Assembly: GCA_017517665.1 (NCBI GenBank)
Contig: JAFWYP010000024.1
Span: 1-64,000, forward strand
Direction of reading: 5' to 3'
Length of the DNA: 64,000 nt
From: Clostridia bacterium
GTDB lineage: Bacteria > Bacillota > Clostridia > Oscillospirales > Acutalibacteraceae
In this document: one piece after another, positions 1 through 64,000 of the stretch
Layout: every line of letters begins with the position of its first letter
Position numbering within the stretch: the first letter of the stretch is position 1
Notes under the pieces: model-generated
The model's database searches: none
What the model was told of the DNA's origin: nothing
Seen by the model: the letters and a program-made list of their open reading frames with translations, nothing else
Program-made: the position numbers and the translations under genes

Positions 1-724
1 CTCCGATGATAAGAGCTCTGGGAAGGTTTTTCTGTGCATCCTTTATTTCCGCATTAATGGAAGTTGCAATAATCCAGCCTTCATAAGCAAAACAGGTTGC
101 GCACACAGCTTTGAAAATAGCGGTTGATGTGGGTATTTCATTAACAACTGTTGTGAAGTTTTCTATTGTGTGACCCTTCGTAAGACCGTAAATTGTTCCT
201 GCAATAGCCATGAGTGTGAGGGGAACAAGCTTGATAAATGTTGTCGAAACCTGAAATTTACCTGAAAGAATGGGTGAAAGTGAGTTGAGAGCAAAGCTTC
301 CTACAAGGTAAACTGCTGTGAGAACAAAGCAAAGTCCGCCCGTTATATCAGCTTCAGCTCCGAAGATGAGCACAAGAGTATATCTTGCAGAGAGCCATGC
401 AAGTGCCATTGTAAGTGTGGGATAATAGATTGTGGAAAGGAACCAGCCGATAACGTAGCCGTATTTTTCGCCTATCATTGCATCGGCATAGTCAACAACG
501 CCATTAACCTTTTCGTATTTGGTTGCCATGATTGCAAAAGCATATGCACAAACAATCATGATTGCGCCGCCGATAATCCATGCAAGGATACCGAGTTTCA
601 AGTTGCCGCCTGTGTGGTTAAGTATTGCTTCGGCTTTGAAGAAAACGCCGCTTCCGACTACTATACCTACTACCATGCAGATAGCGGTGAGCAAGCCGTA
701 TTTTTTCTTGAGTTCTGTTGCCAT
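1..724 (-). CDS. Amino acid permease, APC superfamily (C-terminus cut by window edge)
   Basis: This is the N-terminal 241 residues of an integral membrane transporter that probably imports or exchanges amino acids. The start ATG is at 722-724, preceded by a GAGG ribosome binding site. The first helix carries the glycine-rich APC signature (residues about 10-28, with VVGIVVGSGVFFKAEAIL), followed by several further hydrophobic segments and a YEGW motif near the visible end. The substrate cannot be told from this part. The gene runs off the left edge, so the missing end is a window effect and not a mutation. It is divergent from the small lipoprotein gene and has its own sigma-A-like promoter. 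Confidence 0.85.
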   Translation of the reverse strand, partial: MATELKKKYGLLTAICMVVGIVVGSGVFFKAEAILNHTGGNLKLGILAWIIGGAIMIVCAYAFAIMATKYEKVNGVVDYADAMIGEKYGYVIGWFLSTIYYPTLTMALAWLSARYTLVLIFGAEADITGGLCFVLTAVYLVGSFALNSLSPILSGKFQVSTTFIKLVPLTLMAIAGTIYGLTKGHTIENFTTVVNEIPTSTAIFKAVCATCFAYEGWIIATSINAEIKDAQKNLPRALIIG

Positions 725-767
725 TTGTTCAACCTCATTTCATTTTATTTTGCCTGAACATAGATTT

Positions 768-796
768 ATTTTACAAAATTAATTTATAAATGTCAA
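768..796 (-). promoter_or_regulatory. Sigma-A-type promoter of the permease gene
   Basis: Read on the minus strand, TTGACA (791-796) is followed after 17 bases by TAAAAT (768-773). The site lies 44 bases before the permease start and back to back with the promoter of the divergent lipoprotein gene. Confidence 0.65.
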
Positions 797-799
797 CAC

Positions 800-828
800 T
801 TGCTATATGAAAATAAAAGTGTTATAAT
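800..828 (+). promoter_or_regulatory. Sigma-A-type promoter of the small lipoprotein gene
   Basis: TTGCTA (800-805), a 17-base spacer and a perfect TATAAT (823-828) precede the gene starting at 860. The two divergent promoters are only four bases apart, so the two genes could influence each other's expression. Confidence 0.7.
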
Positions 829-859
829 TTAACATAACAAATACGGAGGAAGCAGATCT

Positions 860-1255
860 ATGATAAAGAAATCAGCTATTGTTTTATTTTTAGTTTTGAT
901 ATTACTGACTGTTAACGCATGCAGCGTGAAAACAAATAACAGAAAAGATAATAATTCTATAGTCGTGTCTACAAAACAAGTTACCTTAATAAGAAATTCT
1001 TTTGCGGATGTTTTACCGAATTTTAAATTTGAAAATGAAATTAATGACACTTATGTTGATGGCATTAACTATAAATTTACCGTCAGATGTTCACAGGAAG
1101 AATGCGAAAAATATATTGAAAAAGCCAAGAAATCAGGTTTCATTATTAATTCTTCAAACGGAACAAATTATTATTCAGCCGAAACCGAAGATTATTATTC
1201 GATAGAAATAACTTATATTGGTGAAATTCTGACCGTCCTTTGCAAAAGAGTGTGA
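860..1255 (+). CDS. Small predicted lipoprotein of unknown function
   Basis: This 131-residue protein has a lipoprotein signal peptide: MIKKS, a hydrophobic stretch, and a lipobox ending in Cys21 (VNAC). The mature part is about 110 residues, Asn- and Glu-rich, with no family I recognise. It should be tethered to the outer face of the cytoplasmic membrane. The start is supported by a GGAGGA ribosome binding site. The gene is monocistronic, between its own promoter and a bidirectional terminator. Confidence 0.7.
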   Translation: MIKKSAIVLFLVLILLTVNACSVKTNNRKDNNSIVVSTKQVTLIRNSFADVLPNFKFENEINDTYVDGINYKFTVRCSQEECEKYIEKAKKSGFIINSSNGTNYYSAETEDYYSIEITYIGEILTVLCKRV

Positions 1256-1317
1256 ATTTACACGCAATTTTTAGTTCCTTAATGCATCGGATTTGCGAAG
1301 AATAAGTAGATTGATAA

Positions 1318-1353
1318 AAGACCGTAGTTGCATAGGCAATTACGGTCTTCTTT
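1318..1353. terminator. Bidirectional intrinsic terminator
   Basis: A 12-base-pair stem (GACCGTAGTTGC at 1320-1331 against GCAATTACGGTC at 1336-1347, one G-U pair) closes an ATAG loop. It is flanked by AAAA on the left and TTCTTT on the right. It lies between two convergent genes and can serve both. Confidence 0.8.
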
Positions 1354-1370
1354 ATTGATTTGTAAAACTA

Positions 1371-2309
1371 TTATTTGTATTTATGGTTTTTGATTACTTC
1401 TTTTGCGATGTAAATCGGTCTGTTTTTTGTTTGTATATACGTTCTTGCGATATATTCACCGATTATACCGATACAGCAAAGCTGAATACCGCCTAAAAGA
1501 AGAATAAGAACAACTATTGTTGCATATCCTTCAACGTTGATTCCGAATGCAAGCTTCTGAATTACAACAACAAAAAGGTAGATTATAGAAAGAAGTGCTG
1601 TTACAAGACCGATAATTGTTGAAATGCGAAGGGGAGTTGTGCTGAAAGCAAATATGCCGTCCATAGCATATCTGAAAAGCTTTGTGAAAGACCACTTTGA
1701 TTCGCCTGTAGCTCTTTCATCTGCGGTATACGGAATGAACTTTGTTTTGAATCCGACCCATGAAAACAAACCTTTTGAAAAACGGAAGTATTCATCCATT
1801 GAGAGTATTGCATCAACCATGGGACGACGGAAAGTTCTAAAATCGCTTGCCCCTTGAGTGAATTCGGTGTCTGAAAATTTGTTTATAAGCTTATAAAAAC
1901 AGTTTTTGAAGAAAATAAGTGCTTTGCTTTCATTTCTCGTGTCCTGATATGCAGCAACACAGTCATATTCCGGCTCATTATCAAGGGTATTGACCATATC
2001 AAGAGCAATCGAAGGACGCTGCTGCAAATCTGCATCAATTATCGTTACGTATTCTCCTTCAGCTTCTCGGAGTCCTGCATACATAGCAGACTCCTTTCCG
2101 AAGTTTCGTGAAAAATTTACTATTTTGACAGGTAAATCACTGTTGCAAATCTTTTTTAACTCTTTAAATGTACCGTCACGGCTTCCGTCGTTTACAAATA
2201 CAAGTTCGTAATCAAAATTAACGGCGGAAAAATCTTTCTTTACGGCTTCATAAAAAAGAGAAACATTTTTTTCTTCATTGTAGCAAGGAATTACAAGGGA
2301 TAATTTCAT
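1371..2309 (-). CDS. Family 2 glycosyltransferase with C-terminal membrane helices (GtrB/DPM-like)
   Basis: The 312-residue protein probably moves a sugar from a nucleotide donor to a polyprenyl phosphate at the inner face of the membrane, as in the GtrB and dolichol-phosphate mannosyltransferase families. The GT-A domain starts at residue 1 (SLVIPCYNEE), with VNDGSRDGT for nucleotide binding and DADLQQRP as the metal-binding DxD-like motif. Two hydrophobic helices follow at about 230-290. The start has an AGGATGAT ribosome binding site. It begins 18 bases after metK with no visible terminator between them, so it is probably co-transcribed from the SAM-riboswitch promoter. The exact sugar is unknown. 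Confidence 0.85.
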   Translation of the reverse strand: MKLSLVIPCYNEEKNVSLFYEAVKKDFSAVNFDYELVFVNDGSRDGTFKELKKICNSDLPVKIVNFSRNFGKESAMYAGLREAEGEYVTIIDADLQQRPSIALDMVNTLDNEPEYDCVAAYQDTRNESKALIFFKNCFYKLINKFSDTEFTQGASDFRTFRRPMVDAILSMDEYFRFSKGLFSWVGFKTKFIPYTADERATGESKWSFTKLFRYAMDGIFAFSTTPLRISTIIGLVTALLSIIYLFVVVIQKLAFGINVEGYATIVVLILLLGGIQLCCIGIIGEYIARTYIQTKNRPIYIAKEVIKNHKYK

Positions 2310-2327
2310 ATTATATCATCCTAATGA

Positions 2328-3473
2328 TCAGATTTTTGCCGCTTTTTTGATATCCTCAACTCTGTCTGTCTTTTCCCAAGGAAGATTTATGTCGGTTCTG
2401 CCGATATGACCGAGAGCTGCAACCTGTCTGTAGATTGGTCTTCTCAAATCAAGAGCTTTGATAATTCCTGCAGGAGAAAGGTCAAAAAGTTCATTGACAA
2501 TTGCGGAAATATCACTGTCAGCAATTTTGCCTGTGCCGAATGTGTCAACAAAAACAGAAACGGGCTGTTCAACACCGATTGCATATGCAAGTTCAACCTC
2601 ACATTTTTTTGCAAGACCTGCGGCAACTATATTCTTGGCAACATATCGTGCAGCATATGCAGCGGAGCGGTCAACTTTTGTGGGGTCTTTTCCGCTGAAA
2701 GCACCGCCGCCGTGGCGAGCATATCCGCCGTATGTATCGACAATAATTTTTCTGCCTGTGAGACCGCTGTCACCCTGAGGTCCGCCTGTTACAAATCTGC
2801 CTGTGGGATTGATGTGATAAACGGTGTTTTCATCAAGAAGAGAAGCAGGGATTGTTGTTTTGATAACCTTTTCAATGATGTCAGCTCTTATCTGTTCAAG
2901 CTCGATTTCAGGAGCGTGCTGAGATGAGATAACAACTGTATCAATTCTTACAGGATTGTGGTTTTCATCATATTCAACGGTAACCTGGCTTTTTCCGTCG
3001 GGACGGAGATAACCGAGATTGCCGTTCTTGCGTTCTTCTGTAAGCTTTGCGCAGAGTTTGTGTGCAAGTGAAATGGGGAGAGGCATGAATTCGGGAGTTT
3101 CGTCACAAGCAAAACCGAACATCATGCCCTGGTCGCCTGCACCGAGTCTGTCAACACCCATCGCTATATCGCCCGACTGCTTATCGAGAGCTGTCATAAC
3201 CGCACAAGTGTTGCAGTCAAAACCGTACTCTGCATTATTATAACCGATATCATCAACAACTTCTCTTACAATTTTGGGAATATCAATTTCTGCAGTAGTT
3301 GTGATTTCACCCATAACGAGAACCATTCCGGTTGTGCAGCAGGTTTCGCAGGCAACTCTGCCCATGGGGTCCTGAGCGAGAATAGCATCAAGAACAGCAT
3401 CGGAAATCTGGTCGCAGATTTTATCGGGATGACCGCCTGTTACGGATTCGGATGTGAATAAGTAGTTTGCCAT
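2328..3473 (-). CDS. metK: S-adenosylmethionine synthetase
   Basis: This cytoplasmic enzyme makes S-adenosylmethionine from methionine and ATP. The 381-residue protein opens with the family's [19 protein letters not shown] segment and contains GAGDQG, the glycine-rich ATP loop and [18 protein letters not shown], all hallmarks of MetK. An upstream in-frame start at 3503 exists, but ATG 3473 fits the family N-terminus and has a GAGGT ribosome binding site, so I chose it. The leader carries a SAM-I riboswitch and a terminator, so expression should fall when SAM is plentiful. Confidence 0.97.
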
Positions 3474-3501
3474 TTTTATATACCTCACAAATATTATTAC
3501 C

Positions 3502-3536
3502 AAATAAATACCCGCCTAAGGAGTCTTAGGCGGGGC
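3502..3536 (-). terminator. Riboswitch expression-platform terminator before metK
   Basis: On the minus strand, CCCGCCTAAG (3534-3525), an ACTC loop and CTTAGGCGGG (3520-3511) form a perfect 10-base-pair stem followed by a U-rich TATTTATTT. It sits between the SAM aptamer and metK, where it would stop transcription in the SAM-bound state. Confidence 0.85.
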
Positions 3537-3537
3537 T

Positions 3538-3645
3538 AAAACACCTTATTTTTCGGTTTATACCGCAGGAATTAGCACCTTGTATTAAACAGGTTGCCGG
3601 GCTTCAAAGGGCCTGTCCCTCAGCCGCTCTTAATAAGGGAGTATT
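3538..3645 (-). ncRNA. SAM-I (S-box) riboswitch aptamer
   Basis: Read on the minus strand, this leader shows the conserved S-box core: AAGAGCGG, GAGGGAC, GCCC, TTGAAGCCCGGCAACC and GGTGCTAATTCC, in the right order. The P1 helix is formed by CCTTATT at the 5' side and AATAAGG at the 3' side. A terminator follows directly. The known role of this class is SAM-induced premature termination of methionine and SAM genes, which matches the metK gene downstream. Confidence 0.95.
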
Positions 3646-3658
3646 CAATTGACAATTT

Positions 3659-3687
3659 ATTATATACCTCTTATATTGTTTTGTCAA
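3659..3687 (-). promoter_or_regulatory. Consensus sigma-A promoter of the metK transcript
   Basis: On the minus strand, a perfect TTGACA (3687-3682), a 17-base spacer and a perfect TATAAT (3664-3659) lie just upstream of the riboswitch. Transcription would start near 3652. Confidence 0.85.
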
Positions 3688-3706
3688 TACATATTTCGAC
3701 AAGAAT

Positions 3707-6214
3707 TTATTTGCATATGTCATTGACGGTAACGGAATAAATATGCGGTGCATAAGATGCTTGTCCATTGAATTTTACAGAACCGTCATTAGTGAAAATA
3801 ATTTCATTTTCTCCTTCTGTCAACTCAATATTTATTGTTGCGGTTTTTACGGTATCCCAGCTGTAAGTGTTCCTGCACCATAGTGTTTTTGATTCATCAC
3901 CGTGTTTTACTGTTATGTATCTTTCAATAAGGTCAACATTGTAGCTGTGGACTCCGCCTTCGTCATTGTTTGAATATGAAACTGTCATTCTGTAATTTCC
4001 CGATTCCGGAACATTCACTTTAAATGCTGCTTGACCTGATTCGCATGAAATACCGTTGATATATCCGTCAGACAAGAACGCGGAATCGGAAAGCGTCATT
4101 TCGTTTGCGGCAATTTTCAAGGAAAAGCCTGTTTGTGTTGTTTTATTTATAATGCAATCGGTTTCTTTATCTGTTTTGACGTCTATATAGTTTAAACCTT
4201 TTCTCAGATAAACAATTGAACAGCCATCGGTGTGTGCAGATGCACCGTCAATTTCAAAATCACCTTTAACAGAAATCATTTCATAAAAACCGTCAAATGG
4301 TGCAATTGCGAGGAATGATTTGTTGTTATTGCTTGTTCTGTCTTCGTCATAAAGAACAGTTATTCGGTTGGTTTCGTTGTGTTTTTCAACAAGCATACTG
4401 TCAACAACAAATGTTCCGTTTTTGTGAGCGAGAGTAATTGTATGATTTCCTTTTTCAAGGTAACGGACAAGTGTCATTTTGTCGGTGTATTCGCTTTTGA
4501 TTGTGTTGGGGAAGGAGAGTGTTTCGCAAATTCCGTCGAGAGTCATTAATGCTTGAGAATCAGTTCTGTCATCAGGCGTATGACCGTCGTTTGAATTGCC
4601 GTAAATAAGCTTCAAATCATAATATCCGTTTTCCGTAATTTCAAAAGAAACAGTAACGGAGTCACCGTCATTTTCAAGACCGCCGACCATTCCGTTTTGT
4701 TGACCCGTTGTAGCATAGGCGCTGTCGTATGTGTATGAATTTCCTGAAAGCACACCTTCTTCAAATTCATATCTGACCGGCAGAGAATTATTGTAATAAT
4801 CTTCCATGCCTTCGTTTGCTTCGGTTATAATAATATGATAAACAGCAGTAGGATCGGGATTATTAATGTTAATTCTCAATTTGCCGAAAAACACATTATC
4901 GGTATATTCACAAACAGTAACGGGAGAGTTGACAATTCCGGAAAGCCCTTCATAATATACGCTTTCAATTTTTACATTAACTCTTTTATTAAGATTTGTT
5001 TTGTTAAGATTTTTTAGAGTTATACCGCTTGTATAGTCACATCCTCCGCACAGAATATCAATCTTATTTTTATCATCCGTCATAGATGCAAAACCGTTAA
5101 AGTCTTTATAATGAAAACGGTCATAACCGTATTTTATTGCATTTGCAAAATCGGCATGAAGAACATCTATAATTTTTGATTTGAGGAGAGCTCCTTCCAT
5201 GTCGGCATACCAACGGAATAACCACCAATTTGAATTGGGACTGTTATTATCTGCGGCTGTATCGCAAAGATTGTTGGCAAGTCTCCAATAAGCGGCATTC
5301 GCGTATGCACCCGATTTTTCAATGCAGGTTACATATTTCAGCATATCTGCCGGTGCACCGCATTCATACATTGTTCCGTATTCTGTAATTATTATCGGTA
5401 ATTCTTCGATGCCGAGTTTATTTTCAATATCTCGGTAATCGTCGATATGGTCCTGCCAGAAAAGAGACGATCTTTCACCGAGTTCATGGTAAATCATTAT
5501 ATCGGGCATACAGTTGTTTTCTTGGCAATATTTGAGAAAGTGTTCTATTTCATAGCTTTCATAATCGCAGTAACCGGGACCTCCGATGACTGCTTCTGGG
5601 TATAGTGAATGTATAAGTTTATATGTTTCTTTCCATGCTTCGTAAAAACGGAATTTTGCCGCATCGTCAAACATCATCCATGTTCCGTCATCGGACGGAG
5701 TGCCGAACCATACCGCATTATCCGCTTCATTATAAGGACAGATAACAAGACGGTCTGAGTATTCTTTTTCGCGAAGTTTTATTATGCTTTCTGTAACAAG
5801 AGGATGAAATCTGTTTTTAACGAATTCTTTGCAGTCATAAGTACCTGCTTTTCTCAGTTCTTCAATTTCTTGCCAACAATAATACCATGTGTCAAAGCAA
5901 TCCTGAAGATAAACGGTTATATAATCGCAGTTGTCAAGCATTTTTGCCGCTTCATCAACATCCCCGATCGGATGCTGCAATCCGTCAATAACTTTTTGAG
6001 AAACGCTTGAGATATCAATACTTTCAACCATTGCGGCATCAGGCACACCGTTCTGCGCGATTCCGTAAAGGAATCCCGAAGCCCTGCTTGAAACTTCTCC
6101 CATGCTTACGGCGGCGTCAATCTCAAGCGTAGGTCTGAATAAAAAAGGAATACCCTCTGCAGTAAGGTTAAGAACGGTGATAAAACTAAGGATTAAACTT
6201 ATAATTTCTTTCAT
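3707..6214 (-). CDS. Exported glycoside-hydrolase-like protein: clan-A TIM barrel plus CBM35/CBM6-like modules
   Basis: This 835-residue protein starts with a hydrophobic export signal (about residues 1-22). Residues 40-390 look like a clan GH-A TIM barrel: N162-E163 in YNEADNAVW would be the acid/base and E278 in IITEYGT the nucleophile. From about 470 on there are two beta-sandwich modules of CBM35/CBM6 type (YEFEEG...GENDG-like pattern, then a second one to the end). The likely role is cutting a polysaccharide or glycan outside the cell; GH39-like folds are the closest I can suggest. It follows the alpha/beta hydrolase gene by 14 bases and shares its promoter. Substrate and family number are uncertain. 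Confidence 0.7.
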   Translation of the reverse strand: MKEIISLILSFITVLNLTAEGIPFLFRPTLEIDAAVSMGEVSSRASGFLYGIAQNGVPDAAMVESIDISSVSQKVIDGLQHPIGDVDEAAKMLDNCDYITVYLQDCFDTWYYCWQEIEELRKAGTYDCKEFVKNRFHPLVTESIIKLREKEYSDRLVICPYNEADNAVWFGTPSDDGTWMMFDDAAKFRFYEAWKETYKLIHSLYPEAVIGGPGYCDYESYEIEHFLKYCQENNCMPDIMIYHELGERSSLFWQDHIDDYRDIENKLGIEELPIIITEYGTMYECGAPADMLKYVTCIEKSGAYANAAYWRLANNLCDTAADNNSPNSNWWLFRWYADMEGALLKSKIIDVLHADFANAIKYGYDRFHYKDFNGFASMTDDKNKIDILCGGCDYTSGITLKNLNKTNLNKRVNVKIESVYYEGLSGIVNSPVTVCEYTDNVFFGKLRININNPDPTAVYHIIITEANEGMEDYYNNSLPVRYEFEEGVLSGNSYTYDSAYATTGQQNGMVGGLENDGDSVTVSFEITENGYYDLKLIYGNSNDGHTPDDRTDSQALMTLDGICETLSFPNTIKSEYTDKMTLVRYLEKGNHTITLAHKNGTFVVDSMLVEKHNETNRITVLYDEDRTSNNNKSFLAIAPFDGFYEMISVKGDFEIDGASAHTDGCSIVYLRKGLNYIDVKTDKETDCIINKTTQTGFSLKIAANEMTLSDSAFLSDGYINGISCESGQAAFKVNVPESGNYRMTVSYSNNDEGGVHSYNVDLIERYITVKHGDESKTLWCRNTYSWDTVKTATINIELTEGENEIIFTNDGSVKFNGQASYAPHIYSVTVNDICK

Positions 6215-6228
6215 GATTTCCTCGTCAA

Positions 6229-7179
6229 TTATTTGATAAATTTTTTTGCGAATTCATTGATTTTTTCTTCATAAGATGCGCTGTTGACAGGATAGCTTTC
6301 AGCATGTGCCGCGCCTTCAACGATGAGAATATCTTTATAAGAAGAACAGTTGTTATAAAGATCATATGCCATCTTTGTAGGTACAAAATCATCATTGCTT
6401 CCGTGGATGAACAACATGGGAACTTTTGCTGTTTTTACAGCCTCAAGGGGATTGGCATCCTTGAAATCGTAACCTGAAATTAATTTGTTGAATTTGCTTG
6501 CAGCAACAATAACAGGGGTTGCAAGCTTCATATTACCTGCGTTATGCATAAACTCATCATATGCCGAAGTGTAGCCGCAATCGGCAACCGTAAATTTAAC
6601 ATTTGACGGCAGTCTGTCGTTTCCGCTCATCATTGTAACTGTTGCACAGCCCATAGAAACGCCGTGAAGAATAATCTGAATGTCTTTCCCGAATTCATTA
6701 CGCAGAAAATCAAGCCATCTGAAACAATCGGTATATTCATGATAACCGAATCCGATATAAGTGCCGTCACTTTCACCGGCTGCCTGATGGTCAACAATAA
6801 ATACATTATATCCTTTTTCGTGATAGAATTTAGCCATGTTCTGGAATTCGAGTCTTCCGTTGCCTCTGTAGCCGTGACTGCAGAAAACATAAATGTTGCT
6901 TTCCTTTTCAGCGGGAAGAAGATATCCTTTGAGCTTATAGCCTTTTTCGTTTATTATTTCAAATTCTTCAAGAACCTGGTTATAAAACCATGCGATTTTC
7001 GCTTCGTTTACAGAGTTATCCTCAGGCAGTCCCGACGGACCGACAAAAAATGTGCCAAGCTTTTGCGAAAGAGTTGCTTTTCGGTTCATGATCTCCTGAA
7101 AAACAATAAATCCTGCCGCACCGACAATTCCTGCGCCTATACCCGCGGTTTTAAGTATTATTTTTGTACCTTTTTTCAT
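6229..7179 (-). CDS. Membrane-anchored alpha/beta hydrolase
   Basis: The 316-residue protein has an N-terminal transmembrane anchor (residues about 8-28, Gly/Ala/Ile-rich) and an alpha/beta hydrolase domain facing outward. The nucleophile elbow is HGVSMGCA, the acidic residue sits in IHGSNDDFVP, and the histidine in AAHAES. This arrangement resembles the YfhR/BEM46-type serine hydrolases of unknown substrate. An ideal AAGGAGG ribosome binding site precedes the ATG at 7179. It is the first gene of a two-gene operon with the exported glycoside-hydrolase-like protein. Confidence 0.85.
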   Translation of the reverse strand: MKKGTKIILKTAGIGAGIVGAAGFIVFQEIMNRKATLSQKLGTFFVGPSGLPEDNSVNEAKIAWFYNQVLEEFEIINEKGYKLKGYLLPAEKESNIYVFCSHGYRGNGRLEFQNMAKFYHEKGYNVFIVDHQAAGESDGTYIGFGYHEYTDCFRWLDFLRNEFGKDIQIILHGVSMGCATVTMMSGNDRLPSNVKFTVADCGYTSAYDEFMHNAGNMKLATPVIVAASKFNKLISGYDFKDANPLEAVKTAKVPMLFIHGSNDDFVPTKMAYDLYNNCSSYKDILIVEGAAHAESYPVNSASYEEKINEFAKKFIK

Positions 7180-7201
7180 TAGAAAGCCTCCTTCTATTTA
7201 C

Positions 7202-7230
7202 ATTTTATCAAAAGTTTTTATTATTTTCAA
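7202..7230 (-). promoter_or_regulatory. Sigma-A-type promoter of the alpha/beta hydrolase operon
   Basis: On the minus strand, TTGAAA (7230-7225), 17 bases, TAAAAT (7207-7202). It sits between the terminator of the upstream protease gene and the hydrolase start. Confidence 0.65.
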
Positions 7231-7235
7231 TATTA

Positions 7236-7270
7236 TAAAGTAAAAAGCCGCAGAATAATCTGCAGCTTAA
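7236..7270 (-). terminator. Intrinsic terminator of the papain-like protease gene
   Basis: On the minus strand, AAGCTGCAGA (7268-7259), loop TTAT, TCTGCGGCTT (7254-7245) form a 10-base-pair stem with one G-U pair, followed by TTTACTTT. Confidence 0.8.
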
Positions 7271-7287
7271 TTTAGCACATTTTTTGC

Positions 7288-9069
7288 TTAGGGAGAAAAT
7301 ATTTTAGTTATTAAATTATAAATAATTTCAAAAAAATCCTGAAATGTGACAAATCTTCCAGGTCTGTCTGTTCTTATAATTGCGTTTCCGCATTCAGAGC
7401 AGATTTTTTTGCTGACTGCATTTCCGTTGCAATCGTTTTCAAAATCGCTCCATTCACCGTAATTGTGTTCTCCTAAGGCATAAAATGATTCGCTGTAAAC
7501 ATTCCCGCAGTATTCGCAAAAGATTCTTTCCGAACCGGCAGTCTGACAGGTTGATTCTGTTTTTTCTGTAATGTATGAGTGAGAATTTTCAGTGAATGCC
7601 TGAATATAAAGATTTCCCCATCCTCTCTGAGTGTTATCAATCCATGTTGTAGCGTTTCTTCCTATATTTACAAAGCTTTCGCCTTCTTTGGCGGAATAGA
7701 CAACTCCGGACTGATTGTATTCAAAAGGAATATAGCTGACGCCGCTCGGACTCACGCATTCAACAATAACAGAGAAAATTGATCCAGGAGAAAGCTGTAT
7801 TTCTTTGTCAAGCTCAATTGTGTGATAACCTTCTCTTGGAATAAAGGTTTCCATAGTCAACGCAAGTGTGCCTTGGTTCGGATAATAGTAGTTCTTTTTA
7901 ATATCTTTGTAAATAAGAATTGTTACATCCGATGCTTCTGTAAGTGTGTAAATTGAAATTGATGTAAGCTTTTCGCATCCTTTTGCCGTGAAAACATTTG
8001 CGGTCTGAACAGGGGAGGAGTTGTTGAAGTAAACACGGTATCCTGTTCCGTTATATGTATAGTTATTGCTGTTTTCATTGACCTGTTTTGCTGTGAATCC
8101 TGCAAAATATGTTATGGTCATATCATAATATGAAATATAAAAATATCCGTTATCGCCCCAGTATTCGCTCCAGCTGTTTTTGCAAATCCACGCGCCGTTA
8201 TTTTCAGGTTTAATAAGTGAATTGAAGTTGTCAGCGGAATAATTATCATCCCAACCGACGATTGTTATCTGATGGTTGATTGAACCGTTATTGGAATTCA
8301 TATAATAAGCTGCCGTTGAAGAGTTATAATAAGGTTCATCAAAGTAAAATGCTGCGGTTACGCTTCCGTGGTCGTAAATCCATTGCTTTGTATCATCCAT
8401 ATCAAGCATGACTTCCGAAGAGTTAATAACAATTCCGCTTCCCGTATCATATCTTTTTTCTTCGGGATAACCTGTCATTTGCGTGATATCGTACGGATTA
8501 AAGGGGTAATCTTTTTCTTCGGCAACACCGTTCCATCTTGCAAGAGGTGCAGAAACGGTAAGCCAGTTACCGCCCATACTGTAAGGTGATTCGTAGTTTA
8601 TGCCGTCGCCGTATGTGGGATCGTTTGTATTTTCCGTAAGACTTCTGCCTGAAAACCATGAAAGATGTGCTTCGGAATAATCGGCATCATTGATTGTATC
8701 ATATCCGTTTATTATGCTGTCGGTTTCAAGCGCGGATAATGTTGAAAAAGCCCAGCAATTACCTGATTCGCCTTGATATTTAACATCGGTAATGTAATCG
8801 TGTTCTCTGGAGTCATATTTATCAGGCATAAAAGAAAACAGTCTCATTTTCTTTTGCGAAGGGATAAAATTTAATCTGTTATGTTCACAAACGGGATTTC
8901 CGTTTTTGTCAATGAATTTGTAATCGGTAAAACCGTAGTCACCGATGCTTTCAGTTTCCATTGTGAAAAAACCGAAACCTTCATTTGTCTCTTTTGCACT
9001 TGCAGAAATACTTGCTGAAGTTGCAAAAACAACCGAGATACAGATTAAAACAGATACTATTTTTTTCAT
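7288..9069 (-). CDS. Secreted papain-family (C1A) cysteine protease with lectin-like C-terminal region
   Basis: The 593-residue protein has a clear signal peptide (MKKIVSVLICISVVFATSAS, cleavage near SASA-KE). The C1A catalytic site is complete: Gln99 and Cys105 in QGESGNCWAFS, His266 in INHQITIVGW, and Asn298 in CKNSWSEYWG. A beta-rich region after about 320 resembles the lectin-like domain often attached to Firmicute C1A peptidases. Further on are CxxCG pairs in a clostridial secreted-protein repeat (ATC..G...CEYCG type) and a short hydrophobic C-terminal helix. I moved the start from 9168 to ATG 9069 because of the signal peptide and an AAAGGAGAT ribosome binding site. It lies next to the serpin operon but has its own promoter. 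Confidence 0.88.
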   Translation of the reverse strand: MKKIVSVLICISVVFATSASISASAKETNEGFGFFTMETESIGDYGFTDYKFIDKNGNPVCEHNRLNFIPSQKKMRLFSFMPDKYDSREHDYITDVKYQGESGNCWAFSTLSALETDSIINGYDTINDADYSEAHLSWFSGRSLTENTNDPTYGDGINYESPYSMGGNWLTVSAPLARWNGVAEEKDYPFNPYDITQMTGYPEEKRYDTGSGIVINSSEVMLDMDDTKQWIYDHGSVTAAFYFDEPYYNSSTAAYYMNSNNGSINHQITIVGWDDNYSADNFNSLIKPENNGAWICKNSWSEYWGDNGYFYISYYDMTITYFAGFTAKQVNENSNNYTYNGTGYRVYFNNSSPVQTANVFTAKGCEKLTSISIYTLTEASDVTILIYKDIKKNYYYPNQGTLALTMETFIPREGYHTIELDKEIQLSPGSIFSVIVECVSPSGVSYIPFEYNQSGVVYSAKEGESFVNIGRNATTWIDNTQRGWGNLYIQAFTENSHSYITEKTESTCQTAGSERIFCEYCGNVYSESFYALGEHNYGEWSDFENDCNGNAVSKKICSECGNAIIRTDRPGRFVTFQDFFEIIYNLITKIFSP

Positions 9070-9179
9070 GTTTTTATCTCCTTTGTTCAGAAAAAAGTGT
9101 TTTTCATCTATAAGACGTATCAAAACGGAGTTTGGTTTGCTTTTTTTAAATGTTTTGAAACAATACACATTTTAAATAT

Positions 9180-9207
9180 ATTATAGCACTTTAAACATTT
9201 TATTCAA
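9180..9207 (-). promoter_or_regulatory. Extended -10 promoter of the protease gene
   Basis: On the minus strand, TTGAAT (9207-9202), 16 bases, then TATAAT (9185-9180), preceded by TG one base upstream (TGCTATAAT), which is an extended -10. It gives the protease gene a leader of about 100 bases. Confidence 0.7.
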
Positions 9208-9221
9208 GAGATAATTACAAA

Positions 9222-9256
9222 TAAAGAATAACGCCGTATTTAACGATACGGCGTTT
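9222..9256 (-). terminator. Intrinsic terminator of the sigma-serpin operon
   Basis: AACGCCGTAT (9230-9239) and ATACGGCGTT (9246-9255) form a perfect 10-base-pair stem with a six-base loop. On the minus strand it is followed by ATTCTTTATTT. Confidence 0.8.
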
Positions 9257-9263
9257 AAATAAT

Positions 9264-10943
9264 TTATTTACTGAAATCTCTGACTGTTCCCATGAAAAGA
9301 GGAGTACCTGTTTTTGTGTTGTATATTACATAAATAAACGGTCTGTCAAAATAAAGCATTTTAATATTCTCGGGAGGCATAGCAGAACCCGCTTTCATTT
9401 CAACATATGTTGCAGCACCTGCTTTTGTTCCGTTTTCGGTAAAAGAAATACTCGTGTTATGATAAACTTCACTAATATAAAGCGGATTGCTTTTTATTTC
9501 ATTTATACCTGAAAAATCAGCTTTGTTAGGGTCAAAAGCAAGTGGCATACCGATTTTTTTGAGTGCGTCGGCAAATTTAAAACTGCATTTAAATTCAAAT
9601 TTCGGATATTTTGCAAGAAGAAGAAAAACTCCGTCTTTATCTTTTGAAACAGTTAATCTTTTGGTAAGAGAATATGCAAGCTGATTGCCAGTGAAACTGT
9701 TCAGAGCTTCTGAAACGCTTACTCCCTCATTCGGAAGCAGGGCGGCAAATGAATAGCCGTTTGTATAATCTCTGATTATTCCTTCTGTTTTGCCGAGCTT
9801 AAAATAATTGTATTCATTTGCATCCATTGAATCTGAAAGCATGGTGACTTTCTGAATTTTTCCGCTTTCAGATGTGAAATTTTGGTTTTGCATAACCTGA
9901 TGAGCTTCAAATTTGTTTTTCCATTCCGCATCAAAAAGAACTGTGTTTATAAGATACATTACGGCGTCGGAGGTCAGTTCATTAAGCCCGTTTTTAATCA
10001 AGCCATCCGTGTTATCGCTTACCCAGCGATTGATTTTATTGAGCGTTGAACCGTCAAATTTTTCTTTGAAAATCTCGGCACCGTAATGCTTCTTATTTAC
10101 GTCAATGAAACCTTGTTTTATTTTTAATGCAGGAGTATCCTTCATCCATATTGAATTTGCAGTTTTAACACCTTCACCGTCAATTGCCGATTTGGAATAA
10201 ATACTGTTAAGCTGTTCGATTTCGCCGCCGAGGATATTTTCGATTTGTTTGAGTGTTTCACCGTTTGCACCGTTGGCTGTCATTGATAAAGCAGTAATCA
10301 AGGAAACAGGGGAGATGATTGCATTTGCTTCCTGTTTGATTGCTTCCTTAAGCATATTAATTGAAAAATCTGCTGCGGCAACCGTTGTCTTTGTTAAAGT
10401 GAAACTTAAGTCTTCGGTTGTGTCATATAAACAGCGAAGAGTAACAGGCTCGGTTTTTGATTCGGGTTCAGTGAAATTTACAATCGGCTGACAAACATTA
10501 CTGTGGGGAACATAGTTAAAAAGAATTCTGTTAAACACTTCTTTATCCTCATCAGAAAACTTAAATTCCGAATAAACACCTGATGAAACATTTTCAAATG
10601 AACCGCAGTCATAATGATAAGCGTATTCAACACCGTCTATTCTGATATTGTAATCAAACAGGCAGTCAGGACCTGCTTCAACAATCTGAGGTTCATATTT
10701 TTGAATGATTTTCAGCGCTTTTTCAGCATCTTCATCGGAAAACGGACTGTACAGTTCATCACCCTCAAAGTGAACGGGTTTTGCTTCAATAACAATTTTC
10801 TTTTCTGTTGTATTTTCGGACGATAAAGTTTCTGCTATCTTTTCGGTAATATTGTTTATTATTTCGTTTTTGTTATTTTTATTACAGGCGAAAAGAGAAA
10901 AACTTAAAATAAATGCAAGTAATATAACAACTGTTTTTTTCAT
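9264..10943 (-). CDS. Serpin-family protease inhibitor, lipoprotein
   Basis: This 559-residue protein has a lipoprotein signal with lipobox Cys20 (LFAC), so it should sit on the outer face of the membrane. Residues 50-185 are an unrecognised N-terminal domain. Residues about 190-559 are a full-length serpin: NAIISPVSLITALSMTANGA near the start and PLFMGTVRDFSK at the end. The reactive-centre hinge ENGTKAGAAT (503-512) matches the inhibitory consensus, and the loop continues YVEMKAGSAMPPE. Alignment by eye puts the scissile P1 near Gly519-Ser520, a small residue as expected for elastase- or subtilisin-like targets. It is the last gene of the sigma-factor operon and ends at a terminator. Bacterial serpins are known from gut bacteria and from Clostridium thermocellum. 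Confidence 0.9.
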   Translation of the reverse strand: MKKTVVILLAFILSFSLFACNKNNKNEIINNITEKIAETLSSENTTEKKIVIEAKPVHFEGDELYSPFSDEDAEKALKIIQKYEPQIVEAGPDCLFDYNIRIDGVEYAYHYDCGSFENVSSGVYSEFKFSDEDKEVFNRILFNYVPHSNVCQPIVNFTEPESKTEPVTLRCLYDTTEDLSFTLTKTTVAAADFSINMLKEAIKQEANAIISPVSLITALSMTANGANGETLKQIENILGGEIEQLNSIYSKSAIDGEGVKTANSIWMKDTPALKIKQGFIDVNKKHYGAEIFKEKFDGSTLNKINRWVSDNTDGLIKNGLNELTSDAVMYLINTVLFDAEWKNKFEAHQVMQNQNFTSESGKIQKVTMLSDSMDANEYNYFKLGKTEGIIRDYTNGYSFAALLPNEGVSVSEALNSFTGNQLAYSLTKRLTVSKDKDGVFLLLAKYPKFEFKCSFKFADALKKIGMPLAFDPNKADFSGINEIKSNPLYISEVYHNTSISFTENGTKAGAATYVEMKAGSAMPPENIKMLYFDRPFIYVIYNTKTGTPLFMGTVRDFSK

Positions 10944-10970
10944 TTTTATCCCCCTTTTTCCTTGTTTATT

Positions 10971-11867
10971 TTAATATGTTCCGTCAAGATTAAACGGAAT
11001 GGAAAAATTATGTTTGTTTGCGGCGAAGGTTTCTGTTGTTTTATTGGTATAAACAAAAATTGCATTATAAGAAACCATGGTCAGACCGACTTTGGGTTGA
11101 GATACAGAATAATAATCAACAGTTAGATCTATTTCATAAGGATTAATTTCGGAAACTCTGATTTCGTGAGATGAGTCCGGAACGGAGGTTATTATTATTC
11201 CGAGATTATTGTTTTCAAAATAATCTTCGTTTATTGTATCGGGGATTGTTACGAAATCGAAGCTTTTTTCATTTATAAAATTTTGCCAACTTTCAAAATC
11301 TTTAATAAAATATGTTGCATCTGCAATATCGGAATTACTTTCGATTTCTACAATATCATAAAAAGGTGTAAAATCGTTTCTCGATATAAACGGCAGATAA
11401 ATTTTCTCTTTTTCGAAAACATTTACTTTTGTTACGGGTTTCTTTGCAATTATACAAATTGACTCATGACAAATAGCATCAGTTCCGCCAAGCATATCAT
11501 TTACCAGAACATATTCAAGATTTATTTCATTGTTAATCTGATTGACCGAGGTTATATATGTTTTCTGATTTGAGCCTGATAATTCGACATCCTCAATAAT
11601 TATTGAATTCATAACAAAAAAATCGGGAGTGAATTCTGTTAAAAAATCTTTCATTTTATCAGAATTATTGATTTTTGAGTAAACAACTAAATCAGAGTAG
11701 CTTGAAATTATATGTGTGCCCCAGGAATAATAAGACCCTGAACCGTTATTGATAATTGTTGTATCGGGATTTTCGATATATATCGGCTCGATAATATTGA
11801 AATTGAATAAACTTATAATAATGGCTGTGATAAAAGCTGTTATTTTTTCGATAAATATACTCAGCAT
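10971..11867 (-). CDS. Exported protein with an internal duplication, possibly PrcB-like domains
   Basis: The 298-residue protein has a hydrophobic N-terminus (residues 4-24) that should export or anchor it. Two segments resemble each other: about 70-150 (DFFVMNSIIIEDVELSGSNQ...ITSVN...EINLEYV) and about 195-280 (DYFENNNLGIIITSVPDSSHE...VSEIN...EIDLTVDY). The pattern of a hydrophobic strand, an S-rich turn, then INxxEIxL recalls the PrcB-like domain found in Firmicutes; the original PrcB is a subunit of the Treponema dentilisin protease complex. That assignment is tentative. It lies 13 bases after the anti-sigma gene and 27 before the serpin, so the three are co-transcribed. Confidence 0.5.
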   Translation of the reverse strand: MLSIFIEKITAFITAIIISLFNFNIIEPIYIENPDTTIINNGSGSYYSWGTHIISSYSDLVVYSKINNSDKMKDFLTEFTPDFFVMNSIIIEDVELSGSNQKTYITSVNQINNEINLEYVLVNDMLGGTDAICHESICIIAKKPVTKVNVFEKEKIYLPFISRNDFTPFYDIVEIESNSDIADATYFIKDFESWQNFINEKSFDFVTIPDTINEDYFENNNLGIIITSVPDSSHEIRVSEINPYEIDLTVDYYSVSQPKVGLTMVSYNAIFVYTNKTTETFAANKHNFSIPFNLDGTY

Positions 11868-11880
11868 AAATTATCCCTCC

Positions 11881-12810
11881 TTACCGAGGTTTATATTCGG
11901 GTAAAGCTGCTGTTGTTTCGGGAAAGTGAGCAGGGGAGTAATAGCTGTCTTTTCCTGAAATAAGATTCTTTTCTTTGCATTCAATAACTCGGAGTGTAAC
12001 AGCGTCAAGTTCAATTATAAATGATTTATATTGTGTGTAGAAATATACTGTATAAGTTGTTTTGCCGCTTGCCGTTCGTGTGATTGTTACCTGCGTTTTT
12101 TCATCAATAAGCTTTGACGCATCATCTTTGGAAATAACATTTTTGGCCTCAGCAATTGCTTCTTCGGATGATTTAGGCTTTGACGCTGAAGTTCTGGCGA
12201 TTGTTATTTCCTCATAAACAGAATCGGGTGACTCAAGACACGGCTCAGAAACTTCCGTGACATAATCTTTCGTTGTTTCTGCGAGAGACATAGCGTTCTC
12301 TCCGCCCAATGAAGGATTTTTAAACCAATCGGGATCGAATGTTTCTCCTGCCCATCCGAAATTCAAGCGTCTTGTTGTTTCTTCGTCGGGTATTTCAGCT
12401 GCAATTTCTGTCCGAAGCTTATTGTCCGATGTTGCCGCTTCGTTTTTCTTTGTTGCCTTTATCTCCGAATCGTTCATGTTTCTGTTTCCCGCTTCATCGG
12501 TTATAAGCTCGTGGTTAAAACCTTGAATTACCGTATATTGTTCGCCGGAAGCGAAAAACTCTTCTTTTGTTGTAGTAATTATATCTGTTGTGTTTGTGTT
12601 TACAAAAATATGCTTATCCGAATTGCTGTTTTCACTTTCATTTACGGGTATTTCTTTTTCAAAATATTTGGGAACAAATGCAAATACAGCAGCAAAGCAT
12701 ATTGCAAGACATAAAATGCTTGTTAAAACAGAAACCGTCTTTTTGCGTTCCCTGATTAATGCATCTCTTTTTGCATAGATGCTTTCAAGATATTCATCTC
12801 TGTTTTTCAT
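11881..12810 (-). CDS. Membrane-bound anti-sigma-factor-like protein with PepSY-like C-terminus
   Basis: The 309-residue protein has a short cytoplasmic part (residues 1-24, DEYLESIYAKRDALIRERKK), one transmembrane helix (25-48) and a long extracellular region. A Ser/Thr/Glu-rich stretch (about 55-205) separates the membrane from a PepSY-like domain (about 210-290, with EEAIAEAKNVI and TYTVYFYTQYKSFIIELDAVTL). Its ATG overlaps the sigma-factor stop by one base (TAATG), the usual coupling between an ECF sigma factor and its anti-sigma partner. It should hold the sigma factor inactive until an outside signal arrives. The function is inferred from position and topology, since the short N-terminus has no classical zinc anti-sigma motif. 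Confidence 0.65.
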   Translation of the reverse strand: MKNRDEYLESIYAKRDALIRERKKTVSVLTSILCLAICFAAVFAFVPKYFEKEIPVNESENSNSDKHIFVNTNTTDIITTTKEEFFASGEQYTVIQGFNHELITDEAGNRNMNDSEIKATKKNEAATSDNKLRTEIAAEIPDEETTRRLNFGWAGETFDPDWFKNPSLGGENAMSLAETTKDYVTEVSEPCLESPDSVYEEITIARTSASKPKSSEEAIAEAKNVISKDDASKLIDEKTQVTITRTASGKTTYTVYFYTQYKSFIIELDAVTLRVIECKEKNLISGKDSYYSPAHFPETTAALPEYKPR

Positions 12811-13352
12811 TAAAGCTTCACCTCGCTCTCAAGTTCTTTTCGCAGAGCTTGTTTTGCTCTGTATAAAAGATTTTCAATTTGTTTTTTATTTTTCTTCATA
12901 ACCATTGCAGCTTCTTCGATGCTCATATATTCAAAATAAACAAGATGAATAACAGTTTTATAATCGCTGTTCAGTCTTTCAAGAGCAACATGAAGCTCTC
13001 TTTCTTGTTCTTTTTTGATGAATTCATCTTCAAGATTTTTTCTGTCCGCCTCGTTTTCAATATACTCATAAGCATATTCGGGTTTACGGGCACAGCGGCG
13101 CACGTAACTTATCGCTTTGTTTCGCCCGATAGTAAACAAATATGTTTTCAGAGATGTTTTAAAATTATATCTTCTTTTATGTAAAAGAACATCAACAAAA
13201 ACATCTTCCGATAATTCCTGAGCGACCGAAATATTATTGACATAGCGGTTAATAAAGAATATTAAATTTTCACTGTACAAATCGAGAATTTCACGAAATG
13301 CACTTTCGTCTCCGTCAAGAAAACGGCGGTAGCTACTTTCACCGTTGTCCAT
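12810..13352 (-). CDS. ECF-type RNA polymerase sigma factor
   Basis: The 180-residue protein has sigma region 2 at about 22-88 (AQELSEDVFVDVLLHKRRYN, then TYLFTIGRNKAISYVRR) and region 4 at about 122-173 (LNSDYKTVIHLVYFEYMSIEEAA with a helix-turn-helix), with no region 3, as in extracytoplasmic-function sigma factors. It directs RNA polymerase to a small regulon, probably including its own operon. The start has a GGGAGGTG ribosome binding site. It is the first gene of the operon with the anti-sigma-like protein, the duplicated exported protein and the serpin. I could not see a clear promoter in the 110 bases upstream. Confidence 0.93.
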   Translation of the reverse strand: MDNGESSYRRFLDGDESAFREILDLYSENLIFFINRYVNNISVAQELSEDVFVDVLLHKRRYNFKTSLKTYLFTIGRNKAISYVRRCARKPEYAYEYIENEADRKNLEDEFIKKEQERELHVALERLNSDYKTVIHLVYFEYMSIEEAAMVMKKNKKQIENLLYRAKQALRKELESEVKL

Positions 13353-13417
13353 CGGAACACCTCCCGAATAAGTGTTTCAACCATTATTCGCCAAAACAGG
13401 CTAAAACACTCACCATT

Positions 13418-13457
13418 TTTTAAAAAATTTTCGGCAGGACACAATTATCCTGCCGAA
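13418..13457 (-). terminator. Intrinsic terminator of nadE
   Basis: On the minus strand, TTCGGCAGGA (13457-13448), an eight-base loop, TCCTGCCGAA (13439-13430) and a run of AATTTTTT. It separates nadE from the sigma-factor operon. Confidence 0.85.
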
Positions 13458-13464
13458 TACTGAA

Positions 13465-15402
13465 TTATTTAAGGGCTTCAAGCTGTTTTAACCAGATATT
13501 TGCACATGCATCGCTGGGCATTTTCAAATCTGTTGAGGATGAAATGCCGACTGAACCGATTTTTACGCCGTCAGGCATACAGCTTCTTTTGAATTGCTGT
13601 GAGAAAAATCTTCTGTAAAATGTCTTGAGCCATTTGAGAATGATTTCTGAATCGAAATCGTCTTTAAATGCTTTTTTTGCAAGGAAATAAACTTTTTCGG
13701 GTTCAAATCCGTAACGAAGAATATTATAAAGAAAGAAATCGTGAAGTGCATACGGACCGACGATATCTTCTGTTTGCTGAGCAATTTCGCCTTTGGAATC
13801 GGGCGGGAGAAGCTCGGGACTGATAGGTGTGTTGACAATATCCCAGAGATAAGCTTTGCTGTTTACGAAGTTTCCGTTTTTAATAAGGCTGTCTATAATC
13901 CAGCGTATAAGCGACTTGGGTATTCCGCTGTTTACTCCGTACATACTCATATGGTCGCCGTTATAAGTGCACCAGCCGAGCGCCATTTCGCTCATATCGC
14001 CTGTTCCGACAACAAGACCGCCGACCTTGCCTGCATAGTCCATGAGAACCTGCGTTCTTTCCCTTGCCTGTGAATTTTCATAGGTGAGGTCATAGTTGTT
14101 TTCGCTTTGACCGATATCTTTGAAATGCTGTAAACAAGCATCTTTGATGTTGATTTCAATATTGGTAATACCCAGAGATTTCATAAGAGAAACGGCATTG
14201 TTATAGGTTCTGTCTGTTGTGCCGAAACAAGGCATTGTAATACCTATAACATCGCTGACGGGTCTGCCGAGAGATTTGACAGCTTCAACGGCAACGAGGA
14301 GGGCAAGCGTTGAATCAAGACCGCCTGATATTCCGATTACGGGTTTGCAGCCTGTTTTTTCAAGTCTTTTTTTCAGACCAGCAACCTGAATTTCAAAAAT
14401 TGAAAGACATCTGTCCGTTCTGTCTGCTTCCGTTGAAGGAATGAAAGGAAGTTTGCTTATTGATGCAAATTCACCGTCGGAATCGGACTCTTTATCCGAA
14501 ACAAAATGTCTGTGCGGATCTGTTTTATTGTATGCTTTGCAATCCGAAAAGGTTGTGTTTATCATTCTGTCATGGCGGATTTTCCCGAGATCAATATCGC
14601 TGATTATTATATAATCGGATGAAATATTTTCTTTTTGTTCAGCAACAATCTTACCGTTTTCTGCAATTATGCTGTGACCCGAGAAAACGAGTCCCGAGGT
14701 TGACTCTTTGCATCCTGCAGAGCAAAAAGCATAACTGCATATTCCGTTCATGGATTGATTTTTTACAAGGTCGGTTCTCTTGGTTCTCTTACCGACTGTT
14801 TCGTTGCTTGCAGCAAGGTTAATAATTATTTCAGCTCCCGAAAGACATAAATCGGTACTGACAGGGGAAGGTGCAAACAAGTCTTCACAGATTTCAACTC
14901 CGACTTTTGTTCCTTTTAAAAGAAAGAGACCGCTTGTAACGGAAATATAATATTCATCTGAAAGACCGAATGATAATGATGAAATATATTCGGTGTTGAG
15001 ATTGTTCGATGAGTTAAAATATCTTTTTTCGCTGAATTCTCCGTGGTCAGGTATATATTTTTTCGGAACAATGCCGCAGATTACACCATCATAAATAATT
15101 ACGGCACAGTTATAAAGTAAATCATCAATTATAAAAGGCAGACCGACTGCAACAGCCGTTTCTGTTCCTTTGGTAAATTCGACAAGTGATTTTATACCAT
15201 CTACAGCTTCTTTGATAAGTGTGTTCTGGAAAAACAAATCTCCGCAGGTGTAGCCCGTAACCGAAAGCTCGGGGAAAACGAGTAAGTCAACTTTATTGTT
15301 GATTGCTTCGGTAATTTGTTTTTTTATTTCACAGATATTGTACTTAACATCTGCAACTTCAACATCGGGCACAGCACAGGCGATTCTGAAGTAATCATAC
15401 AT
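13465..15402 (-). CDS. nadE: Glutamine-dependent NAD+ synthetase
   Basis: This 645-residue cytoplasmic enzyme amidates nicotinic acid adenine dinucleotide to NAD+, taking ammonia from glutamine. The N-terminal nitrilase-type glutaminase has its Glu45-Lys114-Cys172 triad (FPELSVTGY, VPKKYIPDHGE, VGVEICEDLF). The C-terminal synthetase has the PP-loop SGGLDS at about 359-364 and GTGDMSEMALGWCTYNGDH. The start at ATG 15402 sits at good distance from an AAGAAGG ribosome binding site; the ATG two codons earlier at 15408 is too close to it. Fusion of both domains is normal for this family. Confidence 0.96.
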   Translation of the reverse strand: MYDYFRIACAVPDVEVADVKYNICEIKKQITEAINNKVDLLVFPELSVTGYTCGDLFFQNTLIKEAVDGIKSLVEFTKGTETAVAVGLPFIIDDLLYNCAVIIYDGVICGIVPKKYIPDHGEFSEKRYFNSSNNLNTEYISSLSFGLSDEYYISVTSGLFLLKGTKVGVEICEDLFAPSPVSTDLCLSGAEIIINLAASNETVGKRTKRTDLVKNQSMNGICSYAFCSAGCKESTSGLVFSGHSIIAENGKIVAEQKENISSDYIIISDIDLGKIRHDRMINTTFSDCKAYNKTDPHRHFVSDKESDSDGEFASISKLPFIPSTEADRTDRCLSIFEIQVAGLKKRLEKTGCKPVIGISGGLDSTLALLVAVEAVKSLGRPVSDVIGITMPCFGTTDRTYNNAVSLMKSLGITNIEINIKDACLQHFKDIGQSENNYDLTYENSQARERTQVLMDYAGKVGGLVVGTGDMSEMALGWCTYNGDHMSMYGVNSGIPKSLIRWIIDSLIKNGNFVNSKAYLWDIVNTPISPELLPPDSKGEIAQQTEDIVGPYALHDFFLYNILRYGFEPEKVYFLAKKAFKDDFDSEIILKWLKTFYRRFFSQQFKRSCMPDGVKIGSVGISSSTDLKMPSDACANIWLKQLEALK

Positions 15403-15432
15403 AAGCATACCTTCTTTAAGATTATTATCTGC

Positions 15433-15461
15433 ATTTTATCATAACATATTGATAATGTCAA
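15433..15461 (-). promoter_or_regulatory. Sigma-A promoter of nadE
   Basis: On the minus strand, TTGACA (15461-15456), 17 bases, TAAAAT (15438-15433), directly after the terminator of the upstream gene. Confidence 0.75.
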
Positions 15462-15465
15462 AATA

Positions 15466-15501
15466 AATATAAAAAGCCGTGTTCACATAAGTGAACACGG
15501 C
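15466..15501 (-). terminator. Intrinsic terminator of the TIM-barrel gene
   Basis: GCCGTGTTCAC (15476-15486), loop ATAA, GTGAACACGGC (15491-15501) is a perfect 11-base-pair stem, followed on the minus strand by TTTTTATATTTA. Confidence 0.9.
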
Positions 15502-15507
15502 AATGCG

Positions 15508-16839
15508 TTAAAATCCGAAAAGCTCCTTCAATTCCTGAACTGTTTCTTTATTATATTGCTTTACGGCTTCAATTTTGCTGTTGATTCTTTCGCCGATTGT
15601 TACATATTTGAAGGCTTCTTTGACTGCATAATATGAGGGCTTGGGTCTGCCTACGCCGTCAACAAGTCCCCAGCCTGTTTCAACGGGGCAGTCAGACTGA
15701 CCGCATACATAACAGCTGTCGCTGTCACCCCAGCAATAAACAAAAGCACCGATAACATAATCAACTTCCATGATTTTAGGGATAATGTATCTGTAAAAAT
15801 CAGCCTGACCTTCAGGAGTATGTTCAAAACCGTAAAGTCCGAAACCTTCAGCGAGTTCGCAATAAAGATGATTTGAATATTCACCGTTGAAAATAAGGTC
15901 GGCACGCTCTTCAGGAGTTCTGTCGCTGTAATCTTCGATGATTTCTTCCTTCATATCTTCCGGAAGATTGTTGATGAAATTGTCAATATCTTTTCTTGCG
16001 TCGGCTTCGCTGTTGTAGCCGTATTTCTGAAGAATAGATGTTTTATCTGCATTTGATTTGGGTTCGCCGTAACCGATATAACCGAATTCACACATAATTA
16101 CTGGTTTGTTGGTTACCCGTCTTACAAAATTAAGAATTGTTATATATTGGTTAGCATTTTTAAGTACAGGCTCAAAACAGCCGAGATACATATCAAGACC
16201 GACATAATCGCAGTATTTATGATATTTCATCATTTTGAACGGAAGCTGAAGAATTGAAAGACCGCCGAGGTTATAGCCGATGATTTCATCGCCTCTGATG
16301 GGATACATTGCTTCAAGCTGCATTCCGATGAATTCAGCTGCTTCATCAAGAGTGAGGGGAAGAGTGAAACGGTCAATGCCCATTTCGTTTGTCACCTGAA
16401 ATGCACCTACGATGCCTTTGAGGTCCTTCATATAAAATCTTGCGATATCCTGAATAGCTTCTCTGTTTTCGGGATTACGGGGGTCAAGACCGTATTCGAT
16501 ATAGTCATCGGGATAAGGGGTGATACCGAAAATTCTTACGCCGTTCTTAACAAATTCAGCGCTTTCTTTTTTCCAGTTTTTATAGCTCTGTGAAATCTTT
16601 CCGTCTTTGTCATAGGGGAAAGGAATGTCATCTCTGAACCACTCAATTCCAGCTTCTTCAAGCAATTTATACTGAGGGTCTGCGTGACAGACACCCTTCA
16701 TAAATCCTCCGACCTTTTCCTGTGCAATATCAACGTTTTTATCAAGAGGTGCGAACGGAGTTGCAACAATCATTGATGCAAGGGGAGTGATGATTGCAAG
16801 CAACAATCCGACGATTTTCATAAGAATTGTCATAAACAT
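15508..16839 (-). CDS. Exported glycoside-hydrolase-like TIM-barrel protein
   Basis: The 443-residue protein has a hydrophobic N-terminal signal or anchor (about residues 5-27). The rest looks like a clan GH-A barrel: FQVTNEMG (Glu about 152) as acid/base and VIMCEFGY (Glu about 252) as nucleophile. Near the C-terminus a Cys-rich loop (CYVCGQSDCPVETGWGLVDG) sits before a charged helical tail. It probably acts on a glycan outside the cell, but the family and substrate are not recognisable to me. The first ATG (16839) has an AAAGGAGAG ribosome binding site. It shares a general design with the larger exported barrel protein at 3707-6214 but not its carbohydrate-binding modules. Confidence 0.65.
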   Translation of the reverse strand: MFMTILMKIVGLLLAIITPLASMIVATPFAPLDKNVDIAQEKVGGFMKGVCHADPQYKLLEEAGIEWFRDDIPFPYDKDGKISQSYKNWKKESAEFVKNGVRIFGITPYPDDYIEYGLDPRNPENREAIQDIARFYMKDLKGIVGAFQVTNEMGIDRFTLPLTLDEAAEFIGMQLEAMYPIRGDEIIGYNLGGLSILQLPFKMMKYHKYCDYVGLDMYLGCFEPVLKNANQYITILNFVRRVTNKPVIMCEFGYIGYGEPKSNADKTSILQKYGYNSEADARKDIDNFINNLPEDMKEEIIEDYSDRTPEERADLIFNGEYSNHLYCELAEGFGLYGFEHTPEGQADFYRYIIPKIMEVDYVIGAFVYCWGDSDSCYVCGQSDCPVETGWGLVDGVGRPKPSYYAVKEAFKYVTIGERINSKIEAVKQYNKETVQELKELFGF

Positions 16840-16870
16840 AATTTTCTCTCCTTTGATTCCAATATATTGT

Positions 16871-16900
16871 ATACTATCACATCTTAAATAATGGTTTCAA
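16871..16900 (-). promoter_or_regulatory. Possible promoter of the TIM-barrel gene
   Basis: On the minus strand, TTGAAA (16900-16895), 18 bases, TAGTAT (16876-16871). The -10 is only a fair match. Confidence 0.45.
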
Positions 16901-16921
16901 TACAAAATATGTCTTTATTAT

Positions 16922-16945
16922 TTTTTTGTAACAATTTACAAAAAA
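16922..16945 (-). terminator. Weak AT-only hairpin after dus
   Basis: TTTTTTGTAA and TTACAAAAAA form a 10-base-pair AT-rich stem around CAAT, followed by T-rich sequence on the minus strand. It is the only terminator candidate after dus, and a weak one. Confidence 0.35.
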
Positions 16946-16954
16946 TATAGCTGT

Positions 16955-17932
16955 TTATTGTTGATTAATACTATCGGCAAGGATAACTTTTTCAGCGATT
17001 GCTCTTAACTGGTCCATGTTTTCAAGGGAGCATATTTCCTGCCTTAACGCGGCAGCGCCTCTTATGCCTTTTATATACCAGCCGGAGTGTTTTCTGGCTT
17101 CCCTCATTCCGACATATTCACCTTTGTATTCGCAGAGTTTTTCAATATGACGAATCATAATGTTCATTCGTTCCTCAATCGGCGGCTCGGGGATTATATT
17201 TCCGTTTTTTAGATATTCATTAATCTGATTAAATATCCACGGTGCACCGAGAGCACCTCTTCCGACCATTATGAAATCACAGCCGGTTGATTTATACATG
17301 TTTTCTGCCGATAATGCATCAACAATATCTCCGTTTCCGATAACCGGAATATTAACAGATTCTTTAACTTGTCTGATTATGTCAATATTAACGGGGGGAG
17401 CATACATCTGTTTTTTTGTTCTTCCGTGTACGGTTATAACGGATGCGCCTGCATTTTCCTGCATTTTAGCGAATTCAACGGCATTGATACTGTTTTCATC
17501 CCATCCCGAACGGAATTTGACCGTTACGGGCAAATCAACAGCTTTTACAACCGCTTCCGTTATTCGGGCAGCCAAATCGGGGTCGCGCATGAGTGCCGAG
17601 CCGCCGCCGTTTCCGGCTATTTTGGGTGCGGGGCAGCCCATGTTGATGTCAATAGCGCAGCAGCCTGTCTGAGAAGCTTTTTTAGCAGCTTCAGCCATTG
17701 TTTCGGGGTCGTTTCCGAAAATCTGGACTGCGGCAGGTTTTTCCGTTTCTCCGAGAATCAGTAATGTGTCAGATTTTCTGTCATGCATTGTTAATCCTTT
17801 TGAGCTTACCATTTCTGTTACAACATATGATGCACCGAATTCGACACAGAGTTCTCGGAAGGCTCTGTCGGCAACTCCTGCCATGGGGGCTAGTGCAGTA
17901 TAACCGTTTAATTCATAATTTCCAATTTTCAT
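16955..17932 (-). CDS. dus: tRNA-dihydrouridine synthase
   Basis: This 325-residue FMN enzyme reduces uridines to dihydrouridine in tRNA D-loops. It has the Dus N-terminus (ALAPMAGVADRAFREL), the catalytic cysteine in INMGCPAPKI, and VTVHGRTKKQMY plus GNGDI and GRGALGAPWIF for FMN and phosphate binding. The chosen ATG at 17932 has a GGAGAGC ribosome binding site and matches the family start; an in-frame ATG at 17977 lies inside the upstream gene. It follows the small unknown gene by 13 bases. The subfamily (DusB-like) is a guess. Confidence 0.93.
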   Translation of the reverse strand: MKIGNYELNGYTALAPMAGVADRAFRELCVEFGASYVVTEMVSSKGLTMHDRKSDTLLILGETEKPAAVQIFGNDPETMAEAAKKASQTGCCAIDINMGCPAPKIAGNGGGSALMRDPDLAARITEAVVKAVDLPVTVKFRSGWDENSINAVEFAKMQENAGASVITVHGRTKKQMYAPPVNIDIIRQVKESVNIPVIGNGDIVDALSAENMYKSTGCDFIMVGRGALGAPWIFNQINEYLKNGNIIPEPPIEERMNIMIRHIEKLCEYKGEYVGMREARKHSGWYIKGIRGAAALRQEICSLENMDQLRAIAEKVILADSINQQ

Positions 17933-17945
17933 TTTGCTCTCCGAA

Positions 17946-18404
17946 TTAAACACCGAAAAAATAATCGGCATTCTCATTTTCTATCATTTCAATCCTTTGG
18001 GTATAATTATTTTTTGCAAATTCAATGGCTTTGTTCAGTATATCCTCGTTCTTTGAGTAAACAGAAAATATATAGGTGTCAACAACAAAAACGGCTGTTT
18101 CGCATTTGCTTTCAAAATAGCTGATGAATGTACTGTTTGATTCTGATATGTCTGATTCATTTTTATATCCCTCAAGACTAATCCAGAACATCATAACATC
18201 GCATTTGAGCTCTTCCATAATTTTTTCGCCTTTAAGAATTTGTTTCTTTTCAAGGATATTCTGTAAATTTTCTCTGTTATAAAAATCTGATTCACGGATA
18301 TTCCAGACATATTCTTCAACGTTAATTTCTTTTAAAAGCTCTGTAAACTTTTTTGAGGATGTTTTATAATCTTTTTCTACATAAAACATTACGCCGTAAG
18401 TCAT
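17946..18404 (-). CDS. Conserved-looking small protein of unknown function
   Basis: I do not recognise this 152-residue soluble protein. It is charged, has no signal peptide or membrane helix, and ends in an acidic stretch (ENADYFFGV). The ATG at 18404 (MTYGVMFYVEKDYK) has a GGAGTG ribosome binding site; the longer reading from 18446 crosses the promoter. It is co-transcribed with dus, so a link to tRNA or RNA metabolism is possible but unproven. Confidence 0.65.
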   Translation of the reverse strand: MTYGVMFYVEKDYKTSSKKFTELLKEINVEEYVWNIRESDFYNRENLQNILEKKQILKGEKIMEELKCDVMMFWISLEGYKNESDISESNSTFISYFESKCETAVFVVDTYIFSVYSKNEDILNKAIEFAKNNYTQRIEMIENENADYFFGV

Positions 18405-18436
18405 CAAATCACTCCAAAACAAAACTGTTTCAATTA

Positions 18437-18465
18437 ATGTTAACATTATTTTATTTTTATTTCAA
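18437..18465 (-). promoter_or_regulatory. Possible promoter of the unknown gene-dus operon
   Basis: On the minus strand, TTGAAA (18465-18460), 17 bases, TAACAT (18442-18437). Confidence 0.45.
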
Positions 18466-18501
18466 TATTTTTCAAAAAAATGATGAAATTTACAGAATTT
18501 A

Positions 18502-18510
18502 TGTTATAAT
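18502..18510 (+). promoter_or_regulatory. Extended -10 promoter of polA
   Basis: TG at 18502-18503 followed by TATAAT at 18505-18510 is an extended -10 element; no good -35 is visible at the right distance. The polA ribosome binding site GAGGTGAT lies at 18519-18526. Confidence 0.55.
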
Positions 18511-18530
18511 ATATAATGAGGTGATTTGTA

Positions 18531-21107
18531 ATGAAGCTTTTGGCACTTGACGGCAACAGTATTCTGAACCGTGCATTTTACGGAATAAAACTTCTAACTA
18601 CCAAAGACGGAACTAAATTTACAAACGGAATTTACGGATTTCTTAATATATTTTTAAGACTGCAGGAGGAGGTTTCTCCCGATGCGGTTGCAGTTGCATT
18701 TGATGTTAAAGCGCCTACCTTCAGACATGAGATGTATTCGGGATATAAAGCAAACAGAAAAGGAATGCCTCCCGAATTGGCTCAGCAGATGCCCGTTTTA
18801 AAAGAGCTTCTTTCGGCTCTCGGTTATAAAATCCTTGAAGCTCCGGGCTGGGAAGCGGATGATATTCTCGGTACGCTTGCTTCTTCATGTAAAGAAGGCG
18901 ATTTTTGTTACATTGCAACGGGAGACCGCGACTCTTTGCAGCTTATCAGAGATAATGTTAATGTTCTTCTTGCATCAACAAAAATGGGCAGACCTCAGAG
19001 TGTTAAATATGACAGAGAAAAAATAAAAGAGGAATATTCCGTTTCTCCCGAACAGATGATTGATATCAAAGCTCTTATGGGCGATTCATCCGACTGCATA
19101 CCCGGTGTTGCGGGTATCGGTCAGAAAACCGCTCAGGATTTAATCAGCCGATTTGGTTCGATTGATAATATTTATTCATCAATAAATGAAATAGATATCA
19201 AAAAAGGTGTTCATGATAAGCTTGCGAATGATAAAGAAATGGCTTATCTGAGCCGTGAATTAGGAACGATCCGCACCGATGCACCTGTTGACCATGACTA
19301 TAATTTTTATATACCCTGCGAACCTGATGCTTTCAAGGCAACAAATATTCTTGCAGAACTTGAAATGTATAAGATGATTGAAAGATTCAATTTCAAAGCT
19401 CCCGAAAAGAAAAATAATGTTGATGAATCGGAGAAGGTTTGCACCGAATGTTTTGAACAGAAAGATTTGAAGCTCTTTTTCAATCTTCTCAAAAAATCGG
19501 GCAAAGCGTATTTTACATTCGATAACGGAGTTTTTCTCTTTGCTTCTAATAACGGTGTAATTAAGATTGACCCCGAAAATGAAGGATATGTTGAATTTTG
19601 TTCTGAATTTCTGTTTTCAAAAGAAATTCAGAAGTTTACTTATAATGCAAAACAGATCTATTCTTTTTTCTATGACTATAGCAATGACATTGAGATAAAT
19701 AATATTGCCGGCGATGCGATGCTTTCCGCTTACCTTATAAATCCTTCATCGGGAGCATATGACCTCAAAAGAATCATTGCCGAATATGCAAGTTCCGAAA
19801 TTCCCGATGAAGAAAATTCTTCGGCTTTTTATACCGCATATTTGCCGAAAGCTTTTGAAAATCTTGATAAGCTTATTGATGAGCATAATCAAAGAAGACT
19901 TCTTGAAGAAATTGAGCTTCCTCTTTCAAGAGTTCTGGCTTCAATGGAGAGAGAGGGATTTCTTGTTGATGCAAAAGGTATTGAAGTGTTCGGTAATGAA
20001 TTGCAACTGAAAATTAATTCTCTTGTTGAAGATATTTACAGTGATGTGGGCTATGAATTCAATCTGAATTCTCCCAAACAGCTCGGTGAAGCTTTGTTTG
20101 AAAAAATGGGACTTCCGGCAAAGAAAAAGACAAAGAGCGGATATTCAACCAACGCCGATGTTCTTGAAGGTCTTGCGCAGGATTATCCTGTTGTTGCGAA
20201 GATTCTTGAGTACAGAACTCTTGCTAAACTCAAATCAACTTATTGTGACGGACTTCTTAAAGTTATCGGTGACGACGGCAGAATTCATTCCAACCTCAAT
20301 CAAACCGAAACAAGGACAGGCAGAATTTCATCTACAGAACCGAATTTGCAGAATATACCTGTTCGTTCGGAACTCGGAAGAGAAATGAGAAAGTTTTTTA
20401 AGGCAAAAGACGGATGCGTTCTTGTTGATGCCGACTATTCGCAGATTGAGCTTCGTGTTCTTGCTCATATGGCAAACGATAAGAACATGATAGATGCCTT
20501 TAATAACGGTGACGATATCCATGCCATAACTGCTTCTCAAGTATTTAATATGCCTCTTATGATGGTTACTCCGCTTATGAGAAGCCGTGCAAAAGCAGTT
20601 AATTTCGGTATAGTTTACGGAATCGGCGCTTTTTCGCTTTCAAAGGATATAGGAGTAACAAGGGCGGAGGCTGACAGCTATATCAAAGGATATCTTTCTC
20701 ATTTCGGCGGCGTTCAGAGGTATATGAAAGATGTTGTTGAAAAGGCAAAAGAAAACGGATATGTCGAAACTGTTTTTGCAAGACGCAGATATCTGCCTGA
20801 ACTCACTTCATCAAATGCTATGATGCGTGCTTTCGGCGAAAGAGTTGCTCTTAATATGCCTATTCAGGGAACAGCGGCAGATATTATCAAAATTGCAATG
20901 ATAAGGGTTTATAATTGCCTTAAAGAACAATGCCTTGATGCAAGACTTATCATGCAGGTTCATGACGAACTTATCGTCGAAGCACCTGAAAATGAATCGC
21001 AGATTGTTGCAGGCATCGTAAAGCGTGAAATGGAAAATGCCGTTAAAATGCGTGTCAATATGCAGGCGGATGTCGGAATCGGCAAAACCTGGTTTGAGTC
21101 TAAATGA
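18531..21107 (+). CDS. polA: DNA polymerase I
   Basis: The 858-residue enzyme fills gaps and removes RNA primers in replication and repair. Residues 1-290 are the 5'-3' nuclease (ALDGNSILNRAFYG, TGDRDSLQL, GDSSDCIPGVAGIGQKTA). Residues about 300-470 are the proofreading fold, but the catalytic Asp-x-Glu is missing (TFDNGVFLF), so it probably has no 3'-5' exonuclease activity. Residues 470-858 are the polymerase with motif A (DADYSQIELRVLAH), motif B (RSRAKAVNFGIVYG) and motif C (QVHDELI). It heads a probable operon with the phosphatase, rimI and tsaD. Confidence 0.97.
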   Translation: MKLLALDGNSILNRAFYGIKLLTTKDGTKFTNGIYGFLNIFLRLQEEVSPDAVAVAFDVKAPTFRHEMYSGYKANRKGMPPELAQQMPVLKELLSALGYKILEAPGWEADDILGTLASSCKEGDFCYIATGDRDSLQLIRDNVNVLLASTKMGRPQSVKYDREKIKEEYSVSPEQMIDIKALMGDSSDCIPGVAGIGQKTAQDLISRFGSIDNIYSSINEIDIKKGVHDKLANDKEMAYLSRELGTIRTDAPVDHDYNFYIPCEPDAFKATNILAELEMYKMIERFNFKAPEKKNNVDESEKVCTECFEQKDLKLFFNLLKKSGKAYFTFDNGVFLFASNNGVIKIDPENEGYVEFCSEFLFSKEIQKFTYNAKQIYSFFYDYSNDIEINNIAGDAMLSAYLINPSSGAYDLKRIIAEYASSEIPDEENSSAFYTAYLPKAFENLDKLIDEHNQRRLLEEIELPLSRVLASMEREGFLVDAKGIEVFGNELQLKINSLVEDIYSDVGYEFNLNSPKQLGEALFEKMGLPAKKKTKSGYSTNADVLEGLAQDYPVVAKILEYRTLAKLKSTYCDGLLKVIGDDGRIHSNLNQTETRTGRISSTEPNLQNIPVRSELGREMRKFFKAKDGCVLVDADYSQIELRVLAHMANDKNMIDAFNNGDDIHAITASQVFNMPLMMVTPLMRSRAKAVNFGIVYGIGAFSLSKDIGVTRAEADSYIKGYLSHFGGVQRYMKDVVEKAKENGYVETVFARRRYLPELTSSNAMMRAFGERVALNMPIQGTAADIIKIAMIRVYNCLKEQCLDARLIMQVHDELIVEAPENESQIVAGIVKREMENAVKMRVNMQADVGIGKTWFESK

Positions 21108-21120
21108 TTGGAATAATAAA

Positions 21121-21549
21121 ATGAAAATATTATTTGTATGTACGGGAAATACATGCCGCAGTCCGATGGCTGAAGGCTTGTTCAGAAAAATTGTTTTCGA
21201 CAAAAAAATTGATAATATTGAATGCTCAAGTGCAGGCCTTTTTGCGATGACCGGTGATGAAGTTTCGGTTAATTCTGTCAAAGCGTGTGAACGTTTCGGC
21301 GTTGATATTTCTTCCCACAGAGCGAGAAGGATTACATCATATATACTTGATGAAACGGATAAATTTGTTTGCATGACCAAAGAACATGCTTCAAGTCTTT
21401 CTCTGTATGTTCCGATTGAAAAGGTGATTGTTCTCGGTGACGGAATTCCCGACCCCTACGGGGCTAATCTCGAAACCTATATGATGTGTGCCAATTCAAT
21501 CAGAACAGCTCTTTCGGAACAACTGAGAGAAATAATTTCGGAGGCTTGA
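21121..21549 (+). CDS. ywlE: YwlE-type low-molecular-weight phosphatase, probably protein-arginine phosphatase
   Basis: The 142-residue protein has the P-loop VCTGNTCRSPMAE with nucleophile Cys7 and Arg13, and the general acid in the IPDPYG motif. Thr11 in the loop (where ordinary LMW tyrosine phosphatases have Ile) is the residue that makes Bacillus YwlE specific for phosphoarginine, so it may reverse arginine phosphorylation by a McsB-type kinase and oppose marking of proteins for ClpCP. No mcsB is in this window. ATG 21121 fits the family; the longer reading from 21025 lies inside polA. The ribosome binding site is weak. Confidence 0.85.
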   Translation: MKILFVCTGNTCRSPMAEGLFRKIVFDKKIDNIECSSAGLFAMTGDEVSVNSVKACERFGVDISSHRARRITSYILDETDKFVCMTKEHASSLSLYVPIEKVIVLGDGIPDPYGANLETYMMCANSIRTALSEQLREIISEA

Positions 21550-21990
21550 ATGGACAGCTTGATTATTAACATGACTCCGGAACATATTTCGCAGATTGCT
21601 TTGCTTGAGAAGGAGTGCTTTTCATCTCCCTGGAGTGAAAAAGCGCTTTCGGAAGAGTTGAATAATGTGAATTCGCATTTTCTTGTTGCCGTATCAGATG
21701 AAGTGCTCGGTTATATCGGTGTGCAGGAAATATGCGGTGAAGCTTATGTTACAAACATTGCGGTTTTTGATAAACACAGAAAAAAGGGGATTGGCAGAAA
21801 TCTCCTATGTTCTGCTGTTGAAGGCGCTAAATCAAGGGGCTGTGAATTTATAACACTTGAAGTCAGAGAAAGCAATGAGTCTGCAATATCCCTTTATACA
21901 TCTGAGGGATTTGAGATTGCCGGTATCAGAAAAAATTTCTATACAGACCCGATTGAAAACGGAATTATTTACACAAAATATTTTAAATAA
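21550..21990 (+). CDS. rimI: Ribosomal protein S18-alanine N-acetyltransferase (GNAT)
   Basis: The 146-residue GNAT enzyme acetylates the N-terminal alanine of ribosomal protein S18 in the best-known case. It shows LEKECFSSPWS near the start, the acetyl-CoA loop DKHRKKGIGRNLL, and a C-terminal ISLYTSEGFEIAGIRKNFY. The ATG follows the phosphatase stop directly (TGAATG) and has a GGAGG-like site within the previous gene. The neighbour tsaD is its usual companion in Bacteria. Confidence 0.92.
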   Translation: MDSLIINMTPEHISQIALLEKECFSSPWSEKALSEELNNVNSHFLVAVSDEVLGYIGVQEICGEAYVTNIAVFDKHRKKGIGRNLLCSAVEGAKSRGCEFITLEVRESNESAISLYTSEGFEIAGIRKNFYTDPIENGIIYTKYFK

Positions 21991-22001
21991 CAGAGGTTTA
22001 T

Positions 22002-23018
22002 ATGAAAATACTTGCTATTGAATCCTCCTGCGATGAAACTGCAGCGGCGGTTGTTGAGGACGGAAGAAAAGTTTTATCAAATGTAATAGCTTCCCAAGTA
22101 AATGAGCATATTATTTACGGAGGGGTTGTGCCTGAAATTGCATCAAGGATGCATGCTCAGGCAATCAGCGGTGTTGTAACAAAAGCTTTATCCGATGCAC
22201 AGCTTGATTATTCCGATTTAGATGCGATTGCCGTAACTTATGCTCCGGGTTTAATCGGTACATTGCTCGTAGGTGTTAATTTTGCGAAAGGACTTTCTTA
22301 TTCAACGGGGCTGCCGCTTATTCCTGTTCATCATCTTCGTTCGCATATTGCGGCAAATTATATAACATCTCCCGAACTTGAGCCTCCGTTCCTTTGTCTT
22401 GTTGTTTCGGGCGGTCACAGTCATATTGTTGCGGTTGATGATTATACAAATTTTAAAATAATTGGAAGAACAAGGGATGACGCGGCAGGGGAATGCATGG
22501 ACAAAGCAGCAAGAGCAATGGGACTCCCGTATCCCGGTGGTGTTAACCTTGATAAAATAAGCCGTGACGGTAATCCTGATATTTATAAACTTCCTCATCC
22601 TCATGTTGATGGAAGTATTTATGATTTCAGTTTTTCAGGACTTAAAACTGCGGTGGTAAATATTATTCATAATTCGAAACAAAAGGGAATTGAAATCAAT
22701 GTTCCCGATTTGGGTGCATCTTGTATAGAAACTGTTGCGGATTGTCTTGTAAACAATACTGTAAAAGCCGCAGAAGAGTACGGTTACAAAAAAATTGCCC
22801 TTGCCGGTGGTGTTTCCGCAAATTCACGTCTGCGAAAGCGTATTAGTGATGTTTGCAAAGAAAAAGTCTGGGAGATTTATATGCCTGATTTATCGCTTTG
22901 CGGAGATAATGCGGCGATGGTTGGTGCGCAGGCTTTCTATGAATATAAAAAAGTAAATATTGCAAGTCTCGACCTTAACGCCTTCGCAACAATGCCTATT
23001 GATGAACAAAATCTATAA
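22002..23018 (+). CDS. tsaD: tRNA N6-threonylcarbamoyladenosine transferase
   Basis: The 338-residue Kae1/Qri7/TsaD protein attaches threonylcarbamoyl to A37 of ANN-decoding tRNAs, working with TsaB and TsaE. It has the N-terminal ASKHA motif IESSCDETAAAVV, GVVPEIASRMH, the metal-binding HHLRSH, SGGHSH, and GGVSANSRLR. TsaB and TsaE are not in this window. It ends a polA-ywlE-rimI-tsaD gene string with only short spacers. Confidence 0.96.
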   Translation: MKILAIESSCDETAAAVVEDGRKVLSNVIASQVNEHIIYGGVVPEIASRMHAQAISGVVTKALSDAQLDYSDLDAIAVTYAPGLIGTLLVGVNFAKGLSYSTGLPLIPVHHLRSHIAANYITSPELEPPFLCLVVSGGHSHIVAVDDYTNFKIIGRTRDDAAGECMDKAARAMGLPYPGGVNLDKISRDGNPDIYKLPHPHVDGSIYDFSFSGLKTAVVNIIHNSKQKGIEINVPDLGASCIETVADCLVNNTVKAAEEYGYKKIALAGGVSANSRLRKRISDVCKEKVWEIYMPDLSLCGDNAAMVGAQAFYEYKKVNIASLDLNAFATMPIDEQNL

Positions 23019-23074
23019 AAACATGGATAAAATGAATTATTTGAATTTTGATTATGTAAAAATTGCAAGGTCTA

Positions 23075-23102
23075 TTGACTTTACAAGAAAACATGATATA
23101 AT
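23075..23102 (+). promoter_or_regulatory. Upstream promoter P1 of pckG
   Basis: TTGACT (23075-23080), 16 bases, TATAAT (23097-23102). It lies in the 204-base gap between tsaD and pckG. Confidence 0.7.
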
Positions 23103-23127
23103 CAAAATGGATAAAGTTGGAAAACCT

Positions 23128-23155
23128 TTGAAATCGGTTTGTGAAAAGGTATAAT
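23128..23155 (+). promoter_or_regulatory. Downstream promoter P2 of pckG
   Basis: TTGAAA (23128-23133), 16 bases, TATAAT (23150-23155). With P1 it makes a tandem arrangement 53 bases apart. The untranslated leader from P2 is about 60 bases. Confidence 0.65.
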
Positions 23156-23222
23156 GACGGCTTTTTCCGAGTTTAAATTTGTTAATTTTTGTTGGTTTTT
23201 CCGTAAGAAAGGAGAATTTACT

Positions 23223-25004
23223 ATGGAAAATATGACTTTTAATAAGAGTGTACTTTCATGGATTAACGAAAAAATTGATCTCGTTAAGCCTGAAAAAGTT
23301 GTCTGGATTGACGGCTCTGAAGAGCAGATTGAAGCTCTTCGCGCAGAAGCTTGCTCAACAGGTGAAATGATTAAGCTTAATCAGGAAATTCTTCCCGATT
23401 GCTATCTTCACAGAACAGCAGTAAACGACGTTGCACGTGTTGAAGGCAGAACATTTATCTGCGCTCCCACCAAGGAAGAAGCAGGCCCCACAAACAACTG
23501 GATGGATCCCGCAGAAGCATATGAAATGCTCTATGCTATCGCTAAGGACAGCTACAAGGGCAGAACCATGTATGTTATTCCTTATTCAATGGGTCCCGTT
23601 GGTTCAAAGTTCTCAAAAATCGGTATTGAGCTTACAGACTCAATCTATGTTGTTCTCAACATGGTTATCATGACAAGAGTCGGTACAGATGTTCTCAAAG
23701 CTCTCGGTGACAGCGAAGATTGGGTTCGCGGTCTTCACTGCAAGTGCGATATCGACGAAGAGAAGAGATATATCTGCCAGTTCCCTCAGGATAACACAAT
23801 CATTTCCGTTAACTCAGGTTACGGCGGAAACGTTCTTCTCGGTAAGAAGTGCTTTGCCCTTCGTATCGCTTCATATCAGGGCAAGAACGAAGGCTGGCAG
23901 GCAGAGCATATGCTCATTCTCGGTCTTCAGAAGCCCAACGGCGAAATCAAATATATCTGTGCTGCATTCCCTTCAGCTTGCGGCAAAACCAACCTTGCTA
24001 TGCTTATTCCTCCTGAAGGATATTATAAGAACGGCTACCGTGTATGGTGTGTAGGCGATGATATTTCATGGATTCGCAAGGGCGAAGACGGCAGACTTTA
24101 TGCAATCAACCCTGAAAACGGCTTCTTCGGTGTTGCGCCCGGTACAAATGAAAAATCCAATCCCAATGCTCTTGCTTCAACAAGAAAGGGAACTATTTTC
24201 ACAAACGTTGCTCATAACCTTGACAATAATACAGTTTGGTGGGAAGGTCTTGACAAGAATCCTCCCGCAAACGCAATTGAATGGAAGGGCAATCCCTGGA
24301 ACGGTCAGGAAAGCGAAGAAAAAGGCGCTCATCCCAACAGCCGTTTCACAGCTCCCGCAAAGAACTGCCCCTGCATCAGCTCTGAGTTTGAAAATCCCAA
24401 CGGTGTTCCCGTTTCCGCTATCGTATTCGGCGGCAGACGCGCAAAGCTTGCTCCGCTCGTATATCAGTCAAGAAGCTGGAATCACGGTGTTTTCGTTGGT
24501 TCAATCATGGCTTCCGAAACAACTGCTGCAGCAGCAGGCGCAGTAGGCGTTGTAAGACGTGACCCCATGGCAATGCTTCCTTTCTGCGGCTATAATATGG
24601 CTGACTATTGGCAGCATTGGATTAACATCGGTGAAGGTCTTGATCCTGAAAAGGCACCCAAGATTTTCAACGTTAACTGGTTCCGTAAGGATGATGAAGG
24701 TAACTTCATGTGGCCTGGTTTCGGCGATAATCTCCGTGTTCTTGACTGGATTATCGACCGTTGCGAAGGCAAGGTTGATGCTGACGAAACTGCTATCGGT
24801 TATGTTCCCAAGGCTGAAGATATCAACCTTGAAGGCATTGAAGACGAAGTCAGTGATGCTCAGCTCAAGGAACTTCTCAGCGTTGATACTGCTCTCTGGA
24901 AGGATGAAGTTGCAGGAATCGAAGAATTCTATGCAAAATTTGACAGACTTCCCGCAACTCTCAAGGGAGAACTTGAAACTCTCAAGAAAAATATCAATAA
25001 ATAA
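23223..25004 (+). CDS. pckG: Phosphoenolpyruvate carboxykinase (GTP)
   Basis: The 593-residue enzyme interconverts oxaloacetate and phosphoenolpyruvate with GTP/GDP; in fermenting anaerobes it often fixes CO2 toward oxaloacetate and succinate. The GTP-type signature is clear: kinase loop FPSACGKTNLAML, FGGRRAKLAPLVYQS, SWNHGVFVGSIMASETTAAAAG, and YSMGPVGSKFSKIGIELTDS. The ATG at 23223 has an AAAGGAGA ribosome binding site; the longer reading from 23154 is inside promoter P2. Codons end in C much more often than in the neighbours, a sign of high expression. It is monocistronic with tandem promoters and a strong terminator. Confidence 0.97.
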   Translation: MENMTFNKSVLSWINEKIDLVKPEKVVWIDGSEEQIEALRAEACSTGEMIKLNQEILPDCYLHRTAVNDVARVEGRTFICAPTKEEAGPTNNWMDPAEAYEMLYAIAKDSYKGRTMYVIPYSMGPVGSKFSKIGIELTDSIYVVLNMVIMTRVGTDVLKALGDSEDWVRGLHCKCDIDEEKRYICQFPQDNTIISVNSGYGGNVLLGKKCFALRIASYQGKNEGWQAEHMLILGLQKPNGEIKYICAAFPSACGKTNLAMLIPPEGYYKNGYRVWCVGDDISWIRKGEDGRLYAINPENGFFGVAPGTNEKSNPNALASTRKGTIFTNVAHNLDNNTVWWEGLDKNPPANAIEWKGNPWNGQESEEKGAHPNSRFTAPAKNCPCISSEFENPNGVPVSAIVFGGRRAKLAPLVYQSRSWNHGVFVGSIMASETTAAAAGAVGVVRRDPMAMLPFCGYNMADYWQHWINIGEGLDPEKAPKIFNVNWFRKDDEGNFMWPGFGDNLRVLDWIIDRCEGKVDADETAIGYVPKAEDINLEGIEDEVSDAQLKELLSVDTALWKDEVAGIEEFYAKFDRLPATLKGELETLKKNINK

Positions 25005-25019
25005 TTTATAAATAATTTT

Positions 25020-25062
25020 ACCGTCTGTTTGGAGACAAACTCTGAACAGACGGTATTTTTTA
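25020..25062 (+). terminator. Intrinsic terminator of pckG
   Basis: ACCGTCTGTT (25020-25029) and AACAGACGGT (25045-25054) form a perfect 10-base-pair stem, then ATTTTTTAT. It overlaps the stop codon of the convergent sirtuin gene and may work for both strands. Confidence 0.85.
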
Positions 25063-25779
25063 TATCTTTACTTTATTGAGAATTTCTCCGATTTTGTCAT
25101 GAATTACAAGTCCGAATTCGGAATCCAGAGCGGTTTCATCAATATTAATCAAAACAAAATGTTTGCCGTGAAAATAATTAATAAAACCGGCGGCAGGATA
25201 AACTTTTAATGATGTTCCTGCAACAATAAGCATATCTGCATTGGATATAGCGTTGATTGCATGGTAAATTACTTTGTCATCAAGAGATTCTTCATAGAGA
25301 ACAACATCAGGTTTAATAATTCCGCCGCATTCACATTCAGGTATTCCGACAGAATTATAAACAGTATTAAAATCATGAAACATACCGCATTTGGTGCAAA
25401 AATTTCTTAATGAGGAGCCATGTAGTTCAAAAACGTTTTTACTGCCTGCCATTTGATGCAAACCGTCAACATTTTGCGTTATTACAGCTTTAAGTTTTCC
25501 GGATTTTTCGAGTTCGGCAAGTTTGTAATGAGCTTTATTTGGCTTTGCATCCGGAAAGCACAGATATTTTCTGTAAAAATCATAGAAATCATCTGTGTGT
25601 TTCTCATAAAAAGTATGACTTAAAACTTCTTCAGGTGAGAACTTATATTTCATTGTATATATTCCGTCTGCAGAACGAAAATCTTTTATTCCGCTTTCCG
25701 TTGACACTCCGGCACCGCCAAAGAAAACTATGTTGTTGCTTTCATTTATCATTTCGTTTAGTTTTTTTATCTTATCCAT
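25060..25779 (-). CDS. cobB: Sirtuin, NAD-dependent protein deacylase
   Basis: The 239-residue enzyme removes acetyl or other acyl groups from protein lysines using NAD+. It has GGAGVSTESGIKDFRS, TQNVDGLHQMAGS with the catalytic His in ELHGS, the four zinc cysteines (CTKC and CEC plus neighbouring residues), and VAGTSLKVYPAAG. It lacks the AxxYxxR pair of class III desuccinylases (it has YKFSPEEV instead), so plain deacetylase activity is more likely. A GAGGT ribosome binding site supports the start. Confidence 0.94.
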   Translation of the reverse strand: MDKIKKLNEMINESNNIVFFGGAGVSTESGIKDFRSADGIYTMKYKFSPEEVLSHTFYEKHTDDFYDFYRKYLCFPDAKPNKAHYKLAELEKSGKLKAVITQNVDGLHQMAGSKNVFELHGSSLRNFCTKCGMFHDFNTVYNSVGIPECECGGIIKPDVVLYEESLDDKVIYHAINAISNADMLIVAGTSLKVYPAAGFINYFHGKHFVLINIDETALDSEFGLVIHDKIGEILNKVKI

Positions 25780-25809
25780 TTTGTTAACCTCAACTTTTAT
25801 TATAAATTT

Positions 25810-25838
25810 ATCATAACCACAAAATATTCATTCGTCAA
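25810..25838 (-). promoter_or_regulatory. Sigma-A promoter of the sirtuin gene
   Basis: On the minus strand, TTGACG (25838-25833), 17 bases, TATGAT (25815-25810). Confidence 0.7.
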
Positions 25839-25871
25839 GCCGAAATATATCGAAATATTGCGTTTTTTTAG

Positions 25872-25900
25872 TTGCATTAATCCTTTAATAATGATATAAT
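25872..25900 (+). promoter_or_regulatory. Sigma-A promoter of the tepA-ftsK operon
   Basis: TTGCAT (25872-25877), 17 bases, TATAAT (25895-25900). Confidence 0.7.
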
Positions 25901-25972
25901 ATTTTAAATGGTTAAATTGTACCTTTTTGAGAAATACTATTTATGTATGATTGATTGAGAGGGTGCATTTTA

Positions 25973-26725
25973 ATGAGCAACAAGAATAAAAAAAACAACT
26001 TTTTTCTTCCTTCGCCTCCTTGGCAGGCTCCTGATTTGAGCAGCGGAAGAAATGAGGAATCCGGTGATTCTTCGGCGCTGAACGGCATTATTGAAACCGG
26101 ATCAGTAACAGTAAAAAAAGGTGAACATCTCATACATTGTTTAACGGTTATCGGACAGATTGAAGGACACTATATTCTTCCTGCACAGAATAAAACAACA
26201 AAATATGAGCATGTCATTCCGCAGCTTGTTGCGATTGAGGAAAGTGATGAGGTTGACGGACTTATATTGATTCTGAATACCGTTGGCGGAGATATAGAGG
26301 CAGGTCTTGCGATTGCTGAATTGATATCAGGAATGAAAACTCCGACGGTATCGCTTGTTCTTGGCGGAGGTCATTCAATCGGTGTTCCTCTTGCTGTTTC
26401 GGCTGACCGTTCTTTTATTACTCCTTCGGCAACAATGACAATTCATCCTGTGCGAATGAACGGACTCGTTCTCGGAGTTCCGCAGACTCTTTCATATTTT
26501 GAACAGATGCAGGAAAGAATAGTGCGCTTTGTATCCGATAATTCCGATATTAGTCCCGACAGATTCCGAGAAATGATGCTTTCAACAGGTGAGCTTGTTA
26601 TGGATGTCGGAACGGTTTTGAGCGGCGAAGCGGCTGTTAAAGAAGGTCTTATTGATTCACTCGGCAGTTTGTCCGATGCGCTTAATTGTCTATATGATTT
26701 GATTGATAATATCAACAATAATTAA
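25973..26725 (+). CDS. tepA: ClpP-fold serine protease, TepA (YmfB) family
   Basis: The 250-residue cytoplasmic protein belongs to the ClpP/crotonase-fold family of TepA, reported to aid protein translocation and signal-peptide breakdown in Bacillus. It shows ILNTVGGDIEAGLAIAELI, the likely nucleophile in GGGHSIGVPLA, and the histidine in TMTIHPVRM. ATG 25973 has a GAGAGGGTG site; the 18-base longer reading would start at TTG. It sits 20 bases before ftsK, as in Bacilli and Clostridia. Confidence 0.9.
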   Translation: MSNKNKKNNFFLPSPPWQAPDLSSGRNEESGDSSALNGIIETGSVTVKKGEHLIHCLTVIGQIEGHYILPAQNKTTKYEHVIPQLVAIEESDEVDGLILILNTVGGDIEAGLAIAELISGMKTPTVSLVLGGGHSIGVPLAVSADRSFITPSATMTIHPVRMNGLVLGVPQTLSYFEQMQERIVRFVSDNSDISPDRFREMMLSTGELVMDVGTVLSGEAAVKEGLIDSLGSLSDALNCLYDLIDNINNN

Positions 26726-26745
26726 TTCCTGAAAGGATGACATAA

Positions 26746-29289
26746 ATGGCAAATACCCAGAATAAAAAGAAAAAAACAACACAGTCCAAAGCAGCTTCGC
26801 AGTCCAAAACAAAAAAACAGCCTATAAAAGATGCACCTAAAAAGGAAGTTTCGCAAACTGTCAGCAGACAAAAATATGCAATAATTTTTATGGCGGCGGC
26901 AGTTTTCCTTTTCTGCGTTTCGTTTATTAAAGGTGAAAGTGTCTGGATGCATCTTCACAATGCCATGTTCGGCATTTTTGGATTTTGTGCCTATATTCTT
27001 CCTGCGATGCTTGTCTATATGGCTGTTGTATATGCAAAGGATAAACCGCTCGGAAGTGTTGCGGCTAATCTTACAGGGGTTGGTTCATTTGTTGCATTGC
27101 TCAGCGGTGCGGTACATATTTTCACAAATGAAGCTATGTATCTCGGCAGTGTCGGCATAAACATTCAGATCGGAGACGCATGGAATAAAGCTGAAGCGCT
27201 TGGTAACGGCGGAGTTATCGGTGCTGTTATAGGAGGTCTTATTTCCAAATTGTTCGGAAAGACCGGAGCCGGTATAACAGTTGTTATTCTTCTTGTTGTT
27301 CTTGCAATGTTTTTAACGGGAACAACGCTTCTCAATCTTTTGAATATGGTTAAAAAGCCTGTTAAAAGAGTTGGTGAACTAACAAATGAAAAGCTTGAGC
27401 AAAATGCTGCAAGACGTGAACAGGCCGAAGCTGAAAGAGAAAAGGAAAAGGATACAAAAAAAGCTTTCAATCCTCCTAAGAAGCCGACTGTTGCGGTTGA
27501 AAAATTTGAAGATAACTTCATAACCGATGAATCTACTTTTACACCTGTAAACGAATCAGCTCTTCCTGAAATACCTGTTGTTAAACTTCCTGACAATGAT
27601 GCAACGGTTATTGTTGAAGAAATAATTGATGAGGCGGTTAAAGAGGCAAAACCTAAGAAAAAAAAGAAAGCACCTCCGGTGCCTGATGGTGAACCTATTG
27701 AAATTCCCGTTGAAGTTTTACCTGACGAAGTCGAAACAGAGAAGAAAGGCTATATTTATCCTCCTATAGACTGTCTTGATTTTGCTGAAAACGAAGCTGT
27801 CACTGATAACATGACAGAAATGCAGCTTGGCGCACAGAAGCTTTTGACAACTCTTGAAAGCTTTAAGATTAAAGCTGATGTAACGAATATTTGCCGCGGA
27901 CCTTCAGTAACAAGATATGAGCTTGTACCTGAAGCGGGTGTCAGAATCAATAAAATTACAAATCTTTCCGATGATATTGCTCTTCGTCTTGCTGCAACAA
28001 GCGTTCGTATTGAAGCGCCTATTCCCGGAAAGTCTGCTATCGGTATTGAAGTTCCCAACAGTGCAAAATCAATGGTTACAATGCGTGAAATCATTGATAC
28101 ACCTCAGTTCAGAGACTCAAAAAGTAAACTTACAGTTGCTCTCGGTAAGGATATTACCGGTAATATTATTTGTGCAGATCTTGCGAAAATGCCCCATCTT
28201 CTTGTTGCAGGCACAACCGGTTCAGGTAAATCTGTTTGTCTTAATGCAATGATTGTCAGCATTCTTTACAATGCTTCACCTGATGAAGTGAAACTCCTTA
28301 TGATTGACCCCAAGATGGTTGAATTTACCGTTTATAATGGGATTGCACATCTTGAAGTTCCTGTTGTTACAAATCCGCGAAAAGCGGCAGGTGCTCTTAG
28401 TTGGGCAGTTGGTGAAATGGAAAAGAGATATAAACAGTTTTCCGAAAACGGCGTAAGAGATATCAAGGGATTCAATAAGCTTTGTGAAACAAGAGAAGAT
28501 CTTGTCAAGATGCATCAGATTGTTATTTTTATTGATGAGCTTTCTGACCTTATGATGGTTTCTCCCAAAGAAGTTGAAGATTGCATTCAGCGACTTGCAC
28601 AGATGGCGAGAGCTGCAGGTATTCATCTTGTCATTGCAACTCAGAGACCTTCAGTTGATGTAATTACGGGTACAATTAAAGGTAATATTCCCAGCCGAAT
28701 CGCTCTTTCTGTTTCATCGCAGGTTGACTCAAGAACTATACTTGATGCTATTGGTGCGGAAAAGCTTCTCGGTAATGGTGATATGCTCTATAACCCGGTC
28801 GGTTCATCAAAGCATATCCGTGTTCAGGGTTGCTTTATTTCCGATGGAGAAGTTGAAAAAGTTGTAAATCATATTAAATCACAGCTTCAGACAACATATA
28901 ATGAAGAAACTATGCACGAAATTGAAGCAAAGGCAGCCGCATCCGAAAGTACAAAGAAAAAGGGCAGCGAAGAAACTGATAGTGAAGATTTTGATCCGAT
29001 GCTTAACGATGCAATTGAGGTTGTTGTTAACGCCGGTGGTGCATCAACAACCATGTTACAGAAAAAGTTGAAACTCGGATATGCAAGAGCATCAAGAGTT
29101 ATGGATCAGCTTGAAGAAAAGGGTATTGTAGGTCCTTCCGAGGGCGCTAAACCCAGAGCTGTTCTTATTACAAAACAGCAATGGTATGAGATGCAGGCAC
29201 TTGCCGACGGCGCAGGTTCTGCTCCCAACATTGATGATGTTTTTGCTGACGATGACGATTATGCAGGATCGGATGATGACTTTGAATAA
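26746..29289 (+). CDS. ftsK: DNA translocase FtsK/SpoIIIE
   Basis: The 847-residue motor pumps double-stranded DNA through the closing division or sporulation septum. Residues 44-200 hold about four transmembrane helices, followed by a charged, Pro/Glu/Lys-rich linker to about 345. The motor domain has the Walker A loop AGTTGSGKSVCLNAM, Walker B VIFIDELSDLMM and TQRPSVDVITGTIKGNIPSRIA. The C-terminal gamma winged helix (about 755-815, LQKKLKLGYARASRVMDQLE) reads oriented DNA sequences. Ribosome binding site AAAGGATGA. Confidence 0.96.
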   Translation: MANTQNKKKKTTQSKAASQSKTKKQPIKDAPKKEVSQTVSRQKYAIIFMAAAVFLFCVSFIKGESVWMHLHNAMFGIFGFCAYILPAMLVYMAVVYAKDKPLGSVAANLTGVGSFVALLSGAVHIFTNEAMYLGSVGINIQIGDAWNKAEALGNGGVIGAVIGGLISKLFGKTGAGITVVILLVVLAMFLTGTTLLNLLNMVKKPVKRVGELTNEKLEQNAARREQAEAEREKEKDTKKAFNPPKKPTVAVEKFEDNFITDESTFTPVNESALPEIPVVKLPDNDATVIVEEIIDEAVKEAKPKKKKKAPPVPDGEPIEIPVEVLPDEVETEKKGYIYPPIDCLDFAENEAVTDNMTEMQLGAQKLLTTLESFKIKADVTNICRGPSVTRYELVPEAGVRINKITNLSDDIALRLAATSVRIEAPIPGKSAIGIEVPNSAKSMVTMREIIDTPQFRDSKSKLTVALGKDITGNIICADLAKMPHLLVAGTTGSGKSVCLNAMIVSILYNASPDEVKLLMIDPKMVEFTVYNGIAHLEVPVVTNPRKAAGALSWAVGEMEKRYKQFSENGVRDIKGFNKLCETREDLVKMHQIVIFIDELSDLMMVSPKEVEDCIQRLAQMARAAGIHLVIATQRPSVDVITGTIKGNIPSRIALSVSSQVDSRTILDAIGAEKLLGNGDMLYNPVGSSKHIRVQGCFISDGEVEKVVNHIKSQLQTTYNEETMHEIEAKAAASESTKKKGSEETDSEDFDPMLNDAIEVVVNAGGASTTMLQKKLKLGYARASRVMDQLEEKGIVGPSEGAKPRAVLITKQQWYEMQALADGAGSAPNIDDVFADDDDYAGSDDDFE

Positions 29290-31141
29290 TTCAAAAGAAT
29301 TCTTACCCGTTACAAAAAAAGAAATGACCGAAAGAGGATGGGAACAGGCTGATTTCGTTTATGTCAGCGGTGATGCTTATGTTGACCATCCTGCTTTCGG
29401 TGCGGCTATTATTACCAGAGTTCTTGAAAAAGCAGGCTTTAAAGTTGCTTTTCTTGCTCAGCCTGATTGGAAGAATAATGATGATTTTATGAGGTTCGGG
29501 AAACCGCGCCTCGGATTTCTGGTAAGCAGCGGCAATATTGATTCGATGGTTGCTCATTACACAGCTGCAAAGAAGAAAAGAAGCTCGGATTATTACAGTC
29601 CGGGCGCTAAATTCGGTTTAAGACCCGATAGAGCTGTTATTGTTTATTGCAATAAAATCAGAGAAATTTACGGTGATGTTCCTATTGTTATCGGAGGGCT
29701 CGAAGCCTCACTTCGACGTTTTGCGCACTATGATTATTGGGATGATAAAATACGCCGTTCAATTCTCTTTGATTCTCAGGCTGACTTGTTGTCTTTCGGT
29801 ATGGGTGAACGTTCAATTCTTGAAATAGCACAAAGACTTGATTCAGGTGAAAATGTTTCTGATATCAGGGATATCCGTGGTACTTGCTACAGTGTTGATG
29901 TCCGCGAAACACCTTATTACGGTACTGAATGTCCTTCTTTTGATAATGTTTGCAATTCAAAAAAAGAATATGCCGTTTCATGCAGAATTCAACAGGATGA
30001 GCAAGACTTTTTCAGAGGAAAAGCAATAAAGCAACGCCACGGAAACAGAATGCTCGTTCAGAACCAACCTGCAATACCGCTTTCGCAGGAAGAACTCGAT
30101 GAGGTTTATTCTTTGCCGTTTATGAGAACCTATCATCCGATGTATGAGCCGATGGGCGGAGTGCCGGGTATTGAAGAAGTTCGTTTTTCCATTGCGCATA
30201 ACAGAGGATGTTTCGGTGCCTGCAATTTTTGCTCTCTTGCGTTTCATCAAGGCAGATATATAACAACGAGAAGCAAAAAATCAATTGTTGATGAAGCAAA
30301 AATTCTGACACAACTTCCCGATTTTAAAGGGTATATTCATGATATAGGCGGTCCAACAGCTAATTTCCGTCAGCCATCATGTGAAGGGCAGGAGAAGAGG
30401 GGACTTTGTAAAGGAAAAAAATGTCTCGCGCCTACAATTTGTCCGAATTTAAAATCAAATCATGAGGAATATCTTTCTATTCTTCGTGAAGTTCGTTCGT
30501 TACCTAAGGTAAAAAAAGTTTTTATTCGTTCCGGTATCAGATATGATTATTTGCTTGCAGATAAAGATGATACATTTTTCAGAGAGCTTGTTGCACATCA
30601 TGTCAGCGGTCAGCTTAAAGTTGCTCCGGAGCATTGTTCCGCTGCTGTTCTTGATAAAATGGGTAAACCTCATATCGAAGCATATCTTGAATTTTCAAAG
30701 AAATATTTTAAATTTTCAAAGCATGAAGGTAAGGAGCAGTATCTTGTTCCCTATCTTATGTCTTCACATCCGGGAAGCACATTAAAAGAAGCGATTGAAC
30801 TTGCTTTGTTTCTAAAAAAAATCGGAATAAGACCGGAGCAGGTTCAGGACTTTTATCCCACTCCCGGTACAATTTCAACCTGTATGTTTTATACGGGTCT
30901 TGACCCTTATACGATGAAAGAAGTATATGTTGCAAAAGATCCGCATGAAAAAGCTATGCAAAGAGCGCTTCTGCAGTATTTCAATCCAAAAAATAAAGGT
31001 CTTGTTATTGAAGCTTTGAGAAAAGCCGACAGACACGACCTTATCGGTTACGGTGATAAATGTCTTGTTACACCGAATAAACCTTTTAATAATCAAATCA
31101 GGGAGAGAGGAAAGAATGAAAAATTCAAGCGCAAAAAATAA
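29276..31141 (+). CDS. ygiQ: YgiQ-family radical SAM protein
   Basis: The 621-residue protein has the UPF0313/YgiQ N-terminal domain (FVYVSGDAYVDHPAFGAAII, GGLEASLRRFAHYDYWDD) and a radical SAM cluster in CFGACNFCS with the SAM-binding strands after it. Its reaction is not established. The ATG at 29276 overlaps the end of ftsK by 14 bases and has an AGGA site seven bases upstream; the longer reading begins deep in ftsK. It overlaps the next gene by 26 bases, so ftsK, this gene and the MBL genes form one operon. Confidence 0.9.
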   Translation: MTLNNSKEFLPVTKKEMTERGWEQADFVYVSGDAYVDHPAFGAAIITRVLEKAGFKVAFLAQPDWKNNDDFMRFGKPRLGFLVSSGNIDSMVAHYTAAKKKRSSDYYSPGAKFGLRPDRAVIVYCNKIREIYGDVPIVIGGLEASLRRFAHYDYWDDKIRRSILFDSQADLLSFGMGERSILEIAQRLDSGENVSDIRDIRGTCYSVDVRETPYYGTECPSFDNVCNSKKEYAVSCRIQQDEQDFFRGKAIKQRHGNRMLVQNQPAIPLSQEELDEVYSLPFMRTYHPMYEPMGGVPGIEEVRFSIAHNRGCFGACNFCSLAFHQGRYITTRSKKSIVDEAKILTQLPDFKGYIHDIGGPTANFRQPSCEGQEKRGLCKGKKCLAPTICPNLKSNHEEYLSILREVRSLPKVKKVFIRSGIRYDYLLADKDDTFFRELVAHHVSGQLKVAPEHCSAAVLDKMGKPHIEAYLEFSKKYFKFSKHEGKEQYLVPYLMSSHPGSTLKEAIELALFLKKIGIRPEQVQDFYPTPGTISTCMFYTGLDPYTMKEVYVAKDPHEKAMQRALLQYFNPKNKGLVIEALRKADRHDLIGYGDKCLVTPNKPFNNQIRERGKNEKFKRKK

Positions 31142-32054
31142 AAAACTCATTTATTTGCTTGTTATTTTTGTGATTGCGGTTATTACTTCAATTGGAGCAT
31201 CCCGTGGTTGGTGGGGTGAATTCTCGGAAGATCCCGGTAACACACTCGGAGATTATACTCAAAGTAATTACATTGATGAAGAAAATGATTTTTCTGTTCA
31301 TTTCATTGATGTCGGTCAGGGTGATTGCACTCTTGTCATGTGCGGTAAAGAATCTTTACTGATAGATGCGGGAGAAAACGGACACGAAACAGAAGTTATA
31401 AACTATCTTCGTTCGATGAAAGTCGATAAGCTTGATTATATCATTGCTACTCACCAGCATTCCGACCATATCGGCGGTATCCCCGAAGTGCTTGAGGAAT
31501 TTGAAGCCGATAACATAATCATGCCCAGACTTACAAAAGCACAGACTCCCACAAACAGTACATACACGGCATTTCTAAAGGCTTTGCAGAAAACCGATGC
31601 CAAAATAATTTCTGCCAAACCCGGTCTTAAATATACACTCGGTGAAGCAGAATTTGAAATACTCGGTCCGGTTACGAATGATTGCGAAGATATCAACAGT
31701 ATGTCTGCCGTAACCAAGATTACATACGGCGAAAACTCCTTTCTTGTTACGGGCGATGCCGAGAGAGATGAAGAACTTGAAATAATTGATAACGGTTCAA
31801 ATCTTGACTGCGATGTTTTAAGAGCAGGTCATCATGGCTCATCTACCTCATCGTGCAAGGATTTTCTTGATGCTGTTTCACCCGATTTCTGCATTATTTC
31901 GTGCGGCGAAAACAACGATTACGGTCATCCTCATGATAAGGTTATCAACAGACTTGAAAAGTATACAGACGAAATATACAGAACGGATATCTGCGGAAGC
32001 ATTGTTATGACGAGTGACGGAGAAAACATTGAAATAAGCTACAAAAATCAATAA
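31116..32054 (+). CDS. Membrane-anchored metallo-beta-lactamase-fold hydrolase, ComEC C-terminal-like
   Basis: The 312-residue protein has an N-terminal transmembrane helix (about 12-30) and an outward-facing MBL domain of the kind fused to the DNA-uptake channel ComEC. It shows FIDVGQGDCTLV, LLIDAGENG, the metal-binding ATHQHSDHIGG, VTGDAERDEE and GHHGSSTS. It might cut extracellular nucleic acid, but stand-alone members are uncharacterised. The ATG at 31116 overlaps the upstream gene and has a GAGAGG site. It is followed at once by a degenerate relative and a DUF3006 gene. Confidence 0.87.
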   Translation: MKNSSAKNKKLIYLLVIFVIAVITSIGASRGWWGEFSEDPGNTLGDYTQSNYIDEENDFSVHFIDVGQGDCTLVMCGKESLLIDAGENGHETEVINYLRSMKVDKLDYIIATHQHSDHIGGIPEVLEEFEADNIIMPRLTKAQTPTNSTYTAFLKALQKTDAKIISAKPGLKYTLGEAEFEILGPVTNDCEDINSMSAVTKITYGENSFLVTGDAERDEELEIIDNGSNLDCDVLRAGHHGSSTSSCKDFLDAVSPDFCIISCGENNDYGHPHDKVINRLEKYTDEIYRTDICGSIVMTSDGENIEISYKNQ

Positions 32055-32066
32055 GAGGTGTTCTTT

Positions 32067-32924
32067 GTGAGAAGGCTTCCGAGTGAACCTGAATATATCA
32101 GAGAAAGACGGTTAATCAGAGAACAGATAGAACGCGACAAGCGTTATTTTGTTTATGTTTATGTTTGTGTTGTTTTGGCTGTTGCTGCCGTTTCTTTTGG
32201 GGTTTTGTTTTTGAAAACAAGTCCTGTAATTGACAATATCAAATATAAACTCAATGATATTGATTGCGAAATTCTTGTGCATGATTTTGATTTCGGTAAC
32301 GGTGTTTATTTTGAATGTGAAGGTGAAACTGCTTTAGTTGACAGCGGTAATTATCAGCATACCGAAGAACTTTTGGAATTTATTGAATCAAACAACATTG
32401 ATAAACTGAATTATTTGTTGATTACAGAAATCAGCGAAGAGTATCTTACAACGCTCGAAAAGGTTTTAATTTTGATAGAAGTTTCCAAAATTATTGTTCC
32501 TGACGATGGCGATAAATCATTAATTGATTTGTATGATAATCTTATTTTTCCTGAAGGTGCAATTTTTTTGACTTCGGATAAAATTACATATTTCACTCTC
32601 GGGAAAATGAAATTCAATATTATTGATAGTCAGAATTTATCGCTCGATATCTCTTTCGGCAATCATGATTTTTTGGTTCTGAACGGTAAAAAAGTTGAAT
32701 ATCTGAACATTAAATTAAAGTCGGATGTTTTGTTTTTAAAGAACGGTGATTTGCTTACAACGGAATTTCTCAAAATGCTTAAGCCGAAAAACTGTATTGT
32801 TAACTCGGTTTTGAACGAGGATATATTGATACCAAAGAGATATTCGGTTTACAAAACAAAAACTGACGGAAGCATCATAGTAACAAGTGATGAAGTCACA
32901 TTAAATATTGACACTGAAAATTGA
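32067..32924 (+). CDS. Membrane-anchored, metal-site-less MBL-fold paralogue (likely pseudoenzyme)
   Basis: This 285-residue protein aligns by eye along its length with the gene just upstream: ALVDSGNYQHTEELLEFI for LLIDAGENGHETEVINYL, KLNYLLITE for KLDYIIATH, TLGKMKFNI for TLGEAEFEI, and the end GSIIVTSDE for GSIVMTSDG. The HxHxDH metal motif is replaced by ITEISEEYL and the GHHG loop is gone, so it should not bind the catalytic metals. A transmembrane helix lies at about 27-50. The start is most likely GTG 32067, six bases after an AGAGGTG site; GTG 32058 is part of that site. It may regulate or pair with its active neighbour. Confidence 0.7.
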   Translation: MRRLPSEPEYIRERRLIREQIERDKRYFVYVYVCVVLAVAAVSFGVLFLKTSPVIDNIKYKLNDIDCEILVHDFDFGNGVYFECEGETALVDSGNYQHTEELLEFIESNNIDKLNYLLITEISEEYLTTLEKVLILIEVSKIIVPDDGDKSLIDLYDNLIFPEGAIFLTSDKITYFTLGKMKFNIIDSQNLSLDISFGNHDFLVLNGKKVEYLNIKLKSDVLFLKNGDLLTTEFLKMLKPKNCIVNSVLNEDILIPKRYSVYKTKTDGSIIVTSDEVTLNIDTEN

Positions 32925-32936
32925 TGGGGTGTTCTT

Positions 32937-33155
32937 ATGTTTTACAGCATTGACAGAATAATTGAAGAAGTGGCTGTTTGTATTGGCGATAATGAAGAAT
33001 ATCTTTTGCTTTCAACTGACAATATAATCGGCAGCTACAGAGTCGGAAGCATCATCAGAGAAGACAAAAACGGGTATTACATTTCCGTTACCGAAGAGGA
33101 AGAAAAACGCAGAAATGAGAATTTTGACCTTGCCGAAAGTCTCTTTGATGAATAA
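32937..33155 (+). CDS. DUF3006-family small protein
   Basis: The 72-residue protein fits the DUF3006 pattern: a start of the type FYSIDRIIEEVAVC, a central VGSII...DKNGYYIS, and a charged end EEEEKRRNENFDLAESLFDE. Family members are often encoded beside ComEC-like MBL hydrolases, as here, but their role is unknown. It begins 12 bases after the degenerate MBL gene with a GGGGTG site and closes the operon. Confidence 0.75.
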   Translation: MFYSIDRIIEEVAVCIGDNEEYLLLSTDNIIGSYRVGSIIREDKNGYYISVTEEEEKRRNENFDLAESLFDE

Positions 33156-33180
33156 ACCGTAAATTAATATTAAAAATGCG

Positions 33181-33220
33181 ACAGATTATTCATTTTTCTC
33201 TTGAATAATCTGTTCTTTTA
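33181..33220 (+). terminator. Intrinsic terminator of the ftsK-MBL operon
   Basis: ACAGATTATTCA (33181-33192) and TGAATAATCTGT (33202-33213) form a perfect 12-base-pair stem with a nine-base loop, followed by TCTTTTATT. The -35 of the miaB promoter lies inside it. Confidence 0.75.
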
Positions 33221-33229
33221 TTATATAAT
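33201..33229 (+). promoter_or_regulatory. Sigma-A promoter of miaB, inside the terminator hairpin
   Basis: TTGAAT (33201-33206), 17 bases, TATAAT (33224-33229). Transcription should start near 33236, which rules out the ATG at 33239 as a normally led start codon. Confidence 0.7.
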
Positions 33230-33262
33230 AACAAATATATGTTCAATATGGAGGAATATGGC

Positions 33263-34684
33263 TTGTCCGATATTTCAAATAAAATCTCAGTTTCCGTTCC
33301 TGCGGAAGAACTTATAAAACAACGTGAATATACTGCATTGGTTCGTGAAATAATTGAGCAGAGATATTCCGAGTCACCGAAAGCGTTTGTTCATACTTAC
33401 GGATGTCAGGGTAATGTTTCCGACGGTGAAAGACTTGAAGGTATGCTTGAGGAAATGGGTTATGATTTGACCGATGAGCTCGAAGGCGCTGATTTGGTTT
33501 TATATAATACCTGCGCAATCCGTGAACATGCTGAAGACAGAGTTTTCGGAAATGTCGGTGCATTGAAACCTGCTAAAAACGCAAACCGTGATATGAAAAT
33601 TGTTCTTTGCGGATGTATGATGCAGCAGCAGTGGGTTGTTGATAAATTAAAAAAAAGCTATCCGTTTGTTGACATTGTTTTCGGAATTCATGTTATGCAC
33701 AGACTTCCCGAATTTCTGTATTTGAATCTTGCAAGAGGTAAAAAGATACGAGAATTTCCCGAGCACGACGGTGTTATTGTTGAGGAACTACCCGTTCACC
33801 GTGACAGCGAATTCAAAGCCTGGATTCCTGTTATGTACGGATGCAACAATTTCTGCAGTTATTGCATTGTACCTTATGTCAGAGGCAGAGAAAGAAGCCG
33901 TGATCCCGAAGCGATTGTTGAAGAAGCAAAACTGCTTGTATCGCAAGGTTATAAGGAGATAACTCTTCTCGGTCAGAATGTTAATTCATACGGCAAACAT
34001 CCTGATTATGGTTGCAATTTTTCTGAGTTGCTTCGCAGGCTTAATGATATTGAGGGAGATTTCATAATCAGATTTATGACATCTCATCCGAAAGACTGCA
34101 CATATGAGCTTCTTGATACAATGGCATCGTGCCAAAAGGTTGCAAAGCATCTTCATTTGCCGTTCCAGAGCGGAAACAACAGAGTTCTTTCCGAAATGAA
34201 CAGAAGATATACAAGAGAGAAGTATCTTGATTTGCTTAATTATGCATACTCGGTTATGCCCGATTTATCTGTAACAAGTGATGTTATTGTAGGTTTCCCC
34301 GGGGAAACATATGAGGAGTTTCTTGATACGGTTTCATTGGTTGAAGAAGCAAAATTCACTTCGATGTACACATTTATTTTTTCGTCAAGAAACGGAACAA
34401 AGGCTGCTTCAATGCCTGACCCGATTTCAAGAGAAGAAAAAGGCAGATGGTTCAGAGAACTTCTTGATTCGCAGGAAAAAATTGCCGCTGTCAGAACTTC
34501 ATCAATGGTAGGAAAAACATATCGCGTTCTTTGCGAAAGTGTCAGTAAAGGCGGCTTGATTGAAGGAAGAACAGGCGGGAATATTATTATTGAGTTTCCT
34601 GCGGATAAATCTGTTATTGGTTCATTCCGTGATGTTAAGGTTAAAGAATCGCTCACCTGGATTTTAAGAGGCGAGCTTCAATAA
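33263..34684 (+). CDS. miaB: tRNA-2-methylthio-N6-isopentenyladenosine synthase
   Basis: The 473-residue radical SAM methylthiotransferase adds methylthio to i6A37 of tRNA, after MiaA. It has the N-terminal cluster site (HTYGCQGNVSDGERL, NTCAIREHAEDRV, CGCMMQQ), the radical SAM motif GCNNFCSYC, and a C-terminal TRAM domain. The start is probably TTG 33263: a GGAGG site lies eight bases before it, while the in-frame ATGs at 33239 and 33248 have none and the promoter starts transcripts near 33236. It opens the miaB-ylbF-mutS-mutL-miaA cluster, so both enzymes of the A37 modification flank mismatch repair. Confidence 0.95.
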   Translation: MSDISNKISVSVPAEELIKQREYTALVREIIEQRYSESPKAFVHTYGCQGNVSDGERLEGMLEEMGYDLTDELEGADLVLYNTCAIREHAEDRVFGNVGALKPAKNANRDMKIVLCGCMMQQQWVVDKLKKSYPFVDIVFGIHVMHRLPEFLYLNLARGKKIREFPEHDGVIVEELPVHRDSEFKAWIPVMYGCNNFCSYCIVPYVRGRERSRDPEAIVEEAKLLVSQGYKEITLLGQNVNSYGKHPDYGCNFSELLRRLNDIEGDFIIRFMTSHPKDCTYELLDTMASCQKVAKHLHLPFQSGNNRVLSEMNRRYTREKYLDLLNYAYSVMPDLSVTSDVIVGFPGETYEEFLDTVSLVEEAKFTSMYTFIFSSRNGTKAASMPDPISREEKGRWFRELLDSQEKIAAVRTSSMVGKTYRVLCESVSKGGLIEGRTGGNIIIEFPADKSVIGSFRDVKVKESLTWILRGELQ

Positions 34685-34738
34685 GTTAATACGTGCGTTT
34701 ACCGTATTATAAATATATTTCAGTTAGGAGAAACAAAA

Positions 34739-35149
34739 ATGGACGTAATTGCAAAAGCAAGAGAACTCGGCGCGCTCCTTCAGCAGGATGAACGCTACAC
34801 AAATCTTATGGCTGCACAGAAAGCTAATGAAGAGGATACAGCTCTCAACGAACTTATCGCAAGAATTCAGCTTGTACAGATGTCATTCCAGCACGAAGCA
34901 CAGAAGGAAGACAAGAACGAGCAGAAGCTTGAAGCATATGATAAGGAATTCGGCGAAATCTATACACAGATTATGGCTAATCCCAATATGCAGGCATATG
35001 AAGCTGCAAGATCGGAAATTGATAAGCTTATGCAGTATATTAACGGCATATTCGCTCTTTGCCTTCAGGGTGAAGACCCCGCGACATGTGAACCTCCCCA
35101 GGAACACAACTGCGGCGGTGAATGCTCATCCTGCAGCGGCTGCCACTAA
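34739..35149 (+). CDS. ylbF: YlbF/YmcA (Ric) family protein with Cys-rich tail
   Basis: The 136-residue helical protein belongs to the Com_YlbF family (residues 1-105, ARELGALLQQDERYTNLMAA). In Bacillus, YlbF, YmcA and YaaT form an Fe-S-containing complex that affects RNA processing by RNase Y and development. The tail carries six cysteines (108, 117, 125, 129, 132, 135; CGGECSSCSGCH), suited to hold a metal or Fe-S cluster. A TTAGGAG site precedes the ATG. Codon use is strongly biased, as for highly expressed genes. It sits between miaB and mutS, as in many Clostridia. Confidence 0.85.
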   Translation: MDVIAKARELGALLQQDERYTNLMAAQKANEEDTALNELIARIQLVQMSFQHEAQKEDKNEQKLEAYDKEFGEIYTQIMANPNMQAYEAARSEIDKLMQYINGIFALCLQGEDPATCEPPQEHNCGGECSSCSGCH

Positions 35150-35159
35150 TTAAATCAAT

Positions 35160-35183
35160 GGGGGTCACAAAAAAGTGACCCCC
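35160..35183 (+). promoter_or_regulatory. Strong GC hairpin between ylbF and mutS
   Basis: GGGGGTCAC (35160-35168), loop AAAAAA, GTGACCCCC (35175-35183) is a perfect nine-base-pair stem. No T-run follows directly, so it is not a textbook terminator; it could be an attenuator or an RNA-stability and processing element. The GTG at 35175 that would lengthen mutS is inside the stem. Confidence 0.6.
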
Positions 35184-35213
35184 GCAGAAGTTTTTGAAAG
35201 GTATGGTAATATC

Positions 35214-37817
35214 ATGGCAGAGCTTACACCCATGATGAAGCAATATTTCCAGATAAAAGAGAATTATCCCGACACAATTCTTATGTTCCGACTCGGCGAT
35301 TTCTATGAAATGTTTTTTGAAGATGCAAAAACCGTTTCCGCCGAACTTGACCTTGTTTTAACAGGCAGAGATTGCGGTCAGGAAGAAAGAGCACCAATGT
35401 GCGGCGTTCCTTTGCACAGTGCCGATTCTTATATTGCCCGTCTTGTTGCAAAGGGTTATAAGGTTGCAATCTGTGAACAGCTTGAAGATCCTGCTCTTGC
35501 AAAGGGGATTGTAAAAAGGGATGTTACGAGGGTTCTCACACCCGGTACGGTTATTGAAAGCACAATGCTTGACGAGGGGAAAAATAATTTCCTTGCTTGC
35601 ATTTTCGCTTCAGATAAATCGGTCGGACTTTGCTTTACCGATATTTCCACAGGCAGCGTACATCTTACGCAGTTTGAAAGAAAAAACTCTGAAAAAAAGA
35701 TAATCAATGAACTCGGCAGATTTTCTCCGAGCGAAATTGTAATTAATTCTGAGATTCTGAAACTCAAGCAGGTTACTGATTTTGTTAAATCTAAACTTCG
35801 TTCTTCTTGTGATTTGCTTGATGATATCAGCTTTGATCTTTCAAAAGCCTCTGCAACAATTCTCAGCCATTTTAATATATCTTCACTTTCCGAGATTTCT
35901 TTGGATGATGCGGACGGTGCTGTTTGCGCACTCGGTGCGTCAATGAGTTATCTCAAGGAAGTTCAGAAATCCGAGCTTGAGAATATCAAGAATATTGATT
36001 TTTACGGAGAAAGCAGTTTTATGCGTCTTGACGTATCAACACTCCGTAATCTTGAAATAACGGAAACGATGCGCAACAGAGAAAAGAGAGGTTCTCTTCT
36101 ATGGGTTCTTGATAAAACTAAAACTTCAATGGGCAAACGTATGCTCAGAAGCTGGCTTGAACAGCCGCTTCTTAACATCGCTAAAATAACCAAACGTCAT
36201 AATGCTGTTTCGGAACTTGTTGAAAATCCTTTAATTCGTGATGATTTGATTGAATCGCTTTCAGGCTGTCAGGATATGGAAAGACTTATAACAAGAATTG
36301 CTTATTCAACCGCAAATGCTAGAGAATTAAAAGGTCTTTCGCTGACTCTTAACAGATTACCTGCAATAAAAAAAATGCTTTCTTCATGCAAATGCACATT
36401 GCTCAATGAGCTTTGCGATGAAATATTAACTCTTGATGAGCTTGTCGCTACAATCGACAGTGCAATAGTGGACGAGCCTCCGTTTTCTGTTCGTGAAGGC
36501 GGCATGATTAAAGAAGGATTTAACGAAGAACTTGATTCTCTGCGCGATATTGTTGCCAACGGAAAAGGGTATATTGCTGATATACAGCTTCGCGAACAGG
36601 AGAGAACGGGCATCAAGAAGCTTAAGATAGGATATAACCGTGTTTTCGGTTATTTTATTGAAGTTTCAAACTCATACAAAGAGCTTGTTCCCGATGATTA
36701 CATACGCAAACAGACTCTCACAAACTGCGAAAGGTTTATTACTCAGGAATTAAAAGAACTTGAATCGAAGGTTCTCGGTGCACAGGAAAGAATCGTTCGC
36801 CTTGAATATGAGATTTTTGATTCAGTAAGAAAAAAAGCTGCTGAACATCTTTTTGAAATTCAAAAGACTGCTTCGGCTGTTGCATCAACGGATGTTCTTT
36901 GTTCATATGCAAGGGTGGCTACAGAAAATAATTACTGCTGTCCTTCAATGAATGCAGGTGACAGAATCGTTGTTACCGACGGCAGACATCCCGTTGTTGA
37001 AAAAATGATTGATTTCCCGTTTGTTCCAAACGATACAGTTCTTGATTGTTCGGATAATCGCTGCGCAATCATAACCGGTCCGAATATGGCGGGTAAATCG
37101 ACATATATGCGACAGGTTGCACTTATATCGCTTATGGCGCAGGCTGGTAGTTTTGTTCCTGCACTTTCTGCGGAACTTTGTGTTGTTGACGGAATATTCA
37201 CCAGAATCGGCGCTTCCGATGACCTTTCGTCAGGTTCGTCAACCTTTATGGTCGAAATGAATGAAGTTGCCGATATTCTTAAAAACGCAACTTCAAAGAG
37301 TCTTATTATTTTTGATGAAATAGGACGAGGTACTTCAACATTTGACGGCATGAGTATTGCAAGGGCTGTTCTTGAATATTCTGCCGACAAAAAGAAGCTG
37401 GGTTCAAAAACTTTGTTTGCAACTCATTATCATGAGCTTACCGAACTTGAAAATTCGGTTCAGGGTGTGAAGAATTACAATATTGCTGTTAAAAAAAGAG
37501 GCGATGATATAACCTTCCTCCGACGAATTATATCAGGTTGTGCAGACGGCAGCTACGGCATTGAAGTTGCAAAGCTTGCAGGTGTACCTTCAAGTGTAGT
37601 TGAAAGAGCAAAGGTTGTTCTCCGTGAACTTGAGGGTGAAGGCTTGAAAGCACCTGTTCATAATTTCGATTCCGAAGAAAATGAAATGCAGATTTCTTTC
37701 GGAAGCACAAATGCAAACGATATAGTCGAAAAGCTTAAAAATATTGATGTGAATACACTTACTCCAATTGAAGCGATGAGTGTGTTGTTTGAACTTACAA
37801 AACAGGCAAAAAATTGA
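35214..37817 (+). CDS. mutS: DNA mismatch repair protein MutS
   Basis: The 867-residue ATPase finds mismatches after replication. It has the Phe-x-Glu mismatch wedge (MFRLGDFYEMFFEDA), the connector, lever and clamp domains, Walker A TGPNMAGKSTYMRQ and Walker B with DEIGRGTSTFDGMSIA. ATG 35214 (MAELTPMMKQYFQIK) fits MutS starts; its AAAGG site is a little far at 12 bases. The alternative GTG 35175 is buried in the hairpin. It is directly followed by mutL. Confidence 0.96.
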   Translation: MAELTPMMKQYFQIKENYPDTILMFRLGDFYEMFFEDAKTVSAELDLVLTGRDCGQEERAPMCGVPLHSADSYIARLVAKGYKVAICEQLEDPALAKGIVKRDVTRVLTPGTVIESTMLDEGKNNFLACIFASDKSVGLCFTDISTGSVHLTQFERKNSEKKIINELGRFSPSEIVINSEILKLKQVTDFVKSKLRSSCDLLDDISFDLSKASATILSHFNISSLSEISLDDADGAVCALGASMSYLKEVQKSELENIKNIDFYGESSFMRLDVSTLRNLEITETMRNREKRGSLLWVLDKTKTSMGKRMLRSWLEQPLLNIAKITKRHNAVSELVENPLIRDDLIESLSGCQDMERLITRIAYSTANARELKGLSLTLNRLPAIKKMLSSCKCTLLNELCDEILTLDELVATIDSAIVDEPPFSVREGGMIKEGFNEELDSLRDIVANGKGYIADIQLREQERTGIKKLKIGYNRVFGYFIEVSNSYKELVPDDYIRKQTLTNCERFITQELKELESKVLGAQERIVRLEYEIFDSVRKKAAEHLFEIQKTASAVASTDVLCSYARVATENNYCCPSMNAGDRIVVTDGRHPVVEKMIDFPFVPNDTVLDCSDNRCAIITGPNMAGKSTYMRQVALISLMAQAGSFVPALSAELCVVDGIFTRIGASDDLSSGSSTFMVEMNEVADILKNATSKSLIIFDEIGRGTSTFDGMSIARAVLEYSADKKKLGSKTLFATHYHELTELENSVQGVKNYNIAVKKRGDDITFLRRIISGCADGSYGIEVAKLAGVPSSVVERAKVVLRELEGEGLKAPVHNFDSEENEMQISFGSTNANDIVEKLKNIDVNTLTPIEAMSVLFELTKQAKN

Positions 37818-37832
37818 TAAAGGAGGGTCCTT

Positions 37833-39773
37833 ATGCCGAAAATCAATGTTCTTCCGAAGCATCTTGCGGAACTTATTGCCGCAGGAGAGGTTGTTGAACG
37901 TCCCGCTTCGGTTGTTAAGGAGCTTCTTGAAAATTCAATTGATGCGGGTGCTGATAAAGTAACCGTTGAGATAAAAAACGGCGGTATTTCTTATATCAGA
38001 ATTACCGATAACGGATGCGGCATTGCAAGAGAAGATATCAGAAATGCATTCGTCAGCCATGCAACAAGCAAAATTTCTACCGCTGATGACCTAAATTCAA
38101 TTTTTACTCTCGGATTCAGAGGAGAGGCTCTTGCGAGTGTGAGTGCTGTTGCAAGAGTTGAGGTTATGACAAAGACTTCCGATGAAGAAATCGGAACAAG
38201 GTATGTTATTGAAAACGGCGATGAAATTCTTCTTGATGATGCTGGCTGCCCCGAAGGAACAACAATTATGGTCAGGGATTTGTTCTTTAAAACACCTGCC
38301 AGAATGAAGTTCCTGAAAAAAGATGTTACGGAAGCCAATGCTGTTGCAAGTGTGATTGACAGAATTGCTCTTTCACATCCCGAAATTTCATTCAGATTCA
38401 TCCGCGAAGGTAAGCAAGTTCTTATTACAAGCGGAAACGGTGACTTGTTAACATCTGTCAGAGAAATATTCGGGAAAGATTTTTCGTCGGATTTGATTCC
38501 CGCAGAATATTCTGATAAAGGAATTAAAGTCAGCGGATATGTTTCAAAACCGACTGCTTCAAGACCTAACCGTAATATGCAGTTTTTCTTTTTGAATAAC
38601 AGACTTATCAAAACCGGTACGGGCAGTGCTGCATTAAGTGAAGGATATAAGAATTCGATTATGGTTGGAAAGTTTCCTTCATGCATATTGAACATTGAAA
38701 TTAATCCTTCTCTTGTTGATGTTAATGTTCATCCTGCAAAAACCGAAGTGCGTTTTTCGGATGAAAGACCGATTTTCAATGCTGTTTACTGTGCGTGCAA
38801 AAATGCTCTTTCCGCTGGAGACTCACCAAAGAAAGCGGTTATAAACACTAAGGATTTTTATAAAGAACCTGAAAAGCCTGCCGAGCAGATTAAAATTTCA
38901 TTAACTCCGCCGAAACTCAAAGAGGATTTTTGGCAACGCATTCCGGTTAAAACAGAAAACAAACCGGTTTCTGCTCCGGTTAAAATCAGCGTTGTTGAAC
39001 CTGAAATTAAGAAAACAGCAATTAATGAAGTTAAAGAAATAAAAGTTGTTTCTGTCGCATCATCACCGTCAGATAGTAGTATTAAGACGGAAGAAAGAAT
39101 TGAAGATGTTTTATTGAACAAGCCTTCTGTTGAAATAACAGCTTTTTCACATAAAACTGAAATCAAACCTAACGAAATTAAAATTGTTGAGCGTTCATTT
39201 GATGAGGAAGTTTTTCACCTTATCGGTGAAGCATTTAAAACTTACATTTTATGCGAATATAAAGGCAAGATGATTATAATTGACAAGCATGCAGCTCACG
39301 AAAGAATAATCTATGAAAAGTTAAAAAAAGAAAACGGCGAACGAACTCCACAGCTTCTTCTTTTACCTGTTACGGTTACTCTTTCAAAGGATGAGTATTC
39401 AGCTCTGCTTGAAAATATTGAACTTGTAAATAATGCAGGCTTTGATGCCGAAGATTTCGGTAACGGCTGTGTTATTGTCAGAGAATGTCCCATGGAAATT
39501 TCTGCAGATGATGTTCAGGATGTCATTGCTGAAATTGCAGGAAGATTTGTTGATAAAAAACAGGATGTTTCTTTTGAAAAAATGGACTGGATTTATCATT
39601 CAGTTGCATGCAGAAGTGCAATAAAGGCGGGGAATTTTACATCAAGGCTTGAAATGGAGCGCTTTGCAAAACAGCTTCTTACAATGCCTGATATAAGATA
39701 TTGTCCTCACGGCAGACCTGTTATGATAGAAATGACTCAAAGAGAGTTGGAGAAGAATTTTGGCAGAATATAA
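37833..39773 (+). CDS. mutL: DNA mismatch repair protein MutL, endonuclease type
   Basis: The 646-residue protein links mismatch recognition to strand removal. The N-terminal GHKL ATPase (ELIAAGEVVERPASVVKELLENSIDAGA, DNGCGI, GFRGEALAS) is followed by a variable linker (about 340-455). The C-terminal domain has the metal-binding motif DKHAAHERIIYE, matching DQHAx2Ex4E with Lys for Gln, and CPHGRP. It should nick DNA itself, as in bacteria without MutH. AAAGGAGGG ribosome binding site. Confidence 0.96.
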   Translation: MPKINVLPKHLAELIAAGEVVERPASVVKELLENSIDAGADKVTVEIKNGGISYIRITDNGCGIAREDIRNAFVSHATSKISTADDLNSIFTLGFRGEALASVSAVARVEVMTKTSDEEIGTRYVIENGDEILLDDAGCPEGTTIMVRDLFFKTPARMKFLKKDVTEANAVASVIDRIALSHPEISFRFIREGKQVLITSGNGDLLTSVREIFGKDFSSDLIPAEYSDKGIKVSGYVSKPTASRPNRNMQFFFLNNRLIKTGTGSAALSEGYKNSIMVGKFPSCILNIEINPSLVDVNVHPAKTEVRFSDERPIFNAVYCACKNALSAGDSPKKAVINTKDFYKEPEKPAEQIKISLTPPKLKEDFWQRIPVKTENKPVSAPVKISVVEPEIKKTAINEVKEIKVVSVASSPSDSSIKTEERIEDVLLNKPSVEITAFSHKTEIKPNEIKIVERSFDEEVFHLIGEAFKTYILCEYKGKMIIIDKHAAHERIIYEKLKKENGERTPQLLLLPVTVTLSKDEYSALLENIELVNNAGFDAEDFGNGCVIVRECPMEISADDVQDVIAEIAGRFVDKKQDVSFEKMDWIYHSVACRSAIKAGNFTSRLEMERFAKQLLTMPDIRYCPHGRPVMIEMTQRELEKNFGRI

Positions 39774-40713
39774 AATACCGCTTATCGCAGTTGTAGGTCC
39801 GACTGCATCGGGAAAAACTTCGCTTGCCGTTGAAATCAGCAAACATTACGGTGCTGAAGTTGTATCTTGCGATTCCATGCAGATATATAAAGGAATGGAT
39901 ATTGCAACAGCAAAACCCACGATTGAAGAAATGCAGGGCATAACACATCACATGATCGGTTTTTTAGCTCCGGATGAACCTTTCAGTGTTGCCCAATATT
40001 GCGAAACAGCAAAAGAAATAATATTTGATATTAATTCAAGAGGTAAAAAAGCGGTTCTTGCAGGCGGAACGGGATTATATTATTCATCTCTCGTTGATAA
40101 TGTTGAATTTTATCCCGAAAAAACTGATTTTGAGTACCGGGAATATTTAAAGAGTCAAGCGGATGAATTAGGTTCTCAGTTTTTACTTGATAAGTTATTT
40201 GAAATTGATCCTGAATCCGCAAAGACATTGCATGTTAATAATCTGGGTAGGATAATACGAGCTCTTGAGATTTATCATACAACCGGTAAAACCAAAACCA
40301 TGCAAAATGAGCAATCATTAAAAAATCCTTCACCGTTTGATGTTATTCCAATTTGTCTTGATTCGAGAAACAGACAGTTTTTATATGATAGAATAAACAA
40401 ACGTGTTGATATTATGGTTAAAAATGGATTGCTTGAGGAAGCCAATAACTATTTTAAAATGAATATAGGCAGAACGGCAGCTCAAGCAATAGGATATAAA
40501 GAACTTGAGCCATATTTTAAATATGAAAAATCACTTGAAGAATGTATTGATAATTTAAAAATGCAAACGAGACGTTATGCAAAGCGTCAGCTTACATGGT
40601 TCAGACGTGATTTAAGAATGAATTTCTTATATATTGATGATTATTCAGATTATGAGGATCTTTTGAAAGCAGCTTATGAAATAGTTGAAAGGGGAGTGAA
40701 AATTGAAAAGTAA
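39760..40713 (+). CDS. miaA: tRNA dimethylallyltransferase
   Basis: The 317-residue enzyme puts an isopentenyl group on A37 of UNN-decoding tRNAs, the step before MiaB. It has the P-loop VVGPTASGKTSLA, the SCDSMQIYKGMDIATAKP motif, HHMIGF, GGTGLYY and RRYAKRQLTWFRR. The start is TTG 39760, overlapping mutL by 14 bases with GGAGAAG just upstream; no ATG lies nearby in frame. Confidence 0.95.
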   Translation: MAEYKIPLIAVVGPTASGKTSLAVEISKHYGAEVVSCDSMQIYKGMDIATAKPTIEEMQGITHHMIGFLAPDEPFSVAQYCETAKEIIFDINSRGKKAVLAGGTGLYYSSLVDNVEFYPEKTDFEYREYLKSQADELGSQFLLDKLFEIDPESAKTLHVNNLGRIIRALEIYHTTGKTKTMQNEQSLKNPSPFDVIPICLDSRNRQFLYDRINKRVDIMVKNGLLEEANNYFKMNIGRTAAQAIGYKELEPYFKYEKSLEECIDNLKMQTRRYAKRQLTWFRRDLRMNFLYIDDYSDYEDLLKAAYEIVERGVKIEK

Positions 40714-41941
40714 AAACAGATTATTGCGGATTCTTTCAATTCTTACTGCAATTGTGATTGTTGTTTTTTTAGCATCAGAAATATACAGTTTAACCACCCG
40801 TGCTTATACAACGCAAATTGTTTATGAACAAAAGGTGCTCAATACTGTAGATGCAGAAATGTTTGTTATTCGTGAAGAAACGGTTTTAACAGCTCCTTTA
40901 TCGGGAGTGACCGTTCCAATTGCTGATAATGCAGAGAGAGTCAGCAAAGGAAGTGCTATTGCGGCGGTTTTTTCAAACGAAGAATCTGCTGAAAACTACG
41001 TTAAAATCCGTTCGTTGCAGAACAAATTAATAACGTATCAGAAAATCGACGGACAACTCAAGCTTTCTAATGTCGATTTAGATAAGCTTACAGATGAAAT
41101 ATATTCCGAATTTAAGAATATACTCAATTGTTCTTATAATAATGATTTCGATAGTTTGAGCGATGCGAAGCTTTCTTTCAGTGAAAAAATTTCAAGAAAA
41201 CAAATTTCGCTTGATCAGGAAGTTGACTGTGCATCAAAAATTTCACAGCTTCAGACCGAAATTTCAGCATTGTCAACAGGCAGCGTACCTATGCAGATAA
41301 TATCAGCGGAAGATTCGGGATATTATGTTAATAAGGAAGATGGTTTCGAAAATATTCTTTCTGTTGATAATATTGATGATTTGACTGCAGAGCAGTTGGA
41401 AGAAGCATTTAACAGTAAAAATAATGAACCCACACCGAGTTCAATCGGCAAGATAATTGACGGCTACAATTGGTATGTCGCTTCTATTATAGATTCAATT
41501 CATACAACATCATTTGATAAAGGAAAGTCTGTAAAGCTTATTTTCGGAGATTCGGATGATGATGCTGTTTCAACGCATCTTTATTCTGTTAAAAAAATTG
41601 ATGATGATAAGTCATTGGTTATATTCAGGTGTACTCTTATGAATGAAGATCTTGTTTCTCTCAGAAAGATTAACGGTAAAATCATTATTAATGAATTTAT
41701 CGGTCTTAAAGTTAACAGAGATGCCGTAAGAGTTGATGAAAACGGAAATACGGGTGTATATGTAAGAAGAGGTAATATTGTTAATTTTCGCAGTCTTAAT
41801 ATTATTTATTCGGAAGATTCGTTTGTTATTGCAAACAAACCGGGTGAGGACAGCGATATAGTGTTGCCGTATACTCATTTGAAACAATATGACGAGGTTA
41901 TTATCTCGGGAAAGGAATTGAAGAATGGAATGGTTATCTGA
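40703..41941 (+). CDS. HlyD-like membrane-fusion-type protein
   Basis: The 412-residue protein has one N-terminal transmembrane helix (9-29) and a large outer part. Residues 50-100 (EMFVIREETVLTAPLSGVTVPIADNAERVSKGSAIAAVF) look like a split biotinyl-lipoyl domain of HlyD/RND adaptors, then a helical hairpin (about 100-180), then beta-rich segments ending in a second lipoyl-like half. No transporter partner is nearby. Its place before yggS, sepF and divIVA recurs in Clostridia and hints at an envelope or division role. The start is TTG 40703 after GGGGAG, overlapping miaA by 11 bases. Confidence 0.65.
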   Translation: MKSKNRLLRILSILTAIVIVVFLASEIYSLTTRAYTTQIVYEQKVLNTVDAEMFVIREETVLTAPLSGVTVPIADNAERVSKGSAIAAVFSNEESAENYVKIRSLQNKLITYQKIDGQLKLSNVDLDKLTDEIYSEFKNILNCSYNNDFDSLSDAKLSFSEKISRKQISLDQEVDCASKISQLQTEISALSTGSVPMQIISAEDSGYYVNKEDGFENILSVDNIDDLTAEQLEEAFNSKNNEPTPSSIGKIIDGYNWYVASIIDSIHTTSFDKGKSVKLIFGDSDDDAVSTHLYSVKKIDDDKSLVIFRCTLMNEDLVSLRKINGKIIINEFIGLKVNRDAVRVDENGNTGVYVRRGNIVNFRSLNIIYSEDSFVIANKPGEDSDIVLPYTHLKQYDEVIISGKELKNGMVI

Positions 41942-42650
41942 CGAAGAGAGATATTCTGCCATTGAAGAAAATATGAAATTCATTCGTTCCGAAATTGCAG
42001 AAGCCGCATTAAAATCCGGAAGAGATTTTAACGATATCGTACTTATGGCTGTTACCAAAACTGTTGAAAGCAAATTTATCAATCATGCAATTAATAACGG
42101 GATAAATTTTATCGGAGAAAATAAAGTACAGGAATTTTTGTCAAAAGAATCCGAGTTGAATCTTGTTGATTGCAATGCTCATCTAATTGGTCATTTACAA
42201 TCTAACAAAGCAAGAAAAATTGTTGGTAAAGTTGAAACAATTCAATCTGTTGATTCTGTTTCAATTGCCAAAGAAATCGGGAAACGATCTACCGACATTG
42301 GATTTCATACAAAAATTCTTCTTGAAGTTAATGTTGGAAATGAATACAGCAAGTTCGGATTTGATTACGATGAAGTTTATGAAAAAGCATGCGAAATTTC
42401 AGAAATCAGCGGAATTTCAATTGACGGATTGATGTGTGTAGCACCCATTTGTGAAAAAGAAACCGAAATCCGGTCTGTTTTTTCAAATATGCACCGTCTG
42501 TTTATTGACATTCGAGATAAAAAAAGAGATAATATAAATATGAATGTCCTTTCGATGGGCATGTCGGCAGATTTTAAAGAGGCAATACTTGAAGGTGCAA
42601 ATCTTGTAAGAATAGGTTCTTCAATATTTGGCGCAAGAGTTTACAGATAA
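41925..42650 (+). CDS. yggS: YggS/PLPBP-family pyridoxal-phosphate homeostasis protein
   Basis: The 241-residue protein is a single alanine-racemase-like TIM barrel that binds pyridoxal phosphate without catalysing a reaction and buffers vitamin B6. It has AVTKTVESKFI (PLP lysine), GENKVQEFLSK, LIGHLQSNKARKI and LSMGMSADFKEAI near the end. It overlaps the HlyD-like gene by 17 bases. It is the ylmE position of the Gram-positive division cluster. Confidence 0.93.
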   Translation: MEWLSDEERYSAIEENMKFIRSEIAEAALKSGRDFNDIVLMAVTKTVESKFINHAINNGINFIGENKVQEFLSKESELNLVDCNAHLIGHLQSNKARKIVGKVETIQSVDSVSIAKEIGKRSTDIGFHTKILLEVNVGNEYSKFGFDYDEVYEKACEISEISGISIDGLMCVAPICEKETEIRSVFSNMHRLFIDIRDKKRDNINMNVLSMGMSADFKEAILEGANLVRIGSSIFGARVYR

Positions 42651-42666
42651 TTAAGGAGGAATTAAC

Positions 42667-43167
42667 ATGAACTTAAAGGAAAAGCTCAAACAATTTATTA
42701 ACGTAACGGATGATGATTATATCGAAAGCGCAGAATCGGATTATACCGATGATTTTGATTATCAACCCTCAAATGCCGGCGCACCTGAAGCGAAGCCTCA
42801 GTCATCAAGAGTGAGAAATGAAAAATCAAGCTCAAATGCAAACGCAAATAATGTTGTAAATATTAACTCATCCAAGTCTTCTGCACAGCCCAAGCCTCAT
42901 GTGGTTTTCAGAAAAATTGACAGATTTGAAGAAGTCGGAGAAGTTGCCGATGTTCTTAACGACAAAAGAATTGTAATTCTTAATCTTGAAACATGTCCCA
43001 ACGATGTTTCACAGAGAATTATTGACTTCCTTTACGGTGTTGCATATGCAAACCACGGCGATTTTAAAAAGGTTGCGGGAAGAGCGTATATAATTACTCC
43101 TTATAACGTTCCTGTTTCCGGCGAACTTCTTGATGAAATCGGTGCAGATGTTGAAAGTTATCAGTAA
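42667..43167 (+). CDS. sepF: Cell division protein SepF
   Basis: The 166-residue protein tethers FtsZ filaments to the membrane at the septum. A short N-terminal amphipathic helix (MNLKEKLKQFINV) is followed by an acidic, low-complexity linker (about 20-75) and the SepF core (RFEEVGEVADVLNDKRIVILNLE, QRIIDFLYGVAYA). AAGGAGG ribosome binding site. The ylmG and ylmH genes usually found between sepF and divIVA are absent here. Confidence 0.95.
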   Translation: MNLKEKLKQFINVTDDDYIESAESDYTDDFDYQPSNAGAPEAKPQSSRVRNEKSSSNANANNVVNINSSKSSAQPKPHVVFRKIDRFEEVGEVADVLNDKRIVILNLETCPNDVSQRIIDFLYGVAYANHGDFKKVAGRAYIITPYNVPVSGELLDEIGADVESYQ

Positions 43168-43191
43168 TAATTGAGAGGATAGGTGTGAAAA

Positions 43192-44400
43192 ATGCTCAGA
43201 CCGGAACAGATTATAAATGCTAAGTTTACTCCGATAAACAAAGGAACATACAGTGCGGAAGAAGTTGACTCTTTCCTTAAAACGGTTGCGGAGTCATATG
43301 AAGAATCACTTAATCAAAACAAGGAGCTTATCAAAAAAATCAGCATTCTTGCCGATAAAATCGAAAGTTACAGAAATGACGAGGATGCAATTAAACTTGC
43401 ACTTCTCGATGCACACCGTATGGCTGAAACAATAAATAAGAATGCGAATACCAAAGCTGATGATATCCTGACAGATGCAGAAACAAGATCTAAAATTATT
43501 CTTGACGGTGCAAACAGGCAGGCAAATCAGTCGATTGAAGAAGCAAAAGAAAAAGCAAAAGAAATTATTGACAATGCGCGCACCGCTGTTGCTTCTTTGA
43601 CTGAAAGAGCTCAGGTTGAAACCGAATCAACAATTTCTTCGGCTCAGAAAAAAGCTGATGAAATTGTTGCACAGGCTGAGGCTGAAGGTAAAGCAATTAT
43701 CGGCTCAAGTAAAGAATCTTTTGAGTTTTATTCTTCCGAACTTGCAAAGGTTAAGGCTGAAACCGTTAAATTCAAAGAGGCAATTCAGGAACTTTGCAAA
43801 GGTCAGCTCAGTCTTCTTGACGGCATGCCCGAATTCATAGCAGCTGTTAATGCTGTTTCAGCAGTGGCAGATCAGGTTCCCGTTGATGCTGATACAGTTG
43901 AAACTGATGAGGATGTTTCAGAAACAGAAATTGAAGTTTTGACCGAAATAATTGACGATTCTGCTGAGGAAATAGCAGAAGAAGAATCTTTTGATATTGA
44001 AAATGAATTATCTGATGTTCAAGTTGATTTTGATGAAGACGAAGATGAAACTGATGATTCAACCAATATCATTGATGATTCCGAATCCGAAATAGTTGAA
44101 GAAGTTGACGAACCCGTTGCATTTGTTCCCGAAATCATTAATGAAGACGAAACAGATGATGAAGATGATTTGTTCAGTTTTATAGATGATTTGAAGTTTG
44201 ATGATATTTCTGAGTCAATTTCATCGGATATTGATGATTTGCTTCCTGAAACTTCAGATGTAATTGAAATTGAAGACGAAGAAGACGATGAGTTCGAGGG
44301 ATTTAAAATTGATCTTGACTCAATTGAAGATATCAATCCTGATGATGACGAGGATGAAGAGGATTTCGTTTCACTCTTCGATTCCATGTTTGACGATTGA
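43192..44400 (+). CDS. divIVA: DivIVA-domain protein with long acidic tail
   Basis: The 402-residue protein starts with a DivIVA membrane-curvature domain (MLRPEQIINAKFTPINKGTYSAEEVDSFL) and a coiled coil to about residue 215, rich in Ala, Glu and Lys. Residues 225-402 are an extremely acidic low-complexity tail (Asp/Glu/Ser/Ile), longer than the end of Bacillus DivIVA. It should mark the septum or poles and recruit division or wall proteins. Confidence 0.88.
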   Translation: MLRPEQIINAKFTPINKGTYSAEEVDSFLKTVAESYEESLNQNKELIKKISILADKIESYRNDEDAIKLALLDAHRMAETINKNANTKADDILTDAETRSKIILDGANRQANQSIEEAKEKAKEIIDNARTAVASLTERAQVETESTISSAQKKADEIVAQAEAEGKAIIGSSKESFEFYSSELAKVKAETVKFKEAIQELCKGQLSLLDGMPEFIAAVNAVSAVADQVPVDADTVETDEDVSETEIEVLTEIIDDSAEEIAEEESFDIENELSDVQVDFDEDEDETDDSTNIIDDSESEIVEEVDEPVAFVPEIINEDETDDEDDLFSFIDDLKFDDISESISSDIDDLLPETSDVIEIEDEEDDEFEGFKIDLDSIEDINPDDDEDEEDFVSLFDSMFDD

Positions 44401-44415
44401 TTTTGAGAGGTTTTT

Positions 44416-44904
44416 ATGTTTCAGGCAATCTCCTTGGCTGGCATTGTTTTATTGACATTAATTGACCGCCTTACAAAACACATAGCTGTTTTAACAGTAA
44501 AAATAAATGGACCTAAAGAGTTCCTTTTTGGACTTTTTCAGTTCAGATATGTTGAAAATACAGGCGCAGCATTCAGTTCTTTTTCTGAAAACACGGAAAT
44601 TCTTACTGTTGTTACTTTAGTGATTATTGTGTTTTGTCTTATATTGCTTTTGAGCAGAAAATTAAAGTCAAAATTCATGAATGTTTGTCTTTTGCTTGTC
44701 ACCGCAGGCGGAATAGGAAATGTAATCGACAGAATTATGTACGGTTATGTCATTGATTTTATCGAACCTCTTTTTGTTGATTTTGCAGTTTTCAATTTTG
44801 CCGATTGCTGTATAACCGTCGGTGCGTTTATGATTATCGGATATGAAATTTATGAATTGATATGCGAGCAAAAGAATGTAAAGAGAAATGATGGAAAAAA
44901 TTAA
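44416..44904 (+). CDS. lspA: Lipoprotein signal peptidase
   Basis: The 162-residue membrane protease cuts signal peptides from diacylated prolipoproteins such as the serpin and small lipoprotein in this window. It has four hydrophobic helices and both catalytic aspartates (GNVIDRIMYGYVIDF and FNFADCCITVG), plus VENTGAAFS. It overlaps rluD by 17 bases, the usual lspA-rluD pairing of Firmicutes. Confidence 0.95.
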   Translation: MFQAISLAGIVLLTLIDRLTKHIAVLTVKINGPKEFLFGLFQFRYVENTGAAFSSFSENTEILTVVTLVIIVFCLILLLSRKLKSKFMNVCLLLVTAGGIGNVIDRIMYGYVIDFIEPLFVDFAVFNFADCCITVGAFMIIGYEIYELICEQKNVKRNDGKN

Positions 44905-45832
44905 TGCTTTTGAATTTAATGAATTGATTTCTATCAAAATTGATTCGGATTCCGTCGGTGAAAGACTTGACAAAATATTATCTGTTATATTAAGCGACTA
45001 CTCACGTTCTTTTGTTCAGAACTTATTTTCTGACGGATTAGTGTTTTGCAACAGTAAAAAGGTTACCAAAAGCTTCAGACCTAAATTCGGAGATATTATA
45101 AACTTTTCCGTTCCCGAACCAAAAGAATTATCTCTTGTACCGCAAAATATTCCTCTTGATATTTTGTATGAGGATAATGACCTTCTCGTTGTAAATAAGC
45201 CTCGGGGAATGGTTGTTCATCCAGCGCCGGGTAATTATGATTCAACCCTGGTTAACGCTCTTTTATGGCATTGTAAAGATAATCTGTCGGGTATTAACGG
45301 TGTTGTACGTCCAGGAATCGTTCACCGTATTGATAAGGATACAAGCGGACTTTTGCTTGTTGCAAAAAATGATGTTGCTCATCTTTCTTTATCTTTGCAA
45401 ATAAGCGAACATTCTCTTGACAGAGAATACCGAGCTGTTATTCACGGTCATTTAAAAGAAACGGAAGGAACTGTTGATGCGCCTATCGGAAGAAGTCCTA
45501 ATGACAGAAAAAAGATGTGTGTAATCAATCAGAATTCTAAAAATGCCGTTACTCATTATCGCGTTATTGAGGAATATAAGGATTTTTCATTTATTCAGCT
45601 TAAACTCGAAACGGGTCGTACGCATCAGATAAGAGTTCATATGTCATATCTCGGTCATCCTGTGGCGGGTGATTATGTATATGGACCCAAAAATGGCGTA
45701 ACGTATCTTAACGGACAATGCCTTCACGCCGGAATAATTGGTTTTACTCATCCTGTAACAGGGGAACGTATCAGATTAGAGTCTTCGCTTCCCGATTATT
45801 TTACGGATTTTTTAGGGAGAATTAAAAAATAA
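44888..45832 (+). CDS. rluD: Pseudouridine synthase, RluD family
   Basis: The 314-residue enzyme makes pseudouridine in 23S rRNA. An S4 RNA-binding domain (about 19-75, GERLDKILSVIL) precedes the catalytic domain with HRIDKDTSGLLLVAKN (catalytic Asp) and LKLETGRTHQIRVHM. The start could be ATG 44888 or the adjacent ATG 44891. Confidence 0.93.
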   Translation: MMEKINAFEFNELISIKIDSDSVGERLDKILSVILSDYSRSFVQNLFSDGLVFCNSKKVTKSFRPKFGDIINFSVPEPKELSLVPQNIPLDILYEDNDLLVVNKPRGMVVHPAPGNYDSTLVNALLWHCKDNLSGINGVVRPGIVHRIDKDTSGLLLVAKNDVAHLSLSLQISEHSLDREYRAVIHGHLKETEGTVDAPIGRSPNDRKKMCVINQNSKNAVTHYRVIEEYKDFSFIQLKLETGRTHQIRVHMSYLGHPVAGDYVYGPKNGVTYLNGQCLHAGIIGFTHPVTGERIRLESSLPDYFTDFLGRIKK

Positions 45833-46659
45833 TGGAAAACAAAAAAATACTTTCTGATTGGTTGATAGCTTCCGATATTGACGGAACTTTAAATAATAAG
45901 TTGAGAAGACTTCCGCGACGCAATGAGGAAGCAATCAGACGGTTTGTTGATTTGGGAGGAAGATTTACTCTTGCTACGGGCAGAAACCCTCAATCAATGG
46001 AAAGGCATTTTAAGAAACTGCCTATAGACGGAACACCCGCTGTAGTTATTAACGGCGCAGGGTTATATGATTTCCGCAAGCAGGAGATGATTTATTTCAG
46101 TTCAATTAGCAGCGAGGGAATGGAACTTGCAATTGAAGCGGCCAAAAAATTTCCTGCAGTTGATGTAATTATCGTTGCAAAGGATATGATATATATAACC
46201 GGTATCGGTTGGTTTGGCAAGCTTTTTGTTGCAACTGATAAACTGAAACATCAACATATTAAAAATATTGATGATGTTCCCAAAATGAATTGGGGTAAGG
46301 TTATTTTCTCGGGAATACCGTATCAAATTTCAAAAGTAAAAAAGCATTTTGAATCTATGATTGATCCTGATTTAACGCTAATGTCTTCATCTGTCGCCAG
46401 TTTTGAAATCCTTGCAAGAAATACTCATAAGGGTACGGCACTTATGAAGCTTGCCGAAATTCTCGGAATTGAGAAATCACATACAGGTGCAATCGGAGAT
46501 TATTTTAATGATTTCGATATGCTTAAAACGGTTGGTGTTCCGTCGTGTTGCGGTCAGGCACCAAAAGAGTTAAAAGAAATCTCGGAGTTTGTTTCGTGTC
46601 ACTGTAATAAAGGTGCCGTAGCAGATTTCCTTGAATATATTGAAAAGAAAAAGTCATAA
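45832..46659 (+). CDS. HAD-family hydrolase, Cof type
   Basis: The 275-residue phosphatase has HAD motif I (ASDIDGTLN), motif II (TLATGRN), Lys in the K-x-T-A segment (HKGTALMKL) and motif IV (GAIGDYFNDFDML), with a C2-type cap as in the Cof/YidA family. Likely substrates are small sugar or nucleotide phosphates. It overlaps rluD by one base (TAATG). Confidence 0.9.
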   Translation: MENKKILSDWLIASDIDGTLNNKLRRLPRRNEEAIRRFVDLGGRFTLATGRNPQSMERHFKKLPIDGTPAVVINGAGLYDFRKQEMIYFSSISSEGMELAIEAAKKFPAVDVIIVAKDMIYITGIGWFGKLFVATDKLKHQHIKNIDDVPKMNWGKVIFSGIPYQISKVKKHFESMIDPDLTLMSSSVASFEILARNTHKGTALMKLAEILGIEKSHTGAIGDYFNDFDMLKTVGVPSCCGQAPKELKEISEFVSCHCNKGAVADFLEYIEKKKS

Positions 46660-46693
46660 CCAAGATTAATAAATATGACAGGAGGCGACTGCA

Positions 46694-47536
46694 ATGGATG
46701 CAGTTATCAGAAAACAATTAAAAATCAAAGCTTGCAAAGCCAGAATGGGTATTATCGAAGGCGTTTTCAACGCAAAATCGGGTCATCCCGGCGGTTCACT
46801 TTCATGCGTTGATATCGTCACATATTTGTATTTTAATCATATGAATATTGACCCTCACAATCCAAAGATGGAAGACAGAGACAGATTTGTTCTTTCAAAA
46901 GGTCATGCAGCACCTGCTCTTTATTCTGTTCTTTCTCTCAGAGGCTTTTTTCCTGTTGAACAAATGAAAACTCTCAGAAAGAGTGATTCAATGCTTCAGG
47001 GTCATCCCAGCATTAAATATACTCCAGGTGTTGATATGTGCACAGGTTCACTCGGACAGGGTATTTCCACAGCATGCGGTATGGCTCTTGGCGCAAAGCT
47101 TGACGGAAAAAAATTCAGAGTTTTCGCAATTCTCGGTGACGGTGAAATTCAGGAAGGTCAGGTCTGGGAAGCTGCAATGTTTGCGTCCGCAAAGGGTCTT
47201 GATAATCTTGTTGCGGTTGTTGATAACAACGGTCTTCAGATTGACGGTAAGATTTCTGAGGTTAATTCACCTTATCCGATTGCTGAAAAATTCAAATCAT
47301 TTGGTTGGAATGTTATTGAAATCAGCGCACATAGCTTTGACGAAATTGATGCCGCTTTTAATGCCGCTGCAGAATTCAAAGGCAAACCTTCTGTTATCGT
47401 TGCAAACAGCGTAAAGGGTAAGGGCGTTTCGTTCATGGAAGACCAGGTTTCATGGCACGGTACAGCTCCCAATGCAGAGCAGTATGAGCAGGCTATAAAT
47501 GAACTCACACAGGCTCTTGCAGAGCTTGAAGCATAA
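46694..47536 (+). CDS. Transketolase, N-terminal subunit
   Basis: The 280-residue subunit carries the thiamine-diphosphate pyrimidine-side half of a split transketolase: KSGHPGGSLSCVDIVTYLYF, SKGHAAPALYS, GSLGQGIS and GDGEIQEGQVWEA (cofactor and metal binding). With the next gene it moves two-carbon units in the non-oxidative pentose phosphate pathway. AGGAGG ribosome binding site and C-rich codons suggest good expression. Confidence 0.95.
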   Translation: MDAVIRKQLKIKACKARMGIIEGVFNAKSGHPGGSLSCVDIVTYLYFNHMNIDPHNPKMEDRDRFVLSKGHAAPALYSVLSLRGFFPVEQMKTLRKSDSMLQGHPSIKYTPGVDMCTGSLGQGISTACGMALGAKLDGKKFRVFAILGDGEIQEGQVWEAAMFASAKGLDNLVAVVDNNGLQIDGKISEVNSPYPIAEKFKSFGWNVIEISAHSFDEIDAAFNAAAEFKGKPSVIVANSVKGKGVSFMEDQVSWHGTAPNAEQYEQAINELTQALAELEA

Positions 47537-47556
47537 GAAAGGAGTTGTGAAATATA

Positions 47557-48504
47557 ATGGCTGATGTTATTAAAACTGCAACCCGTGATGCTTACGGAAA
47601 GGCTCTTGTTGAGCTTGGCGGGATAAATGATAAGGTTGTTGTTCTTGATGCTGACCTTGCTGCAGCAACAAAAACCGGTATGTTCAAGAAGGCATATCCT
47701 GAAAAGTTTTTTGATTGCGGTATTGCCGAAGGAAATATGATGGGTGTTGCTGCCGGTCTTGCTTCAACAGGCTATACTGTATTTGCAGGCACATTTGCAA
47801 TGTTTGCTGCAGGCAGAGCCTTTGAGCAAGTAAGAAATTCAATTGCTTATCCTCATCTTAACGTTAAAATCGGTGCTACTCATGCAGGTATTTCAGTTGG
47901 TGAAGACGGTGCAAGCCATCAGTGCTGTGAAGATATTGCACTTATGAGAAGCATTCCCGGCATGACAATCATCAATCCTGCAGATGATGTTGAAGCGCGT
48001 GCTGCTGTTCTTGCGGCTGCTGAATATGAAGGACCTGTTTATATGAGATTCGGTCGCCTTGCCGTTCCCAGAATATTCGATGAAGATTACAAGTTTGAAT
48101 GGGGCAAAGCTGTTGTTCTTAACGAAGGAACTGATGTTACAATTTGCGCAACAGGTCTTATGGTTAATGAAGCCATTGAGGCTCAGAAGCTTCTTGCAGA
48201 TGAAGGTATCAGTGCAGAAATAATTAATGTTCATACCATTAAACCTCTTGATGCCGAAACAATTCTTAAATCTGCAGAAAAGACAGGCGCAATTGTTACT
48301 GCTGAAGAACACAGCATAATCGGCGGTCTCGGCAGTGCGGTGGCTGAAGCTGTTTGTGAAAACGGTAAAGCAGTACCTGTTGTTAAGCTCGGCGTTAACG
48401 ATGTTTTCGGTAAATCCGGTCCTGCGGTTGAACTTCTTCATATTTACGGACTTGATGCACAGAATATAGTTGAAAAGGCTAAAAAGGCTGTTTCGATGAA
48501 ATAA
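47557..48504 (+). CDS. Transketolase, C-terminal subunit
   Basis: The 315-residue partner holds the pyrimidine-binding and C-terminal domains: VVVLDADLAAATKT, FDCGIAEGNMMGVAAGLA (with the conserved Glu), VGEDGASHQCCEDIALMR, and EEHSIIGGLGSAVAE. It begins 20 bases after the N-terminal subunit and ends before a hairpin. Such splitting is common in Clostridia and Archaea. Confidence 0.95.
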   Translation: MADVIKTATRDAYGKALVELGGINDKVVVLDADLAAATKTGMFKKAYPEKFFDCGIAEGNMMGVAAGLASTGYTVFAGTFAMFAAGRAFEQVRNSIAYPHLNVKIGATHAGISVGEDGASHQCCEDIALMRSIPGMTIINPADDVEARAAVLAAAEYEGPVYMRFGRLAVPRIFDEDYKFEWGKAVVLNEGTDVTICATGLMVNEAIEAQKLLADEGISAEIINVHTIKPLDAETILKSAEKTGAIVTAEEHSIIGGLGSAVAEAVCENGKAVPVVKLGVNDVFGKSGPAVELLHIYGLDAQNIVEKAKKAVSMK

Positions 48505-48513
48505 ATTCACTTT

Positions 48514-48548
48514 CAGGCGGCTGTTCCTTTCGGAGCAACCGCCTGTTT
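48514..48548 (+). terminator. Hairpin after the transketolase genes
   Basis: CAGGCGGCTGTTCC (48514-48527), loop TTTC, GGAGCAACCGCCTG (48532-48545) pair over 14 positions with one mismatch and one G-U. Only TTTAAG follows, so termination may be partial and let RNA polymerase reach the next gene. Confidence 0.6.
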
Positions 48549-48562
48549 AAGAGGTGTATTCT

Positions 48563-50410
48563 TTGAAAGAAAAAATTGGAAAGAGAAATGAAAAAAGGAT
48601 TAAATTTTTTGTGGCAGTATCTGTGTTTGTTATCGCTCTTATATCTTTAATTCTTATTATTGTTTCTTTGTTTTCGGGGGATAAATCGGTTAATAACAGT
48701 ATTATTGTTTATAAAAACGAAACAGGAAATGTTATTAAAATCGGAAAACTTGAATCTGTAGTATCTGATTCAAGTGCCGATAATTTTAAGTGTGATACAG
48801 AGAATAAAAGAGTTTTTTATACTGTAACGTCTTCATATTCAGACGGTTTGTATGATTTGTATTATATTGAAAAAAACAGAAGTGAACTAACGAAGCCTAA
48901 AATAATAGATTACGGTATTGAAGAAGGTTATATTTTAAATTCAGGAAAGATTTTTTATTTGAAAAACAACTCACAAGCAGGTGCACTTGATGCATTTCGC
49001 TGCGATATTAATAAATCAAAAATTGAAACTTTTTCATCAAATGTTGAAAATATTTATCCGCTTGATAAATCCGATACTGTTTTTTTTGTTAAATTACACG
49101 GCAGTGAACGTGTTCTTTACAAATATTCAGGGGAAACTCCAATTGAAGTGTGCAGAAATATTTCTGATATTCATTTATTTAATGACAGTGATAATCCGCA
49201 TATTTTTTATGAAAAAAAATCGCAAATTTATAACGGAATGACAGAACTTTATCGAACAGAAGCAGAAGGTGCTCCTGAATTGATTTGTGATAACACATAT
49301 GATGTTTTATACGACAGCTATTCACCGGACGGCAATTTGTATTATTTTACAACTTCAACCGAAAATATTTCCTGGAGTTATGTTATTGCGGATGTTTATT
49401 CCGAAACAGATAAAACATTAACACGACCGGAAAGAGACAGTTTTTTATCAATTCTCGGAATATCGGTTGAATATAATCAAAAACTCAGGGAATACCAGGA
49501 TAAGCTTGTTCGTGATGAAATAAGAGAAGCGCTTAATGAATCCGTTGAAAAGGGTGAGTTTTCCGCACCTGTTTATACAGTTTTTGCTTATAATTACGAG
49601 GGCAATCATAAAATCACCGAGAAAATTAATCCGGATTCGGTTTTTACAGTTGCTTCATTCGGATTACCGAGAATAATATTTGAAAGTTTTGAAATCACAA
49701 AGAGCACAACCGATATGTCCGGCCTTGTTGATATAGCTCAAAGAAGTTCTATGGCTGAGGTTATAGAATATGCTCGTTCTGTTGTTAATAACAGCATTAA
49801 TTCGACCGGTATTAAGGTTGCAGGCTGTGATTATACATCTTTATTTTCTCAAAGCCTTGACGGTTATGACATAGAAAAAACTTCGTTTGCGTTTTCAAAA
49901 GACGGAAAAAGAGTTTTCGCTTTGGTTCGTGATTCAGCCGGTGAAAGATTGAATTTGTTTAGCTGTGCGCTCGGTTCAGACCTTAAGCCGTCTGCCAAAG
50001 TTAATGTCAGCAACGGCATTTCAAATTATTATTTTATTGATAATTCCATTGTATATCTAAAATCTGATATCGGAAAAAATACCGGTGATATTTACCTTTA
50101 TTCAGGTGAAAAAAATGTTAAACTTTCAAATGCGGCAAACGCACTAAAGGTTGAGCACGGCGATAATATAATTGTTCTTAAGGGTTATGACGTTAAAGAG
50201 CATAATTCTGTTGCAGATTATTATTATATTGATGATACAACTGAAAAATTGATTTCAAATAAAATTCTTATAGACAGCTTTTTTGTTGATGAATCGGGTA
50301 AATCGGTTTTCATCTCAAACGAAACAGGTAATAACACTTTGATTGTTTTTGATAACGGAAAAACAACTGAAATTTCAAACGGTGTTGATGAGTTGATTTT
50401 ATTCGATTAA
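48563..50410 (+). CDS. Membrane-anchored protein of unknown function, propeller-like repeats
   Basis: The 615-residue protein has a basic N-terminus, a transmembrane helix (about 16-38) and a large outer region. Repeated short strands such as RVFYTVTSSYSDGLYDLYYI, KIFYLKNNS, LYYFTTSTEN and NIIVLKGYD suggest beta-propeller blades of the DUF5050/TolB type. I cannot name a function. TTG 48563 sits six bases after an AGAGGTG site and is the better start; the GTG at 48554 is inside that site. The next gene, a coiled-coil protein, follows by 20 bases. Confidence 0.6.
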   Translation: MKEKIGKRNEKRIKFFVAVSVFVIALISLILIIVSLFSGDKSVNNSIIVYKNETGNVIKIGKLESVVSDSSADNFKCDTENKRVFYTVTSSYSDGLYDLYYIEKNRSELTKPKIIDYGIEEGYILNSGKIFYLKNNSQAGALDAFRCDINKSKIETFSSNVENIYPLDKSDTVFFVKLHGSERVLYKYSGETPIEVCRNISDIHLFNDSDNPHIFYEKKSQIYNGMTELYRTEAEGAPELICDNTYDVLYDSYSPDGNLYYFTTSTENISWSYVIADVYSETDKTLTRPERDSFLSILGISVEYNQKLREYQDKLVRDEIREALNESVEKGEFSAPVYTVFAYNYEGNHKITEKINPDSVFTVASFGLPRIIFESFEITKSTTDMSGLVDIAQRSSMAEVIEYARSVVNNSINSTGIKVAGCDYTSLFSQSLDGYDIEKTSFAFSKDGKRVFALVRDSAGERLNLFSCALGSDLKPSAKVNVSNGISNYYFIDNSIVYLKSDIGKNTGDIYLYSGEKNVKLSNAANALKVEHGDNIIVLKGYDVKEHNSVADYYYIDDTTEKLISNKILIDSFFVDESGKSVFISNETGNNTLIVFDNGKTTEISNGVDELILFD

Positions 50411-50430
50411 TTCTTGAAAGGAAGAAAAAT

Positions 50431-51006
50431 ATGGGTTCAGAACAGATTTTTAAAAAATCAGTATTGGGTGGATTTAAAAAAGAAGGTGTTCTTAATTATG
50501 TTGAACAGCTTCAGACAGAAATAATTGAACTGAAAAAAGAGATAACCAATAAACCTGATTTAAGCGAAGAAGTTAAGGCTTTAAAGGATATTAATGAGAA
50601 TGCTGTTGCAGAAACTACTGCATTAACCGCAAAAATTGATGCCCTAAAAGCGGAGAATGAGGCTCTTACGGAAGCAAATCTTTCGTTGGTTCGTGACCTT
50701 GAAGAAGCAAAAATGCTGATTAACGAATATGAAGAAAAGCAGAAGATTTTTGCTGAAAAGATTTCTGAAATTGATAATAAGTTTTCACGTCTGACCAGCG
50801 ATTTCGTTTGTTCGGATTCATCTGCTTCAGATATAAAGACCAAAGCAAATGACGCGGTTGAAAATGCACGAAATGAAATTGGAGATATTAATGAACGAAT
50901 TAAAACAACATGCAATAATTTTGTCAGTTCCTCATCTGCACTTAAAACTTGTGTAGAAAATCTTCTTGATGTTCTTTCGTCGATTTTAGATGATTTTAAT
51001 TCATGA
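50431..51006 (+). CDS. Coiled-coil protein, DivIVA-like N-terminus
   Basis: The 191-residue protein starts with SEQIFKKSVLGGFKKEGVLNYVEQLQ, which resembles the membrane-binding start of DivIVA/GpsB-like proteins, and is then almost entirely coiled coil (about 25-115, heptads of Leu/Ala/Glu/Lys). The last third is Asp/Ser-rich and helical. It may be a structural or division-associated factor. GAAAGGAAG ribosome binding site. Confidence 0.55.
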   Translation: MGSEQIFKKSVLGGFKKEGVLNYVEQLQTEIIELKKEITNKPDLSEEVKALKDINENAVAETTALTAKIDALKAENEALTEANLSLVRDLEEAKMLINEYEEKQKIFAEKISEIDNKFSRLTSDFVCSDSSASDIKTKANDAVENARNEIGDINERIKTTCNNFVSSSSALKTCVENLLDVLSSILDDFNS

Positions 51007-51022
51007 GGGTGAATGTAATATA

Positions 51023-51550
51023 ATGGCTGAATACAACATAAATATTAATGAACTTGATAAGTATGTTTCTGTTCTTAAAGCGGGTGACAGAGCTTTATTA
51101 AGCGGAATCGTTTATACTTCAAGAGATGCCGCGCATAAGAGGATTTTTGAGTTGCTTGATAAAGGCGATGAATTACCTTTTGATTTGGTCGGCTCGTGTA
51201 TTTATTTTGCAGGTCCGACTCCAACTCCTGACGGAATGGTAATCGGAAGCTGCGGTCCCACTACCTCCGGACGAATGGATGTTTATTCTCCGCGTCTTCT
51301 TGATTTAGGTTTAAAAGCGATGATAGGAAAAGGGGAAAGAAACAAAGAGGTCTGCGATGCTATTGTAAGAAACAAGGCTGTATATTTCTGTGCGGTTGGC
51401 GGTGCAGGAGCTCTTTGTGCAAAACAGATTAAATCATGTAAAGAAATTGCCTTTTTTGATCTTGGATGCGAAAGCATTAAGGAGATTCTTCTTGAGGATT
51501 TTCCTGTAATTGTAGGAATTGATTCAAACGGCGGAAATTTATTTAAATAA
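51023..51550 (+). CDS. Class I fumarate hydratase, beta subunit
   Basis: The 175-residue protein matches the C-terminal (beta) half of the iron-sulfur fumarase: LKAGDRALLSGIVYTSRDAAHKRI, FAGPTPTPDGMVIGSCGPTTSGRMD and CAVGGAGALCAKQIKSCKEIAF. It catalyses fumarate to malate only together with the alpha subunit, which is not adjacent and not in this window. ATG 51023 has a GAGGGTG site 11 bases upstream. Its product route fits the PEP carboxykinase upstream in the window. Confidence 0.93.
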   Translation: MAEYNININELDKYVSVLKAGDRALLSGIVYTSRDAAHKRIFELLDKGDELPFDLVGSCIYFAGPTPTPDGMVIGSCGPTTSGRMDVYSPRLLDLGLKAMIGKGERNKEVCDAIVRNKAVYFCAVGGAGALCAKQIKSCKEIAFFDLGCESIKEILLEDFPVIVGIDSNGGNLFK

Positions 51551-51558
51551 ACGGTTTA

Positions 51559-51594
51559 AAAACACTTTCTTCGGAAGGTGTTTTTCTTTTTTTG
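51559..51594 (+). terminator. Intrinsic terminator with UUCG tetraloop
   Basis: AAAACACTTTC (51559-51569), loop TTCG, GAAGGTGTTTT (51574-51584) pair over 11 positions (one G-U), followed by TTTTTCTTTTTTT. It is a very strong terminator and its U-run touches the ribosome binding site of the next gene. Confidence 0.9.
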
Positions 51595-51604
51595 AGGTGA
51601 TTTT

Positions 51605-52579
51605 ATTTTAGCATATTTATCGTTTTTTATGGTTTTGACAGTTGCTTTTATTAATGGTTGGACTGACGCTCCGAATTCTGTTGCTGCATGTGTTTCAACC
51701 GGTGTATTGCCTATAAAAAAAGCCTTGCAAATATCTGCAATTGCTGATTTTATCGGTTCGGTATCAGTCGGTCTTTTAAGCGGTAAGGTGTCTGAAAGAA
51801 TTATCAATCTTTCATCATACGGTAACGATAGTGATGGTTATTTGATTTCTGTTTTTTCTGCAATGTCTTCTGTTGTTATTTTTGCGGTTATTTCACGATG
51901 TTTTGGTTTACCAACAAGTGAGAGTCATGCTGTTCTTGCAGGTATATTCGGGTCTTCTATACATATAAACGGCGGATTTAAAAATATAAATATCAATGAT
52001 TGGATTAACACGGGTATAGGTCTGATTGTTTCAATATGTGTCGGATATCTTGTGTCTTATTTGCTTATGAAATCGGTATTATTATATATTCAAAAAAATA
52101 ATCCGGTTTTTGATTTCAAGAATATTCAGATATTATCCGGTATTTTAACAGCCTTTTTTCACGGTGCACAGGATTCTCAGAAGTTTACTGCAATTGCAAT
52201 TTCAATTTTATGCTCAAAAAAAACAGAAATTAATAATCTTAATATAAAAATTACCGTTTTGATTGCTTTGATAATATCAATAGGAATTCTTACAAGTGGG
52301 GATAAAATAATTAAAACTGTCGGAAATGACCTTGTAAAATTAAATTATTTGCAGGGCTTTTCGGCAGATGTTTCAGGAATACTTTGTATTTTAATTTTTA
52401 CATTATGCGGTTATCCTCTAAGCACAACTCATGTAAAAACATCGGCGATAATGGGGGCTGGGTCTGTTGACGGTGAAATAAACAGAAAAACAGCTTCGGA
52501 GCTGATTGCATCGTGGGTTGTTACATTTCCTTTTTGTGTAGCGTTAAGTTATATTATAACTCGGATTTTAATAAAATAA
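51605..52579 (+). CDS. PiT-family inorganic phosphate transporter, possible AUU start
   Basis: The 324-residue (or 316-residue) membrane protein imports phosphate by ion symport. It has both PiT signatures: FINGWTDAPNSVAACVSTGVL at the start and FFHGAQDSQKF with PLSTTHVKTSAIMGAG in the second half. The first in-frame ATG (51629) has no ribosome binding site and cuts the first helix short. A GAGGTGA site (51594-51600) sits at the right distance before ATT 51605, giving ILAYLSFFMVLTVAF, which completes the helix. I therefore favour an AUU start; a sequence error for ATG is the alternative. Confidence 0.85.
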   Translation: MLAYLSFFMVLTVAFINGWTDAPNSVAACVSTGVLPIKKALQISAIADFIGSVSVGLLSGKVSERIINLSSYGNDSDGYLISVFSAMSSVVIFAVISRCFGLPTSESHAVLAGIFGSSIHINGGFKNININDWINTGIGLIVSICVGYLVSYLLMKSVLLYIQKNNPVFDFKNIQILSGILTAFFHGAQDSQKFTAIAISILCSKKTEINNLNIKITVLIALIISIGILTSGDKIIKTVGNDLVKLNYLQGFSADVSGILCILIFTLCGYPLSTTHVKTSAIMGAGSVDGEINRKTASELIASWVVTFPFCVALSYIITRILIK

Positions 52580-52612
52580 GACCTGCAAAAGCAGGTCTTA
52601 AAATTTATTGGT
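52572..52612. terminator. Bidirectional terminator between convergent transporter genes
   Basis: AAGACCTGC (52578-52586), loop AAAA, GCAGGTCTT (52591-52599) is a perfect nine-base-pair stem, with T-rich sequence after it on the minus strand (ATTTTATT) and AAAATTTATT on the plus strand. Confidence 0.75.
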
Positions 52613-53735
52613 TGACTGTTTTTAATTTACTGTACAAAGCAGATATTGCAAATGATATTACAATTCCGAAAACAAGATTTGAGGCTAATGTCACAACAGC
52701 AGAAACAACAAAACAAATAAAAGGAATAATTCCGCTGAATTGTTTTTTAATTTCTCCCCATTTAACATTGTTCCAAGCGGTTACAATAATGACAACAGCG
52801 CAGGAATGAAGCGGAATTCTTAATAATAAATCATCAAGAAGCAAGTATGAGATAAAAAGAATTATTATTGCAGATATTTTTGGAATGGGTTTGACAATCT
52901 TTTTTTCAGTGCCGTGCGGTATCGGAATACCGTATAATCCCGAAAATATTACATTGATTATTCCACAAGAAACATAATCTGTTTTCTTAGCTTTATTATC
53001 GGAAGAAAGCGAATAAAAAAAAGTTATAAATAAAGCAAATCCGATAAGCAATGTTTTAAAATCAAATATAAAGTTAAGTCTTGATGTAAAATAATCTTTT
53101 ATAATGCTGTGGTCAGATAACGGTATTTCATTGATTGCTGAAATCATATCCGAAGGATTAAGAAACAGATTGAGTATGAGTGTGAAAACAAGAGCTATAA
53201 ACGGAGCAGATACATATTTACTGAAGTTTTTGAATTTCCTGGGAAAAGTTATCATTATAACAAGAACGATTGTACCGTAAAGCACACCGCGCCAGTTCGG
53301 ATGAAAACCGAGTGAAACATATGATTTAATCATTTCAGCAACGTTGTTACCTGTTGCGCCTATTCCGAAATAATCGGTAGTGAAAAGTACGGTAACTGTT
53401 AAAGCACCGGCAAGCATAACTCCGGATAAAGACGGTGAAGCAAACAGGTTTTTAATTTTATCAGCAAAGAAAGAGGAAGCAATTAACAACAATCCGCATG
53501 TTACGGATGAACTCAAAGCATAATCGGGATTTAATCCGATTATCAAAAATGATATGACTAACGGCATCATTTTTTTGTTGTTTATTTCAGATATGAATAA
53601 AACAGAAATTAAACAGAAGGAAAAAGCAATAATCAAATCAAGTCCCAAACAAACAGCAAAGCAAAACACAAAAGGAAAATGATTTGTCAGATAGTATGAT
53701 GTATCTTTAATGTAATTCTTAAGTTGTTGATTCAT
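52605..53735 (-). CDS. Divergent SulP-like membrane permease, no STAS domain
   Basis: The 376-residue protein is almost wholly hydrophobic, with about ten membrane segments. Two parts recall SulP anion transporters: SLSGVMLAGALTVTVLFT in the middle, and IPLHSCAVVIIVTAWNNVKW near the end followed by FGIVISFAISAL. The cytoplasmic STAS domain usual in SulP proteins is absent and the protein is short. ATG 53735 has GGAG nine bases upstream; TTG 53738 is an alternative. The transported ion is unknown. Confidence 0.55.
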   Translation of the reverse strand: MNQQLKNYIKDTSYYLTNHFPFVFCFAVCLGLDLIIAFSFCLISVLFISEINNKKMMPLVISFLIIGLNPDYALSSSVTCGLLLIASSFFADKIKNLFASPSLSGVMLAGALTVTVLFTTDYFGIGATGNNVAEMIKSYVSLGFHPNWRGVLYGTIVLVIMITFPRKFKNFSKYVSAPFIALVFTLILNLFLNPSDMISAINEIPLSDHSIIKDYFTSRLNFIFDFKTLLIGFALFITFFYSLSSDNKAKKTDYVSCGIINVIFSGLYGIPIPHGTEKKIVKPIPKISAIIILFISYLLLDDLLLRIPLHSCAVVIIVTAWNNVKWGEIKKQFSGIIPFICFVVSAVVTLASNLVFGIVISFAISALYSKLKTVNQ

Positions 53736-53769
53736 CAATCAAATCTCCATTCAACAGACATATGAAGTT

Positions 53770-53798
53770 ATTTTACATTAAATTTTTAAAGTATACAA
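53770..53798 (-). promoter_or_regulatory. Promoter of the SulP-like gene
   Basis: On the minus strand, TTGTAT (53798-53793), 17 bases, TAAAAT (53775-53770). Confidence 0.5.
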
Positions 53799-53846
53799 GA
53801 GATTTTAAAAAGTTTTTATTTTTGTATGGTAAAATTAATAATAATG

Positions 53847-53855
53847 TGATAAAAT
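53847..53855 (+). promoter_or_regulatory. Possible extended -10 promoter of the MBL-fold gene
   Basis: TGA followed by TAAAAT (53850-53855) forms an extended -10 about 28 bases before the start at 53884; no clear -35 is seen. Confidence 0.4.
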
Positions 53856-53883
53856 ATTCGGGATAAATTATTCGGAGAGATGT

Positions 53884-54882
53884 ATGAACAGTAAGAAGAT
53901 AAAAAAGATTGCTACATGGATTATCGTGCCTCTTATGGCCGCAATTTTCATTCTCGATATTGCTACGGTTGTCATCGGGAATAAATATGCAAGGGAACAT
54001 TACCCGGTAAAAGAGTCTTTTTCATATGAATACGGTGATGACAGGATTCATTTTCTTAACACCGCTAATTCAGATGCCATCATCATTGAAAGCAATGGCA
54101 GATTTGCTATGATTGATGCAGGAGAAGGTAATAATAATCCAAGAAGGAAAACAGATTATAAGGGGTTTGAAACAGAAGTAATCAACTACATTAAAAAAGT
54201 ATGTATCAATGATAAAGGTGAGGTTTATCTCGATTTTATTCTTGGTTCACATTGCCATTATGACCATATAGGGTGTTATCACGCAATTATTACCGATACA
54301 GAGGTAGGTATAGGTAAAGCCTATTTTAAAAAATTTAACGCTGAAACAGCCAAGGATTATGAAGTTGAAAAATGGAAAATTGATGAAGTTTATAATGAAA
54401 TTATAAATGATTTAAATAACAGGAACATTGAAGTTTCATATTATATCCCCGAAAAAATTTCGTTCGGTGATTTTACCCTTGAATTTTTCAACACAGTAAC
54501 ACCGTCTGAATTAAATGGTGAAGGTGAAAACGCATCAAGTATCGGAATAAAAGTTATCAAAGGTGATAAAACTGCGTTCCTTGCTGCCGATATTACAAAA
54601 TCCTGCGGTCTTGAACCTTTACTTGGTGATAAAATAGGGGATATAGACCTGCTTAAAATCGGACATCACGGTTATTTTGGTTCATCATCCACGGAATTCC
54701 TTGACTGCCTTAACCCGGAAATAGCGATTGTTACAAATCACCTCGGAAAGATTTATCCTAATGTTAAATGGAATCTGATTATGCATTCTAATCTCCCGAT
54801 TTACGCAACGTACGATAATAATGGCATTATTGCGACGTTTAATGATAGCGATGAAATTATACTCACAAATGATATTCATTAA
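53884..54882 (+). CDS. Membrane-anchored MBL-fold hydrolase, ComEC C-terminal-like
   Basis: The 332-residue protein has an N-terminal transmembrane helix (about 9-32) and an outer MBL domain: FLNTANSDAIIIES, MIDAGEGN, the metal motif SHCHYDHIG, LAADITKSCG and KIGHHGYFGSSS. It is a second active-site-intact relative of the gene at 31116, with a longer insert after the HxHxDH motif. The substrate is unknown. CGGAGAG ribosome binding site. It stands alone between its promoter and that of the next gene. Confidence 0.85.
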   Translation: MNSKKIKKIATWIIVPLMAAIFILDIATVVIGNKYAREHYPVKESFSYEYGDDRIHFLNTANSDAIIIESNGRFAMIDAGEGNNNPRRKTDYKGFETEVINYIKKVCINDKGEVYLDFILGSHCHYDHIGCYHAIITDTEVGIGKAYFKKFNAETAKDYEVEKWKIDEVYNEIINDLNNRNIEVSYYIPEKISFGDFTLEFFNTVTPSELNGEGENASSIGIKVIKGDKTAFLAADITKSCGLEPLLGDKIGDIDLLKIGHHGYFGSSSTEFLDCLNPEIAIVTNHLGKIYPNVKWNLIMHSNLPIYATYDNNGIIATFNDSDEIILTNDIH

Positions 54883-54917
54883 ATTATTAATGATTTATTA
54901 ATATAACAACATATAAA

Positions 54918-54946
54918 TTGACAAACCGATATTTAATTGATAGAAT
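54918..54946 (+). promoter_or_regulatory. Sigma-A promoter of the adenylate-forming enzyme gene
   Basis: TTGACA (54918-54923), 17 bases, TAGAAT (54941-54946). Confidence 0.7.
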
Positions 54947-55006
54947 TAAATTAATATAGTCGGATTTTGCGCAGTTTTAAAGTTTTGATATGGATTGGTA
55001 AATGTT

Positions 55007-56665
55007 ATGAATCTTACATGTTATGATTATTTGAAAGTTTTTGCTAACAAGACGGGTGATTACGATGCAGTTCTTGCATTCGGCAGCAGAACAAAACTTT
55101 CAAAAATAATCCGTGATTCAGATGCGGTTGCGGCTTATATAAACTCGATAGGAATTAAAAGCGGAGATGTTGTTACAATATTTCTGCCTAATGTTGTTCA
55201 TGCTTTTACAACTTTTTATGCTTTGAATAAAATCGGAGTTATTGCCAATATTGTCCATCCTCTTACAACTCCGGATGCACTTGTTGAAATAATTGAGTTT
55301 ACAAAATCAAAAGCAATCTTTTTGCTGGATATTCTTGCCGAAAAGTATGTTGATTTATTAAATAACTGCAATATTCCTGTTATTGTTTGTTCTAACTCAG
55401 ATTATCTTATTGCCCCGGTTGTACCTGCTTTTAAAGTTTTTGAAAAGGTAAAGGGTAAAGGTGTAGATGGATTTAAAAAATCTGTCAAATATTCCAAAGC
55501 TGTTTCAATCGGAGCGAAGAAAAGCTGTGTTGAGTGTCATGACGGAAACAAAATTGCTGTTTATCTTCATGGCGGCGGAACAACGGGAAAAAGTAAAACC
55601 ATCATGCTTTCAAGCAATAATATTAATAACATTGCCACTAAACTTGAAGACCTTGATTCGCCTCATAAGGCCGGTAGTGAATATTCACTTCTTGTTCTTC
55701 CTTCTTTCCACGCATTCGGACTTGCGGTTGCAATGCATTTTCCGATTACTCACGGTTATACGTCGATACCAATGATTCAATTTAACGCTGAAAGTGCAAA
55801 TAAACATATGAGAAAACATAATGTTACTTTTGTGCTTGGTGTTCCCAATATGTTCAAAAAGATGCTTGAAGAAAAGCATTTTGACGGTCCGCATCTTAAA
55901 AATTTACGTCTTGTTTTTTGTGGAGGCGACGTTTTGCCTGAACGTCTCGTCAGAGATTTCAATAAAACTGTTGCAAAGAACGGCGGTAAAGGCAAGCTTT
56001 TCCGCGGCTACGGATTGACAGAAGTTTCTTCTGTTTGCACTGTTAACAGATATGATGCATGCAGAGAAGAATCAATCGGTAAACCGCTTCGTGACATAAC
56101 CGTTGAGATTTGGGATGAAATGAAGAACAAGCTTCCCGCAGGTCAGACCGGTGAAATTGTTATCAAAGGCGATACAGCCATGATTGGATATTATAACGGC
56201 GATAACACGGTAAAGAACGACGGTGTTTATGTTAATTCCAAGGGTGAACGATGGATTCTTACCGGCGACCTCGGACATCTTGATTCTGACGGTTTCCTTT
56301 ATTTCACGGGACGTAAAAAGCGAATGATTGTAATATCGGGCTATAATGTTTATCCCGTTGATATTGAGAATGCTGTTTTACAGCTTCCGTTTATAAGTGA
56401 GGCGTGCGCTGTTCAGGGATATCAAAAAAATAAACCCTGCGTTAAGCTTTGCGTTACATTGAAAGAACCTATGAATCATGATGATGCAATTGATAAGATT
56501 CAGAATTATTGTAAAAAGAATCTTGCAAAGTTTTCGTGTCCGAGAAAAATTGAAGTATTTGATACATTTCCCAGGACAAAAATGGCAAAAGTTGACTTTA
56601 TGAAGCTTTCGGATAAATACGAACCCGAAAAGAAATCATTCTTCCAAGAAAGGAATTCAAAATGA
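55007..56665 (+). CDS. Acyl-CoA synthetase / AMP-forming ligase family
   Basis: The 552-residue enzyme belongs to the adenylate-forming superfamily that activates carboxylic acids with ATP, most often to CoA thioesters. It has the phosphate loop [11 protein letters not shown] (Ser where Pro is usual), [25 protein letters not shown], the hinge [16 protein letters not shown] and the C-terminal lysine region RTKMAKVDF. Its acid substrate cannot be told. ATG 55007 is chosen over TTG 54995, though neither has a strong ribosome binding site. It overlaps the cyclophilin gene by four bases (ATGA). Confidence 0.87.
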
Positions 56666-57258
56666 GTAAGCAGATAAGAGAAATTCAAAGCGGCGATATT
56701 ATAGCGACAATGAAAACAACACTCGGAGATATTAAAATTATTTTATTCCCTGATGCAGCACCCAAGGCGGTAGAAAATTTTACAACTCACGCCAAGAACG
56801 GATATTACACAGGTATTATTTTCCACCGAGTAATTCCTGATTTTATGATTCAGGGCGGAGACCCAACAGGAACGGGCAGAGGCGGCGAAAGTATATGGGG
56901 CAGAAGCTTTGAAGACGAGTTCAGCGTTGATTATCATAATATAAGAGGCGCTCTTTCAATGGCAAATGCAGGTCCCGGAACAAATGGCAGTCAGTTTTTT
57001 ATTGTGCAGGCCAAAGAAGTTGACAGCAGTCTTCTTTCACAGATGGAACAACTTTCCGACAGGGGATTTCCCACAGAGTGTGTCGAAGATTACAGAATTC
57101 TTGGCGGTACACCTTGGCTTGATTTTAAACACACAGTTTTTGGACAGGTTGTCGAAGGAATGAATGTTGTTGATTCAATCGCATCGGTCAAAACAGGGTT
57201 TGCCGATAAACCTGTTGATGACGTTGTAATTCTCGGAGTAGAAATAGAAAATGTTTAA
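56662..57258 (+). CDS. Cyclophilin-type peptidyl-prolyl isomerase
   Basis: The 198-residue protein speeds cis-trans turning of proline bonds in folding proteins. It has the cyclophilin core: [13 protein letters not shown]-like start, [18 protein letters not shown] with the catalytic Arg and Phe, [18 protein letters not shown] and [11 protein letters not shown]. There is no signal peptide, so it acts in the cytoplasm. It is translationally coupled to the upstream ligase gene by an ATGA overlap. Confidence 0.95.
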
Positions 57259-57263
57259 TTAAT

Positions 57264-57300
57264 TTACCCCCGATATTTCTAAAATGAATATCGGGGGTAA
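57264..57300. terminator. Bidirectional terminator between convergent genes
   Basis: TTACCCCCGATATT (57264-57277) and AATATCGGGGGTAA (57287-57300) form a perfect 14-base-pair stem. The T-runs are moderate on both sides. Confidence 0.8.
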
Positions 57301-57313
57301 TTGCTTGATTTAA

Positions 57314-58834
57314 TTAAATATTGCCGATTATTCTTCCAATGAGACTTGCGTATCTGTCAACGAGTGCAAAAATAAAATCCATAAATCCGAGATCAAATAT
57401 GAATTCATTTCCGTCATCGGATGCTTTGTCTGCATTAAGAGTGAAGCCTTCTGTGTAAACAACCCCGCCTTCACCGAAAATTTCTGCTCTTACATAACCT
57501 TTGATTACATCTTCATAATCATTAAGATCAAATGCAAGGTCGTCAGCTTTTGTTGTAGCTATAAGCTTTCCGTCTGATATCCAACGAACAAGAAGAGCAT
57601 TTTCTGAATCAATTGTAATTGTATCTTCGGCATCATTAACTGTAATTGATTTAACAGAAGGTCTTGTTGCAGTTGCAAGGTAACCTTCGTCATCAAGTGC
57701 AGTATAATTCACTCCAACCTGACCGTCATCGCCTGATTTATCTTTTTCTTCTCTTTCGGCATCATATTCAACAACAAGCGCTGCGATTTTTGTATAAAGT
57801 TCAGTTTCACCATAGTATGTCTTAAGAGCTTCGGCTATCTGCGCAAGTTCATCACGGTTATGGATGCAGGTGCTCTGAGGAAGAAGTTCACCGTTAAGGA
57901 GAGCGTTTTTGATGCTGGCACTTGTGTTTTCAGTTGCTAGAATAAGTACGCTGCCGGTATCAATTTTATCAAGCTGGTGAGCATCGCTTGTTGCAATTGC
58001 GGTTACAGTCTTTCCTTTTTCTGCAGCCATGGAGAGCATAATATCCCAGAGTTTTCTGTCATATCTTGTTCTTCCGTCGCCTTTGCTGTTGATATCAATA
58101 CCGATGCAAGAATCATATTTGTTAATATATCCATAGAATTTATTGATGTAATAATTATAAGAGAGATTGCTAATATCATAAGCATCTTCCTGATAAAGCT
58201 CATATCTTGCCTGAGTATATTCACCGGGGTGATTGATAACAGAAAGACCGCCCGCCTTGTCAACTCCAACGATAGCATTTTTATAACCGCTGGGCATATT
58301 GCTTTCAAAAGGTGCAAACCAACTGTTAACGTGTGCGTTTATTGAAACGGCGTTGTTTTCGATTCCGAAAGGAATACGGAGAATTTTGTGACCGTCTGAT
58401 GTTACAAAATAATCATCACCGTTTTCTGTTTTCATTTCATAAGCAGTACCTTTGGGAAGAGTGCCTTTTTCTTCAAGCATAACAAGATTTCCGTCGGTTT
58501 TACCTACAAGAGCCATAACATTTGTTACAAGTCTTGAATTTTTTGAACTGTCTGTCCAGCTTTTATTGCTGATTCCATGGTCGGTAATTGCAACAACATC
58601 AAAACCGGTTTCATAATGACGTTCAACAGATGCAACAAGGGTATCATCACCGTCACTGGCGTTTGTGTGAGTGTGAAGCGCTGCTTTATACTGATTGACA
58701 GTTTCCCAATTAATATTTTTATAAGGGTTTGTGATTGTGTATCCGATAGATGTGTCTTCGGATGCAAATGCAAAGGGTAAGCAACCATAAAGCATGGTCG
58801 CAGCAAGAATTATTGCTATGGTTTTTTTGAACAT
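57314..58834 (-). CDS. Secreted PHP-domain phosphoesterase
   Basis: The 506-residue protein has a signal peptide (cleavage near FAFA-SE). Its PHP domain shows the metal-binding series HTHTNASDG, AITDHG, NAHVNSW, VINHPGEY, GIDINSK and ATSDAHQLD, so the tri-metal site is complete. Residues about 390-470 look like a beta-sandwich. It ends in a short hydrophobic amphipathic helix. It probably cleaves phosphate esters outside the cell, substrate unknown. AGGAGGT ribosome binding site. Confidence 0.85.
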   Translation of the reverse strand: MFKKTIAIILAATMLYGCLPFAFASEDTSIGYTITNPYKNINWETVNQYKAALHTHTNASDGDDTLVASVERHYETGFDVVAITDHGISNKSWTDSSKNSRLVTNVMALVGKTDGNLVMLEEKGTLPKGTAYEMKTENGDDYFVTSDGHKILRIPFGIENNAVSINAHVNSWFAPFESNMPSGYKNAIVGVDKAGGLSVINHPGEYTQARYELYQEDAYDISNLSYNYYINKFYGYINKYDSCIGIDINSKGDGRTRYDRKLWDIMLSMAAEKGKTVTAIATSDAHQLDKIDTGSVLILATENTSASIKNALLNGELLPQSTCIHNRDELAQIAEALKTYYGETELYTKIAALVVEYDAEREEKDKSGDDGQVGVNYTALDDEGYLATATRPSVKSITVNDAEDTITIDSENALLVRWISDGKLIATTKADDLAFDLNDYEDVIKGYVRAEIFGEGGVVYTEGFTLNADKASDDGNEFIFDLGFMDFIFALVDRYASLIGRIIGNI

Positions 58835-58861
58835 TTATGCTACCTCCTAAAATTTTTAAAT

Positions 58862-58891
58862 ATTATATCATTATTTTATTTGATTTGTAAA
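58862..58891 (-). promoter_or_regulatory. Promoter of the PHP phosphoesterase gene
   Basis: On the minus strand, TTTACA (58891-58886), 18 bases, TATAAT (58867-58862). Confidence 0.6.
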
Positions 58892-58932
58892 TAGTAAACA
58901 AAAAAATATAATATATTTTGGTTGACATCCGT

Positions 58933-58961
58933 TTGATATTTATAAAGTTATATGTTAAAAT
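58933..58961 (+). promoter_or_regulatory. Promoter of the propeller-GH43 operon
   Basis: TTGATA (58933-58938), 17 bases, TAAAAT (58956-58961). A TTGACA at 58922 has no -10 at a useful distance. Confidence 0.5.
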
Positions 58962-58984
58962 AATGAAAAAAGGAGAGATGTTTT

Positions 58985-59869
58985 ATGTTTATTATCAGAA
59001 AAATATGGTATGTGATTACTTTACCGCTTTTGTTAATTACTTTAATTACAAGCCCCGTTGCAAGCAGTACGGATTCAGCTGAACTTATTTCCGAAAATTC
59101 TTTTGTTTTTGAAAAAGCCTTGCTTATGGGTCAGGGAATTACTACCGATGGTGAATATTATTATACAAGCGGTGCAATTGCAGCTCTTGATTTGACTGCA
59201 CTTGCAAAGTTTACATTTGATGATATGGAAATTGTTAAAAGCAGAATTAATCCTCTTCCAAAGGAATGTTCAAAAAGAGGGGATGACCATATAGGTGGTA
59301 TAAGCTATTATAATGGAAAATTATATGCCGCTGTTGAAGACAGCGATGAATATATTTATCCCTGTATTGTTGTTTTTGACTGTGATACATTAAAGGCAAC
59401 AGGTGAGGTATATAATCTGCCTGCTGAAATTTATGATGATGGTGTGCCTTGGTGTGCAGTTGATACTGAAACAGGTTATTTATATGCTTCAAAATGGACT
59501 GAAGCCAAAACAATTTATGTTTATGATATTAATGATGCCATGAAGCTTGTTAAAGAAATCCCTTTAACGGGTCTTGGTGTTATTGACAGAATTCAGGGAG
59601 GAGAATTTTATAACGGAACACTTTATCTATCAAACGATGTTGAAAACAACGGAAACATTAAAAATGTTCTGAGTGTTGATGTTAACAGCGGAGAAGTTAA
59701 GATTTTTGCACAGAGAGATGTCGGCGGAGAAAATATTGAAGCCGAAGGCATGACTTTTGGTGTTAACAAAGACGGTGCTGTGTTGCATGTTCTTGACTAT
59801 AATAAAGTTATCGGAATCTTTGTCAGACATTATAATGTTGATTTTGGAGAAAACTTAAATGAAGTTTAA
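58985..59869 (+). CDS. Secreted protein with beta-propeller-like repeats
   Basis: The 294-residue protein has a signal peptide (about 1-27, ending SPVASS). The mature part has repeating motifs typical of propeller blades: GQGITTDGEYYYTSG, IGGISYYNGKLYAAVED, CAVDTETGYLYASKW, IQGGEFYNGTLYLSND and EGMTFGVNKDGAVLHVLD. Such folds often bind ligands or cell-wall parts, but no enzyme motif is seen. AAAGGAGAGATG site. It opens the operon and overlaps the GH43 gene by 11 bases. Confidence 0.7.
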   Translation: MFIIRKIWYVITLPLLLITLITSPVASSTDSAELISENSFVFEKALLMGQGITTDGEYYYTSGAIAALDLTALAKFTFDDMEIVKSRINPLPKECSKRGDDHIGGISYYNGKLYAAVEDSDEYIYPCIVVFDCDTLKATGEVYNLPAEIYDDGVPWCAVDTETGYLYASKWTEAKTIYVYDINDAMKLVKEIPLTGLGVIDRIQGGEFYNGTLYLSNDVENNGNIKNVLSVDVNSGEVKIFAQRDVGGENIEAEGMTFGVNKDGAVLHVLDYNKVIGIFVRHYNVDFGENLNEV

Positions 59870-60707
59870 AGATATTAATATAAGAGATCCGTTTGTTTTG
59901 CCTTATGAAGGTAAATATTATTTATACGGCACAAGAGGAGAAACTGCTTGGACTTCTGCAAATGGACTTGATGTTTATGTGAGCGATGACCTTGAAAACT
60001 GGAGCGAGCCACATGAATGTTTTACCGTCACAAATGAATTATGGGCAAACAAAGAGGTCTGGGCGCCCGAAGTACATATTTACAACGGAAAATTTTATAT
60101 GTTTGTTTCGTTGCGCTCAGATAAAAGGAACAGAGGAACACAGATAATGAAAAGTGATTCTCCGTTGGGTCCGTTTTTCCCTTTTACCGATGACGCTATA
60201 ACACCGAAGGAGTGGTCAGCACTTGACGGAACTTTTTATGTTAGCAAAAAGGGTGAACCGTATATTGTTTTTTGCCATGAATGGGTACAGGTTACAGATG
60301 GCGAAATATGCGCAATGAAGCTTTCGGAAGATTTGTCACATCCTGTCAGTGAGCCTGTTATTCTTTTCAGAGCATCCGAACCGTTCTGGGCTGATAAGAG
60401 CAGAGATAAATTTGTAACAGACGGCCCGTTCATGTACAGAACCGAATGCGGTAATCTTTTGATGATATGGTCAACTTTTACTCAAAGTGGATATGTTCAG
60501 GCAATTGCACATTCAGACAACGGAGATATTGACGGAATTTGGGTTCATGATGAACCACTTTTTAATAAAAATGGTGGTCACGGAATGATTTTTGAAGATT
60601 TCAAGAGTGAAAAACACCTGATTTTGCATTCTCCCAACGAAAATCCGTTGGAAAGACCTGTTATATTTACGCTTAAAGAGGAAAACGGAACTTTGGTTCT
60701 TGCATAA
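59859..60707 (+). CDS. Glycoside hydrolase family 43-like enzyme, cytoplasmic
   Basis: The 282-residue five-bladed propeller enzyme has the GH43 features: IRDPFVLPYEGKYYLYGT with the catalytic base Asp10, VWAPEVHIYNGKFYMF, SALDGTFYV with the middle Asp, and TDGPFMYRTECGNLLMIWS where an Asp stands at the place of the usual general-acid Glu of the EGP motif. The end GGHGMIF...HSPN...ERPVIF fits a known subfamily pattern. It has no signal peptide, so it likely acts on imported arabinoside or xyloside fragments. Exact activity is open. Confidence 0.8.
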   Translation: MKFKDINIRDPFVLPYEGKYYLYGTRGETAWTSANGLDVYVSDDLENWSEPHECFTVTNELWANKEVWAPEVHIYNGKFYMFVSLRSDKRNRGTQIMKSDSPLGPFFPFTDDAITPKEWSALDGTFYVSKKGEPYIVFCHEWVQVTDGEICAMKLSEDLSHPVSEPVILFRASEPFWADKSRDKFVTDGPFMYRTECGNLLMIWSTFTQSGYVQAIAHSDNGDIDGIWVHDEPLFNKNGGHGMIFEDFKSEKHLILHSPNENPLERPVIFTLKEENGTLVLA

Positions 60708-60726
60708 TTTTACGGAGATGATATTA

Positions 60727-62187
60727 ATGAAAAAACTGATAAGTGTTATTTTGGCAATTTCCATGATAATGTTAATGTTCATTCCTGCGTTTGCAAAAGT
60801 CGGTGAAGAACATAATCACGAAGAGTGTTCAACATATCCCGTTATTATTATCAGAGGCATGGATTTTGGCGGTCTTACAGTTGATTATGGAACTGAAAAT
60901 TCAACGCCTGCAATTAATGCCGATGTTCCTGAAATTATCAAAGCTGTTTTTAAAGCTATATTAACGGGCATTTTCACTTTTAATATTGACAATGCATTTG
61001 ATGTTGTTCTTGGTTGCGCATATGATATATTTAAATATATGTCAATGGATGAAAACGGGGATTCGCTTTATAATATCGGACAGCCGAAATATCCCGAAAG
61101 CGCTGATAATTATGAGGATTTATGCAATGGTGATTGGGGCGAATTCGGCATGGTAAGAACCTGCATTGAAAAGCTTCCTGACGGACATACATACTATCTT
61201 AATTACGACTGGAGATTGGATCCGTTTGTTGTTTCTGACGAGATAAATGCTCTTGTTAATTCTGCCGTTGAAGAAACAGGACATGATAAGGTTAATATTG
61301 TTTGTTGCAGCATGGGTGGTCTTATGACTGTTGCATATCTTACGGAATACGGATATGAAAAAGTTAACAGATGCTTATTTATGTCATCCACTTTCTGCGG
61401 TGCGCAGGTTGCCTCTGATCTTCTTTGCGGAAGGCTGGAGATTACTGCGGATAATCTCTATAATTTCCTTGCATCACTTGTTTCTGAACAGCCTGCTGTT
61501 GAATTTCTTATTAACGGATTATATAAAATCGGCGCATTCAAAGGACTTACAAAGATAACCGATTTTGTGATTGATAATTATAAACAGGACATATACGATA
61601 AGGTGCTTAAACCGGTTTTCTGCAATATGCTTCCTCTTTGGGGACTTGTTCAGACTGAGGATTATGAAACTGCCAAGGCTTTTGTTTTCGGAAATAATAC
61701 TGATGAAAACGTTTCATTGATTTCAAAAGCTGACAAGCTTCAGGAAATGATGAAAGGCAGAACGGAATTAATCAATAATATGATTGATGACGGAGTTGAA
61801 ATTGCTGTTGTTGCTCATTATGATGCACCGCTTGCACCTGTTTATGAAAATGCGGATTTCAACGGTGACGGCACTCTTGAAACATATCAGATGTCAGGTT
61901 ATGCAACGGTTGCAAAATACGGTGAAACACTTGGCGATGACTATGTTCCTGCTAATCCGAAATATTTGTCTCCCGACAAAGTTGTTGATCTTTCAACGGC
62001 ACTTTTCCCTGAATATACATATATAATCAAAGGCGCAACTCATGTAGGCGGAAACTACGGCTCCGAATATGCAGATTTTCTTATCTGGCTTCTGACATTT
62101 GACGGAGAGTTCTATGCAGGAGCAAGTGAAAGATATCCGCAGTTTATGGTTTCCGATTCGGATCTTACGCTCAGTAAATTTGAATGA
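60727..62187 (+). CDS. Secreted alpha/beta hydrolase, lipase/acyltransferase-like
   Basis: The 486-residue protein has a signal peptide (MKKLISVILAISMIMLMFIPAFA). After STYPVIIIRGM the fold resembles LCAT/PGAP1-type lipases: the nucleophile elbow is CCSMGG with Ser but no first Gly, DFNGDGTLE looks like a calcium-binding loop, and the catalytic His is in KGATHVGG. It probably cleaves ester bonds outside the cell. ATG 60727 has GGAGATGA upstream; the reading from 60700 is inside the GH43 gene. Confidence 0.78.
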   Translation: MKKLISVILAISMIMLMFIPAFAKVGEEHNHEECSTYPVIIIRGMDFGGLTVDYGTENSTPAINADVPEIIKAVFKAILTGIFTFNIDNAFDVVLGCAYDIFKYMSMDENGDSLYNIGQPKYPESADNYEDLCNGDWGEFGMVRTCIEKLPDGHTYYLNYDWRLDPFVVSDEINALVNSAVEETGHDKVNIVCCSMGGLMTVAYLTEYGYEKVNRCLFMSSTFCGAQVASDLLCGRLEITADNLYNFLASLVSEQPAVEFLINGLYKIGAFKGLTKITDFVIDNYKQDIYDKVLKPVFCNMLPLWGLVQTEDYETAKAFVFGNNTDENVSLISKADKLQEMMKGRTELINNMIDDGVEIAVVAHYDAPLAPVYENADFNGDGTLETYQMSGYATVAKYGETLGDDYVPANPKYLSPDKVVDLSTALFPEYTYIIKGATHVGGNYGSEYADFLIWLLTFDGEFYAGASERYPQFMVSDSDLTLSKFE

Positions 62188-62194
62188 GGTTAAA

Positions 62195-63268
62195 ATGAAA
62201 AAAATTGGAAAAGAAGTATTGCTTTTAAAAACAAGTGAAATAAATCCCCGTAACGGTGAGGGTTCATTTGTGAAGCTAAACGACAGCTCTATTCTTTTTG
62301 GTTTTACTGAGTTTATCGGAAGCACTCGTGGAGATGAAGAAAATGCAAGAATTTCTGCAGTTTTATCCAAAGACAACGGAGAAACATGGTCTGACAGATT
62401 TATTCTTTTTGAAAAACCCGAAGAAACTGTCAACATAATGAGTTTGTCATTCCTCAGAATGAAAAACGGTGATATCGGTGCTTTTTACATAATAAAAAAT
62501 CAGGACGGAACCGATAGAATTGTTTTTCTCCGTTCGTCGGATGATTGCAAAACGTGGACAGAACCCGTAAATTGCACCGATTGCCTCGAAATTCAGGATT
62601 ACTATGTTCTCAATAATGACAGAGTGATTATGCTTGAAAACGGCAGAATAATTCTTCCTCTTGCAAGGCATACAATTCATGGAGGATATGAGGATTTTGC
62701 TCCGGGTCTTATTTGTTTCATCATTTCTGATGATGACGGAAAAACCTGGTATAAAACAGAAGCCGAGCTTTCTTGCCCTTTTGTCAATAATATTGACGGT
62801 TATGAAGAACCCGGCTTATATGTTCTTCCCGATGGAAAAATATGGTGTTATATCAGAACGGATATTGGATTTCAATTTGAAACATTTTCCGGGGATAACG
62901 GTATGACGTGGAGTTTTCCCGAACCGAATATGTTTTTTTCTTCTGCTTGTTCACCTATGCTTGTAAAAGACTGCGGTAAATATACCGTAGCGATTTTCAA
63001 TCCCATACCTGAACATTCTCTCAGAAAAGAAAGTGAGCCGTGGGGCAGAACGCCTTATGTTATTGCCGTAAGCGATGACAGGGGAGTAACTTTTAAAAAA
63101 GAAAGGCTTTTTTATCTTGAAGATGATTTGGACAACGGTTATTGTTACCCTGCAATTTTTGAATGTGATGATTATTTCCTTGTTGCTTATTATCACAGTT
63201 ACGGAACTGATAATTGTCTGAATTATTGCAAAGTGAAGAAAATATATTACAATGAAATTTCATTATAA
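62195..63268 (+). CDS. Sialidase-superfamily (BNR/Asp-box) protein, cytoplasmic
   Basis: The 357-residue six-bladed propeller has at least four Asp boxes: SKDNGETW, SSDDCKTW, SDDDGKTW, SGDNGMTW, and a weaker SDDRGVTF. No signal peptide is present. The fold matches the sialidase/neuraminidase superfamily, but I cannot assign the catalytic arginines with certainty, so sialidase activity is only possible. ATG 62195 has a TGAGGT site that overlaps the previous stop codon. Confidence 0.75.
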   Translation: MKKIGKEVLLLKTSEINPRNGEGSFVKLNDSSILFGFTEFIGSTRGDEENARISAVLSKDNGETWSDRFILFEKPEETVNIMSLSFLRMKNGDIGAFYIIKNQDGTDRIVFLRSSDDCKTWTEPVNCTDCLEIQDYYVLNNDRVIMLENGRIILPLARHTIHGGYEDFAPGLICFIISDDDGKTWYKTEAELSCPFVNNIDGYEEPGLYVLPDGKIWCYIRTDIGFQFETFSGDNGMTWSFPEPNMFFSSACSPMLVKDCGKYTVAIFNPIPEHSLRKESEPWGRTPYVIAVSDDRGVTFKKERLFYLEDDLDNGYCYPAIFECDDYFLVAYYHSYGTDNCLNYCKVKKIYYNEISL

Positions 63269-63281
63269 TAAGAGGCATTAT

Positions 63282-63773
63282 ATGGTTGAAACTATTGAAC
63301 AATTCTCAAAAACATATTCATTTCCGCCGAAAAAAGAAAGAATTGCCGCGAGAGGTCTTGTTGTTGATAACGGAAAGATTTTACTTTCTTATGAAGTAAA
63401 TACCAATGTGTTTATGTCACCGGGCGGTGGCCTTGAAGACGGTGAAAACCTTGAAGAATGCTGTGTGAGAGAACTCCGTGAAGAGGCGGGATATAAAGTT
63501 AAACCTATTGAATTATTCCTTGTTGTCAATGAATATTGTTTTGAGACTCTGTATGTAAGCAATTATTATATTTGTGAAAAAACAGGGGAATGCCCCCGTT
63601 CTTTGACGGAAATAGAAATCGAACACGGCATAACCCCTGTCTGGATTGATATTGATAAAGCAATTGAGATTTTTTCTGATTATCCGAATAAAAGAGAAGA
63701 TATAGCGAGTTTATATCTGCGTGAATACACTGTTCTTAATAAATATAAAGAAATGAAATTGAATAATGAATAA
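63282..63773 (+). CDS. Nudix hydrolase
   Basis: The 163-residue protein has the Nudix box GGGLEDGENLEECCVRELREEAGY (GX5EX7REUXEEXGU), so it cleaves a nucleoside-diphosphate-linked compound. The substrate is unknown. ATG 63282 lies six bases after AGAGG; the ATG at 63252, inside the previous gene, has no site. It overlaps the next gene by eight bases. Confidence 0.88.
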   Translation: MVETIEQFSKTYSFPPKKERIAARGLVVDNGKILLSYEVNTNVFMSPGGGLEDGENLEECCVRELREEAGYKVKPIELFLVVNEYCFETLYVSNYYICEKTGECPRSLTEIEIEHGITPVWIDIDKAIEIFSDYPNKREDIASLYLREYTVLNKYKEMKLNNE

Positions 63774-64000
63774 GGTTATTATTATTGGTTGTCCCGGAAG
63801 CGGCAAAACTACATTTTCATTAAAACTCAATAAAATTACGGGTTTACCCCTTTATCACCTTGATGCGATATGGCACAAGCCCGATAAAACTCACATTCCG
63901 AGAGAAGAATTCGATAAGAGAGCTGCCGAAATTTTTAATACTCCCGAATGGATAATTGACGGCAATTATAACAGAACAATTGAAATGAGACTTCAGCAGT
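63766..64000 (+). CDS. P-loop kinase-like protein (C-terminus cut by window edge)
   Basis: The visible 78 residues begin MNKVIIIGCPGSGKTTFSLKL, a Walker A loop of the adenylate-kinase-like fold, then LDAIWHKPDKT and WIIDGNYNRT. This matches the group of small nucleotide kinase-like ATPases annotated as topology-modulation or AAA proteins. The gene continues past the right edge. Confidence 0.75.
   Translation, partial: MNKVIIIGCPGSGKTTFSLKLNKITGLPLYHLDAIWHKPDKTHIPREEFDKRAAEIFNTPEWIIDGNYNRTIEMRLQQ

Follow-up and report, generated by a model that had tools for sequence, protein, structure and literature searches.

We found that a run of four minus-strand genes in the 64,000-nucleotide stretch of gut-bacterial DNA analysed here (the window) encodes, in order, an ECF sigma factor, a membrane protein that spans the membrane once, an exported protein with an internal duplication, and a lipoprotein of the serpin family. 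This four-gene arrangement is real and more than chance, since the sigma-serpin order is repeated at all 12 further genus loci with a serpin that were fetched. We consider it rather probable that the four genes together constitute a single autoregulated operon of ECF sigma factor, anti-sigma factor and effector that defends the cell surface against proteases. What the compared sequences show is a conserved gene order, a putative promoter motif that has another site elsewhere in the genome, and relatives in which the serpin is replaced or fused; proteases as the inducing signal are inferred.

The open reading frames, all on the minus strand, are P0001 (13352-12810, 180 aa), P0002 (12810-11881, 309 aa), P0003 (11867-10971, 298 aa) and P0004 (10943-9264, 559 aa), with intergenic gaps of -1, 13 and 27 bases. 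The initial annotation had described such a run ending at a terminator, and its coordinates were borne out, with a hairpin resembling an intrinsic terminator marking the operon end after the serpin gene (9230..9255, minus strand; 10 pairs, 5 GC). A second terminator-like hairpin (13430..13457, minus strand; 12 pairs, 6 GC) forms the upstream boundary, 3' of a gene that Pfam and NCBIfam identify as NAD synthase. Terminator-like sites in positions 6500-14500 number 12, versus 6.1 ± 3.0 in shuffled sequence.

P0001 is a short protein with sigma regions 2 and 4 only, which places it among the ECF factors, and both domains score over their Pfam cut-offs (Sigma70_r2, PF04542, 6.3e-8, 32.8 bits, cut-off 24; Sigma70_r4_2, PF08281, 5.3e-8, 32.8 bits, cut-off 25.7). 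P0002, whose gene overlaps that of the sigma factor by one base, has a short basic N-terminus, one membrane helix (a 19-residue hydropathy peak from residue 28) and a long outer part. Its N-terminus was detected by tblastn in 11 of the 12 genus serpin loci, and comparison supports the earlier reading of a membrane partner of anti-sigma type, a putative role based on position, gene overlap, hydropathy and this recurring N-terminus. P0002 is predicted to bind P0001. No Pfam family matches it over cut-off, the best being a sub-threshold DUF6097 (15.5 bits, cut-off 27.5); the Pfam matches include no RsgI-type N-terminal domain and, judged from these matches alone, there is no RsiV-type outer domain. 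The exported protein P0003, probably membrane-anchored, had been called duplicated, and its two halves are indeed homologous: their profiles align with an hhalign probability of 97.6% (E 3.1e-12), whereas none of 20 column-shuffled controls exceeded 1.16%. Relatives of P0003 occur at 6 of the 12 genus serpin loci; it matches no Pfam family, and its best PDB hit (E 0.019) is unconvincing.

The serpin P0004 consists of a lipoprotein-type signal (recognised by eye), an N-domain and a C-terminal serpin domain (PF00079, 9.7e-76, 255.8 bits, cut-off 27, residues 190-556). The solved structures nearest to it by sequence are 2pef and tengpin 2vh4 (E about 1e-68), as well as 2pee; unlike tengpin, P0004 bears a signal of lipoprotein type, and its N-terminal region is longer, the serpin starting at residue 190. 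The hinge of inhibitory serpins is built of small residues, following E-x-G-T/S-x and then four of A/G/S/T/V. Within the hinge and reactive-centre loop of P0004 (ENGTKAGAATYVEMKAGSAMPPENIKMLYF, residues 503-532; 9348..9437, minus strand) the hinge ENGTKAGAAT fits this strict pattern, with Gly at P1 by counting; P0004 is predicted to be an active inhibitor. Among the split-type serpins scored, 24 of 26 keep the strict hinge; the reactive loop was wrongly picked for L246, which has two loops, and for the fused L265, with Val at P14 in all three.

Next, we examined the regions upstream of the sigma genes, from whose alignment a motif was derived. In the window it reads TGAGTGTTTT-N11-GCGAATAA (13384..13412, minus strand), lies 31 bases 5' of the sigma start codon, and would be the autoregulatory promoter specific to this sigma factor. 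With at most one mismatch, it precedes the sigma gene in each of the 15 genus genomes having an ortholog (at least 68% identity) and likewise in the two whose relative has 54% identity, a presence that is partly by construction because the motif was read from those upstream regions; the remaining 28 genomes surveyed yielded a match in 2. Across the 45 genomes, the motif has 34 matches versus 1 for the reversed pattern. Allowing up to three mismatches, the window holds a single match, at the sigma gene (0.36 expected), and the genome as a whole 8, versus 7 for the reversed control, so that only two perfect matches stand out. The motif being, within the window, solely 5' of the sigma gene and the hairpin 3' of the serpin, comparison supports the proposal of 9264-13352 as a single transcription unit. 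Its occurrence is clade-specific, with one match among 15 split loci from beyond the genus and none among the 18 of the other group examined. A motif match, in this genome the second site, precedes the same oxidoreductase operon here and in 7 other genomes (8 in total), a predicted target comprising an Amino_oxidase-family flavoprotein and two large hydrophobic proteins without a Pfam match, and further genes behind motif matches resemble lipoproteins and membrane proteins.

Upon comparing serpin loci, we observe that the link between sigma factor and serpin, which the initial annotation proposed to check across related genomes and whose absence there would have told against its proposal, is conserved in the genus, at family loci and among sigma relatives. 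The order holds in all 13 serpin-bearing genus genomes, the window included. Among 26 named sigma relatives (at least 50% identity), 20 have a serpin within 3 kb downstream on the same strand; 14 of the 26 (L077-L090) seem to be genus contigs again, and 9 of the 12 others have a serpin. This count used the best-scoring ECF gene per locus, which in at least L101 is not the matched one. In the six relatives without a serpin, we find BsuPI-like lipoproteins (L077, L078), contig ends (L088, L103), another lipoprotein (L098) or another exported protein (L102). The serpin-less genomes G004 and G025 encode a weakly BsuPI-like lipoprotein at the serpin's operon position, and G003 has both genes, adjoining. 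The resemblance to the BsuPI proteinase inhibitor (PF12690) is weak in all three, with 14.1, 17.9 and 19.5 bits below the Pfam cut-off of 22.9, and the G025 lipoprotein scored better against Arrestin_C.

At the family level, 31 of 80 serpin loci, spanning 23 genera, have a same-strand ECF gene no more than 2.6 kb upstream; by our own estimate, which ignores relatedness and assumes that 2.77 Mb with 21 matches carry roughly 10 sigma-type genes on each strand, chance would give about 1. The sigma-serpin order occurs in four families (f1, f2, f5 and f19). The broader ECF HMM was built including the sigma genes of L233, L255 and L257, whose detection is therefore by construction; those of L233 and L257 are confirmed by Pfam, and L255 contributes a fragment of 68 residues at the end of its contig. 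Most loci sampled outside the genus lack the linkage: no ECF gene lies within 2.6 kb upstream at 49 of the 80 family loci, some of them cut by contig ends, nor at any of the 30 top-scoring class-level loci (flanks of about 1.5 kb) or at 16 of 20 chosen class-level loci. Serpins therefore do not need ECF control.

In the mechanism that we favour, the membrane protein P0002 would hold the sigma factor at rest. An outside signal, most likely attack by an exogenous serine protease, would abolish this hold, probably via regulated proteolysis, and the freed sigma factor would transcribe its own operon, placing more serpin lipoprotein on the cell surface. It would also transcribe the distant envelope operon of the flavoprotein and the two large hydrophobic proteins. 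Four operon carriers (L091, L092, L093 and L095) come from what we take to be non-gut sources, and host proteases therefore cannot be the sole signal.

A closer link between serpin and switch is suggested by 18 of the 80 family loci (13 genera), in which serpin gene and ECF gene share 4 to 53 bases. The protein from such a serpin gene starts with a short segment, continues with a membrane helix, as judged by hydropathy, and has the serpin as the outer domain of a putative anti-sigma factor. In relatives of two such ECF lineages (D and C), a similar N-terminal segment, judged by eye, precedes other outer domains; the partners are not serpins in 27 of 29 cases in each lineage, counts that include 4 (D) and 2 (C) short or spurious picks of reading frames, with downstream-gene picks of this kind at L322, L331, L340, L342, L360 and L372. 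The serpin itself could be what receives the signal: when its loop is cleaved or it traps a protease, the fate of the anti-sigma factor would change, a tentative reading that we rate somewhat below an even chance. The route would be direct in the fused forms, whereas in the split form of the window the serpin lipoprotein would, with the same tentativeness, act by touching P0002. RsiV of Bacillus subtilis offers a parallel, as an anti-sigma factor that senses lysozyme and whose outer domain binds and inhibits it, its loss freeing SigV (excerpt of PMC5014341). Against this reading, 16 of the 18 fused serpins do not fit the strict hinge pattern of inhibitors (L265 owing to the wrong stretch being picked), which makes inhibition by them less sure; three (L251, L261 and L264) were flagged as lipobox-like by script; and the window serpin is a separate lipoprotein whose contact with P0002 is hypothetical. 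The receiver reading refines and overlaps the mechanism favoured above, so that the probabilities given to the readings do not sum to one. Since the membrane component of the switch incorporates a serpin in relatives, bacteria of this group may detect an attacking protease by means of the type of protein that inhibits it. Taken further, serpins, fused to an anti-sigma factor or acting at its side, would be protease receptors of bacterial ECF factors, with their spring-loaded cleavage or trapping as the sensing event, one molecule both blocking and reporting, more than one origin, and receptor and inhibitor in separate genes in the split operon of the window; this generalisation, too, we rate somewhat below an even chance.

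The predicted regulon with its envelope-type genes also fits a general envelope-stress sigma factor, for which wall or membrane damage by an antibiotic, lysozyme or peptide would be the signal and the serpin one of several outputs without any part in sensing. The envelope-type character of the second predicted operon, the lipoprotein- and membrane-protein-like genes behind other motif matches and an outer part of P0002 without a Pfam family over cut-off all speak for it, but it leaves unexplained why, in other ECF lineages, the serpin is fused to the membrane partner of the sigma factor, and we judge it unlikely, if still a serious competitor of the defence operon.

The proposed defence operon resembles SigV/RsiV in pairing an ECF sigma factor with a membrane anti-sigma factor, here a putative one, and in the predicted inhibition of an attacking enzyme, which in RsiV is bound and inhibited by the outer domain; in contrast to RsiV as excerpted, the inhibitor-type domain is a serpin, which in the window is a separate lipoprotein, and P0002 has no Pfam family. 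The SigI/RsgI pairs of Clostridium thermocellum and Acetivibrio, described in excerpts of PMC12484212 and PMC3413522 as polysaccharide sensors, likewise join a sigma factor to a membrane anti-sigma factor with exchangeable outer sensor domains, whereas the present sigma factor is of ECF type and the fused forms carry a serpin as outer domain. Among clostridial serpins, the siropins of Eubacterium siraeum are also from the gut and are reported to inhibit human neutrophil elastase and proteinase 3; a text search of that paper (PMC5127057) found no mention of operon or neighbor, its four hits for sigma name the reagent supplier, and the excerpts describe no gene regulation. The C. thermocellum serpins are likewise extracellular and are reported to act against subtilisin-like proteases, two being cellulosome-attached and one of the three being called a membrane protein, so that membrane serpins as such are not new; the portions of PMC12484212 and PMC6718151 available to us yielded no sigma linkage. 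Among the matches listed for literature on serpins with sigma or anti-sigma factors, no published account of an ECF sigma-serpin linkage was found at the level of titles and the starts of abstracts. A large serpin phylogeny, as excerpted, states that where a prokaryotic serpin is placed could not be tied systematically to its localization and function (PMC8233489), and the purpose and control of bacterial serpins seem largely open. The present analysis connects a defined set of serpins with a defined class of regulator, offers candidates for its promoter motif and regulon, and points to genes in which sigma partner and serpin are fused, L192 and L227 among them, as testable material for protease sensing by serpins. 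Should serpin cleavage drive the switch, bacteria would be using the serpin fold for signalling in a way for which we found no earlier description.

Beyond the hairpin after the serpin gene, and on the same strand, lies a secreted C1A papain-like protease, P0005 (7288..9069, minus strand), as the initial annotation had it, with Peptidase_C1 (9.6e-24) and Lectin_like (2.9e-23) domains in Pfam and with Cys105, His266 and Asn298, located by motif, which we take to be its catalytic residues. The extended -10 promoter assigned to it is present in the sequence (TTGAAT-16-TATAAT with a TG extension, 9207-9180), a weak indication, as the region contains no more promoter-like sites than chance predicts (28 versus 24.2 ± 6.0). 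The suggested link between operon and protease was not supported: tblastn found no P0005 relative at the 12 genus serpin loci fetched (11-15 kb each), and the sigma motif has no copy at the protease gene. The protease is therefore probably a neighbour outside the sigma-serpin system, and on these two results, with the intervening hairpin, we reject it as a target or co-regulated gene. Some serpins inhibit cysteine proteases, and the two genes adjoin in this one genome; nevertheless, the hairpin, the lack of a motif, the 12 loci and the presence of three S8 proteases elsewhere in the genome make it very improbable that the serpin protects the cell from this protease.

Finally, the related genomes compared are not independent and the linkage is absent from most loci sampled outside the genus, but linkage by chance or hitch-hiking is scarcely credible when the order holds down to about 50% sigma identity and in four families, and when the fused forms are impossible to place on one tree branch, the starred branches forcing at least four changes.

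We found that a unit on the minus strand of the window (13352-9264) begins with an ECF sigma factor gene, followed by genes for a membrane protein that spans the membrane once, an exported protein made up of two homologous halves, and a lipoprotein of the serpin family, with intergenic gaps of −1, 13 and 27 bases. Terminator-like hairpins flank the unit (13457-13430 and 9255-9230, minus strand), the second lying after the serpin, and the four genes are predicted to form a single transcript. The gene spacing and the internal duplication of the third gene, both proposed in the initial annotation, were upheld. The sigma factor and the serpin have Pfam matches over the cut-offs and the second and third proteins have none; the second is a putative anti-sigma factor and the serpin a putative inhibitor. 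A papain-like (C1A) protease is encoded beyond the second hairpin (9069-7288, minus strand). Elsewhere in the window we observe a large exported protein with carbohydrate-binding modules at 3707-6214 (CBM_35 over the cut-off, CBM_6 below) and, at 15508-16839, an exported protein (MFMTILMKIVGLLLAIITPLASMIV...) with look-alikes, judged by eye, near the operon in several genomes of the genus (L019, L020, L024, L025, L026, L057 and L058).

Serpins occur in 13 of the 45 genus genomes, including the genome holding the window, with 14 copies in total. At the 12 genus serpin loci outside the window, a sigma homolog (48.6-80% identity) lies upstream on the same strand in every case, so that the linkage of sigma factor and serpin, whose conservation had been put forward as a check, recurs at 12 of 12 loci. 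Matches by tblastn were found to the putative anti-sigma factor in 11 of these loci, to the duplicated exported protein in six and to the C1A protease in none; with the hairpin between the two genes, the suggested link between serpin and protease was not borne out. A sigma ortholog of at least 68% identity is present in 15 of the 45 genomes, 12 of which carry a serpin. Among the remaining three, the G030 contig stops after the anti-sigma gene, and the G004 and G025 genomes are entirely without a serpin match, their operons ending in a lipoprotein that weakly matches the proteinase-inhibitor family BsuPI (19.5 and 14.1 bits, respectively, below the cut-off of 22.9); the G025 lipoprotein matches Arrestin_C better (16.4 bits), likewise under its own cut-off. 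In G003, a serpin is followed by a BsuPI-like lipoprotein (17.9 bits, cut-off 22.9), the N-terminal part of which resembles that of the window's serpin (32% over 148 residues; E 1.2e-14). The same part of the serpin weakly matches the G025 lipoprotein (E 0.0013) and gave no match past the threshold with that of G004.

Next, we investigated the putative promoter upstream of the sigma gene (13384-13412, minus strand). The motif common to 16 aligned upstream regions is TGAGWGTTTT-N11-GCGAATAA, and the conservation of its boxes but not of the N11 spacer argues that it is functional. At up to three mismatches the window contains one match (0.36 expected), and at up to one mismatch the 45 genus genomes contain 34 matches in 19 genomes, versus one for the reversed pattern. 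The motif lies upstream of the sigma gene in all 15 ortholog-bearing genomes, partly by construction since it was read from these regions; sites left out of that reading also match, namely one in G029 (approximately 320 bases upstream) and those of the 54% sigma relatives in G015 and G027. The other 28 genus genomes yielded matches in two, of which that in G017 is probably due to chance, and G019 has no sigma relative above the search threshold despite its match. Away from the sigma gene lie 17 of the genus matches. The genome holding the window (a draft of 2.77 Mb, completeness 88.67%) has eight matches at up to three mismatches against seven for the reversed control, and only two perfect ones stand out. 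The second of these (L275:3454-3482, C54) is 106 bases upstream of an operon (L275:3589-8794) for a flavoprotein of the Amino_oxidase family and two large proteins that Pfam does not match. A motif match followed by the same operon occurs in seven more genus genomes (G004, G018, G019, G021, G025, G029 and G031), and in G015 and G027 the sigma locus itself has the flavoprotein operon downstream of it, in the same orientation. Further genes behind motif matches are lipoprotein- and membrane-protein-like.

When examining the best 80 of 109 stretches encoding a sigma relative in the GTDB contig collection, we find that a same-strand serpin gene follows no more than 3 kb downstream in 20 of the 26 stretches at 50% sigma identity or above and in 7 of the remaining 54. 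Fifteen of the stretches (L077-L090 and L105) are apparently genus contigs again, so the named relatives are only partly a second sample, and the weight of the argument lies on the genus and family results; beyond these genus contigs, nine of 12 loci at 50% identity or above have a serpin. Of all 26 stretches at this identity, the six without a serpin comprise the two BsuPI cases, two contig ends, and two with another lipoprotein (L098) or another exported protein (L102). By record title, 12 of the nearest 14 relatives (L077-L090) come from the hindgut of goat, sheep, deer, yak or buffalo, and the titles of the serpin-carrying GWF2_38_85, Sandtown, AS22 and AS08 records presumably indicate non-gut sources. 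At low sigma identity, the serpin of L147 is fused to the membrane partner of the sigma factor; in L156 (8503-11388) an exported protein of 961 aa, whose serpin domain starts at residue 595, is encoded one gene past an ECF/membrane-partner pair.

Upon surveying the family, we detected serpins in 99 of 300 genomes, two of them from the same genus, and compared 80 regions outside the genus (75 genomes, 96 serpins) taken roughly by score; matches further down the ranking and one interrupted by stop codons were omitted. At 31 of the 80 loci, in 23 genera, the 2.6 kb upstream of the serpin contain an ECF gene in the same orientation. Another gene or a gap separates ECF and serpin at 13 of them, and the remaining 18 loci (13 genera) show an overlap of 4 to 53 bases between the two genes. 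In the serpin proteins encoded at these overlapping loci, a short N-terminal segment precedes a membrane helix, recognized by hydropathy, and the serpin forms the outer domain; in three (L251, L261 and L264), a cysteine within the helix led the script to flag a lipobox-like site. Pfam detected the serpin alone in six such fused proteins, and the case for the N-terminal segment as an anti-sigma factor is therefore one of position and architecture. Among 607 non-serpin genes of the family loci, examined as a control, 13 lie directly 3' of an ECF gene, and all 13 have N-termini resembling, by eye, the same kind of membrane partner. Outside the genus, the promoter motif was found at one of 15 loci with a separate (split) serpin gene and at none of the 18 of the other group, against a background of one in 1600 windows; motif-like sequences upstream of the sigma gene were seen by eye in L091, L094 and L095. 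L195 (762-3908) has an unusual order, in which a protein of anti-sigma-type N-terminus and serpin-like C-terminus is followed by an ECF gene and that by a serpin lipoprotein. Across the wider class, serpins were detected in 165 of 391 genomes, and an upstream ECF gene was found at none of the 30 best-scoring loci, which had short flanks, and at four of 20 chosen loci, three of them from the same order, from which four had been taken deliberately, and one (L424) from a different family within the class. Some clostridial serpins, but not all, thus show the linkage.

We scored the reactive loops of 106 of 110 serpins, dropping four with short matches. A strict inhibitory hinge was observed in 24 of 26 split-type serpins, including that of the window, the two exceptions (both in L246) having Val at P14, and in two of 18 fused serpins, of which 15 have Ala, Val, Leu or Cys at this position. 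Since 32 of the remaining 62 serpins, including a few extra ones from linked loci, are strict, unusual hinges are not confined to the fused kind. Counting from the hinge, a positional assignment of the site, places Gly at P1 in the window's serpin and Glu there in 14 of the 24 split-type loops scored.

In the proposed autoregulated switch, the membrane partner would keep the sigma factor bound; once freed by an event outside the cell, the sigma factor would raise its own level and those of the partner and the surface inhibitor, and would also alter the envelope. Among systems that are understood, RsiV comes closest: it binds and inhibits lysozyme and thereby signals (PMC5014341). The analogy with RsiV, together with the fact that serpins were recruited repeatedly, would make exogenous serine proteases the likeliest signal. 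An endogenous target is possible, as three S8 proteases are encoded in the genome holding the window; the present evidence does not favour the neighbouring C1A protease in that role. Among the open papers listed in searches on serpins and sigma or anti-sigma factors, none dealt with this linkage by its title or the opening of its abstract. Text searches found neither "sigma factor" nor "operon" in a serpin phylogeny (PMC8233489) and neither "sigma" nor "operon" in a review of bacterial serpins, although the review describes one serpin of C. thermocellum as a membrane protein (PMC6718151).

Finally, we examined the origins of the fused form. The ECFs of the fused form belong to several lineages, with 18-35% identity to each other and to the ECF of the window. 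In a quick tree of 118 ECF rows (SH-aLRT only), a starred clade (97) has 25 members, comprising 21 split serpin ECFs, the two BsuPI cases and G015/G027, and the fused state needs 11 changes, at least four of them forced by starred branches; serpin-less rows were picked by similarity to serpin-linked ECFs, so sampling is uneven. For two ECF lineages (D and C), the best 30 loci each were taken from 120 genomes searched with a serpin-linked ECF. Non-serpin partners make up 27 of 29 in each lineage, short or spurious picks included (four in D, two in C); the 1.5 kb flank truncates some partners, and one further locus in each lineage lacks a downstream ORF. Many of these partners have, by eye, a similar N-terminal segment, which together with the mostly non-serpin partners suggests a shared anti-sigma module whose outer domains can be swapped, the serpin being one of them. 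Across L320-L379 the short N-terminal segments of the membrane partners are alike (about ID..[ILV]..EA in one lineage, by eye) and the outer parts very different, possibly a large set of sensors. In one ECF lineage, the partners of L361, L362 and L363 have a stretch like S.DVNPS.EL..N.FD.V, which we take to be reminiscent of RsgI proteins.
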